From Desulfurellaceae bacterium (GTDB lineage Bacteria; Desulfobacterota; Binatia; Bin18): a stretch of DNA of 36,197 bases. Below, one piece after another: positions 1 through 36,197 of the stretch. Every line of letters begins with the position of its first letter. Positions within the stretch are counted from its first letter, which is position 1. The position numbers were made by a program, and so were the translations under genes. Location: NCBI GenBank assembly GCA_021296095.1, contig JAGWBB010000030.1:1-36197 (forward strand), in the 5' to 3' direction. The notes under the pieces are model-generated. The model did no database searches and had not been told where the DNA came from. It worked only from the letters and a program-made list of their open reading frames with translations.

Positions 1-288
1 GTGCTTCAGCTTGTTTCGCGCGTCATTTGCTCGCGTGACGACCTCATTTTCAGTGGAGGCTTCGCCGAAAAGCTGCTTAGTGATCGTAATGGCAACTTTC
101 TTGAGGGAATCCAGGGAGTTCTCGATGCCGTTCTCCTTGAGAAGTTTCCCAAAAATCTCCTCCGCAGCACCCGCTAACGTAATAACGGAATAATAGCCCT
201 CTCGGTCAAAGTGTTCCTCTTGTTCAAAGTACAGACGAAGAGCAGTCTTCAGCTGCCATACCGCTATAGACTGTGGATCATGAGACAT
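1..288 (-). CDS. HEPN-like hypothetical protein, 3' end outside window
   Basis: The minus-strand frame opens at ATG 288 and stays open for 96 codons to the window edge, so its C-terminus is missing. A GGAG at 300-297 sits 8 nt before the ATG, which fixes the start. The product is helical and charged, with a segment LAGAAEEIFGKLL (about residues 38-50) and an ending R91-N-K-L-K-H96. That last motif fits the R-x4-6-H signature of HEPN domains, which are found in many toxin, Abi and RNA-cleaving proteins. Family assignment from a single motif in a truncated protein is tentative. It may equally be a non-catalytic HEPN-fold helper. It lies downstream of the Sel1-repeat gene on the same strand, 107 nt away, and could be cotranscribed with it. 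GC content is lower than in the core genes nearby. Confidence 0.6.
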   Translation of the reverse strand, partial: MSHDPQSIAVWQLKTALRLYFEQEEHFDREGYYSVITLAGAAEEIFGKLLKENGIENSLDSLKKVAITITKQLFGEASTENEVVTRANDARNKLKH

Positions 289-395
289 ACGAGTTGCTCC
301 GTTCTAGCTTCGTCTTGTTTGGCACTAGGTGCGTTATCTTTCGAGGTATTGCCAGCCCCTTCCGATTGCCTGGTGGACTCAACATGCCGCAAACC

Positions 396-908
396 TCATT
401 TCGCTCCAGCCTGATGCGCAGCCGCCCACTCCCTAGCCAAGCGCTGGGCTTCGGCAATCTGGACCGGGGTCATTTGTGCTGCAACGTTGTCTCGCAGTTC
501 ACGCGCGTATTCGCCACCAACGCCTGTCCCGGCAAGGTTGTACCACATATGGGCCATCGTATAGTCCTGCGGGACGCCCTCACCTCGGAAGTACATAGAC
601 CCGAGGTTGAGCTGTGCGCTCGTGTCACCCTGCTCAGCAGCACGGCGGAACCACTCCACCGCCTCGGCATAGTCCTGCGGTGAGCCAAGATTGCGCCGCG
701 CGTCCCCGCCTCCACTTTCAGCTGCTGCTCGACACGCAGCGAACCGTGTATCAGCTGACAAACTCATATTCAAACAGTCCGCAGCATTGCCGGTAAGGGT
801 CTGTCTGCTAAGGATCTTGATTTCAGTGTCCTCTGCCGCAATGGGGCGTACCCATGTGCAGGCCCACAACAAGGCGATATAGATGGAAAGCCAAAACCAA
901 AGCCTCAT
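396..908 (-). CDS. Secreted Sel1-repeat (TPR-like) protein
   Basis: A 170-residue protein with an N-terminal hydrophobic segment (residues 1-25, ending in an AxA-like site before EDTE), so it is probably exported. A cysteine at position 17 gives only a poor lipobox. Residues 66-130 carry Sel1-type repeats: one with the motif DYAEAVEWFRRAAEQGD and a full one reading NLGSMYFRGEGVPQDY followed by AHMWYNLA. The first repeat lacks its usual central MYxxGxGV stretch, since NLG runs directly into SPQDY, which suggests an in-frame deletion. Sel1 repeats mediate protein-protein contacts and no enzymatic role is expected. The tail, residues 140-170, is helical and alanine-rich. A GAGGA lies about 12 nt before the start, somewhat far, so the start is less certain than the family. 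Confidence 0.8.
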   Translation of the reverse strand: MRLWFWLSIYIALLWACTWVRPIAAEDTEIKILSRQTLTGNAADCLNMSLSADTRFAACRAAAESGGGDARRNLGSPQDYAEAVEWFRRAAEQGDTSAQLNLGSMYFRGEGVPQDYTMAHMWYNLAGTGVGGEYARELRDNVAAQMTPVQIAEAQRLAREWAAAHQAGAK

Positions 909-981
909 GGTGACATTTTTTCCTCAGCGTCCTGCTGTCAGCAGCCCGGTCCGTCAGCCCCACACCTCCTCCCCACCTCAC

Positions 982-3186
982 TCACTCGGACAGCGGGCCC
1001 TCGGCGGCAAAGCGGCGCAACACGTTGTCGGTGATCTGCGAGACGGTGTTGTCATACTGGTTGTGAGACAGGGCGCCGCACCAGGCGATCGAGCTGGCCG
1101 AAAAGACCGCCCCGCCCCTGGGATATTCAAAATACACCATATCGGCCCGGACCTTGGGGTTGACCGTGCCGCCCTGTCTTGAGTCGCTGAGTAAGACCTC
1201 TTCAACCACGTGTTGATAGGCGTCCGAATGGCCGGACGAGGAGGCCACCACCAGGGCGTGAGCCGGCGTGCCCAGGGAACGCTCGGCGCGATCCAGCTCA
1301 AAACCGGCCGCCCCGTAGTTCAGCACCAGCGAGTCAAAGGCGCCGATGGCTTCTTCGGCGCCAATCCCCTCAAAAATGAACGCCGCCCGGGGATCGAAGC
1401 TGGCGGGCTTACGCTGATACGGTGCGCTGTTGTCAAAGCCCTGAGTAGTGAAGCCGACACCGACCAGGCGCTGCGGCGTTCGGCCCCGGTCGCGCCACAG
1501 GCCGCCGGGCTCTCCGGTCGTGCTGTGGTGGTATTCGCCGGGTTTGGCCTGCCAGCTGCGGGTGCCGACCCGGCGGCGGACCTCCACCGCGTGGGGACGG
1601 CCGGGGGCGGACGAGGTGATCCAGTAGAACCCGTTGCCGCCCAGATACATCAGCCGCCCGCCGTTGTGCAGATAGGTCTCCAGGGCGTCCAGCATCGGTC
1701 CGGACCAGTACTCGGGATGACTGCCGGTGAGGATGACCTTGTACGGGGCGAGCAGGTCCAGGCCCTCGGCGTGCAGGTTCTCATCGGTGATGACATCATA
1801 GGCTTGGCCCTTGGCTTCGAGCCAGTCGATCAGGTGCAGGTCGGCTGGAAACTGGTGCGGGCAGCTGAGCGTCCGCATGTGATAGCGCGGGCGCATATTC
1901 ATAATCGGCCGCAGACGCGAGGAATAGCACACCCCACTGCCGTCGGAATGGTGGTCGTAGAGGCTGAGCAGGCCGTTGTCCGCCACATAGCGATCTTCAG
2001 GAGTCGGCTCCCCCCGATTCTGGTTTGGGGCCAGATCGGGAGAAATCTCGCTCAGATGCTCGTTGGCGTAGGCCAGGTAACTGTTGGTGGGAGCCAGGAA
2101 GGCAATGTCGGCCGTGGCCCGGCCCCGTGGCGGACGGACAAAGAACGGAATGTGGTCCTCGCCGGCCCCGGTGCGCAGGCGCGCGGCGTAGACCCCGCTC
2201 TTGCAGTCGGCCGGCAGGGTCCAGCTGAAATCCACCTGCCAGCCGGCGTCCTCAAGGTCGTCGTCATGAAAATGGATCGCCCCGTACTCGTGCGGGACCG
2301 CACGGAAATCGGTCTCGCTGCCGCTCCGCATGTTGACGGCCCGGCCGTGCAGGCCGTGGGGCGAGGTGTCGGTGACCTTGTCGGAGGCCATATCGAGAGA
2401 AAAATCCCAGGCCGCAACGAGGTCATCGCCAAAGGCCAGCGGCGAGGCGCCGCGCTGGAGCGAGATCAGCTCTTCGCGGCTCAGAGCACGCCGGAATACG
2501 CACGGGCGCTCGATCTTGCCGTTGAAATGGTGGCCAACACGGCCTTGACCGTCATCGCCGGACTGCCACAGGCTGGCCATCAGGCAATCGGCCCGGCTCG
2601 CCGCTATAGCCCGGCTTTCGGTCGAGGCTGTCTCGCTTGCCCGGGTCTGATCCTGCGGCCAGCTGCGCAGCGGCTCTTGGTACACCGTAATCCGGCCGCT
2701 CTGGGCGTCAAAGCTCAGCGCCACAAAATACCACTCGGCCTCACGCAGCGGGACAGCGATCCGCACCTGCTCGATGTGTCCGGCAGCATCGGTCAGCCAA
2801 CCGGCCAAGACCCCACCCTCATCCAGCACCAGGGCATAGCCGCCGTCGGCCTCTGACCACTTGCTCACAATCCCCTGCCGGCCTTTGTGAGGCGTGGTGG
2901 GAAAAATCCAGGCCTGGAGGGTCAGACCCTCGGACACCCGCAGCTGCGGCGCGTCGGGCACGATGACGTGTGAGCCGGTGTGGAGCGCCTGTTCGCGGCC
3001 CGGATACTCACCGCTGACCGTCGTCTGCACGAGTTCCTCTTTGAAGCCCGGCCCGCGCGGGTTGGGATCGCCGTGGATCAGGCGGACAATATCCGCCCGG
3101 TAGCTCGGACGCTGACAGCTCACATGAAAACGAACCGTATCCTGGGGAGCGACACTCAGCTGATCGGCATAGCCCACAATCTCCAT
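982..3186 (-). CDS. N,N-dimethylformamidase large-subunit-like protein
   Basis: A 734-residue protein, close to the length of known DMFase large subunits (about 760). In that family the enzyme hydrolyses N,N-dimethylformamide to dimethylamine and formate using a mononuclear iron. The N-terminus (GYADQLSVAPQDTVRFHVSC) is the family's opening strand. Residues about 70-270 look like a LamG/concanavalin-like domain (LTLQAWIFP, EWYFVALSFD). The C-terminal half has the family's glutamine-amidotransferase-like fold, with LRPIMNMRPRYH and GSHPEYWSGPMLDALETYLHNGG (split here as GSHPEYWS, E492-Y493, then the helix). The start has a strong GGAGGGA 8 nt upstream. The small subunit of classical DMFase is not visible nearby. 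The true substrate could be another N-alkyl amide. It overlaps the tail of the Nudix gene by 179 nt in another frame. Confidence 0.85.
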   Translation of the reverse strand: MEIVGYADQLSVAPQDTVRFHVSCQRPSYRADIVRLIHGDPNPRGPGFKEELVQTTVSGEYPGREQALHTGSHVIVPDAPQLRVSEGLTLQAWIFPTTPHKGRQGIVSKWSEADGGYALVLDEGGVLAGWLTDAAGHIEQVRIAVPLREAEWYFVALSFDAQSGRITVYQEPLRSWPQDQTRASETASTESRAIAASRADCLMASLWQSGDDGQGRVGHHFNGKIERPCVFRRALSREELISLQRGASPLAFGDDLVAAWDFSLDMASDKVTDTSPHGLHGRAVNMRSGSETDFRAVPHEYGAIHFHDDDLEDAGWQVDFSWTLPADCKSGVYAARLRTGAGEDHIPFFVRPPRGRATADIAFLAPTNSYLAYANEHLSEISPDLAPNQNRGEPTPEDRYVADNGLLSLYDHHSDGSGVCYSSRLRPIMNMRPRYHMRTLSCPHQFPADLHLIDWLEAKGQAYDVITDENLHAEGLDLLAPYKVILTGSHPEYWSGPMLDALETYLHNGGRLMYLGGNGFYWITSSAPGRPHAVEVRRRVGTRSWQAKPGEYHHSTTGEPGGLWRDRGRTPQRLVGVGFTTQGFDNSAPYQRKPASFDPRAAFIFEGIGAEEAIGAFDSLVLNYGAAGFELDRAERSLGTPAHALVVASSSGHSDAYQHVVEEVLLSDSRQGGTVNPKVRADMVYFEYPRGGAVFSASSIAWCGALSHNQYDNTVSQITDNVLRRFAAEGPLSE

Positions 3187-3820
3187 TGTTGTCTCCCTCC
3201 GAATCGCCGCAGCGGTCAGTGGCCGAGAAATGCGGTAAGGGATGGCCGATGACGTCCGAAAAGAGCATCAACACCCGGTGGGTGATGCCCCACACCGCCT
3301 GCTGGCGGTAGCCAATCGCCGGGTACCACAGGGACACGTCCTGGGTCGGCAGATTGAGCGAGGTGGCGTTGTGTTCGTCCCACAGATGCGCCAGCGGTAT
3401 CCAGTATACCTCCCCAACCTCATCGTTGGGGGTAAACGGGGCGAGGGTCGGTCCCAGGTAATAGACAAACGGGGCCAGGAACAGCAGCCGGTCTCGGCCG
3501 CGCAGCAGGATTGATATTTCGGCTAGCGCTCCCAGCCGGTGGGCGGGCTCTAAGACAAGGCCGACCTCTTCGTGCGTTTCCCGTTCGGCCGTCTCCTGTA
3601 AACTGGCATCCTCCGGCGCAGCCCGACCGCCCGGCAGCGCCATATCACCCGACCATGGATCGCCGGGCTTGTCGGCCCGACGGATCATACACAGGTGGAG
3701 GTCGGGCTCGGCCCCGGCTAAGACCAGCGCCACCGCGGTGCGGTTGCGGTCGAGTTGGCGGCTGGTCTGGCTCGGCTTATGTCGGGCCAGGGCGTGTTGA
3801 ATGGTGTCAATGCTCAACAT
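3008..3820 (-). CDS. Nudix hydrolase, CoA-pyrophosphatase-like
   Basis: The N-terminal 205 residues are a Nudix domain. LPGGRAAPEDASLQETAERE followed by THEEVGL is the Nudix box in the variant spacing seen in CoA pyrophosphatases (NudL/YeaB), which cleave CoA and related nucleoside diphosphates. The segment IGYRQQAVWGITHRVLMLF is a typical late helix of that group. After about residue 205 the sequence turns low-complexity and unlike the family (RCGDSEGDNNGDCGLC onward), and this tail overlaps the well-conserved start of the dimethylformamidase-like gene in a different frame. I infer that the ancestral stop near 3200 was lost and the frame runs on to 3008. Whether the extra 65 residues matter is unknown. 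No strong ribosome site is seen at 3820. The two genes form a minus-strand pair. Confidence 0.8.
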   Translation of the reverse strand: MLSIDTIQHALARHKPSQTSRQLDRNRTAVALVLAGAEPDLHLCMIRRADKPGDPWSGDMALPGGRAAPEDASLQETAERETHEEVGLVLEPAHRLGALAEISILLRGRDRLLFLAPFVYYLGPTLAPFTPNDEVGEVYWIPLAHLWDEHNATSLNLPTQDVSLWYPAIGYRQQAVWGITHRVLMLFSDVIGHPLPHFSATDRCGDSEGDNNGDCGLCRSAECRSPGYGSFSCELSASELPGGYCPPDPRRSQPARAGLQRGTRADDGQR

Positions 3821-3866
3821 ATCTAGTGGCGATTATTCTGCGCTTGGGCCGCCTTTGTCAAACCGG

Positions 3867-3878
3867 TTGTCCGGACAA
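3867..3878. promoter_or_regulatory. Perfect 12-bp palindrome in divergent promoter region (possible operator)
   Basis: TTGTCCGGACAA is a perfect palindrome lying between the divergent Nudix gene (start 3820) and the HbpS/FmdA operon (start 4001). Operators of FadR-subfamily GntR repressors commonly take the form TTGT-n-ACAA, so this is a plausible binding site. A TTGACG -35-like hexamer begins right after it at 3882, although the matching -10 is poor. No regulator gene of that family is in the window. Confidence 0.45.
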
Positions 3879-3914
3879 ACCTTGACGCTGACACGGGAGC
3901 GGAGTACGGAAGAG

Positions 3915-3977
3915 AGGTGAACGATGACAAAGTGAATGATGATGACCACCTCATCGAGAAGAGATCGTCGTTCACCT
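3915..3977 (+). promoter_or_regulatory. Structured 5' leader (long stem with nested hairpin) before HbpS-like gene
   Basis: AGGTGAACGA (3915-3924) is exactly complementary to TCGTTCACCT (3968-3977), giving a 10-bp perfect stem extended inward by about three more pairs. Inside the 43-nt interval, GATGA (3941-3945) and TCATC (3951-3955) form a second small hairpin. The structure ends 9 nt before the AAAGGAGG ribosome site at 3986-3993. This resembles a cis-regulatory leader. I do not recognise a known riboswitch class. Confidence 0.4.
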
Positions 3978-4000
3978 TTAACAGCAAAGGAGGAACACTT

Positions 4001-4420
4001 ATGGCCAACACGTATGCCAGACAGATGCTATCGTACGAGACCGCTGCCAAGATGGTGGCGGCGGCGGTTGCCAAAGCCGAGGAGCTGGGCTGCAAACAGA
4101 ATGTCGCGGTGATTGACAGCGGGGGAAATCTGAAAGCCCTGGCTAGTATGGATGGAGCGCTGCTACTCGGCATTGAGGGCTGCCAACGCAAGGCGTTTAC
4201 GGCGCTGTTTGGCGTCGGCACAAAAGATCTGTACGGCGTCATCAAAGACGACCTATCGCTTGTCGTTGGCCTGTCCCACTTCTCACGCGCGACCCTGGTC
4301 GGTGGCGGCCTGCCGATTGTGGTCAACGGCGAGGTTATCGGCGGGATCGGGGTCGGTGGCGGGACGGTTGATGAAGATATTGCCTGCTCCCAAGCCGGGC
4401 TGGATGCCATTGCCAACTAA
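4001..4420 (+). CDS. GlcG/HbpS-like (DUF336, heme-binding-type) protein
   Basis: A 139-residue single-domain protein of the GlcG/HbpS family. Visible family features are the opening helix (TAAKMVAAAVAKAEELG), the strand VAVIDSGGNLKAL, and the glycine-rich LPIVVNGEVIGGIGVGGGT followed by DEDIACSQAGL. Members bind heme or unknown small ligands and often sit in operons for glycolate, diol or amide metabolism as accessory proteins. The start at 4001 is set by AAAGGAGG 7 nt upstream. The frame is open further up, to a GTG at 3917, but that stretch is low-complexity and contains the leader stem. It is followed 23 nt later by the formamidase-like gene, so the two are almost certainly cotranscribed. 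Its role in amide use is inference. Confidence 0.85.
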   Translation: MANTYARQMLSYETAAKMVAAAVAKAEELGCKQNVAVIDSGGNLKALASMDGALLLGIEGCQRKAFTALFGVGTKDLYGVIKDDLSLVVGLSHFSRATLVGGGLPIVVNGEVIGGIGVGGGTVDEDIACSQAGLDAIAN

Positions 4421-4443
4421 TCGTCACAGAAAGGAAGCCTACG

Positions 4444-5310
4444 ATGCAAACCATTAGCAAAGAGCATATTGTCCGGACGTTTGACGCCGATCACCCTGCG
4501 GCTGCCACAGTTAAGCCCGGGGAAGTATTTGTGATGGAAACCAACGACCGCTTTCGAGACTGGAACGAGGGCGGCGAGTGGCCCATGGAGCAGCTGACCG
4601 TCATGACCGGGCCGGTCTATGTTGAAGGCGTTCAGCCCGGCCAGGTGCTGGCCGTGGAGGTGTTGGACATCAAAGCCTCCCAGGGGTTTGGCTATGTGGT
4701 GGCAATTCCGGGCTTCGGCCTACTCAAAGACCAGGTCGAGTTTCGGAAAAAAGTCGTCCCGATTGAGGGCAACCGCATTCGCTACAGCGACACCCTGAGT
4801 CTGCCGTTCATACCCAACATCAGCAAAATTGGACTGGCTCCGGCCGAGGGCTCGCAGCCGAGCGGGGCGTGTGGGGATTTTGGCGGTCAGCTGAGCAACA
4901 GCCAGCTGGGAGCTGGCTCAACCGTGTTTTTGCCGGTGTTTGCCGAGGGCGGGCTACTAACCATCGAAGACGTGCACGCCAGGATGGGCGATGGCGAAGC
5001 CACCGCCTCGGCGGTGGAGATTGCGGCCACGGTGACGCTACGCTGTCAAATTGCGACCGAGCTGCCGCTCAGCCAGCCGATCGTTATCACCCAGGACGAG
5101 GTTCAGACCATGGGCAGCGGTGAGACGGCCGAGGCGGCGGCGCGGGCGGCTGTGGACGAGCTGGCCCGTCTGCTGGTCGAGCGGACCGAGGCCGATATGA
5201 CCGAGGCGGCGATACTGGCCAGCGTGGCGGCCGATCTGCGGATTTCCGAGATGGCCGGTAGCCCGTGTCATATTCGGGCGGCCATGAAGCGCGAGATTCT
5301 GGGCTTGTAG
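4444..5310 (+). CDS. Acetamidase/formamidase family protein
   Basis: A 288-residue protein of the FmdA/AmdA family, metal-dependent amidases that release ammonia from formamide, acetamide or related short amides. Family features are the N-terminal VKPGEVFVMETNDRF, the segment GPVYVEGVQPGQVLAVEVLDI (shown in parts: GPVYVEGVQPGQ), the central SGACGDFGG, and the DVHARMGDGEA loop that corresponds to the usual GD-x-HxxQGDGE metal/active-site loop, here with M in place of Q. Length is within the normal range of the shorter family members. The start has GGAAG 7 nt upstream. It is second in the operon with the HbpS-like gene. The dimethylformamidase-like gene on the opposite strand makes a formamide-directed role attractive, but substrate is not determined by sequence. 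Confidence 0.85.
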   Translation: MQTISKEHIVRTFDADHPAAATVKPGEVFVMETNDRFRDWNEGGEWPMEQLTVMTGPVYVEGVQPGQVLAVEVLDIKASQGFGYVVAIPGFGLLKDQVEFRKKVVPIEGNRIRYSDTLSLPFIPNISKIGLAPAEGSQPSGACGDFGGQLSNSQLGAGSTVFLPVFAEGGLLTIEDVHARMGDGEATASAVEIAATVTLRCQIATELPLSQPIVITQDEVQTMGSGETAEAAARAAVDELARLLVERTEADMTEAAILASVAADLRISEMAGSPCHIRAAMKREILGL

Positions 5311-5513
5311 TCGCCGCTTGAACCCTGGGTTCTGTTGGGAGACTGTTGAGACGTAGGACAGGCCGGTTCCGCCCCTGCTGCTAGGCACAGGGCTGAGCCG
5401 GTGATCTATGTCCAAAAATTCCAGGTCTGACGATCGGCCCGTTAGGGCCTATCGTGCGTCGCTTTCAGGTGGCAGGACAGAGGAGTGCGGGGAGTGGCCA
5501 GAAGACCGGCTCA

Positions 5514-6269
5514 TCACGTCCTTGGATCGCTACCTGGAACGCGATTATGACTGGGCCTTGTTCGATCTGCTGCCCCTGTCCGATTCCGGGGCGGTACGGA
5601 TTCCTTGAGTGGCTCAGCGACAGGCGCAAGCACGTAGATCGATTCCAATAGATTTTCGACGATATCCATTGCATAGTTTAATTTTTCGGTGGTGGGACGG
5701 TGGCCACGATGAGCGGCCGCGCTGCCTACGTCAACGACAGCTTCGAGCACTTCGCGATTCTGGCTGCTTAGCCACCCCCCATCCTGTAACTCGCCGAGCT
5801 TGGCTTTGAAGGTGGGCTTATCCCCTACTTTATCAACCGCCACCATATCCGTTATCGTTCTGACCCCAATTGCTGCCAGGGTACGACTGTCAGCAGCGAG
5901 TGCCGCATACACCTCGTACATTACAGAGCCGACTTCCTGGGGAAGCTTTGAAATCCAGCGGGGGCTCTCTCGGGCAATCACTGGCGGGAAGTAGAAGATG
6001 GACTCCTCGTCTGCGCTTTCTGAGAACCACTCCGTTATTCGGAGCTTACTGTCTTCACATCCGAGGCATTGCAACATCTCAGCCGTTGTGTTCCACACAA
6101 GGGTTCCCACAAGGGTTCCGAAGTTGATGTCCTCCTCCCGCCGGCGCTTCGTACGAGCTATTAACCGGTGGTTTCTAGAACCTCCACACGTATTGCAATG
6201 GGCTTCGACGATCTCGTCGTTGCCACACTCGGCGCATCGTGTGGGCGGGGTGTTCTGCTCTTGTAGCAT
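5514..6269 (-). CDS. Zinc-ribbon DUF4145 protein
   Basis: A 251-residue protein starting with a zinc ribbon (C12, C15, C25, C28) and a second cysteine pair (C68, C71). The helical region at about residues 115-205 matches DUF4145, including the typical VGSAAAHRGH segment near the C-terminal helix (residues 181-190). DUF4145 occurs alone or fused to restriction-modification and other defence proteins, and its biochemical function is not settled. The start is well supported by AAAGGAGG 6 nt upstream. The last 25 residues are basic and low-complexity and may be a run-on. GC content is lower than in flanking metabolic genes and an integrase fragment lies just upstream on the same strand, so this is probably an acquired gene. 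Confidence 0.8.
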   Translation of the reverse strand: MLQEQNTPPTRCAECGNDEIVEAHCNTCGGSRNHRLIARTKRRREEDINFGTLVGTLVWNTTAEMLQCLGCEDSKLRITEWFSESADEESIFYFPPVIARESPRWISKLPQEVGSVMYEVYAALAADSRTLAAIGVRTITDMVAVDKVGDKPTFKAKLGELQDGGWLSSQNREVLEAVVDVGSAAAHRGHRPTTEKLNYAMDIVENLLESIYVLAPVAEPLKESVPPRNRTGAADRTRPSHNRVPGSDPRT

Positions 6270-6391
6270 CCTATCCTCCTTTCAGCTGCGAGCAAAAAAC
6301 AACTTTTGAAGCGTCTCTTACTTTGACAGGAAGAGGGGACCAGTGCATCCGTGTCAGCTCAGATGGAGCGGGTTGTGCTAGGAGGCGGCTG

Positions 6392-6700
6392 TTAAATATG
6401 AATCCGCTTAATCTCATTAAGTGATAGTTGCTCGTGCACGCGATTATAGCGATGATTGGTCCGGATCGATTCGTGTCCTGCGATGCGGATCGCCATTTCT
6501 AACGTCCCAGCATTGCACAGATATTTCGTAATCCCGGTGCCTCGAAAGCTATGATTGTACACCTCACTTGGCAGCCCCGCCGCGACCGCTCGGCGCTTAA
6601 CCATTTTGAGCGTGGCGTTCCGCGTCAGTGGGTGCTGGACGAGAAAACAGCGGGCCTTTCGGATCGCCAACAAGGTCCGCACGGTCAACATATTCATCAT
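6392..6700 (-). pseudogene. Tyrosine recombinase/integrase, C-terminal fragment
   Basis: A 102-codon frame matching only the end of phage-type tyrosine integrases. LKMVKRRAVAAGLPSEV leads into the box HSFRGTGITKYL, which is the H-x-x-R motif, then IAGHESIRTNHRYNR, which carries the second histidine region and the catalytic tyrosine, and the usual ending LNEIKRI. The N-terminal DNA-binding domain and the first catalytic arginine are absent, since an in-frame TAA lies four codons before the ATG. An AAGGGAG precedes the ATG, so the fragment may still be translated, but it cannot be a complete recombinase. It marks the remnant of an integrated element that probably brought in the neighbouring DUF4145 gene. 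Confidence 0.8.
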
Positions 6701-6897
6701 TATACTCCCTTACAAGATCCGCTCTCGCCGCACCACAAAAAAATCTACAAAACCACAGATTTTCTCTTGTTAAGGTAGAAAAAATATTTAATTCTAAAAA
6801 ACACTGAACGTATGAACGGGACAGCTTGCTGTGCGTTCCTCCGGCCGCCGGCTACCTGCCCAAGAGCGGTTATAAAGCGAGCCCAGTTAAGTAAAGA

Positions 6898-6920
6898 CCC
6901 CGCTTAGCGCGGGGCTTTTT
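6898..6920 (+). terminator. Rho-independent terminator
   Basis: CCCCGC (6898-6903) pairs perfectly with GCGGGG (6909-6914) around a 5-nt loop, followed by C and TTTTT (6916-6920). This is a classic intrinsic terminator on the plus strand. No intact plus-strand gene lies immediately upstream, which suggests that the gene it served was lost with the rest of the integrated element. Confidence 0.75.
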
Positions 6921-6952
6921 CATTGTGGGGTCTTAATCGGCTTGTTTGCCTG

Positions 6953-6973
6953 TTTGTTGTGGGCAACAACAAA
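6953..6973. repeat. Perfect 8-bp inverted repeat
   Basis: TTTGTTGT (6953-6960) and ACAACAAA (6966-6973) are exact inverted repeats around GGGCA. The site lies 33 nt beyond the terminator. It could be a protein-binding site or a recombination core-type repeat related to the integrase remnant. Nothing in the sequence decides between these. Confidence 0.4.
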
Positions 6974-7193
6974 GAACTCGATTTTCTTCCTCTTCGGCTG
7001 CGAAGAGTCGTGATCTTCATCCCTGACATAAGCACTCTGAACAAATAGCCTTAGCAAGCCGCCGCGCGCTCTCGACACCTGGAAATAGGATTCGTAAGCC
7101 GAAGGTGTATAACGTGGTCACCAGCAACGGGGCACAGCCCTGGGGGCTCAGTTCTGGCCAGCCCCACATCATCCTACTGATGGGTGGGCAGCG

Positions 7194-7547
7194 TCACGAA
7201 ATCTCAACATCCTCGACAATGAAGATCCTGGAAGTGGCAAAGTCGACAAATTTCAGCTCATCCGGCCGAATGATTTCGAGATAGCGGGGATGGCTAAAGG
7301 CTTTGTCGATGTCCTCGACGCTGTCAAACCACAGCTCGGCAATGCCGTCGAACGGGGCTTCGTCCTGGGGCGGGAAGCCCGGGACAGAGTCACTCATCGT
7401 GTGGCCTTGGATATATTTGCGGACATAGGCCCAAAACTCGGGCACGCTGCGGACCAGCGGGCCGTGGTTGTTTTTCCAGTAGTCCTGAAACTCCGCCCTT
7501 GTCATTCCCACTTTCCGGCGGACGCAGCCAACAAATTTGACCATCAT
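7194..7547 (-). CDS. EthD-domain protein
   Basis: A 117-residue dimeric alpha/beta-barrel protein of the EthD type. It opens with a strand VKFVGCVRRKVGMTRAEF and the hallmark DYWKNNHGPLVRS. It then shows FDGIAELWFDSVEDIDKAF and the ending FVDFATSRIFIVEDVEI, all standard for the family. EthD-like proteins accompany ether and aromatic degradation or act as small monooxygenases and cyclases, and the specific role here is unknown. Two tandem ATGs (7547 and 7544) follow AGGGAG, so either may be used. It is divergent from the amidohydrolase gene at 7765, with 217 nt between them that could hold a shared regulatory region. Confidence 0.85.
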   Translation of the reverse strand: MMVKFVGCVRRKVGMTRAEFQDYWKNNHGPLVRSVPEFWAYVRKYIQGHTMSDSVPGFPPQDEAPFDGIAELWFDSVEDIDKAFSHPRYLEIIRPDELKFVDFATSRIFIVEDVEIS

Positions 7548-7721
7548 TTTCTCCCTTCATGGGCTGACACTCTCAGCCGCTTCGTGCTGACTGCGGAGCT
7601 ATAGCTGGCCGCTCATCCAGAGTCAAACGGCCCGGCCGTTCCCACCGCGGACTGAGCCGGTATCTTGTCCCATCTTGCCAAAGAAGGGACCGATGCTCTA
7701 GGATGACGGACAGTTTTCAGC

Positions 7722-7741
7722 AACACTTATCACTTAGTGTT
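7722..7741. promoter_or_regulatory. Inverted repeat upstream of amidohydrolase (possible operator)
   Basis: AACACT (7722-7727) and AGTGTT (7736-7741) are inverted 6-bp arms separated by 8 nt. They sit just upstream of the ribosome site AAGAAGGAG (7747-7755) of the amidohydrolase and would fall in its 5' UTR or promoter. Size and spacing suit a dimeric repressor such as a TetR-type protein. No regulator gene is nearby. Confidence 0.35.
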
Positions 7742-7764
7742 AATACAAGAAGGAGTTGCTCATC

Positions 7765-8874
7765 ATGTCAAGCAGCCTTGCCGGCGGATACGTTTCAGCC
7801 GATGGTCATGTGGTCGAACCGGCCGATTTGTGGACCAGTCGAATAGAGACCCGCTTTCGCGAACGGGCGCCCCATATCGAGACCCGCAAGTCGATCGACT
7901 TCTATGTTGTCGATGGGCTCGATCCGGTGGCGGTCGGCCTTGACGGGGCAGCCCTGGAGAGCAAGATTGCCGGCAAGGTCGAGTCACCGGTTGCCCGCCA
8001 CGCGGATACCCGTCTGGGCGCCTCAGATCCACACCACCGGCTCAAAGACCAGGATCTGGACCATCTGCGGGCCGAGATGATCTATCCAGGCCAGTGGAGT
8101 CTGATGTTCTACCGTATTGCCGACGCCGAGTATCAGCGCGCCGCTGTCCGCGTATATAACGACTGGCTGAGCGAATTCTGTTCATACGCCCCGGAGCGCT
8201 TGCTCGGAGCAGCGATTCTGCCCATGCAAGGCCCCCTGGAATGGGCGGCTGAAGAGGCCGAACGGGCGGCCACGATCGGGCTTAAGGCGGTCATGATTCC
8301 GGCTGCGGTGCCGGCTAAGCCGTACATTGATCCGGACTACGAGCCGCTGTGGGAGCGTTTGGAAGAGATCGGCTTACCGGCCGTCGCCCACTCGGGCACG
8401 GCCGCCGATATCGGCGCCTCGACGGTTGACAAGGCCCGCAAGAACGGCCCCGGCATGGCCTTTATGGACGAGAAGGCGTTTCAGCCCATGAACGCCCTGA
8501 CCGAGTTGATTTGGAGTGGCGCCCCCCAGCGCCATCCCCGGCTCAAGTTCATCATCTCCGAGGGTGGAATCGGGTGGATTGCGTGCCTGCTGCGTCTGAT
8601 GGACCACTGGTGGGAAGATCATCACCGCTGGATGCAGCCCAAGCTCGACGCGCGCCAGTTCTGGGCCACCTTTGAAGACGACCGGGCCGGTATCCTGACC
8701 CGCGAACTGATGGGTGTTGATCGCCTGATGTGGGGCGCCGATTATCCGCACACCGAGGGCACCTTTCCAAAATCCCAGCGCCAGATCGCCCAGGACTTTG
8801 TCGGCGTGCCCGAAGACGAGGTGTATCAGATGGTGATCGGCAATGCGGCCACGCTGTTCGGCCTCAAAGTCTGA
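7765..8874 (+). CDS. Amidohydrolase family 2 (ACMSD-like) metal enzyme
   Basis: A 369-residue amidohydrolase of the ACMSD-like group, TIM-barrel metal enzymes that perform hydrolyses or non-oxidative decarboxylations. Visible metal-site features are D13-x-H15 in SADGHVVEP, the mid-barrel histidine in LPAVAHSGTA, the SEGGIGWI strand, and the aspartate of MWGADYPHTEG near the C-terminus. The aromatic-rich stretch MDHWWEDHHRWM is typical of this subgroup in soil and marine bacteria. I chose ATG 7765 because AAGAAGGAG lies 9 nt before it. An in-frame TTG at 7756 would overlap that site. It runs convergently into the SnoaL-like gene. Substrate is unknown, with aromatic or cyclic acids likely. Confidence 0.85.
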   Translation: MSSSLAGGYVSADGHVVEPADLWTSRIETRFRERAPHIETRKSIDFYVVDGLDPVAVGLDGAALESKIAGKVESPVARHADTRLGASDPHHRLKDQDLDHLRAEMIYPGQWSLMFYRIADAEYQRAAVRVYNDWLSEFCSYAPERLLGAAILPMQGPLEWAAEEAERAATIGLKAVMIPAAVPAKPYIDPDYEPLWERLEEIGLPAVAHSGTAADIGASTVDKARKNGPGMAFMDEKAFQPMNALTELIWSGAPQRHPRLKFIISEGGIGWIACLLRLMDHWWEDHHRWMQPKLDARQFWATFEDDRAGILTRELMGVDRLMWGADYPHTEGTFPKSQRQIAQDFVGVPEDEVYQMVIGNAATLFGLKV

Positions 8875-8907
8875 GCCGAGCGCCGGGCCAGACCTGACAC
8901 CCGCCGC

Positions 8908-9315
8908 TCAGTCTTCCCACGCCATGATCCGCGCCGCCTTGTGGGTGTCGGCGTACTCTTCAATTTTGGAGATCTGCCCGGCCCGACACTGGTAGACCCA
9001 GCAGTACTCGTTGTCGTACTGCTCGCCCTGGCGAGTTTTGGCCGAAATAGAGTGCTGGACAACTGCGGTGTCCCCGTCGGCCAGAATGCGGTGAATATTG
9101 AGGCGGAAAGTCTTCATGTCGAAGATGCGCTTGGGCGTCTCTCCACCCAGCTCTCTGGTCACGGCCTCCCGGCCTCTGACGACCTCCAGCGGCGCACTCT
9201 CGGGCGGATACCACTCCACGTCCTCGGTCAGCAGCGAGGCCAGCTTGTCTCGGTCGCCGGTCGGCAGGGTTTCGTAATAGGTTGTGATCAGGGCGCGCGT
9301 CTCTTCGGTCTGCAT
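8908..9315 (-). CDS. SnoaL-like (NTF2-fold) protein
   Basis: A 135-residue NTF2-fold protein. The pattern is family-typical: an N-terminal helix (TRALITTYYETLPTGDRDKL), the SLLTEDVEWYPP segment, a central REAVTRELGG helix, and closing strands with YDNEYCWVYQCRAGQISKIEEYADT. SnoaL-like proteins include cyclases, isomerases and small hydrolases, and many have no known activity. The start follows AGGAGG with ideal spacing. It is divergent from the nitrilase-fold gene at 9413 with 97 nt between the starts, so the two may share control. Sequence alone gives no specific substrate. Confidence 0.85.
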   Translation of the reverse strand: MQTEETRALITTYYETLPTGDRDKLASLLTEDVEWYPPESAPLEVVRGREAVTRELGGETPKRIFDMKTFRLNIHRILADGDTAVVQHSISAKTRQGEQYDNEYCWVYQCRAGQISKIEEYADTHKAARIMAWED

Positions 9316-9412
9316 AGGCGAGTCCTCCTGGGCTCACCTTTAGCGCACGCCCCGCCTTTTACAAGCCCGAGACGGTCTTGTATCTTCAGGGCTGCCGATA
9401 CGGAGGAGGCGC

Positions 9413-10480
9413 ATGATTGAACCCTACAATGCCGTCGGATTAGTGCCCACGTTCTGGGGCATTCGCAAACGCGAGGATATGCAGAAAAACATTGAGCATA
9501 TCAAAAGCCTGACCACGGCCGCGTTCTGGCTGTCGAACCTCGATATCCCGGTCCGGCTGTTGGCCATCCCGGAAGGGGCGCTCCAGGGCTTCAACGACGA
9601 GGTGCTGAACGTTGACCACGCCGAATTCGCCCGCACCTGCGCGATTGATATTCCCGGCCCTGAGACCGACCAGCTGGGTGAGCTGGCCCGCCAGTGGGGG
9701 GTGTTCATCATGGCTCAGGCCAAGGCCCGCCACGAGGACTGGCCGAACCTGTTTTTCAACGTCGGCTTCATCCTTGACCCGGACGGCGATCTCATTCTCA
9801 AGCACTACAAGATTTCTTCCCTGCTGCCGTGCGAGCGCTCGGTCTCGCCGCACGACGTGTTCGACTGGTGGATCGACAAGTACGGTCGCAGCCTGGACGC
9901 CTTCTGGCCGGTCGCCGATACCGCGATCGGGCGGCTGGGGATCATGATGGCGATGGAGGGCAATTACCCCGAGAACGGCCGCGGCCTGGCCATGAACGGG
10001 GCCGAGCTGGTCTACCGCGCCTCCCTGCCCGGCCCGTTCACCCAGAACGACATGTTCGAGATCTCCAACCGGGCTCGCGCCCTGGAGAACAATATGTACG
10101 TGGTAGCGCCCAACATCGGCGGCTACCATCTCTACCCGGACAGCCAAACGCCCATTGACGCCGGCAGCGGCCAATCCATGATCGTTGACTACAAGGGCAC
10201 GATCGTCGGCAAGCAGCGCGACACCAACGGCTCGACCTATGTCAGAGGCGTCATCGACATCGAAGCCCTGCGCCACCACCGGGCCACGGCCCAGGTGACG
10301 AACTGGATGAAAGACATCCGGGCCGAAATGGCCCAGCTCATCTATGAGAAGCCGATTTATCCCAAGAACCGCTATCTCGACCGTATCCCCGGCAAACACG
10401 CCGAGTACAAGGCCGAGGTCATCGACAAACAGATTGGGTTGATGCAGGAGCGGGGAATCTGGAAAGCGCCATCGAAATGA
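9413..10480 (+). CDS. Nitrilase-superfamily protein lacking the nucleophilic cysteine
   Basis: A 355-residue protein with the carbon-nitrogen hydrolase fold. The catalytic glutamate region is IPEGALQGF (E54), the lysine region LKHYKISS (K133), and the third motif reads GIMMAMEGNYPENGR. In active nitrilases and amidases the residue at that place is the cysteine nucleophile (pattern I-C-x-D/E-x-x-FPE). Here the codon at 9950-9952 is GCG, so residue 180 is alanine. The rest of the fold is intact (ARALENNMYVVAPN), so this is not general decay. It may be a non-hydrolytic member or use another chemistry. The start follows GGAGGAGG. It faces convergently the BrnA-like antitoxin gene. Confidence 0.85.
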   Translation: MIEPYNAVGLVPTFWGIRKREDMQKNIEHIKSLTTAAFWLSNLDIPVRLLAIPEGALQGFNDEVLNVDHAEFARTCAIDIPGPETDQLGELARQWGVFIMAQAKARHEDWPNLFFNVGFILDPDGDLILKHYKISSLLPCERSVSPHDVFDWWIDKYGRSLDAFWPVADTAIGRLGIMMAMEGNYPENGRGLAMNGAELVYRASLPGPFTQNDMFEISNRARALENNMYVVAPNIGGYHLYPDSQTPIDAGSGQSMIVDYKGTIVGKQRDTNGSTYVRGVIDIEALRHHRATAQVTNWMKDIRAEMAQLIYEKPIYPKNRYLDRIPGKHAEYKAEVIDKQIGLMQERGIWKAPSK

Positions 10481-10499
10481 GGTGAGGCCGGCGACTCCC

Positions 10500-10778
10500 T
10501 CACTCCTGCTGTTCTGCCGCTAATTTTTCTGTCAGCCACACGTTGATAAGCGTCTCTGTCGAGACTCCCTGTCGATGGGCATAGGCGGTCAGCTTCTTCG
10601 CTAATTCCGGCTCCAACGCGGCGAGAAACACACGGCGCTGAATATCGACTTCGAAGCTCGCCTCTCTGGTCAGCTCCCAATAATCGGTCACGTCATGACT
10701 GTCCCAGAATTCCGCCGCCTCCGTAAGATTTTGAAAGTGCTGCGGAATAGGTTCGGATTTTTTGCTACTTCTTGGCAT
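10500..10778 (-). CDS. BrnA/CopG-type ribbon-helix-helix antitoxin
   Basis: A 92-residue protein of the BrnA-like antitoxin group. The N-terminal half has the family's PQHFQNLTEAAEFWDSHDVTDYW segment (key part EAAEFWDSHD-x-x-DYW). The C-terminal half reads as a ribbon-helix-helix, with a strand around FEVDIQRRVFL and helices ending GVSTETLINVWLTEKL. Such antitoxins bind both their promoter and the toxin. The start at 10778 lies inside the end of the toxin gene (14-nt overlap), so the pair is translationally coupled, toxin first, as is usual for brnT-brnA. Autoregulation by the complex is expected from the family but not visible. Confidence 0.85.
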   Translation of the reverse strand: MPRSSKKSEPIPQHFQNLTEAAEFWDSHDVTDYWELTREASFEVDIQRRVFLAALEPELAKKLTAYAHRQGVSTETLINVWLTEKLAAEQQE

Positions 10779-11049
10779 GGGCTCTTTTTTCTTTCCGGGT
10801 CATTTCCCGTGCGGTGACAATCAAGGCTTCCCGTGTGGCTTTGTAGATAAAATAGATAATCAGATATCGCCCCGCATCCGTCTGTCCCATTGCCGCGTAG
10901 AGGTCTTCGCCTCCTACGTCGCCTGTCTCAATGAAGCGAAAACGGCGCGCAACCGATAAAACTTCTTCAACTTCACCCGTCGTCACCTGATGCTTCCAGG
11001 CAAGCTTATCAACAACTTCCCTCAGCCAGATGATCCCCGTTAGCCTCAT
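10765..11049 (-). CDS. BrnT-like ribonuclease toxin
   Basis: A 94-residue protein fitting the BrnT toxin family. It has an early IIW strand, K19-H20 in AWKHQVTTGEVEEVL, a central strand GGEDLYAAMGQTDAGRYLIIYF, and the closing motif VTAREMTRKEKR, which is the conserved end of the family. BrnT is a RelE-fold ribonuclease that arrests translation. The first strand is divergent from the canonical WDpxKaxxNxxKHGVsF pattern, so this belongs to a variant clade. The ribosome site is weak. It overlaps the antitoxin gene by 14 nt. With the PLD-like gene downstream of the next operon it forms an accessory patch between metabolic genes. Confidence 0.8.
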   Translation of the reverse strand: MRLTGIIWLREVVDKLAWKHQVTTGEVEEVLSVARRFRFIETGDVGGEDLYAAMGQTDAGRYLIIYFIYKATREALIVTAREMTRKEKRAHAKK

Positions 11050-11126
11050 CGCCTAGAGTTCAAAGCCAATGATCCGAACGCTTCATGAGTTCTGAATCGC
11101 GGAGACGTTTCGTAAGCCATCACTTT

Positions 11127-11879
11127 CTAGGAGCCTATATAGTATTCCGGTGACACCCAATCATGCTCCCAATCCAGAGGCTCGGACAAGAGAAAGATAT
11201 GCTGGAACTCTCTATGATACAGTTCTGCCACCTGTTCACTGTGAATCACCATGGCATTTTCAAGGGACAGCCCAGCGTTCTTCGTGAAGTTGAATGACCC
11301 TGTCCAGACTGCCTGGGGGATGAACTCGGAATGCACATACTCTTCAGGGTCACTTCCAGGCTCACTCCATTCCCCGAACACGAGAAACTTATGGTGCATC
11401 CTCGGCATGGCAGGTTTCTTCTCCCGGTTGTAATGCCCTATACACCGGACAGCATCGAAGGGTTCACATCCGGCGTAACCGGCGCGCTCAATGATGTGAC
11501 CCCATCCGCAGAAGGAAGACTTCTCGTTAGCCGCAGAAGTCAGGGAATCATATCGCTGCCTCAATCCCCGTTTCCACCGATCTTGAGACGTACGGCCGAT
11601 ATCCGGGCGCAGGAAATCCTCCTTTTGCACCACAATGCTCACCCACTTCCCCTGCATGGCCTCAAGAATGGGAAAACTCGTCAACCAAGCTACACACCCG
11701 ACCATTGAAGAGTATAGACTTATCTGCTTGATGAGTTCCGCTTCCTGGTTACGGAAAATGTAACGGATCGGACCAATATCCGTATTCTTAGGACGAAATG
11801 ACCTGTCCGACTCATCTTTGCTATCCTGGTTGTAGATGAGCGTGCGCGCCAAATCCATCTGATCTGTCATCTCAGTCAT
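11127..11879 (-). CDS. PLD-like domain protein
   Basis: A 250-residue protein with a phospholipase D/nuclease-type fold. The N-terminal part has IRYIFRNQEAELIKQI and VGCVAWLTSFPILEAM, typical of one-motif PLD-like proteins. The catalytic box reads H162-H163-K164-F-L-V-F-G, so H-x-K is present but the aspartate expected after four residues is replaced by glycine. It is followed by the serine/asparagine box TGSFNFT (194-199) and the LSLENAMVI strand. Members cleave phosphodiester bonds, often as nucleases. The ATG overlaps the stop of the upstream amidohydrolase as ATGA, which suggests coupling. ATGs at codons 4 and 8 are alternatives. GC content is visibly lower than in its operon partners, so it looks acquired. 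Confidence 0.8.
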   Translation of the reverse strand: MTEMTDQMDLARTLIYNQDSKDESDRSFRPKNTDIGPIRYIFRNQEAELIKQISLYSSMVGCVAWLTSFPILEAMQGKWVSIVVQKEDFLRPDIGRTSQDRWKRGLRQRYDSLTSAANEKSSFCGWGHIIERAGYAGCEPFDAVRCIGHYNREKKPAMPRMHHKFLVFGEWSEPGSDPEEYVHSEFIPQAVWTGSFNFTKNAGLSLENAMVIHSEQVAELYHREFQHIFLLSEPLDWEHDWVSPEYYIGS

Positions 11880-12841
11880 CCTCGCAACAAGCGCTCCGCG
11901 TTTTTGTAATAAATCTTGTTCTTGTCGTCTTGAGACAGCGGCAGCCCCTCCAAGAACTCGTTTGTCCAGCGCATGAACTGACTGTCCTGCATGAAATAGT
12001 CCGAGCCGTAGACCAGATGGTCCACACCGACCAGGGCGCAGGCGCAGTCGAAGGCCGGCTTATGCCAGCCCAGCGCCGTGTCAAAGTACAGCTTGGGCAT
12101 ATACTCGCTCGGCCGGTGGGAGATCTGGCGGTAGCGGTCTGAGAAGTGCTGATCGTCAAAGCCGAGGTCAACACGCCGGGCCAGGTAGGGCAGCGTGCCG
12201 CCCAGGTGGGCGAGGATGAGAATCAGGTTCGGCCAGCGCTCAAACACGCCGCCGTACAGCAGCTTCATGGTTGACAGGGTGGTATCGGCGGGAAAGGCCA
12301 GCAGCGGAGCGATGTCATCGTCCTGATAGCCGGGCGGCGGTTTGGGGTGCATGAAGACGGGGATCTTGCGGCGTTCGGCCTCTTCCCAAAAGGGAAAGAA
12401 TTCCGGTGTGTGCAGATAGGTGTCGCCAACGTTGGAGGTGATCAGCGCTCCGACAAAGCCGGGGATCTTGAGCGTCCGGTCCAGCTCGGCCAGGGCGGCC
12501 TGGGGCGAGTTGAACGGGATATTGGCAAAGGCTTTGAAACGCTCGGGGCTCTGGCGGCAGGCTTGGGCATAGGTGTCGTTGACCAGGCGACACAGCTCCG
12601 GGCTGTGCTCGTCAACCCGGATATACATCGACAGGTTGGACAGGATTTCGATCTCCACCCCGCCCGCATTCATATCTTCGAGACGCTGGCCGTGATCCCA
12701 GGCCGGCAGCGGCGTGCCGGCCCAGATGCCGATCAGGCGCCCGCGCGCATCGTGGTCCAAGACCACCTCGTCGGGATAGTAGTCTTTGATTTTCAAGAAA
12801 AAGGCTTCGGGAAACGAGTGGCAGTGAAAGTCGATTTTCAT
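11876..12841 (-). CDS. Amidohydrolase, ACMSD-like decarboxylase/hydrolase
   Basis: A 321-residue ACMSD-like metal enzyme. The metal motif H6-x-H8 lies at the very N-terminus (IDFHCHSFPE). The mid-barrel histidine is H165 in VFMHPKPPPG, the next is H212 in AHLGGTLPYL, and the late aspartate D281 is in VYGSDYFMQD. All these are conserved as in aminocarboxymuconate-semialdehyde decarboxylase and gamma-resorcylate decarboxylase relatives. The natural substrate is probably an aromatic or cyclic carboxylate but cannot be read from the sequence. It is the third gene of a minus-strand run argS, alpha/beta hydrolase, amidohydrolase, with 45 nt to the hydrolase. A ring-opening or lactone-cleaving role for the pair is inference. 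Confidence 0.85.
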   Translation of the reverse strand: MKIDFHCHSFPEAFFLKIKDYYPDEVVLDHDARGRLIGIWAGTPLPAWDHGQRLEDMNAGGVEIEILSNLSMYIRVDEHSPELCRLVNDTYAQACRQSPERFKAFANIPFNSPQAALAELDRTLKIPGFVGALITSNVGDTYLHTPEFFPFWEEAERRKIPVFMHPKPPPGYQDDDIAPLLAFPADTTLSTMKLLYGGVFERWPNLILILAHLGGTLPYLARRVDLGFDDQHFSDRYRQISHRPSEYMPKLYFDTALGWHKPAFDCACALVGVDHLVYGSDYFMQDSQFMRWTNEFLEGLPLSQDDKNKIYYKNAERLLRG

Positions 12842-12886
12842 GGCATCTCCTCAAACACGGCGGTTCACAGTCGGTGCGGCGTCTTC

Positions 12887-13714
12887 TCAGCCCGCCGACA
12901 CCACCGACGCCCCTCCGGCCTGCCGGTCGAGAAAGGCGGCCAGGGCGGCGTTAAACGCCTCGGGGCGTTCGAGGTTGGTCAGATGACCGGCGGCGGGAAT
13001 TTTTACCAGCGAGGCACCGGCAATACTGGTGGCCAGAAATTCCGAGGCCTGGGGTGGGGTGACCTGATCCTCCTCGCCGACAATGACCAGGGTCGGCACG
13101 CTGATCCGCGACAGCACAGGTCGAAAATCGGTCGTCACAATGGCGTGCAGGGCCTGCTTGTACGGCTCGACCCGTAAGGCCGACAGCGAGGTCTGGAGTT
13201 TTGCCCGCACCGCAGCAGACGCGCCCGCGGCCACCAGCACCTCGACCACACTCGGAGCGATATCCCGCGGGCTGAGGCCCCGCTCCAAAGGATCGAGACG
13301 GCGGGCCAGAAAGTCGCGTTTCACCTCCTCGGGCGCTCCGCCAAAACCGGCCGAGGTATCGACCAGGGACAGGCTGGCGACCCGCTCGGCATACCGGTCG
13401 TAGAAGTCCTGAAGAATCATCCCGCCCATGGACAAACCGACCAGATGCGCCCGCTCGGCCTTCAGGTGATCCAGCAAGCGCGCCAGATCGTCGGCATAAT
13501 CGCCGAAGCGCAGGGTCTGGGGCGAATCGTGACTGTCGCCATAGCCGCGGGCATCCCAGGCCACCGCACAGAAGCGGGAGCCGAAAAATTCGAGTTGACC
13601 GGTCCAGTTGGTGCGGTTGCCACCGATGCCGTGCAGAAAGACCAGCAGCGGGCCGCTGCCGACAATATCGTAGGCAATTGAGACCGGGTCGGGCGTGTGG
13701 CGGGTTATCGGCAT
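12887..13714 (-). CDS. Alpha/beta hydrolase, enol-lactonase-like
   Basis: A 275-residue alpha/beta hydrolase. The oxyanion region is LVFLHGIGGNRTNW, the nucleophile elbow GLSMGG (S95), the acid D216 in VGEEDQVTP, and the histidine H244 in AAGHLTNLERP, so the triad is complete. This combination, with DARGYGDSHDS, is typical of the 3-oxoadipate enol-lactonase-like group, which also contains many general esterases. It starts 7 nt after the argS stop, so it is transcribed together with argS, and the amidohydrolase follows. The C-terminal ten residues (GGASVVSAG) are non-conserved. The start is supported by GAGG at close spacing. Confidence 0.85.
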   Translation of the reverse strand: MPITRHTPDPVSIAYDIVGSGPLLVFLHGIGGNRTNWTGQLEFFGSRFCAVAWDARGYGDSHDSPQTLRFGDYADDLARLLDHLKAERAHLVGLSMGGMILQDFYDRYAERVASLSLVDTSAGFGGAPEEVKRDFLARRLDPLERGLSPRDIAPSVVEVLVAAGASAAVRAKLQTSLSALRVEPYKQALHAIVTTDFRPVLSRISVPTLVIVGEEDQVTPPQASEFLATSIAGASLVKIPAAGHLTNLERPEAFNAALAAFLDRQAGGASVVSAG

Positions 13715-13721
13715 GACGGCC

Positions 13722-15455
13722 TCACATCGCTTCCAGGGTCTGAATCCCCAGCAGCTCCAGGCCCGTCTTCAGATAGCGGGCGGTCAGGTGACACAGCAAC
13801 AGACGGGTCGGACGTTGGTCGGGGGGCGCTTTCAGCACCGGATGAGCCTGGTAGAAGAGGTTGAACTTGGTGGCCAGGTCGTACAAGAAACCAGCCAGCA
13901 GGTTGGGCTTGGAGGCGCGCTCAACTTCGAGCAAGACATCGCCAAAGCGAATCATCTGCTTGACCAGCTCCTGTTCCTGGGACTCCTGAAGCCGGACCTC
14001 GATATCCGGGCTGGGCTGCCAGTCGGCCAGGCCGCCGCGCCGAAAAATCGAGCGGATGCGGGCGTACACATATTGGAGATAGGGCGCCGTGTTACCCTCA
14101 AAGGCCAGCAGCTTGTCCCAGCTGAACCGATAGTCGGCCGTCCGGTTCTGCATCAGGTCGGCATACTTCACCGCTCCCAGCCCAACCACCCGAGCGACCT
14201 CGTGCTGCTCAGCCTCGGACAGGCTGGGGTTTTTGTCGTGGACCACGGCCAAGGCGCGCTGGACGGCTTCGTCGAGCAGGGCTTCGAGCTTGACCGGCTC
14301 CCCCTCGCGGGTCTTGATCGGCCTGCCGTCCTCGCCCAGGATGGTGCCAAACCAGACGTGTTCGAGTTGAGGCTGATAGCCCCATTTGCGGGCGGCGGCA
14401 AACAGCTGCTTGAAGTGCAGCTGCTGGCGGCCGTCGGTGACGTATACGATGCGGTCGGGTTGAAACGTTTCGACCCGATACCGAATCGTCGCCAGGTCGG
14501 TGGTGGCGTACAGAAAAGCCCCGTCCGACTTCTGGATCAGAAACGGACGCTCGGCCAGCTGCGGGTCATCGTCATAAAAGACACACACCGCCCCCTCGCT
14601 GGGTCGGGCAATACGTTTGTCCTGCAAGTCCTGCACCACCCCGGCCAGCATCGGATTATAAAAGCTCTCGCCCAGCCAGTGGTCGAAGCGGATGTCGAGC
14701 CGGCCGTACAGTCGCTCAAAGGCCTGGCGCGAAATATCCATGAACTCGTGCCACAGGGCCGTATTGTCGGCATCGCCCTGCTGGAGCTTGGCCAGCTCGT
14801 GGCGAGCCTGCTCGGCGACCGTCGGATCGGTCTTGGTCTGGGCCTGGACCGTCTTGTAGATGCGCTCCATTTCGCTCAGCGGGTCGCGGCGGTAGGCGTC
14901 GGTGTCCAGGACGCTTCGATAGCCGACGATCAGCATGCCAAACTGGGTGCCCCAGTCGCCGACATGATTGTCCGTCACCACGCGATGACCGAGAAAGCGC
15001 AGGACGCGGCTCAGCACGTCGCCCAGGATCGTCGAGCGGATGTGACCCACGTGCATGGGCTTGGCAATATTGGGCGCGCTGAAATCAATCACAATCGTTT
15101 CCGGTCGCGCCACCGCTTCCACCCCCAGCCGGGCGTCGAGCGCGGTCCTGAGGACGGTCTGACCGAGCCAGTCGGGATCGAGACGGAAATTGATGAAGCC
15201 GGGTCCGGCAATCTCCCAGCTGGCCGGAATCTCGTCGGGATTCCGATTCATCTGATTCAGCTTGTCGCTGACCTCTTGGGCGAGCTGGCGGGGATTTTTC
15301 TTTTGTGTTTTGGCGACCGCCATGACGCCGTTGGCCTGATAATCGCCAAACTTGGGGTTGGCCGCCGGGTTGACCAGGGCGGGCGCCGACAGGCCGCTGA
15401 CCGCGGTCAGGGCCGCAGCGGTTTTTTCTTCGAGGAGCTGTTGAATCGTTGACAT
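13722..15455 (-). CDS. argS: Arginyl-tRNA synthetase
   Basis: A class I aminoacyl-tRNA synthetase charging tRNA-Arg. From ATG 15455 it is 577 residues, the usual ArgRS length. Visible parts are the N-terminal Add1 domain (STIQQLLEEKTAAAL), the HIGH-type box in KPMHVGHIRSTILGD, the catalytic-core segment DNHVGDWGTQFGML, the KMSKS-region variant IKTREGEPVKL, and the C-terminal DALR anticodon domain ending CHLTARYLKTGLELLGI, with HP near the end. The frame is open to 15566 and ATG 15485 is another choice, but the extra residues are unlike ArgRS. No strong ribosome site is seen at 15455. It is divergent from dprA and heads the operon with the two hydrolase genes. Confidence 0.95.
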   Translation of the reverse strand: MSTIQQLLEEKTAAALTAVSGLSAPALVNPAANPKFGDYQANGVMAVAKTQKKNPRQLAQEVSDKLNQMNRNPDEIPASWEIAGPGFINFRLDPDWLGQTVLRTALDARLGVEAVARPETIVIDFSAPNIAKPMHVGHIRSTILGDVLSRVLRFLGHRVVTDNHVGDWGTQFGMLIVGYRSVLDTDAYRRDPLSEMERIYKTVQAQTKTDPTVAEQARHELAKLQQGDADNTALWHEFMDISRQAFERLYGRLDIRFDHWLGESFYNPMLAGVVQDLQDKRIARPSEGAVCVFYDDDPQLAERPFLIQKSDGAFLYATTDLATIRYRVETFQPDRIVYVTDGRQQLHFKQLFAAARKWGYQPQLEHVWFGTILGEDGRPIKTREGEPVKLEALLDEAVQRALAVVHDKNPSLSEAEQHEVARVVGLGAVKYADLMQNRTADYRFSWDKLLAFEGNTAPYLQYVYARIRSIFRRGGLADWQPSPDIEVRLQESQEQELVKQMIRFGDVLLEVERASKPNLLAGFLYDLATKFNLFYQAHPVLKAPPDQRPTRLLLCHLTARYLKTGLELLGIQTLEAM

Positions 15456-15559
15456 GGCGGCTGACACAGGGCTGGCGTTGAGCATCGGCACATGTATCAA
15501 ATGCCGTTCTGGCTCCGCAAGAGTCCCCACCGGCGGCGATTTGCGTCGGTCCCGACTTT

Positions 15560-16747
15560 GTGTCATTTCTTCTGGCTGGGAATGTGGAATTGGACCAGAA
15601 CACAGGACACGATGCCGGCCCGAGTCGGGTCAGCGTACAGCCGACGCAGTGGCGCGAATGGCTGGCCCTGCGTTCGGTGCGTGGGGTGGGCAATGTCACC
15701 TACCGGATGCTGCTCGAGCGTTTTGCGTCGCCACAGGCCATTTTCGCCGCCTCTGTGGCGGGGCTGACAGAGGCCGGAGTCCAGTCGGCCGTGGCTCGCG
15801 CCATTGTCGGTTTTGATGAATGGTCGGCGGTTGACACCGAGTTGGAGCGGATCGCCGAGGCTGGGGTACGTGTGGTGACCCGGGCCGATACGGAATATCC
15901 GGTGAATCTCACTCATGTGCATGATCCGCCGCCCTTTGTGTATGTCCGGGGCAGCTTGGCGCCGCAGGACCAGAGCGCCATCGCCATTGTCGGCGCGCGG
16001 TCTGCCAGCGCCTACGGGCGAGAGGTGGCCAGACAGTTGGCCCGCGATCTGGCCCACCGACAGGTGACGGTGGTCAGTGGGCTGGCCCGGGGGATTGACG
16101 CCGAGGCGCACCGGGCGGCGCTGGAAGCCGGGGGGCGCACAATTGCCGTGCTGGGTTCAGGACTCGACGTGATTTACCCGCCCGAGCATCGACGCTTGGC
16201 CCACGACATGGCCCAGCACGGGGCGGTGATGTCGGAATTCGCCCTGGGCAGCCGACCCGAAGCCGGCCATTTTCCCTACCGTAACCGGGTGATCAGCGGC
16301 CTGAGCCTGGGAACGGTGGTGGTTGAGGCGACCGAAAAGAGTGGCTCTCTGATAACCGCCCGGTGTGCCCTGGAGCAAAACCGGGAAGTGTTTGCCGTTC
16401 CGGGTCAGATCACCGCCAGCCGCAGCCGGGGACCGCACGAGTTGATCAAACAGGGGGCCAAACTGGTGCATAATGTCGAGGATATCCTGAGCGAAATTGC
16501 TGCGGCGGTCACGTTTCAAGCCGAACCGCAAGACGGGGCGGAGTCCGGCCTTGAGCCAGCCGGGGGTGGCACCCTTGAGCCGGACGAGGAGCGGCTGGTG
16601 AAGCTGTTTGACGGGGAGCCCTTGCATGTTGATGTGTTGATTGCCAGAAGTGGACTTGGGCCGGCCCGCGTACTTGAGGTATTATTGGGGCTGGAACTCA
16701 AAGGGATGGTCACCCAACTGCCCGGCACCCATTTTATCCGGGCATGA
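15560..16747 (+). CDS. dprA: DNA-processing protein DprA/Smf
   Basis: A 395-residue DprA. DprA loads RecA onto incoming single-stranded DNA during natural transformation and is also widespread in non-competent bacteria. The N-terminal helical part is about residues 25-90 (WLALRSVRGVGNVTYRML). The Rossmann-like core holds AIVGARSASAYG, VSGLARGIDAEAHRAAL and FPYRNRVISGLS, and the segment TARCALEQNREVFAVPG is typical. The C-terminal winged-helix domain is LFDGEPLHVDVLI to the end. The start is uncertain: GTG 15560, GTG 15584 and TTG 15590 are in frame and none has a good ribosome site. It is followed by topA after 63 nt. Confidence 0.93.
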   Translation: MSFLLAGNVELDQNTGHDAGPSRVSVQPTQWREWLALRSVRGVGNVTYRMLLERFASPQAIFAASVAGLTEAGVQSAVARAIVGFDEWSAVDTELERIAEAGVRVVTRADTEYPVNLTHVHDPPPFVYVRGSLAPQDQSAIAIVGARSASAYGREVARQLARDLAHRQVTVVSGLARGIDAEAHRAALEAGGRTIAVLGSGLDVIYPPEHRRLAHDMAQHGAVMSEFALGSRPEAGHFPYRNRVISGLSLGTVVVEATEKSGSLITARCALEQNREVFAVPGQITASRSRGPHELIKQGAKLVHNVEDILSEIAAAVTFQAEPQDGAESGLEPAGGGTLEPDEERLVKLFDGEPLHVDVLIARSGLGPARVLEVLLGLELKGMVTQLPGTHFIRA

Positions 16748-16810
16748 AGGGTCAGGAGGAGAGTGGCTGTGGCCGTATAGCGGCGCAGGACAGGGAGTGG
16801 GGACAACAAA

Positions 16811-19225
16811 ATGGCAAAAAATCTGGTGATTGTGGAATCTCCGGCCAAGGCCAGGACGATCGGGAAATACCTGGGACGTGACTACCAGGTCAAGGCCTCG
16901 GTTGGGCATATCATGGACTTGCCCAAGAGCAAGCTGGGGGTGGATGTGGACAACGGCTTTGCCGCCCAATACCAGGTCATTCACGGCAAGGCCAAGGTGG
17001 TTGAGGAGCTGCGCAAGGCGGCCAAGGGCAAACAGCGCATCTTCCTCGCTTCTGACCCGGACCGTGAAGGCGAGGCCATCGCCTGGCATATTGCCGAAAA
17101 AATAGGCGGCAAAAACGGCCTGAAAGAGACCAAAGTCTACCGCATCCTACTCAACGAAATCACCCAACAGGCGGTCAAAGACGCGCTGAACAATCCCAAG
17201 GAACTCAACCGCGAACGCTACAACGCCCAGATCGCGCGCCGGGTTCTGGATCGTCTGGTCGGGTATAAGATCAGCCCGATTCTGTGGCAAAAAGTCCGCC
17301 GGGGACTGTCGGCCGGGCGTGTCCAGTCGGTGGCGGTGCGGATCATCAGCGAGCGCGAGCAAGAGATTCGGGCCTTTGAGCCGGTCGAATACTGGTCAAT
17401 TCGGGCCGGTCTTGAAGGCCAGCTGCCGCCGCAGTTCGAGGCCCGGCTGGCCAAGGTCGGCGATCTGCGGGTGGACACGACTGCCAAACAGACGCTCGAT
17501 GCCGACGGACTGCCGACCGGGGTTGGCGATCAGGAGGAGAACGCCACCAGTGTCCGGATTGGCAGCCAAGAGGCAGCCCAGGCAGTGCTGAAGCGAATCG
17601 ACGGGGCCGAGTGGCAGGTCAGCAGTGTGACCAAGCGTGATCGACGCCGCAAGCCAGCCCCGCCGTTCATCACCTCGCGCCTCCAGCAAGAGGCATCCCG
17701 CAAGCTGCGTTTTGCTCCCAGTCGGACTATGGGCATCGCCCAGCGCCTGTACATGGGGGTGAAACTTGGTACTGAGGGAGAGGTGGGACTGATTACCTAT
17801 ATGCGGACGGATTCGCCGCGCATCTCGCCCCAGATGACGGCGGCCGCGCGGGAGTATCTGACCGCGAGTTATGGCGCCCGGTATGTCCCCGAACGACCGA
17901 ACAGCTACCGCTCGGCAAAGAGCGCCCAGGAAGCCCATGAGGCAATTCGTCCGACCTCCTTGGAACACACCCCGGAGTCGGTCGCCCCGTATCTCAAACC
18001 AGAAGAACTCAGGCTCTATACCTTGATCTGGAACCGGTTTCTGGCCAGCCAGATGGCTCCGGCCGAGTTTGAGCAGACCAGCGTCGATATTGCGGCCAAT
18101 GACTGTGTGTTTCGAGCCACCGGCCAAGTCATGCGCTTCGATGGATTTCTGCGTGTCTATGCGGAAGGGACAGACGATAAAACCAAGGCCGATGAGGACG
18201 AAGAGAAGCAGCTGCCGCGGCTGACTGAGGGGGAAATCCTGACCCTGCTGAACGTGACGCCTAACCAGCACTTCACCCAGCCACCCCCCCGCTTTACCCA
18301 GGCCACGCTGATCAAGGAGCTGGAAGAGGACGGGATTGGTCGTCCGTCAACCTACGCGTCAATCATGAGCACGATTCTCAACAAAGAGTACGTCTCTGAA
18401 GACGAGCAACGGCGTTTGCGGCCGACCGACCTCGGCATGCTGGTCACCGAACTCCTGGTCGAGTCCTTCCCGGGTATTCTGAACGCCGAGTTCACCGCCG
18501 GGATGGAACAAATCCTCGACAACATCGAAGAGGGGAACGAGCATTGGCAGCAGGCCATTGATCGTTTCTACCAGCCCTTTTCGGCCAGCCTCGAACGGGC
18601 CGAAAAAGAGATGCGGGATGTCAAAGGCACGGGCACCCCGACCGACCTCGCCTGCAACGAATGCGCCGACGGCAAGCTGGTCATCAAGTGGGGCCGCAAC
18701 GGCGAGTTCCTGGCCTGTACCAACTACCCCGACTGCACCGCCACCCAGAATTTCAGCCGCGACGAACAGGGCCGCATCGTGCCCCAAGACACGGCCGAAA
18801 CCCAGACCGATGAAACCTGCGAGGAGTGTGGCCGGCCCATGCAGGTCCGCTTTGGACGGTATGGCAAGTTTCTGGGCTGTTCAGGCTACCCGGAGTGCAA
18901 AACGATCAAAAAGCCGGGCCGGGCCGCAGCCGTCTCCCTGGGCATCGCCTGCCCGGACTGCCACCAGGGCGAGCTGCAACAGAAGCAGTCCCGGCGCGGC
19001 AAGACCTTCTACAGCTGCAACCGCTACCCCAAGTGCAAGTTTGCCCTGTGGGACAGACCCGTGTCCACGCCCTGCCCGCAGTGCCAGGCGCCCTTTGTGC
19101 TTGAAAAAACAACCAAGCGGGCCGGCACGGTTCGGCGCTGTTTTCGTGATGAGTGCGACTATACCGCACCGCTGGGGCAGGAACTGCCCACAGTCGAGCC
19201 GCCGGTCAAGCAGGTGGCCGGCTGA
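16811..19225 (+). CDS. topA: DNA topoisomerase I
   Basis: A type IA topoisomerase of 804 residues that relaxes negative supercoils. The Toprim domain starts with KNLVIVESPAKARTIGKYLG and contains SDPDREGEAIAWH. The RGLSAGRVQSVAVR segment and the active-site tyrosine Y330 in LITYMRTDSPRI are intact. The C-terminal part carries four cysteine zinc ribbons: CNECADGK, CEECGRPM, CPDCHQGE and CPQCQAPF, each followed by a second C-x-x-x-x-C pair region. The last one is degenerate, closing with CFRDEC. The order dprA, topA, trmFO is common in several phyla, notably delta-proteobacteria-like groups and Firmicutes. Confidence 0.97.
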   Translation: MAKNLVIVESPAKARTIGKYLGRDYQVKASVGHIMDLPKSKLGVDVDNGFAAQYQVIHGKAKVVEELRKAAKGKQRIFLASDPDREGEAIAWHIAEKIGGKNGLKETKVYRILLNEITQQAVKDALNNPKELNRERYNAQIARRVLDRLVGYKISPILWQKVRRGLSAGRVQSVAVRIISEREQEIRAFEPVEYWSIRAGLEGQLPPQFEARLAKVGDLRVDTTAKQTLDADGLPTGVGDQEENATSVRIGSQEAAQAVLKRIDGAEWQVSSVTKRDRRRKPAPPFITSRLQQEASRKLRFAPSRTMGIAQRLYMGVKLGTEGEVGLITYMRTDSPRISPQMTAAAREYLTASYGARYVPERPNSYRSAKSAQEAHEAIRPTSLEHTPESVAPYLKPEELRLYTLIWNRFLASQMAPAEFEQTSVDIAANDCVFRATGQVMRFDGFLRVYAEGTDDKTKADEDEEKQLPRLTEGEILTLLNVTPNQHFTQPPPRFTQATLIKELEEDGIGRPSTYASIMSTILNKEYVSEDEQRRLRPTDLGMLVTELLVESFPGILNAEFTAGMEQILDNIEEGNEHWQQAIDRFYQPFSASLERAEKEMRDVKGTGTPTDLACNECADGKLVIKWGRNGEFLACTNYPDCTATQNFSRDEQGRIVPQDTAETQTDETCEECGRPMQVRFGRYGKFLGCSGYPECKTIKKPGRAAAVSLGIACPDCHQGELQQKQSRRGKTFYSCNRYPKCKFALWDRPVSTPCPQCQAPFVLEKTTKRAGTVRRCFRDECDYTAPLGQELPTVEPPVKQVAG

Positions 19226-19308
19226 AGAGGGACGATAAATGCAGACCGATGAATGGCGGCGGGGCTCCATTCGTTATGATGAGCCCGTTTTCTGAGCTTT
19301 GACCCCGT

Positions 19309-20664
19309 ATGCAAACCATCACAGTCATTGGCGGTGGGCTGGCCGGCAGCGAAGCCGCGTGGCAAATCGCCCAATCCGGCCTGGCCGTGCGTTTGTACGA
19401 AATGCGGCCGGTGCGGCCGACCGCCGCCCACCACACGGACGGCTTTGCCGAGCTGGTGTGTTCCAACTCTCTGCGCAGCGCGTCGCTGACAACCGCAGTC
19501 GGACTGCTCAAACAGGAAATGCGCCACCTGGGCTCCTTGATTATGCGCGCGGCGGATGCCTCGCGGGTTCCCGCCGGCCAGGCCCTGGCCGTGGATCGGG
19601 AGGTGTTTTCGCGCACGGTGGGTCAGACGCTGAGCGGTCATCCGCTGATCGAGATCCGGCGCCAAGAGGTTGACCGCCTGCCGAGCGGCGTCACAGTCGT
19701 GGCCACCGGTCCCCTGACTTCGTCCGCCCTGTCGGCCCGCCTGCAGGCCCTGCTTGGTCGGGACTATCTGTATTTTTACGATGCCATCTCTCCCATCATT
19801 CAGGCCGACTCCATCAATCGGACGGTTGTGTTTCGGGCGTCTCGCTATGATCGTGGCGGTGACGACTATCTGAACTGCCCGCTCAGCCGGGACGAGTATG
19901 AGCGGCTCGTTGACGACATTGTGGCGGCCCGCAAGGTCGAGACCAAAGAGTTTGAGCGGGCGGTGTATTTTGAGGGCTGCCTGCCGATCGAGGAAATGGC
20001 CCGACGCGGCAGAGACACCCTGGCCTTTGGACCGCTGAAGCCGGTCGGCCTGAGCGACCCGCGCACGGGCAGTCGCCCCTATGCGGTTGTCCAGCTGCGC
20101 CAGGACGATCGAGCCGGCAGCCTGTGGGGTATGGTCGGCTTTCAGACCAAGATGAGCTACCCGGAACAGCGCCGGGTGTTTCGGACCATCCCGGGTCTGG
20201 AGGCGGCCGAGTTTGTGCGTCTCGGCAGCCTGCACCGCAACACCTTTATCGACTCCCCCCGACTGCTGAAACCGACCCTGCAGTTTCGGGACCGCGCCGA
20301 CCTGTTCTTTGCCGGCCAGATGGTCGGGGTAGAGGGCTATCTGGAGTCGGCCGCAGCCGGGCTGCTGGCGGGTCTGAACGCCGCCCGCTACGCCCGACAG
20401 GCACCGCTCCTGGTCGCCCCGGCGGCGACCGCCCTGGGCTCCCTGTTCACCTATGTCACCAGCAGCGAACGCCGCGAGTTTCAGCCCATGAACACCAACT
20501 ACGGCCTGTTTCCCCCCCTCTCGCGGCGCTTGCGGGGACGCGAAAAAAAGGCCGCCCTGGCCCAGCGGGCGCTGCACGACCTGGCCGCCTGGCAGACCGC
20601 CCATCACCTACCCGACGCGGCACCGGAGTCGGTCCCTCGCACCTCCCCTGTCGGAACCGCCTGA
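19309..20664 (+). CDS. trmFO: Methylenetetrahydrofolate-tRNA (uracil-5-)-methyltransferase
   Basis: A 451-residue folate- and FAD-dependent enzyme that makes 5-methyluridine at position 54 of tRNA. The N-terminal FAD-binding motif is [15 protein letters not shown]. Family signatures include [25 protein letters not shown] (key part FAELVCSNS, with the family's conserved cysteine), [36 protein letters not shown] and the C-terminal [16 protein letters not shown]. All are present, so the enzyme should be active. It uses methylenetetrahydrofolate rather than SAM. The gene is 83 nt after topA. The last 20 residues are variable. No clear ribosome site is seen, but the start matches the family. Confidence 0.96.
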
Positions 20665-20671
20665 GCCGCCG

Positions 20672-21232
20672 ATGACCTTTTTCCGGCACACCGCGTCGGA
20701 CAGACCGGCGGTCTGTGGCCGGCCGGTTTCCCCGGGCCGGTTGTGCGCCGGGCTGGGTCTGGCAGGCGTCCTGCTCGTCTCGTGCGCCACCGCCCCACAG
20801 CCCAGTTTTCGTCCGCCGCCGCCCTCCCAGGCCCAGACCCAGACCTGCGGCGACTTACAGGTCCGTTTCACCCTGAGCTACGGACAGGGCGACACGCCCA
20901 CCTATACCGCAGCTATCCAGAATAGCGCCGGCCAGCCGCCGACCACGATCAACCGGGTGGTGTTGGCCTTCACCCCGCTGCTGGAGTTGGGGACCCTGGG
21001 CAGCACGACCACGACGCTCGTTGCCGCGCCAATAGGCGAGGGGCGCTATCGGTCGAGCGGCGGCCTGCGGTTGTATACCGACAGCTGGCAGGTCGAGGTC
21101 ATCGTGCGGCAGACCGATGCCGCGGAGGTCGTGTGTCCCTTCTCGGTCCAGCTCTCGCCTGTCGCTGCTGGTGTGGCGCAGCGGCGCTTGCACCGTCCGG
21201 TCAGGCGGTTTATGGTGGGGGCACTTGGCTGA
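20672..21232 (+). CDS. Lipoprotein with FixH/YtkA-like beta domain
   Basis: A 186-residue lipoprotein. The hydrophobic segment AGLGLAGVLLVSC ends in a usable lipobox (LVSC), followed by a proline-rich linker (PSFRPPPPSQ). The rest is a beta-rich domain with GDLQVRFTLSYGQG, an internal GEGRYRSSGGLRLYTDSWQVEVIV and a closing strand. That pattern resembles FixH/YtkA-like domains, which often pair with metal or redox proteins, but conservation is weak. The gene begins 7 nt after the trmFO stop and probably belongs to that transcript. The final 20 residues after VQLSPVAAG are unlike the domain and may be a run-on. Function is unknown. Confidence 0.65.
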   Translation: MTFFRHTASDRPAVCGRPVSPGRLCAGLGLAGVLLVSCATAPQPSFRPPPPSQAQTQTCGDLQVRFTLSYGQGDTPTYTAAIQNSAGQPPTTINRVVLAFTPLLELGTLGSTTTTLVAAPIGEGRYRSSGGLRLYTDSWQVEVIVRQTDAAEVVCPFSVQLSPVAAGVAQRRLHRPVRRFMVGALG

Positions 21233-21258
21233 CTCCGGCCCACAAAGGAAGGCGAGCC

Positions 21259-21756
21259 ATGCACCTCATCTGCTGCTGTTTGCTGGTCGTGTCGGGATGT
21301 CTGTTGGCGGCGTGTTCGCCCAAGGGCAAACCGGTCGCCTGGGTGCAGAGAACTGCGCCGATCTACCCCAGCCCCCGCCCCCACGACTGTCAGATGGCGA
21401 TCCTCCATGCCCCGCCCGACAAAGCCCACGAAACCATCGCCCAAATCTGGTCCTACGGCAGCGAACAGGACGAACTGCCCCGGATGCAACACCTGATCCG
21501 TTTTGAGGCCTGCCAGATCGGTGCCCACGCCGTCATTTTACTGCCGGTCCAAGATGTCGAGCACGTGAATACTTTTAACGCCTATCCGGACTGGGCGACC
21601 GGACTGTCCGGTTTTGGCCAGGGAGCGGCGTCGGTCCGGGTTCGGACGAATAAAACCTTTAGCCTCTCCCAGGTGGGCTTTGCCCTCGTCTATCTTCAAG
21701 ACGGGGACACCAGTCGGAAGAAGACACACGATGCTCAAAATAATGCTGTTCATTGA
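21259..21756 (+). CDS. Small lipoprotein of unknown function
   Basis: A 165-residue lipoprotein with a short signal (MHLICCCLLVVSGCLLAACS) whose lipobox LAAC places the lipid on the second cysteine cluster. A conserved-looking region follows: VAWVQRTAPIYPSPRP, PPDKAHETIAQIWSYGSEQDE and IRFEACQIGAHAVILLPVQ, reminiscent of small outer-membrane-associated proteins that bind peptidoglycan or envelope partners, but I recognise no named family. The start at 21259 is chosen for AAAGGAAGG and the signal peptide. An upstream in-frame ATG at 21133 would bury the signal. The end overlaps the NYN gene by 26 nt, so the two are coupled. Confidence 0.7.
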   Translation: MHLICCCLLVVSGCLLAACSPKGKPVAWVQRTAPIYPSPRPHDCQMAILHAPPDKAHETIAQIWSYGSEQDELPRMQHLIRFEACQIGAHAVILLPVQDVEHVNTFNAYPDWATGLSGFGQGAASVRVRTNKTFSLSQVGFALVYLQDGDTSRKKTHDAQNNAVH

Positions 21757-22813
21757 TGGGACGTGGCTGTACTCGAACACGCCCCGTCTGGCCGATTCGT
21801 ATGGCAAGGGCGACTTTCAACTCGACTTTGGCCGCCTGCCCCAGGTTTTGGCCGAGGAGCTCCGGAGTCAGCTGAACGAGCTCGACGTCCATGTTGTCCG
21901 CACCTACCTGTTCGGCAGCTATGCCGCCAACTATGACCCGCAGGACCACGAGGTCGTCCAGCGACGGCTCGATTTCTTCTTTCGGCTCAAAGAAGAGTAC
22001 CACTATGAGCTGGAGACCTTTCCGATCAACTTTCGCGGCCGGCGCCTGCGCCGGGTTGATCGCGACCCCAGCGACCCGTTCGAACCCAAAGAAAAATGTG
22101 TGGATATTTCCCTGGCCACCGCCATCCTGTACTACGCCGCGATGCCCAACGCCTACGATATTGCCGTGGCCGTGGTTGGCGATCAGGATTTCAAACCGGT
22201 CTTGCAGCACGTCCGACGGCTGGGCAAACAGGTAGCGCTGGTCAGTATCCAGGGCAGCTGCGCGCCGGAGTTTGCCGACCCTCGGGACGAGGCTGGGGTC
22301 AAGGATTTTGATATCATCTGGCTGGACGACCTCCTCCACCGTCTGGAACTCAAATACGAACGCCACCAGCTCGACTGCCAGTCGCCCGGCCATGTCGGCG
22401 ACCGCCGGGTGTGGACGACCTTCCATCCGCGTAAAGGCCAGAAATTCTTCTGCGATGCGTGTCGGGAAGTGTTTGCCCAGCAACGGCAGGAACTCCAACA
22501 CGAGTATCTGAGCGGCAACGACGCAGCGGGCGGGGCCGGTGCTCAGGTCGAGCTCGGAGCCGCGCTCAGAGGTCTGGTCAAGAAAAAGGTCGCCGAGCGC
22601 GGTTTCGGCTTTATCCAGGGCGCCGACGGACAGGACTACTTCTTTCACTGTACCGATATCGAGCCGGGGTTCGCCTTTGAAACCCTCGACGAGGGCAGAG
22701 CGGTCGACTTTGTGGTCAAGAAGGTGCCCGAGTTCGAGCGGGCCGGAGCAGCCCAAAACGTGCTGCCCGTGACCGAGGCGGGCGCGGCCGGCGTGTCGGA
22801 CACGGAATCCTAG
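21731..22813 (+). CDS. NYN-domain nuclease with zinc knuckle and cold-shock domain
   Basis: A 360-residue fusion. Residues 1-180 are an NYN (PIN-like) domain: D9 in MLFIDGTWLY, D125 in CVDISLATAIL, and D151/D153 in GDQDFKPVL are the acidic residues expected to bind metal, so RNase activity is likely. Residues about 205-250 have a CxxC pair (C241, C244) with nearby histidine, a small zinc site. Residues 281-330 are a cold-shock RNA-binding domain with GFGFI (291-295) and YFFH (303-306), the RNP1- and RNP2-like strands. The combination suggests an RNA-targeted nuclease. The start uses GGAAGAAG and lies inside the previous lipoprotein gene. The stop overlaps the facing lipoprotein gene by 3 nt. 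Confidence 0.9.
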   Translation: MLKIMLFIDGTWLYSNTPRLADSYGKGDFQLDFGRLPQVLAEELRSQLNELDVHVVRTYLFGSYAANYDPQDHEVVQRRLDFFFRLKEEYHYELETFPINFRGRRLRRVDRDPSDPFEPKEKCVDISLATAILYYAAMPNAYDIAVAVVGDQDFKPVLQHVRRLGKQVALVSIQGSCAPEFADPRDEAGVKDFDIIWLDDLLHRLELKYERHQLDCQSPGHVGDRRVWTTFHPRKGQKFFCDACREVFAQQRQELQHEYLSGNDAAGGAGAQVELGAALRGLVKKKVAERGFGFIQGADGQDYFFHCTDIEPGFAFETLDEGRAVDFVVKKVPEFERAGAAQNVLPVTEAGAAGVSDTES

Positions 22814-23679
22814 CGCCCGTCGATCCGGCCTTGGCGCGGCTCCACATTGCCCGGATCGATCCACACCTCCTGGACTCCGGGAATCGGACCCAGGGAGAAC
22901 AGCTCGTCGGACAGGGCCGGGTCGAGTTCGACCTGTTCATACACAACTGTCACCTGCTGCCGTCCGGACACATCGGACAGGCTGATCTCGAACGGAAACG
23001 CCTGGCGCTGAACCGTCTGATAGCGACCGAAGTCAACCCGGCTGACGAGTTGGCCCTGCGGCGTGAGTCTTTCCCAGCGCCGCAGGACGGACGTGCTGGG
23101 CTCAAACCACACCCGGTGGGCCTCGACCTCGGCCACGCTCAGCTCCAGGCGATGCCAGCCGGACTGCCGGTCGAAAGACTCCGCCCAGGCGGCCTCGGGC
23201 GGGGGCAGGGCGGGGACACCGCGCAACAGATTGACCACCTCGCGGGCCGACAGCAAGACCTGGGTAAAACGGGCAATCGTGAGCGGGTCTGCCTGCCCCC
23301 GGTAGACCACCTTGTCGTGCGGGAAATAGGCGGCCAGACGCTGACCGTTACAGCTGGTGAGGGCGGCCAGGCCGAGCGCGGAGAAAAGCTCGAACCGGAA
23401 CCGGTCCGGCACGGCAATCGCAATCGCCTGCCTGGCCGTGCCTTTTCCGTGCGGGCCGGTATAGCTGACCCGGGCCAAGCCGCGGACGCGCACGAGCGCC
23501 TGGCGCCGGTCGTGCAGCTGGCCGAGTAGGACCTGAACCCTGGAAACGGAGGGGGGAGAGGATGGCGGCGGCGGAGACAGCGACGGCGGCGGGCGGACAC
23601 CACCGCAGGCGCCCAGCACACACGCCAGTAACACACAGACCGGCCGGATCGATCCGAAAGACCGGGCTGACTCGGCCAT
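22810..23679 (-). CDS. LolB-like (DUF4292) outer-membrane lipoprotein
   Basis: A 289-residue lipoprotein with signal VCVLLACVLGACGG (lipobox LGAC) and a proline/serine-rich linker. The mature part has VRGLARVSYTGPHGKGTARQAIAI, PDRFRFELFSALGLAAL and ending strands VYEQVELDPALSDELFSL, typical of the DUF4292/LolB-like beta-barrel half that binds lipid acyl chains. It probably receives or inserts lipoproteins into the outer membrane. The start at 23679 follows GGAGGGG with good spacing. It is 16 nt after the TPR gene stop and belongs to the same transcript. The frame is open upstream into that gene but shows no family similarity there. Confidence 0.8.
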   Translation of the reverse strand: MAESARSFGSIRPVCVLLACVLGACGGVRPPPSLSPPPPSSPPSVSRVQVLLGQLHDRRQALVRVRGLARVSYTGPHGKGTARQAIAIAVPDRFRFELFSALGLAALTSCNGQRLAAYFPHDKVVYRGQADPLTIARFTQVLLSAREVVNLLRGVPALPPPEAAWAESFDRQSGWHRLELSVAEVEAHRVWFEPSTSVLRRWERLTPQGQLVSRVDFGRYQTVQRQAFPFEISLSDVSGRQQVTVVYEQVELDPALSDELFSLGPIPGVQEVWIDPGNVEPRQGRIDGR

Positions 23680-23695
23680 GCACTCAGCCCCTCCG

Positions 23696-25504
23696 CTATT
23701 CGAGCCCGGAGGAGCGCGTCTCCCGACCGGGCCGGGCCAAGCTGTCAATTTTATCCCGCAGGCGCCGGTGCTGATCGCTCTCGGTCGCCTGGTCCAGGGC
23801 TGCCCGATACGTGCGAGACGCGTCGCTGATCCGACCGACCTTCTCGTAGGCATCGCCCAGGTGCTCGGTGATCGTCGGATCATCGTTGACCAGCTCGACG
23901 GCCCGCTCCAAATACTCGACGGCCTCAGGATACTCCCCGCGCTGGTAATACACCCAGCCCAGGCTGTCGATATAAAACCCGTCGTCGGGCTCGACCTGCA
24001 ACGCCCGACGAATGAGATCCTCGGCCTCATCAAGGCGAATACCCTGCTCGGCCCAGGTATAGCCCAGGTAATTCAACGCTGCGGAGTTCTCCGGGTTGAG
24101 GTCAATCGCTTTCTGCATATGGGCGACACAGCGGACTTTGTCTTTGTGCTCGTCGTAGATGGCTCCCAGCGTAAAATGATACACGTCGTTGGTGGGAGCC
24201 AGGCTAATCATTCTTTCGAGGATTTGGATCGCTCGGGGGCGATTGCCGTTCTCTCGCTCCAGGCCGGCCAGATATTCCAGCACCTCGAGGTTATCCTGCT
24301 TCACCCCCAGGACGTGGGTGGCCTCAACAATGGCCTGGGCCAGCTTCTTCTGGCGCCGGTAGATATGGCTCAGATACAGACGCGCATCGGCGTAGTAGTC
24401 GGTATCGGTCGGGATCTTGAGCAACTCGTCGATGGCTTTGTCGTCTTCCTCGGCCTCGGTAAAGATGACGCCCAGGAAGTAGCGCGCCCGGGCGTTGTCG
24501 GGCTGGGCGGTCAGGACCAGATTCAGCTCGGTGACCGCCCGGTCGTACTCGCCCTTCTCGCTGTAGATCAGGCTGATGCGCAGCCGGGTCTCCTGGGGGT
24601 CGGCCTGAATCCGCTCCTGGATCTTTTCCAACTCACGAAACTGCTCCAGGGCGCCGTCGAGATCTTTTTCCTCAAGAAATAAGCGTCCCAGGCGTTTGCG
24701 CGCCTGCTCGCTGTCAGGGTTGAAGTCGAGCGCCTGCTGATACATGTCGCGGGCGTGACCAAGCCGCTCCTGCATCTCGTACACCAGGGCCAGGTCGAGC
24801 ATCACCATTTCCGAGCCCTGGTTCAGTGTCAGGGCCTTTTTGTAGTAGGTTTCGGCCGTGTCGAGCTGGCCGGCCGCAGCCGAAATCTGTCCCAGGTAGT
24901 AATAGCCCAGCAGCGAGCGCGGGTAGCGCTCAACCAGTGCCAGCAGCACCGCCAAGGCTTTTTCAAAGCGCTGTTGCTTGGCGTACAGGGTGCCCAGATA
25001 CAGATAGGGCTCTTGGTTGTCAGGTTGCCGCTCGAGGACGGCCTCGTAGACTGCTGCGGCCTCGTCTTCCTGGCGCGTCGAAGACAGCAGACCGGCCAAA
25101 AACATCTGCGCCTCAAGATTCTCGGGCTCCCGTTCGACCACGACCCGGCAGTGTTGCAGGGCCTGTTCGGTCTTTCCCATCCGCACGTACAGCTTGGCCA
25201 GGCGAAAGCGGAGCAGGGCCGTATCGGGATCGAGTTCGACCGCGCGGGCCAGGCGGCTCAGCGCCGTATCATAATCGCCCCGCGTCTGGGCCACGCGGCT
25301 TGTGAGAAAGTGGGCCAGGGCGCGCTCCTTGGCGCTCAGGACGACCGGATCACCAGGGATGGTGTGTGCCGTCGGAGCGAGGACGGGAGCAGCGGGCGGA
25401 CGGGGTGGCGGCGGAGCGGGTCCGCGGGCTGTACAGGCCGACAGCATGCCGAAAAGAAGAATGGAAAGCCGGGAGAGCCCTCCCGGCCGGAGCCGCACGG
25501 ACAT
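23696..25504 (-). CDS. TPR lipoprotein
   Basis: A 602-residue lipoprotein (signal LFGMLSAC, lipobox LSAC) followed by a proline-rich linker and then an almost continuous array of about 14 TPR motifs from residue 60 to 590. Examples are GDYDTALSRLARAVELDPD, KTEQALQHCRVVVEREPEN, GEYPEAVEYLERAVELVND and the highly conserved NYLGYTWAEQG of this family. Such periplasmic TPR lipoproteins occur widely in delta-proteobacteria-like genomes beside a LolB-like lipoprotein, as here, and presumably scaffold outer-membrane assembly or envelope transport. It is divergent from the NadD-like gene with 111 nt between the starts. No enzymatic motif is present. Confidence 0.9.
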   Translation of the reverse strand: MSVRLRPGGLSRLSILLFGMLSACTARGPAPPPPRPPAAPVLAPTAHTIPGDPVVLSAKERALAHFLTSRVAQTRGDYDTALSRLARAVELDPDTALLRFRLAKLYVRMGKTEQALQHCRVVVEREPENLEAQMFLAGLLSSTRQEDEAAAVYEAVLERQPDNQEPYLYLGTLYAKQQRFEKALAVLLALVERYPRSLLGYYYLGQISAAAGQLDTAETYYKKALTLNQGSEMVMLDLALVYEMQERLGHARDMYQQALDFNPDSEQARKRLGRLFLEEKDLDGALEQFRELEKIQERIQADPQETRLRISLIYSEKGEYDRAVTELNLVLTAQPDNARARYFLGVIFTEAEEDDKAIDELLKIPTDTDYYADARLYLSHIYRRQKKLAQAIVEATHVLGVKQDNLEVLEYLAGLERENGNRPRAIQILERMISLAPTNDVYHFTLGAIYDEHKDKVRCVAHMQKAIDLNPENSAALNYLGYTWAEQGIRLDEAEDLIRRALQVEPDDGFYIDSLGWVYYQRGEYPEAVEYLERAVELVNDDPTITEHLGDAYEKVGRISDASRTYRAALDQATESDQHRRLRDKIDSLARPGRETRSSGLE

Positions 25505-25615
25505 GCCCGGAGCGTATCACGGACGGAAAGAGGCGGTCAATCAGTACGGGGCGGCGACCAGCCGCGCAGCTTGCCCTGTCAGCCGGGGGATTATAAGCTG
25601 CCGCCACGGAGAGCC

Positions 25616-26641
25616 GTGAGCGTGAGCCAGCCATCCTCCAGCGCGTCCCAGGTCAGCCGAGCGGTGTATGACCTGGACCGTCTGTTTTCCCTGCGCGAGG
25701 CCGTCACCAGCCTGGATCCTGGCGCACCGCCCCAGGTGCGGGTGCTTGCGTCCGGGCCGATCCGCGCCTACCGCCGCATCGGTATTCTGTGCGGCTCGTT
25801 CAATCCCCTGACTCTGGCCCACAGCCAGCTGGCCGAACAGGTCTGTCACACCTGGCAACTCGACCAGGTGTTTCTGAGCCTGGCCACCCGCACCGTCGAT
25901 AAAGAACAGGTGACCGGCCTGGGTCTTGAGGACCGCCTGGCCCTGCTGTCACTCTACGCCGCAGGCCGACCGTCGATGGGTGTGGCGCTGGTCAACCGCG
26001 GCTTATACGTCGAACAGGCCCGCGCCTTCCGCCGCCTGTTGGGACCGGACACCGAGCTGTGTTTCCTGACCGGCATGGACAAGCTGGTTCAGATCCTCGA
26101 CCCCCGCTACTACCAGGACAGGGATGCGTCCCTGCGCGAACTGTTCGACTTAGCCGGTCTGATCGTTGCCAACCGGGGAGAGCTGGACCAGGCCGCGTTC
26201 CGCCGGCTGCTGGCCCAGCCGGACAATCGGGCCTTTCGTCCGGCCATCCGTTTCTTTGGGCTGTCCGCAGCGGCAAGCGCGCTCAACGACCTGTCGGCCA
26301 CCGCCATTCGACACGCGCTGGCCAGCGGGCGCTCAATCGACGCCCACGTTCCTGCCGAAACGGCCGCCTACCTGCACGAAACGCGTGCCTACCAGCCCCC
26401 CCAGTTGCGGGCCGGAGAAGTCATAGACGCCTATGCCATTCGGCTGGCGCTGCTCCGGCTGCTGTACAGCGCCCAGCTCCGGGTCGATTTGCGGCGGCTG
26501 GTGCAGACGGCCCTGGCGGCAAGTCCACACGGACGGCGCTTCCGCCAGGCGTGTGCCGAACCGTCAACCGAGGTCGCCGTGGAGCTACTGCGCACGTGCC
26601 TTGAGCGGCCAGACCTCGGCGCCGGAGGTGGTTCGGGCTAG
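25616..26641 (+). CDS. NadD-like nucleotidyltransferase with C-terminal extension
   Basis: A protein of about 341 residues with an adenylyltransferase fold. GILCGSFNPLTLAHSQLAEQ contains the G-x-FNPxTxxH nucleotide motif (H69), and SATAIRHALASG is the ISSTxIR-type motif of NadD/NMNAT enzymes. TGMDKLVQILDPRYY replaces the usual GxD segment. The family joins NaMN or a similar mononucleotide to ATP. After about residue 250 a further 90 residues (from HETRAYQPPQL) are helical, and I do not recognise them. GTG 25616 and GTG 25622 both follow GGAGAG, so either start may be used. It may be a true NadD variant or a nucleotidyltransferase for another substrate. Confidence 0.75.
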   Translation: MSVSQPSSSASQVSRAVYDLDRLFSLREAVTSLDPGAPPQVRVLASGPIRAYRRIGILCGSFNPLTLAHSQLAEQVCHTWQLDQVFLSLATRTVDKEQVTGLGLEDRLALLSLYAAGRPSMGVALVNRGLYVEQARAFRRLLGPDTELCFLTGMDKLVQILDPRYYQDRDASLRELFDLAGLIVANRGELDQAAFRRLLAQPDNRAFRPAIRFFGLSAAASALNDLSATAIRHALASGRSIDAHVPAETAAYLHETRAYQPPQLRAGEVIDAYAIRLALLRLLYSAQLRVDLRRLVQTALAASPHGRRFRQACAEPSTEVAVELLRTCLERPDLGAGGGSG

Positions 26642-26705
26642 CCGGTGCGGGAGCGGAATGCTAGCCTGCGGGTGGCCCGCCCGTGTCTGGAGCAGCGAGG
26701 AGCGT

Positions 26706-27683
26706 ATGAGCAGTCAGCCGGTGACCGACTTTCTCAAACACCACTTCCGTCATTTTAATGCGGCCAGCCTGATCGAGGCCGCAGACGCCTATAAGCGCCA
26801 CCTCGACCGGGGCGGCAAGATGCTGGTGGCCATGGCCGGCGCCATGAGTACGGCGGAAATCGGTCTGTCGCTGGCCGAGATGATCCGCCAGGACTGCGTC
26901 CACGCCATATCCTGCACCGGGGCCAACCTCGAAGAAGATGTGTTTAACCTGGTCGCCCACAATGACTATGAACGCGTGCCCCACTACCGCGACCTCACTC
27001 CGGCTCAGGAAGCCGACCTCATCGAGCGGCATATGAATCGGGTCACCGACACCTGCATCCCTGAGGATGAGGCCATGCGGCGGGTAGAGGTGGCCATCCT
27101 TGAAGTGTGGCTGGAGGCCGAACGGCGGGGCGAGCGTTACTTTCCGCACGAATATTTTTATCAGATTCTCCGCTCCGGCGCGCTGCAAGCCTCCTACCAG
27201 ATCGACCCCAAGGACTCGTGGCTGCTGGCCGCCATGGAGAAAAATCTGCCCATCGTCGTGCCGGGCTGGGAAGACTCGACGACCGGCAACGTATTCGCCA
27301 GCCACTGTATGACGGGCAAGCTCGCCAGCACCCAGACGGTCCGCAACGGCACCGAGTACATGCGCTTTCTGGCCGAGTGGTATGAGGAGGTGAGCCAAAC
27401 CAGCCCGATTGGCTTCTATCAGATCGGCGGGGGCATTGCGGGCGACTTTCCGATCTGTGTCGTGCCGCTGCTCATCCAGGATCTGCGCCGCACCCAGACC
27501 CCGCTGTGGAGCTACTTCTGCCAGGTCAGCGATTCCACGACCAGCTATGGCTCGTACTCGGGGGCGGTGCCGAATGAAAAAATCACCTGGGGCAAACTCG
27601 GGGTGGAAACTCCGCGTTATATCATCGAGTCCGACGCGTCGATCGTGGCTCCGCTCATGTTTGCCTATGTGCTGGGAATGTAG
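26706..27683 (+). CDS. Deoxyhypusine synthase-like protein
   Basis: A 325-residue member of the deoxyhypusine synthase superfamily. The NAD site region has KMLVAMAGAMSTAEIGLSLAEMI and SCTGANLEEDVFNLVAH, and the catalytic-lysine segment TWGKLGVE keeps K297, the residue that carries the butylimine intermediate in the eukaryotic enzyme. Bacteria have no eIF5A, so these proteins usually act on free polyamines, e.g. making homospermidine from putrescine or spermidine, or aminopropyl-agmatine-type products. The start follows AGGAG 5 nt away. The CysQ-like gene begins 5 nt after its stop, suggesting cotranscription. Substrate is not determined by the sequence. Confidence 0.9.
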   Translation: MSSQPVTDFLKHHFRHFNAASLIEAADAYKRHLDRGGKMLVAMAGAMSTAEIGLSLAEMIRQDCVHAISCTGANLEEDVFNLVAHNDYERVPHYRDLTPAQEADLIERHMNRVTDTCIPEDEAMRRVEVAILEVWLEAERRGERYFPHEYFYQILRSGALQASYQIDPKDSWLLAAMEKNLPIVVPGWEDSTTGNVFASHCMTGKLASTQTVRNGTEYMRFLAEWYEEVSQTSPIGFYQIGGGIAGDFPICVVPLLIQDLRRTQTPLWSYFCQVSDSTTSYGSYSGAVPNEKITWGKLGVETPRYIIESDASIVAPLMFAYVLGM

Positions 27684-27688
27684 GGCGT

Positions 27689-28522
27689 ATGACACATCAG
27701 CTGGAGCGTGAAAAAACCACCGCCGTGGCCGCCGCCCAGGCGGCCGGGACGGTCATTCGGGCGGTGTATGAAACGAAATACCGCGTGGACTACAAACGTA
27801 ACGACAGCCCGGTCACGGTTGCCGACCGTCAGGCCAACCACCGCATCCACCAGATCATCCAGCACGCCTTTCCGCACGACGGCTGGCTGTCGGAAGAAAC
27901 CATCGACTCCCCGGACCGGCTGTCGAAACGCCGCGTGTGGGTTGTTGATCCGCTCGACGGGACCAAGGAGTTTATTGACAAAGTCCCCGAGTTTGCCGTC
28001 TCGATCGGCCTGATCGAGGACGGCCAGCCGCTGCTGGGCGTCATCTACTACCCGGCCCTGGACGAGTTGGTGTGGGCCGCGCGCGACCAGGGCGCCTGGC
28101 GCCGAACGGGTGACACGAGCGACACGCGGCTGCGCGTCAGCCCCACCGAGCGCCTGGCCGAGGCCACGGTGCTGTCCAGCCGCTCGGAGACAAAACGGGG
28201 TGAATGGCGGCCGTTTCAATCTCTTTTCCGCGCCCGGCCCGCAGGCGGGATGGCGCACAAGCTGGCCACCGTGGCCAAGGGCGAGGCCGATGCGACCTTT
28301 ACCCTGGTGCCCAAGAACGAGTGGGACCTGTGTGCGGGTGCCGTGCTGATCGAAGAGGCCGGCGGTCTGCTCACCACGCTGGGCGACAAGCCGGTGGTGT
28401 TCAACCAGGCCACCACCCTGCTGCAAGGGCTGGTGGCCAGCAACCGGCTCCTCCACCCCCAGCTCATGGCCGTGGTGACGCCCCGTCTGGGTCAGCGCCA
28501 CCGGGCGGAAACGCGGCGCTGA
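27689..28522 (+). CDS. Inositol-monophosphatase-family phosphatase, CysQ-like
   Basis: A 277-residue metal-dependent phosphatase. The family motifs are LSEET, VDPLDGTKEFID and NEWDLCAGAVLIEEAGG, with the two metal sites complete. The KEF residue after DGT and the SRSETKR loop favour the CysQ (3'(2'),5'-bisphosphate nucleotidase) branch, which removes the by-product PAP of sulfate assimilation and sulfotransfer. The start lies 5 nt after the preceding gene, so it is translated from the same message. Assignment to CysQ over inositol monophosphatase is by motif only. Confidence 0.85.
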   Translation: MTHQLEREKTTAVAAAQAAGTVIRAVYETKYRVDYKRNDSPVTVADRQANHRIHQIIQHAFPHDGWLSEETIDSPDRLSKRRVWVVDPLDGTKEFIDKVPEFAVSIGLIEDGQPLLGVIYYPALDELVWAARDQGAWRRTGDTSDTRLRVSPTERLAEATVLSSRSETKRGEWRPFQSLFRARPAGGMAHKLATVAKGEADATFTLVPKNEWDLCAGAVLIEEAGGLLTTLGDKPVVFNQATTLLQGLVASNRLLHPQLMAVVTPRLGQRHRAETRR

Positions 28523-28602
28523 GGGGGCGGCAGCGACGGCCCGATCTCGACGCCACGACCGGCCTATGCTAGACTGGGCCGGCGTCTGGTGAGGATAGTA
28601 TC

Positions 28603-28821
28603 GTGGCTCAACTCGCTGCCCTTTTTCAAAGCCGTCCCAAACCCCGCTGTCCGGCGTGCCACAAGTGGAACCGGGTGTATGTGACCGGCGGTTCGTTTCT
28701 GTCCGCGTGCGTCTACTGTGGCGCGGCGCTCGACCGACACCGGGCGCCAGCCTGGGGGATCGGGGTCATTCTGGTCGCCGGCGCGCTGGCCCTGGCGGCC
28801 ATTCCCCTCCTCGCCCGTTAG
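28603..28821 (+). CDS. Small zinc-ribbon, single-membrane-span protein
   Basis: A 72-residue ORF starting with GTG behind GGTGAGG. It has a zinc ribbon C-P-A-C (32-35 in PRCPACHKW) and C-V-Y-C, then a C-terminal hydrophobic helix WGIGVILVAGALALAAIPLL, consistent with a one-span membrane protein with a cytoplasmic zinc knuckle. I know no named family. Its stop overlaps the stop of the convergent rhodanese gene by 4 bases. Codon use agrees with its neighbours, which supports coding. Confidence 0.6.
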   Translation: MAQLAALFQSRPKPRCPACHKWNRVYVTGGSFLSACVYCGAALDRHRAPAWGIGVILVAGALALAAIPLLAR

Positions 28822-29639
28822 TCCTTTTCGAGCGGCAAATCTTCCCGGTTGCCCCACTCGGCCCACGAGGCGTCATAGTTGCGGACCGCGTCAAAACCGA
28901 TTAACCGCAGGGTGAAGAGTCCGTGCGCCGCACGGATACCCCCCTGTCAATAGGTGACGACTTGTGACTCGGGCGTGATGCCAGCCTCGGCAAACATGGC
29001 CCGTAGCTCGGCCGCAGGTTTGAACTTCTTGGTCTGGTCGTCAACATAGTTGAGCCACTCCAGGTGTACGGCACCGGGGATACGTCCCCCCCGCTTTGTG
29101 CCCCGTGCGTTCTGCCCGCTCCACTCGCCGTCAGAGCGCACGTCGAGCAGCACCCGGTCGGTCTGACCGATTGAGTCCCGGATATACTCCCAGCGAGCGA
29201 TCAGCTCCTCATTCACCTGGGGGCTGAAGCGGGCCGCAGCCCGTCTGGCCGGCGCGTTGGTCAGCGGCCGTTCCTCGGCCAGCCAGGCGTCCCAACCGCC
29301 GTTCAGCACCGCAGCTCGGGTGTGACCATAATAGTTGAGCGCCCACCACAGACGGGTAGCGTACAGCCCGCTGAACCCGTCATAGGCGATGACCAGGGTG
29401 TCGTCCCCGATCCCCAGCCCGCCCATGGTCTCGGCAAACTGTTCGGGTCCCATGATATGCGGCGCGCCCTCTTTTTCCTTGAGATAGTGGTGCCCACGAA
29501 ACGTCACCGCCCCGGGAATATGTGCCCGGCGGTAGGCCTCACGGTTATCGCAGTCGACGATGCATACGTCTTGGAGATGCTCGGCCAGCCAGTCGGTCTC
29601 GACCAGCATCTCCGGTCGGCTATAGTTGTGGTCTGCCAT
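28818..29639 (-). CDS. Two-domain rhodanese, apparent selenoprotein (TGA read as Sec231)
   Basis: A thiosulfate:acceptor sulfurtransferase-type protein of 273 residues if one TGA (28947-28949) is read through. The N-terminal domain (VCIVDCDNREAYRRAHIPGAV, VIAYDGFSGLYATRLWW) is the usual inactive rhodanese half. The C-terminal domain (VLLDVRSDGEWSG, HLEWLNYV) runs to VVTY, TGA, QGGIRAAHGLF, where the TGA replaces the catalytic cysteine of the CxxGxRA loop. Beyond it 42 more residues remain conserved, including YDASWAEWGNR, typical of the family end, up to TAA. A SECIS-like hairpin follows. I read this as selenocysteine; a nonsense mutation is the alternative. Start: AAGGAG upstream of ATG 29639. 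It is third in an operon with the LLM and epimerase genes. Confidence 0.85.
28908..28949 (-). promoter_or_regulatory. Candidate bacterial SECIS element
   Basis: Directly after the TGA, CCGTGC (28935-28930) and GCACGG (28926-28921) form a perfect 6-bp stem with loop GGC (28929-28927). The loop begins 17 nt past the TGA and starts with G. That meets the known bSECIS constraints of a hairpin loop about 16-37 nt after UGA with a G among the first loop positions. CAGGG (28946-28942) and CCCTG (28912-28908) can close an outer stem. Because the stem overlaps the coding sequence for GIRAAHG, both protein and RNA conservation act on it. Confidence 0.75.
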
Positions 29640-29701
29640 ACTCCGCTCTCCTTCGTGTTTTCTCAGACAGGGCCGCCCTGAACTGACGCCTCGCGGCGCG
29701 C

Positions 29702-30751
29702 CTAATAATGGGCGATAATCTCCTGGGCAAACTCAACAATACTCTCCTCGACATAGCCCCAGGGGGGCGAGATGACCATCTGGCTCAGCCCGGCCGCCTC
29801 AAGCTGCCTGATACGGGCAATGATCTCCTCCCGCGTTCCGGTCAGGCTCATCGTACTGACCACCTCGGGGGTAATGAACTGCTCTTCGCCGGGATGCAGG
29901 AAGCGCGAGTGGGTAGCGTGAATCTCCTGCCAGCGCTCGTCCAGATAGTCCCGGTAGGCCGGGGTCAGAAAAGCCTGCATAGAGGCCGGGGCGGACTTAC
30001 CGTGTTTGACCGCCTCGTAACCGAAGTGCAGACCGACCGCGATGCGCGGCCCGACCCGAGCGATGACCCGCGGGCTGTCCAGAGCCTCGCCGGGTCGCAC
30101 GACGCACGACACGCCGACGGTAACGACCGGCCAGGCCGCGCCGGCGGCGACTGCTCGCTGCCCCTGAGCCGCGCCGGCCAGGGTGGCGCGCAGCGTGTCC
30201 GCAGACAAGACACTGATGGTGATGATACCATCGCCCAGCTCGCCGGCCACGGCCAGCGCCTGGGGCGCGGCGGCGGCCACATAGATGGGGATTGGATCGC
30301 GGACGTTGACATAGCCGTGCTCCAGGTCAAAAAAGCGCACCGTGCGGGTCCGGCTGCGCTCGTGATAGTCAACGCTGCGACCGGCCAGCAGGCTCCGACA
30401 TACCTCGATCGTGTGGCGGAAGTCGTCGAGTCGGGCCGGCGGCATGCCCATCGCCCGCCAGGCGGTGTGACCGGTGCCCAGCCCCAGGATGAGGCGGCCG
30501 GGCGCCAGCTGGTTGATGCTGGCGATCGAGTGGGCGATGACCGGCGCAATCCGCGTCCCGGCAATGGCCACCGCCGTGCCCAGGCGGATCGTCGTGGTAT
30601 GCTCGGCCGCCAGGGCCAGGCAGGCGTACACGTCGGACGCCAGCATCTGGCTGTCGATAAACCAGGCGTGCGAGAAGCCCATCTGCTCGGCCAGCATCGC
30701 GTGCTTCCAGCTGCGCTGAATATGGGTTTGAAAACTGACCCCAAAGTCCAT
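29702..30751 (-). CDS. LLM-class (F420/flavin-dependent) oxidoreductase
   Basis: A 349-residue luciferase-like monooxygenase-family protein, a TIM barrel using F420 or FMN. The opening VSFQTHIQRSWKHAMLAEQMGF, the strand IRLGTAVAIAGTR and the motif RLILGLGTGHTAWRAMGMPP are characteristic. IPIYVAAAAPQALAVAGELGDGII is the late barrel strand. ATG 30751 follows AGGGGAAC. The frame is open for 20 more codons to 30811 but without family similarity. It lies 19 nt after the epimerase gene and 62 nt before the rhodanese gene on the same strand. Substrate is unknown. Confidence 0.88.
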   Translation of the reverse strand: MDFGVSFQTHIQRSWKHAMLAEQMGFSHAWFIDSQMLASDVYACLALAAEHTTTIRLGTAVAIAGTRIAPVIAHSIASINQLAPGRLILGLGTGHTAWRAMGMPPARLDDFRHTIEVCRSLLAGRSVDYHERSRTRTVRFFDLEHGYVNVRDPIPIYVAAAAPQALAVAGELGDGIITISVLSADTLRATLAGAAQGQRAVAAGAAWPVVTVGVSCVVRPGEALDSPRVIARVGPRIAVGLHFGYEAVKHGKSAPASMQAFLTPAYRDYLDERWQEIHATHSRFLHPGEEQFITPEVVSTMSLTGTREEIIARIRQLEAAGLSQMVISPPWGYVEESIVEFAQEIIAHY

Positions 30752-30770
30752 GCCGTTCCCCTCGCGCGGC

Positions 30771-31733
30771 CTAGCGCGGCTCCAGGGGCAGACCCTCGCG
30801 CCGGCGGACATCGTTCAGATAGGCGACAATCCCCTCCTCGACCGTATAGCGGGGCGTAAAGCCCAACTCGTCGCGCAGCCGGTTGGTGTTGAACAGCGAA
30901 GTCATCACAAACGGTTTGTCGCTGACCGAGATAGCGGCGCCGGGCAGGATCTGGCGCAGATAGGCGGTGATCTCGCCCGTTTTGCGGCTCGGCCCGCTCA
31001 TATTGAAGACACGGTGAGGAGGGTTCTGAACCTGGTAGGCCAGCCGGAAGACCTCAGCGGCGTCCGCCACATACAGCCAGTCCGCAATCTGTTCGTCGGG
31101 CGGCATGACGACCGGCTGGCCGAGCAGGGCCAGCTCGGGCAGGACCATGAAGTGATCCCCGGCCGCGCCACGGCGCTGGCCGCGCCCCTCACCAAACACC
31201 GAGGTTGGCCGAATCCCGACCGGCTCCAGGCCGTAGGCGCTGGCGTAATACTCGGCCGTGTGCTCATTGAACAGCTTGCACGCGCCGTACAGGCCACCCG
31301 GATTATCGGCGTCGGGATTGGGTGGGGCGTCTTCGTCGAGGGCCGGGCCGCTCAGCGTCGTGCGCATCGGATACACGGCCACCGAACTCATGTACACCAC
31401 CCGCTTGAGACCGCTCAGGCGGGCCGCCTCAAAGACGTTGGTCGTGCCGATGCAGTTGACGTTGATCGACGGCAGCGGGTTGCGCATTCCTCCGGTTCCC
31501 AGATAATAGGCCAGATGGACAATGCCCTCGACATCGTTGGATCGGATGGCATCCATGAGCGCCGTCGGTTCCATCACGTCGCCCTGGATGATCTTGATCT
31601 GATCGGCCACATCGGCCACCGCCCGCCGGTTGGGCACCGCGTCGAAAATCACCACTCGCTCGCCGTGCTGCAGCAAGTGGCGGGTTAGATGGCGGCCCAG
31701 AAATCCGGTTCCGCCCGTAATCAGAATCGCCAT
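30771..31733 (-). CDS. NAD-dependent epimerase/dehydratase (extended SDR)
   Basis: A 320-residue extended short-chain dehydrogenase/reductase. Residues 2-13 hold the nucleotide motif ILITGGTGFLGRHL. The catalytic S-x-x and Y-x3-K are in MSSVAVYP and YGACKLF, and IRPTSVFGEGR and ADWLYVADAAEV are typical later strands. These enzymes oxidise, epimerise or dehydrate nucleotide sugars or related carbonyl substrates. The start at 31733 is set by AGGAGG 7 nt upstream. It is first in the minus-strand run and divergent from the GH25 gene with 68 nt between. Confidence 0.88.
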   Translation of the reverse strand: MAILITGGTGFLGRHLTRHLLQHGERVVIFDAVPNRRAVADVADQIKIIQGDVMEPTALMDAIRSNDVEGIVHLAYYLGTGGMRNPLPSINVNCIGTTNVFEAARLSGLKRVVYMSSVAVYPMRTTLSGPALDEDAPPNPDADNPGGLYGACKLFNEHTAEYYASAYGLEPVGIRPTSVFGEGRGQRRGAAGDHFMVLPELALLGQPVVMPPDEQIADWLYVADAAEVFRLAYQVQNPPHRVFNMSGPSRKTGEITAYLRQILPGAAISVSDKPFVMTSLFNTNRLRDELGFTPRYTVEEGIVAYLNDVRRREGLPLEPR

Positions 31734-31801
31734 GGTTTTCTCCTCCTTTGCATTGCTGCTCTTTACCACAGCCGGTCCCCGGTCGGCCAGCGTCAGGTGT
31801 C

Positions 31802-32665
31802 ATGGGCAAGTGGCGTCGCGTAGGGGCTGAGCGCAACAGCCCGACCGGATCGGGCCTGGCCCGGCCTGCGCTGCGCGTGCTGTTGATAGGGGTCGGCGGC
31901 TTGGCCTTGGTCGGCACGCTGCTGAGCGGCGGCGCGTGGCTCTATCTGACCGGGGTGTGGATCCCGAATACGCCGAGCCGGGCCGCCTATCCCATCCGCG
32001 GGCTCGATGTCTCCCATCACCAGGGCCGCATCGACTGGCCGACGGTCGTCGCAACCGGGGTGGACTTCGTGTACATGAAAGCCACCGAGGGGGGCGACTG
32101 GATCGACCGCCAGTTTGTCCGCAACTGGACCGAAACGGGCCGGCTGGGTCTCAGACGCGGCGCCTACCATTTCTTCACCCTGCGCACGCCCGGCGCAAAA
32201 CAGGCCGCCCACTTTGTGGCCACCGTTCCTCACGAGGCCGCAGCCCTGCCCCCGGCGGTCGATCTCGAGTTCAGCGGCAACTCAAAGGCACGCCCCACGC
32301 CGGACCAGTTCCGACGCGAACTGGAGGCGTTTCTGGACCGTCTCGAACAGGCGTATCAGACCCGACCCGTAATCTACACCACGTACGATTTTCACGACGC
32401 CTATCTCCAGGGGCTGCCGCTCGAGCGGATATGGGTCAGAGAGGTGCTGATGGCACCGCGCGGCGTCTTCCACAACCGCTGGACCTTTTGGCAGTACAGT
32501 GCTAGGGGCAGGGTGGCCGGTATCAGCGGCCGGGTTGACCTGAACGTCTTTGCCGGTAATCGACACGCCTTTGACGCCCTCATACACCAGCCATACGCAC
32601 CCGGGGAGAAAGGAAGCGGCTATGAAATTCGGTATCGTTCCCATCAACCTGGGGGAGTTCATTGA
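31802..32665 (+). CDS. Membrane-anchored GH25 muramidase
   Basis: A 287-residue lysozyme of glycosyl hydrolase family 25, which cuts the MurNAc-GlcNAc bond of peptidoglycan. One membrane helix (residues about 25-49) anchors the protein, with the catalytic domain outside. GLDVSHHQGRIDW contains D69, FVYMKATEGGDW is the second conserved strand, and VDLEF has D154 and E156, the expected acidic pair. FWQYSARGRVAGISGRVDLN is the usual last strand. The final 15 residues overlap the LLM gene by 44 nt and are outside the domain. Confidence 0.88.
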   Translation: MGKWRRVGAERNSPTGSGLARPALRVLLIGVGGLALVGTLLSGGAWLYLTGVWIPNTPSRAAYPIRGLDVSHHQGRIDWPTVVATGVDFVYMKATEGGDWIDRQFVRNWTETGRLGLRRGAYHFFTLRTPGAKQAAHFVATVPHEAAALPPAVDLEFSGNSKARPTPDQFRRELEAFLDRLEQAYQTRPVIYTTYDFHDAYLQGLPLERIWVREVLMAPRGVFHNRWTFWQYSARGRVAGISGRVDLNVFAGNRHAFDALIHQPYAPGEKGSGYEIRYRSHQPGGVH

Positions 32666-33494
32666 CCCGCTGGTTGTGATTCCATTTGTCCAAAAGGCCG
32701 AGCGGCTCGGCTATGAGTCGGTCTGGACGGCCGAGCACGTCATCATCCCCAAACGCTACGACTCGGTGTATCCCTACAACCCCAGCGGCAAAGTTCCGTT
32801 TCAGCCCGATGCCGCAATCATCGACCCGCTGGTCGCCCTGACCTTTATCGCCGCAGCCACTACCCGCCTGCGGCTCGGCACCGGGGTCAATATCCTGCCC
32901 CAGACCAATCCCCTGTACCTGGCCAAGTGGGCCTCGTCGATCGATCACCTGTCCCAGGGCCGCCTGATGCTCGGCCTGGGCATCGGCTGGCTGCAAGAAG
33001 AGTTTACCGCCATTGGCGTCCCGTTTGCGCGGCGCGGCAAACGCTCGGACGAGTACCTGGCCGCCCTCAAGGCCGTCTGGAGCGGTCAAGAGGTCGATTT
33101 TCAGGGCGAATTCGTTCGCTGGCAGGGCTTTCAGATGCGACCCGCTCCAGCCCAGGCCGGCGGCGTGCCGCTGGTCATCGGCGGGGTGAGCGCGCCCGCC
33201 ATCCGACGCACCGTGCGGTACGGCAACGGCTGGTATGTGATCGGCAAGGATCTGGACGAGTACCGGACGCATATGCGGGCGCTGGACGACGAGTGTCGCC
33301 GTCAGGGTCGCAATCGGGCCGAACTCGAAATCACCGCCTACTGGGACTACTACCGCCAGGGCGCCGACAGCCTGTCGGCCTACCAGGAGCTGGGGGTCGA
33401 CCGTCTGTTGATCAACGTCCGGGCCCTGCGCCACGACAGCGCCGACGCGGCCCTGGAGCGGTTTGCCGATGAGGTGATCGCCAGACACGGCTAG
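32622..33494 (+). CDS. LLM-class F420-dependent oxidoreductase
   Basis: A 290-residue luciferase-like oxidoreductase of the F420-associated type. The opening strand VPINLGEFIDP and WTAEHVIIPKRYDS are the usual start, followed by RLRLGTGVNILPQTNPL, SQGRLMLGLGIGWLQEEF and PLVIGGVSAPAIRRTVRYGNGW. This matches TIGR-type F420 probable oxidoreductases more than bacterial luciferase. AAAGGAAG precedes ATG 32622, which lies within the end of the GH25 gene. It is shorter than and distinct from the LLM protein at 29702-30751. Substrate is unknown. Confidence 0.88.
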   Translation: MKFGIVPINLGEFIDPLVVIPFVQKAERLGYESVWTAEHVIIPKRYDSVYPYNPSGKVPFQPDAAIIDPLVALTFIAAATTRLRLGTGVNILPQTNPLYLAKWASSIDHLSQGRLMLGLGIGWLQEEFTAIGVPFARRGKRSDEYLAALKAVWSGQEVDFQGEFVRWQGFQMRPAPAQAGGVPLVIGGVSAPAIRRTVRYGNGWYVIGKDLDEYRTHMRALDDECRRQGRNRAELEITAYWDYYRQGADSLSAYQELGVDRLLINVRALRHDSADAALERFADEVIARHG

Positions 33495-33504
33495 CTCCCG
33501 CCGC

Positions 33505-33523
33505 CCGGCCCGTTGCGGGCCGG
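33505..33523 (+). terminator. GC-rich hairpin after LLM gene
   Basis: CCGGCCCG (33505-33512) pairs perfectly with CGGGCCGG (33516-33523) around a TTG loop, 11 nt after the LLM stop. No T-run follows, so it may only stall polymerase or protect the 3' end. The position between two transcription units suggests a terminator role. Confidence 0.4.
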
Positions 33524-33579
33524 ACCCGGATCTGCTAGCACCGTGCGGTCGCAAACCGACACGACGAGCGTTCAGCGCC

Positions 33580-34815
33580 ATGGCCCGCCAGTTTGACATC
33601 CCGGATTTTTATACCAGCCCGATCATCTCGCGGGTCAAACAGGCGCGCCAGCAACAGGACCCGCGCAAACAAGACCTGAGCCCCAGCCTGCTCGACTTCG
33701 GTCCGGTGCGTTTTATTCTGGCCCGTCACTTCGGGTTCTGCTTCGGCGTTGAGAACGCGGTGGAAATCGCCTACCAGACGCTGGCCGCCCACCCCGGGCG
33801 GCGCATCTTTTTTCTGAGCGAAATGATCCACAACCCGGATGTGAACCAGGACTTGCAGGACCGCGGGGTGCGCTTCCTGTTCTCCTCTTCCGGCCGTCAG
33901 CTGATTGACTGGGACGAGCTGACCCCGGACGATATCGTGGTCGTTCCGGCTTTTGGCACCACGCTCGAAATCCAGGCCAACCTGGCCGCCCGGGGGCTCG
34001 ACCCCTACACTTACAACACCACCTGTCCGTTCGTCGAACGGGTGTGGAAACGCAGCGCCCAGCTCGGTACCAAACACTACACGGTGGTCGTGCACGGCAA
34101 AGCCAGCCACGAGGAGACCCGGGCGACCTTCTCCCACAGCGTACAGAATGCGCCGACCGTGGTTGTTCTCAACCTGACCGAAGCCCGTTTGTTGGGAGAT
34201 ATCATCCGGGGCAAATTCGGACCGGCGACCCGGACCGTCTTTTTCGATCACTTCGGGCATAAATGCTCCCCGGGCTTCAACCCGGACCGCCATCTCAGCC
34301 GGATCGGGGTGGTGAACCAGACCACCATGCTGGCCTCGGAAACCCGGCAGATTGCCCGGGTCTTGAGCCAGGCCCTGGCCGACCGCTACGGCCAGGATCG
34401 CCTGGCCGAGACCTTTGCCGACACCTCGGACACCCTGTGTTATGCGACCAACGAGAACCAGAACGCGACCTATGCGCTGATTGAGCGCGGCGCCGACCTC
34501 GGCCTGGTCGTCGGCGGCTACAACTCCTCCAACACCTCCCATATCGTCGAGCTGTGCCAGGCTGCCATGCCGACCTATTTCATCCAGAACGCCGACGATA
34601 TCGTGTCCGCAGACACAACCCGGCACTTTCTTCTGGACACCCACCGGATCACCCATACGACCGGCTGGCTCCCGACCAAACGTCCGCTCGATATCGCCCT
34701 GACCTGCGGCGCCTCGTGTCCCGACGCGGTTGTTGATCGGGTCTTGCTGCGCACCCTGTCCTTCTTTGACCACACCTCTCCGCTCGAACAGGTGTTGCGG
34801 CCCTACCCGGCCTAG
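33580..34815 (+). CDS. ispH: 4-hydroxy-3-methylbut-2-enyl diphosphate reductase, long form
   Basis: The last enzyme of the MEP isoprenoid pathway, a [4Fe-4S] reductase producing IPP and DMAPP. Cluster cysteines are C54 (GFCFGV), C149 (NTTCPFV) and C287 (DTLCYAT). The catalytic region VNQTTM is present and the C-terminal TCGASCPDAVV is conserved. At 411 residues it is about 90 longer than the E. coli enzyme and resembles the long cyanobacterial/plastid-type IspH, with an N-terminal extension and an enlarged middle. No strong ribosome site precedes ATG 33580, but the next start would remove conserved sequence. Confidence 0.93.
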   Translation: MARQFDIPDFYTSPIISRVKQARQQQDPRKQDLSPSLLDFGPVRFILARHFGFCFGVENAVEIAYQTLAAHPGRRIFFLSEMIHNPDVNQDLQDRGVRFLFSSSGRQLIDWDELTPDDIVVVPAFGTTLEIQANLAARGLDPYTYNTTCPFVERVWKRSAQLGTKHYTVVVHGKASHEETRATFSHSVQNAPTVVVLNLTEARLLGDIIRGKFGPATRTVFFDHFGHKCSPGFNPDRHLSRIGVVNQTTMLASETRQIARVLSQALADRYGQDRLAETFADTSDTLCYATNENQNATYALIERGADLGLVVGGYNSSNTSHIVELCQAAMPTYFIQNADDIVSADTTRHFLLDTHRITHTTGWLPTKRPLDIALTCGASCPDAVVDRVLLRTLSFFDHTSPLEQVLRPYPA

Positions 34816-34839
34816 CCGCGGCTTGCCCGGCGCTACCGA

Positions 34840-35429
34840 ATGGCGCAGAATCGGGTCATCATGCGGACACCCTTCGTTCTGTGTATCAATCCCTGGATCT
34901 ACGATTTCACGGCCTACGACCTGTGGACCAAGCCCCTGGGCCTGCTGTATATCGCGGCCTTTCTGCGCCAGCGCGGCGTGCGGATCGAGGTCATCGACTG
35001 CCTGGACAAGTGGCAGCCCGAGCTGCTGCGCCGTCAGCAACGCTCCAGCTCGAGACCTACGTCATCATGGGCCTGCCCGGACAGCCCCTGGACGAGGTCA
35101 TTGAGACGATTCTGTACGCCAACAGCCTGGGCGTCCAAACCCGGCTGGCGTCTTTCTCGCCCATTCCGGGCACCACGGACTATGAGCGGGCGGTGCAAAA
35201 CGGCGGGTTTCCGCCCGACGCCGACCCTCTGCTGACCAATAAAACTATCGTACCCCTGTTCCGTACGGCTGAGGCCTATCAGCGTTTTCATACCATTGGG
35301 CAGTTTGCCAATCTGCTGAACCAGGGCGTGAGTCGTGGGCTGAGTTTCTTCAAACCCAGAGAATTCCGACAGGCGCTGTTTGCCGCCCTGGACCGCTTCC
35401 GGGACGATCAGAGTCCCATGACCTCCTAG
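34840..35429 (+). pseudogene. B12-binding radical SAM protein with internal deletion
   Basis: The N-terminal 65 codons read as the start of a B12-binding radical SAM protein (PFVLCINPWIYDFTAYDLWTKPLGLLYIAAFL, in parts, with the final VEVIDCLDKWQPELLRR). Near 35040 the frame switches and continues with the C-terminal part, ETYVIMGLPGQPLDEVIETIL, SFSPIPGTTDYERAV and a variable tail to TAG 35427-35429. The radical SAM core with its CxxxCxxC cluster and roughly 250 residues is missing, and the two halves are in different frames. So a deletion of about 0.7 kb or more has inactivated the gene. A misassembly at this point would look the same. Confidence 0.8.
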
Positions 35430-35447
35430 CCTTTTCATGGCGCGGAC

Positions 35448-35475
35448 TTGACATCTCTCGACGTATCTCTAGTCT
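35448..35475 (+). promoter_or_regulatory. Sigma70-like promoter
   Basis: TTGACA (35448-35453) is a perfect -35 box, followed after 16 nt by TAGTCT (35470-35475) as -10. Transcription would start near 35482, leaving a leader of about 340 nt before the ABC-F gene. This is the clearest sigma70-type promoter I see in the window. Confidence 0.6.
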
Positions 35476-35580
35476 GGGACGGTCTTCACACCACCCCCCA
35501 GAGGACAACGGAATGCACCGAATCATAGCTATCTAGTCCTGGTACGCGGAACAGTCTGCTGAGAGACGCTCTTTCTCATC

Positions 35581-35609
35581 GGGACGCGCCGAGCAATGGC
35601 GCGCGTCCC
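35581..35609. repeat. Strong GC-rich hairpin in leader
   Basis: GGGACGCGCC (35581-35590) and GGCGCGCGTCCC (35598-35609) pair with one small bulge around a 7-nt loop. No T-run follows on either strand, so it is not a simple terminator. It may be an alternative structure of the leader. Confidence 0.5.
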
Positions 35610-35716
35610 AGCCTCTGTCAGTACAACTCCTCCCAGCCTCCGCCCGTTCCCCATCCCCAGGACACCTGCACGCCAGCCTTCCCAGGGGTGGTCTTTCCTT
35701 GAGCCTGTTCATAGCG

Positions 35717-35739
35717 AAAGCCCTCCAGACGGCTTTTTT
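35717..35739 (+). terminator. Attenuator-like terminator upstream of ABC-F gene
   Basis: AAAGCC (35717-35722) pairs with GGCTTT (35731-35736) around CTCCAGAC, and the T-run extends to 35739. Its 5' arm with the preceding G could instead pair with GGTCTTTC at 35690-35697 (one bulged T), an arrangement that would prevent the terminator. It lies about 80 nt before the ABC-F start, downstream of a good promoter. Confidence 0.5.
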
Positions 35740-35819
35740 CCCGACCTGCGAACACGGCCGCAATCCCAAAAGGGTGCTGGCTTCATTCTTCTTGCAGACA
35801 GGCGTAGAGAGGCGAGGCT

Positions 35820-36197
35820 ATGAGTCAAGCAGCAGTTCTTTTTCAAAAAGTGTCTTTCATGTACGACACGGCGAGCGTCCCCTTATTCGTCAATCTTCAG
35901 CTCCATTTTCCACCGGGCTGGAGCGGCATTATTGGTGCAAACGGGTGCGGCAAAACAACGCTGCTGCAGCTGGCGGTCGGTAAGCTGGAGCCGCAACAGG
36001 GGCAGGTTCAATCTCTCGCCGAGGCTGTCTACTGTCCCCAACGAACGGACGAACCACCGACTTTTTTTGACGCCCTGCTCGACACCACGGACGGCGACGC
36101 CCAGCGGCTCAAGGGACAACTAGAGCGGTTCACCATTATCTGTAGCCACAATGCTGGAAGTAATGATGGCATTCGCGGGGAGAGAAGCCCGTCAAGG
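35820..36197 (+). CDS. ABC-F ATPase, N-terminal part, cut by window edge
   Basis: The first 102 residues match the N-terminal ATPase domain of ABC-F proteins, which act on the ribosome (translation factors or antibiotic protection): VLFQKVSFMYD, then GWSGIIGANGCGKTTLLQLAVG with Walker A G39-T46, and VYCPQRTDEPP. After E102 (codon 36123-36125) the frame continues as RFTIICSHNAGSNDG, which is unlike the expected signature region (LSHGERKR type). The frame stays open to the window end, so the break is either an insertion or a rearrangement. A GAGG ribosome site precedes ATG 35820. There is no membrane segment, as expected for ABC-F. Confidence 0.7.
   Translation, partial: MSQAAVLFQKVSFMYDTASVPLFVNLQLHFPPGWSGIIGANGCGKTTLLQLAVGKLEPQQGQVQSLAEAVYCPQRTDEPPTFFDALLDTTDGDAQRLKGQLERFTIICSHNAGSNDGIRGERSPSR

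Follow-up and report, generated by a model that had tools for sequence, protein, structure and literature searches.

When a rhodanese gene carries a TGA where the codon for its catalytic cysteine is expected, is the gene dead, or does the TGA encode selenocysteine? This question is raised by a 36,197-nt stretch of DNA (the window) from a Candidatus Binatia MAG (4.3 Mb, 96.9% complete, 3.5% contamination). A minus-strand frame in the window runs from an ATG at 29639 to a TAA ending at 28818 and contains a single in-frame TGA, at 28947–28949 (codon 231). The TGA and the TAA (codon 274) are separated by 42 codons, and the read-through product is 273 residues long with selenocysteine (Sec, U) at residue 231. 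The coordinates of the frame and of the TGA, and the length of the product, are the same as those given in an earlier, sequence-only reading of this DNA. As that reading expected, mechanical ORF calling stops at the TGA (28947–29639, minus strand), and ordinary gene calling would thus give a 230-aa fragment without the active site. Gene structure, SECIS element, Sec machinery, conservation, and fold were computed here, and together they make it almost certain that UGA 231 is read as selenocysteine in a two-domain rhodanese of the SseA/COG2897 type (28818–29639, minus strand). Among named records, Candidatus Binatota isolate CO36406bin_19 comes closest, with a rhodanese protein 97% identical to this one.

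The read-through protein has the domains and the fold of a two-domain rhodanese. Pfam Rhodanese (PF00581) matches it twice (E 1e-33), and its phmmer alignments with two-domain rhodaneses extend over the full length. There, residue 231 corresponds to the loop cysteine of 1UAR (in YCRIAERSSH), confirming that the TGA falls at the catalytic-cysteine site of the rhodanese loop; the active-site loop codons, U-Q-G-G-I-R-A, occupy 28929–28949 on the minus strand. The AlphaFold2 model (mean pLDDT of 94.9) has 1UAR, the rhodanese of T. thermophilus, as its best PDB match (TM 0.92), with D87 in domain 1 and U231 in C-terminal domain 2. Sequence and model together identify the predicted protein as a canonical two-domain sulfurtransferase in which U231 replaces the catalytic Cys. 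By homology, the C-terminal domain would be catalytic and the N-terminal domain, with Asp87 at the equivalent place, would not. The score against the 3-mercaptopyruvate sulfurtransferase equivalog NF008557 is 145.8 bits versus a curated cut-off of 250, and the protein is a relative rather than a member of that equivalog.

The machinery for selenocysteine is encoded in the same genome. We found selA (579 bits), selB (383 bits), and selD (385 bits), as well as a tRNA-Sec gene (selC) with anticodon TCA that lies 51 bp from selA. The sequence-only reading had named these four genes as a check and had tied its case to selB and selC in particular; all four are present. The gene encoding SelD itself contains a UGA and is located just downstream of selB (locus L008, 1501–2436, contig C46). 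Across genomes with the Sec-rhodanese, selB was found in 15 of 16 of the source's family (the remaining genome is 84% complete), in 6 of 6 of a second Binatia family, and in 13 of 15 Chloroflexota, where the two genomes without selB are small (1.4 and 1.6 Mb).

The TGA is conserved far beyond the window. Independent assemblies contribute 37 genes with TGA in the active-site column, at identities that go down to 44%. Retention is complete in the 16 searched genomes of the source's own Binatia family, and 6 genomes from a second family in the class and 15 Chloroflexota genes, mostly of Dehalococcoidia/SAR202, have the TGA too. All non-TGA homologues near 40% identity or above have a Cys codon (TGC or TGT), and the nearest of these, from three further genomes in the class, have TGC and are 50–53% identical. 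TAA and TAG are absent from the column among the homologues checked. Alignment of the region, which the earlier reading had suggested, thus yields TGA or Cys at this position in all close homologues. Of the loci scored, three distant homologues of ∼31–34% identity (L125, L128, and L129) depart from this pattern; one has Ser and two have Gly in the column, and they are possibly inactive paralogues. One uncultured Dehalococcoidia locus (L081, 3974–5800) has two tandem Sec-rhodanese genes, with TGA at 4721 and 5685, and each has its own UGA and its own downstream hairpin. A 72% identical Sec-rhodanese occurs in a MAG titled Klebsiella pneumoniae (L079, CAMBFS010000120.1); the name of this record looks wrong. 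Among plasmid records, only relatives of less than 60% identity were found.

A quick protein tree of these genes requires four changes between Sec and Cys. So few changes imply a rare switch, and, as judged from the sequences, Sec looks like an old state of the rhodanese. In the same tree, the second Binatia family is nested among genes of Chloroflexota, which, with SH-aLRT support only, suggests transfer of the gene between the two phyla. A lone Chloroflexota Sec gene (L095), with a hairpin maintained by compensation, is far from the main Sec clade in identity (44%); it may have gained Sec independently or be a long branch that is wrongly placed. Loss of SelB was considered as a general reason for the Cys versions and rejected because selB is still present in Cys-bearing Binatia (G072, G099, and G106) and in a Cys-bearing member of Chloroflexota (G128).

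Immediately downstream of the UGA is a bacterial SECIS element. Its upper hairpin, UCCGUGC-GGC-GCACGGA (28920–28936, minus strand), has a 7-bp stem and a 3-nt GGC loop located 17 nt past the UGA. With a weaker lower stem (alignment columns 5–11 with 35–41), the full element spans 28909–28945 on the same strand. The published model of bacterial SECIS elements specifies a loop of 3–9 nt with a G in the first two loop positions, a stem of 4–16 bp, and a spacing of 16–37 nt (PMC13188914), and the loop, stem, and spacing in the window are within these limits. An Rfam search of the whole window gave no match. Across genes, an average of 6.8 of the 7 pairs form in the 37 Sec genes versus 2.8 of 7 in 10 Cys homologues, and synonymous re-coding of the window's own peptide produces all 7 pairs in only ∼1.5% of draws. 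Pairs also change in a compensatory manner. In L067 and L071, a G-C pair is replaced by U-A, with two simultaneous residue changes (Ala to Ser and His to Asn), and in L095, a C-G pair is replaced by G-C. No shuffle reached the covariation score of the SECIS element, and controls with partners slid were far below it. In the lower stem, 86% of cells are paired over the family and one pair changes from C-G to U-A. Among 21 Binatia Sec genes, synonymous divergence has its gene-wide minimum at the hairpin codons (0.21–0.23), compared with 0.57 upstream and 0.59 after the hairpin. After the UGA of this genome's SelD gene comes another 7-bp stem, two of whose pairs are G-U; it too has a GGC loop and a spacing of 17 nt, a likeness expected if one SelB reads both hairpins.

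These patterns allow the alternatives to selenocysteine to be weighed. If the TGA were a real stop, whether in a pseudogene or through a sequencing or assembly error, the gene would be dead, and a 230-aa product lacking the active-site loop is indeed what a nonsense mutant would leave. Such an origin does not account for the same TGA in independent assemblies of genes as little as 44% identical, nor for the sequence that follows. No frameshift or other type of stop occurs at the site, and the region past the TGA is under purifying selection: a same-genus pair has zero amino-acid changes after the TGA at a pS of 0.16, although dN/dS values between genera are rough since synonymous sites are near saturation. 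The decay beyond the TGA that the sequence-only reading had asked about in relatives is therefore not seen, the conservation data refute a pseudogene or error, and we give this account practically no credence. Purifying selection on the downstream frame would likewise be expected if the UGA were decoded as another residue, through near-cognate read-through or a reassigned code in which UGA is Trp. Yet other genes of this genome use TGA as a normal stop, among them a GidA-family gene (19309–20664) and an inositol-phosphatase-family gene (27689–28522). Moreover, in close homologues the column alternates with Cys codons only and never with Trp, and the genome encodes the complete Sec machinery together with a conserved SECIS element of a kind that is gone where Cys replaces UGA. 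Decoding as a residue other than Sec is highly improbable. Homologue codons, SECIS, selection, and TGA stops elsewhere thus lead us to reject pseudogene, sequencing error, code reassignment, and near-cognate read-through. The earlier preference for selenocysteine over a dead gene is upheld by the Sec machinery, the conserved TGA, purifying selection, and a covarying SECIS. The gene has the genomic attributes of a bacterial selenoprotein: SelA, SelB, SelD, and tRNA-Sec(UCA) are encoded in its genome, and its UGA aligns with Cys and is conserved in other genomes.

Under the selenocysteine reading, a ribosome would arrive at UGA 231, SelB with Sec-tRNA(Sec) would bind the hairpin 17 nt downstream, and the SelB-bound complex would insert selenocysteine and let translation run on until the TAA (codon 274). 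The sequence predicts a functional selenoprotein, a sulfurtransferase of the two-domain rhodanese fold with the loop U-Q-G-G-I-R-A. Its sulfur-transfer chemistry is inferred from Cys homologues. Most likely, the selenolate of U231 would accept a sulfane sulfur (thiosulfate, 3-mercaptopyruvate, or a persulfide could be the donor), form an enzyme-Se-S(-) intermediate, and hand the sulfur to a nucleophilic acceptor (a thiol, thioredoxin, or cyanide). Two variants of this account concern what is made and what is carried. UGA-Sec decoding generally competes with release factor, and both the 230-aa form and the Sec form could matter, in a ratio set by selenium supply; the shorter form would have no catalytic loop, and we consider a role for it doubtful. 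Rhodaneses can also carry selenium, as perselenide, and the enzyme could be a selenotransferase that feeds SelD rather than a sulfurtransferase. This role is quite unlikely given that the rhodanese is unlinked to selA, selB, selC, and selD, which are on other contigs, and that many selB-positive relatives have no close rhodanese homologue.

Genes upstream of the selenocysteine-containing sulfurtransferase are possible operon partners. A luciferase-like monooxygenase (29702–30811, minus strand; PF00296, E 4e-39) has counterparts of 62–65% identity in the rhodanese neighbourhood at 6 other Binatia loci, and an NAD-dependent epimerase/dehydratase family protein (30771–31769, minus strand; PF01370, E 6e-45) is 77–78% identical to neighbours in 5 other Binatia loci. 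In L057, a putative enoyl-CoA-hydratase-like ORF, named from sequence, stands between. A second luciferase-like monooxygenase in the window (32550–33494, plus strand) is close to the one upstream of the rhodanese. This neighbourhood of monooxygenase and epimerase/dehydratase is only a lead to function. A dedicated selenolate sulfurtransferase could act in a pathway with these conserved neighbours, using sulfane sulfur or sulfite-type products from flavin-dependent organosulfur cleavage; this is a speculative and improbable proposal, and we know of no earlier description of selenium use in such a pathway.

In all searched genomes of its Binatia family, the gene has been retained and is under selection as a selenoprotein. 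The Sec and Cys genes form a clean set of rhodanese pairs for measuring why selenium is preferred in sulfur transfer, and SECIS elements with compensatory changes could help in studies of how SelB recognizes RNA outside Enterobacteria. Among the papers searched, none was found that discusses selenoproteins of Binatota; the one that names both Binatota and selenocysteine does so only in citing a reference, and a search on SAR202 found nothing on the point by title and abstract.

Among the nearest known counterparts of the window protein are two-domain thiosulfate/3-mercaptopyruvate sulfurtransferases. T. thermophilus 1UAR, M. tuberculosis CysA2, CysA3, and SseA, and bovine rhodanese likewise have two rhodanese domains, with folds matching at TM 0.86–0.92, and have the active loop in the C-terminal domain. 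They differ in having a catalytic Cys where the window protein is predicted to have Sec, and the loop is UQGGIRA in the window protein compared with CRIAERS in 1UAR.

Sec-containing rhodaneses had been reported, as the earlier reading stated, and the two-domain COG2897 type is itself among them. In 2005, Sargasso Sea data led to the prediction of a COG2897 "rhodanase-related sulfurtransferase" that contains Sec and has a SECIS (PMC1088965). Global Ocean Sampling data again included a Sec "rhodanase-related sulfurtransferase" in 2008 (PMC2398784), and the family is listed in a 2022 review (PMC9312934); a 2026 review has the same family as form 4, with the motif UxxG (PMC13188914). The window gene shares with the Sargasso Sea family a Sec in a COG2897 rhodanese and a bacterial SECIS directly downstream, and its U-Q-G-G agrees with form 4, to which we liken it by motif and description. 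The other forms in the 2026 review (1, 2, 3, and 5, including NF041203 with CxU and TsoB, NF045694) also have a rhodanese domain with Sec. Forms 1 and 3 have other motifs, forms 2 and 3 have accessions that the 2022 review assigns to COG0607, and form 5 is a rhodanese/DsbD-like fusion, unlike the window gene. NF041203 scores 30.7 bits against the window protein, with a cut-off of 115. Sec-containing COG2897 (SseA-type) rhodaneses are therefore a kind already known. The Sargasso Sea family was first described from marine metagenome sequences, whereas the window gene is in Binatia genomes with Sec machinery, and what is added here is its fixed presence in Binatia, the covariation of its SECIS, and the history of its Sec and Cys states.

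Follow-up and report, generated by a model that had tools for sequence, protein, structure and literature searches.

The hairpin that follows an in-frame TGA in a rhodanese gene of a Desulfurellaceae bacterium is almost certainly a bacterial SECIS (bSECIS) element, with which SelB would deliver selenocysteine (Sec) to the rhodanese UGA and give a full-length Sec sulfurtransferase. The gene, the position of its TGA, the hairpin, the selective retention of the hairpin with the TGA and the full Sec machinery of the genome were computed directly. The features below are given in coordinates of the window, i.e., the whole stretch of 36,197 nucleotides that was analysed.

28818..29639, minus strand: two-domain (tandem) rhodanese, a sulfurtransferase of the SseA/COG2897 type, 273 aa; its single in-frame TGA is predicted to be read as Sec (U231), and it ends at TAA 28820-28818; basis: translation, Pfam, NCBIfam, PDB relative and orthologues
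28947..28949, minus strand: in-frame TGA in place of the catalytic Cys codon of the second rhodanese domain (Y-U-Q-G-G-I-R); basis: alignment to the active-site Cys of 1uar/3hzu, TGA in 24/24 orthologues from two families, Cys in the nearest Cys orthologues
28920..28936, minus strand: putative bSECIS core hairpin UCCGUGC-GGC-GCACGGA, 7 bp; basis: fold, invariant in 23/24 Sec orthologues and absent from Cys homologues
28927..28929, minus strand: apical loop GGC, its first G being the 18th nt after the UGA (17-nt spacing); basis: sequence, same loop and spacing in the SelD gene of the same genome, model constraints in PMC13188914
28942..28946, minus strand: 5' arm of a possible outer helix (CAGGG), pairing with 28908-28912 here
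28908..28912, minus strand: 3' arm of the possible outer helix (CCCTG), pairing with 28942-28946 here

The Rhodanese Gene and Its In-Frame TGA

The mechanically called ORF (28947-29639, minus strand, 230 aa) stopped at the TGA, and the same frame ran for 42 further codons to the TAA. These codons encoded 42 residues of the domain, and the rest of the 273-aa protein was intact. Pfam Rhodanese (PF00581) matched the protein twice (1e-33), in keeping with tandem rhodanese domains, and the nearest NCBIfam model was 3-mercaptopyruvate sulfurtransferase, with a score below the model cut-off. The nearest solved structures were 1uar (Thermus), the best PDB relative, and 3hzu (Mycobacterium SseA). Both share the two-domain architecture, and the catalytic Cys of both was aligned to U231; they differ in carrying Cys rather than Sec and in the active-site loop, which is UQGGIR here and CRIAER/CRIGER there. 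An annotation that stopped at the TGA would lose 43 residues of the rhodanese, including the catalytic one.

The gene was accompanied by genes for an inositol monophosphatase, a deoxyhypusine synthase family protein, a luciferase-like monooxygenase and an NAD-dependent epimerase. This neighbourhood was syntenic in many relatives, indicating that the rhodanese is an ordinary chromosomal gene. Deoxyhypusine synthase is typically archaeal or eukaryotic, and the family member found in this bacterium (26433-27680, plus strand) itself shared synteny with the rhodanese gene among relatives.

Geometry and Folding of the Hairpin

The minus-strand sequence following TGA 28949-28947 was CAGGGGGGTATCCGTGCGGCGCACGGACTCTTCACCCTGCGG. 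An earlier note on this DNA had described an exact 6-bp stem, CCGUGC/GCACGG, starting 11 nt after the TGA, with a GGC loop, G first, 17 nt away. The stem and loop were found as described (pairs 15-20, numbering the T of the TGA as 1), and a U-A pair lengthened the stem to 7 bp, so that the core paired 14-20 with 24-30 around the loop at 21-23 (in the window, 28936-28930 with 28926-28920 around 28929-28927). The translation also agreed with the note in placing the hairpin within the peptide GIRAAHG.

According to the bSECISearch model, as restated in PMC13188914, a bSECIS has an apical loop of 3-9 nt and an upper stem of 4-16 bp, G in the first two loop positions, 16-37 nt between the UGA and the apical loop, and an MFE of at most -7.5 kcal/mol. 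The hairpin lay within the model on all four constraints (GGC loop, 7 bp, 17 nt, and -20.9 kcal/mol for a 45-nt stretch), which bears out the spacing claimed earlier. Its C-GGC-G also fits the bSECISearch consensus N1-G-[G/U]-N-N2; it departs from the consensus in that the rhodanese core was letter-for-letter invariant across two families, without covariation. An Rfam scan of the window and the locus gave no match, which for the bSECIS class carries no information.

Folding of the region after the TGA, as the earlier note had proposed, gave -22.5 kcal/mol for a 53-nt stretch (z -3.35, 0/200 shuffles as good); for the 45-nt stretch, z was -2.5 and 4/200 shuffles were as good. The 14-nt core CCGTGCGGCGCACG occurred once in the genome, at the rhodanese hairpin. 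When the same peptide was recoded synonymously with the codon usage of the family, a stem of at least 7 bp arose in an allowed position in 6.0% of the recodings, and the MFE was reached in 1%. The significance of single-sequence folding was thus moderate, and one sequence alone is suggestive only; the comparative evidence is decisive.

Conservation of the TGA and the Hairpin in Sec Orthologues

An order-wide search found an orthologue in 16/16 genomes, each with exactly one internal TGA. A class search added eight genomes of family f117, in which the protein identity was 52-54% (about 53%) and the TGA occupied the same codon. These results established that the selenocysteine rhodanese is fixed throughout an entire uncultured order, in which relatives are named Candidatus Binatota/Binatia. 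In a phylum-wide sampling for further TGA rhodaneses (E <= 1e-60 for protein, 1e-55 for profile), only stop-free homologues were found besides the gene itself. One record labelled Klebsiella pneumoniae (CAMBFS010000120.1, L054) carried the Sec-rhodanese of this lineage at 72% identity and is apparently a mislabelled metagenome bin.

The earlier note had said beforehand that TGA-containing homologues without the hairpin would count against the element; there were none (0/24). Codons 235-240 (ATC CGT GCG GCG CAC GGA) were identical in 23/24 Sec copies, and the 18-nt core ATCCGTGCGGCGCACGGA was letter-for-letter identical in the same proportion of the Sec orthologues. The exception, L066 (G240V), had GTA instead of GGA and kept 5 bp and the loop; the best stems of the other Sec copies were 7-8 bp, and the GGC loop was present in 24/24. 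The window gene shared all six hairpin codons (6/6) with every Sec orthologue compared, against 33-60% codon sharing elsewhere.

To quantify this constraint, we took 15 full-length genes of family f1, which gave 141 columns with an invariant, degenerately coded residue. Only ten of the 141 were single-codon columns, and six of these were the hairpin codons 235-240, which formed the sole stretch of at least three such columns; outside the hairpin the rate was 4/135 (~3%). The naive product for the invariance of the hairpin codons was ~1e-9, an order of magnitude only, as it ignores phylogeny. Among the few other single-codon columns was Y230, the codon before the TGA (28950-28952, minus strand), which was TAT in 23/23 full-length Sec orthologues compared. 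Compensatory changes in the core stem, which the earlier note had asked for, did not appear in the 24 Sec copies because the core essentially never varies.

The TGA could instead be a genuine stop codon or a mistake in assembly, in which case the 230-aa ORF would be either the product or a pseudogene, and GC-rich codons would have given rise to the hairpin by chance. The mechanical ORF does end at the TGA, and the 6% of synonymous recodings with a comparable stem point the same way. But the same TGA was present in 24 separately assembled genomes from two families, the protein was conserved across and beyond it, the hairpin codons were invariant and the Sec machinery was present. The orthologues of the order and of f117, together with the codon invariance, refute this explanation, to which we give practically no credence.

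Cys Homologues as a Control

The nearest Cys orthologues (L069-L071, from genomes G417, G419 and G420) had TGC at the codon, followed by the near-identical peptide QGGIRAAHA, and lacked the hairpin. Among the hairpin codons encoding the same residue, L070 shared 0/5 with the window and L069 shared 2/5. In all 22 Cys homologues examined (the three nearest and 19 more distant), the best allowed stem was 2-5 bp, as against 7-8 bp in the Sec copies except L066. Hence the hairpin was not kept to the same degree in Cys homologues, the other outcome that the earlier note had named as adverse. A tRNA-Sec was also present in G417, G419 and G420, so that its presence does not separate the Sec from the Cys rhodanese genomes, and the hairpin is missing in step with the codon rather than with a loss of machinery. 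In a quick tree, the Sec and Cys rows needed one change with weak support (54); we therefore make no claim on its direction. The contrast between the Sec and Cys orthologues, whose peptides are nearly identical and whose hairpin status is opposite, cleanly demonstrates selection acting on a SECIS within a coding region.

The codons might also be conserved for another reason, such as a DNA- or protein-binding site, a signal for codon usage or pausing, or mRNA stability, with Sec insertion needing no specific hairpin. A sequence-specific site would likewise show absolute identity of the core without covariation. Nevertheless, the conservation followed the TGA, Cys orthologues with the same peptide were without the hairpin, and its position and loop matched both the bSECIS model and the element after the selD TGA in the same genome. 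We consider such an explanation very unlikely, and a bSECIS remains the preferred reading.

The Possible Outer Helix

An extension of the hairpin by a CAGGG/CCCTG pairing (pairs 4-8/38-42) had also been suggested in the earlier note. The pairing formed in the window, and that part of the suggestion stood; across orthologues it was only partly conserved. Among 17 distinct rows, pair 4-42 was unpaired in seven and pairs 6-40 and 7-39 in two each. The pairing was broken in L014, L019 and L023, one compensatory change was seen (L013), and the covariation was no better than in shuffles, 87/500 of which gave the same value. Given a single compensatory change, several breaks and this comparison with shuffles, the outer helix is a weakly supported, optional extension.

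Sec Machinery and the selD Hairpin

The genome of the window contained selA, selB, selC and selD. The selC gene, adjoining selA, was matched by Rfam RF01852 (72 bits), and ARAGORN called it tRNA-SeC (anticodon tca); the three next-best RF01852 places were checked and were ordinary tRNAs by ARAGORN (Ser, Ser, Cys). The selB gene, adjoining selD, encoded the winged-helix domain PF09107. A tRNA-Sec was found at E <= 1e-8 in 21/24 Sec-rhodanese genomes and was not detected at this threshold in G008, G002 and G495, all of which are fragmented drafts. Matches to the formate dehydrogenase alpha subunit (TIGR01591) were present in 8/8 genomes tested as a further candidate TGA gene, and none had an internal stop.

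The selD gene (L055:1501-2436, i.e., C46:5964-6899 of the genome) also contained a TGA, followed by the hairpin GGUCC-GGC-GGACC. In both the selD and the rhodanese hairpins, a GGC loop closed by C-G lay 17 nt after the UGA, while the stem sequences differed. The selD hairpin folded no better than shuffles (z 0.12); its support is thus position, loop and conservation in the TGA-containing copies of f1 and f5, not energy.

Readthrough of the TGA in the rhodanese gene could also follow if the whole genome used TGA for an ordinary amino acid, e.g., Trp or Gly, and selenium played no part. Against this, the adjacent inositol monophosphatase-family gene ended in TGA at 28522, the Sec tRNA, SelA, SelB and SelD were present, and the TGA column was the active-site Cys in relatives. 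Reassignment is accordingly extremely improbable, and Sec insertion is the reading adopted below.

Proposed Mechanism and Relation to Known Sec Rhodaneses

From what is established about rhodaneses and the Sec pathway, we infer SelB binding, Sec insertion and Se-S chemistry as follows. During translation of the rhodanese mRNA, SelB carrying GTP and Sec-tRNA(Sec) would bind the hairpin, with the apical GGC loop and the upper stem as the main contacts. Selenocysteine would thereby be brought to the UGA, which lies 17 nt upstream of the loop, and the UGA would code for residue 231 rather than stop. The expected product is a full-length sulfurtransferase in which Sec replaces the catalytic Cys and would carry the sulfane atom as a selenosulfide (Se-S) intermediate. 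On the same grounds, the enzyme may act as a sulfurtransferase, on thiosulfate or mercaptopyruvate, or in the delivery of selenium.

Sec-containing COG2897 (SseA) rhodaneses have already been catalogued as "rhodanese form 4, UxxG", from a few marine metagenome sequences (three in the Sargasso set and one in the GOS set) and the representatives MQG53192.1 and MCY3690685.1 (PMC1088965, PMC2398784, PMC9312934, PMC13188914). The present rhodanese matches this type by domain type and UxxG motif: it is a COG-type tandem rhodanese with UxxG (here U231-Q-G-G234) and a UGA followed by a predicted bSECIS. The present hairpin and gene are thus a further example of a known bacterial mechanism. The catalogued cases differ in coming from few marine metagenome sequences, whereas here the Sec form is fixed in a clade that spans an order (16/16 genomes). 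Our literature search found no published selenoproteins in the Binatota lineage.

Loop and Spacing across the Lineage

In family f117, the selD hairpin differed (GUN loop, 33 nt) while the rhodanese kept GGC and 17 nt. We tentatively suggest, as a possibility with clearly less than an even chance, that SelB reads a near-fixed module in this lineage (a C-GGC-G loop exactly 17 nt after the UGA) common to the unrelated rhodanese and SelD genes, while in f117 a single genome combines two loop types, GGC at 17 nt and GUN at 33 nt. If true, the lineage would be a natural test of the loop and spacing specificity of SelB. The Sec-rhodanese, which persists even in genomes whose SelD has lost Sec, might serve to deliver selenium or sulfane sulfur. 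In seven genomes of genus g2 (L104-L110), the SelD match lay without a TGA in a frame of 759-775 aa, probably a fusion, and the Sec-rhodanese was kept.
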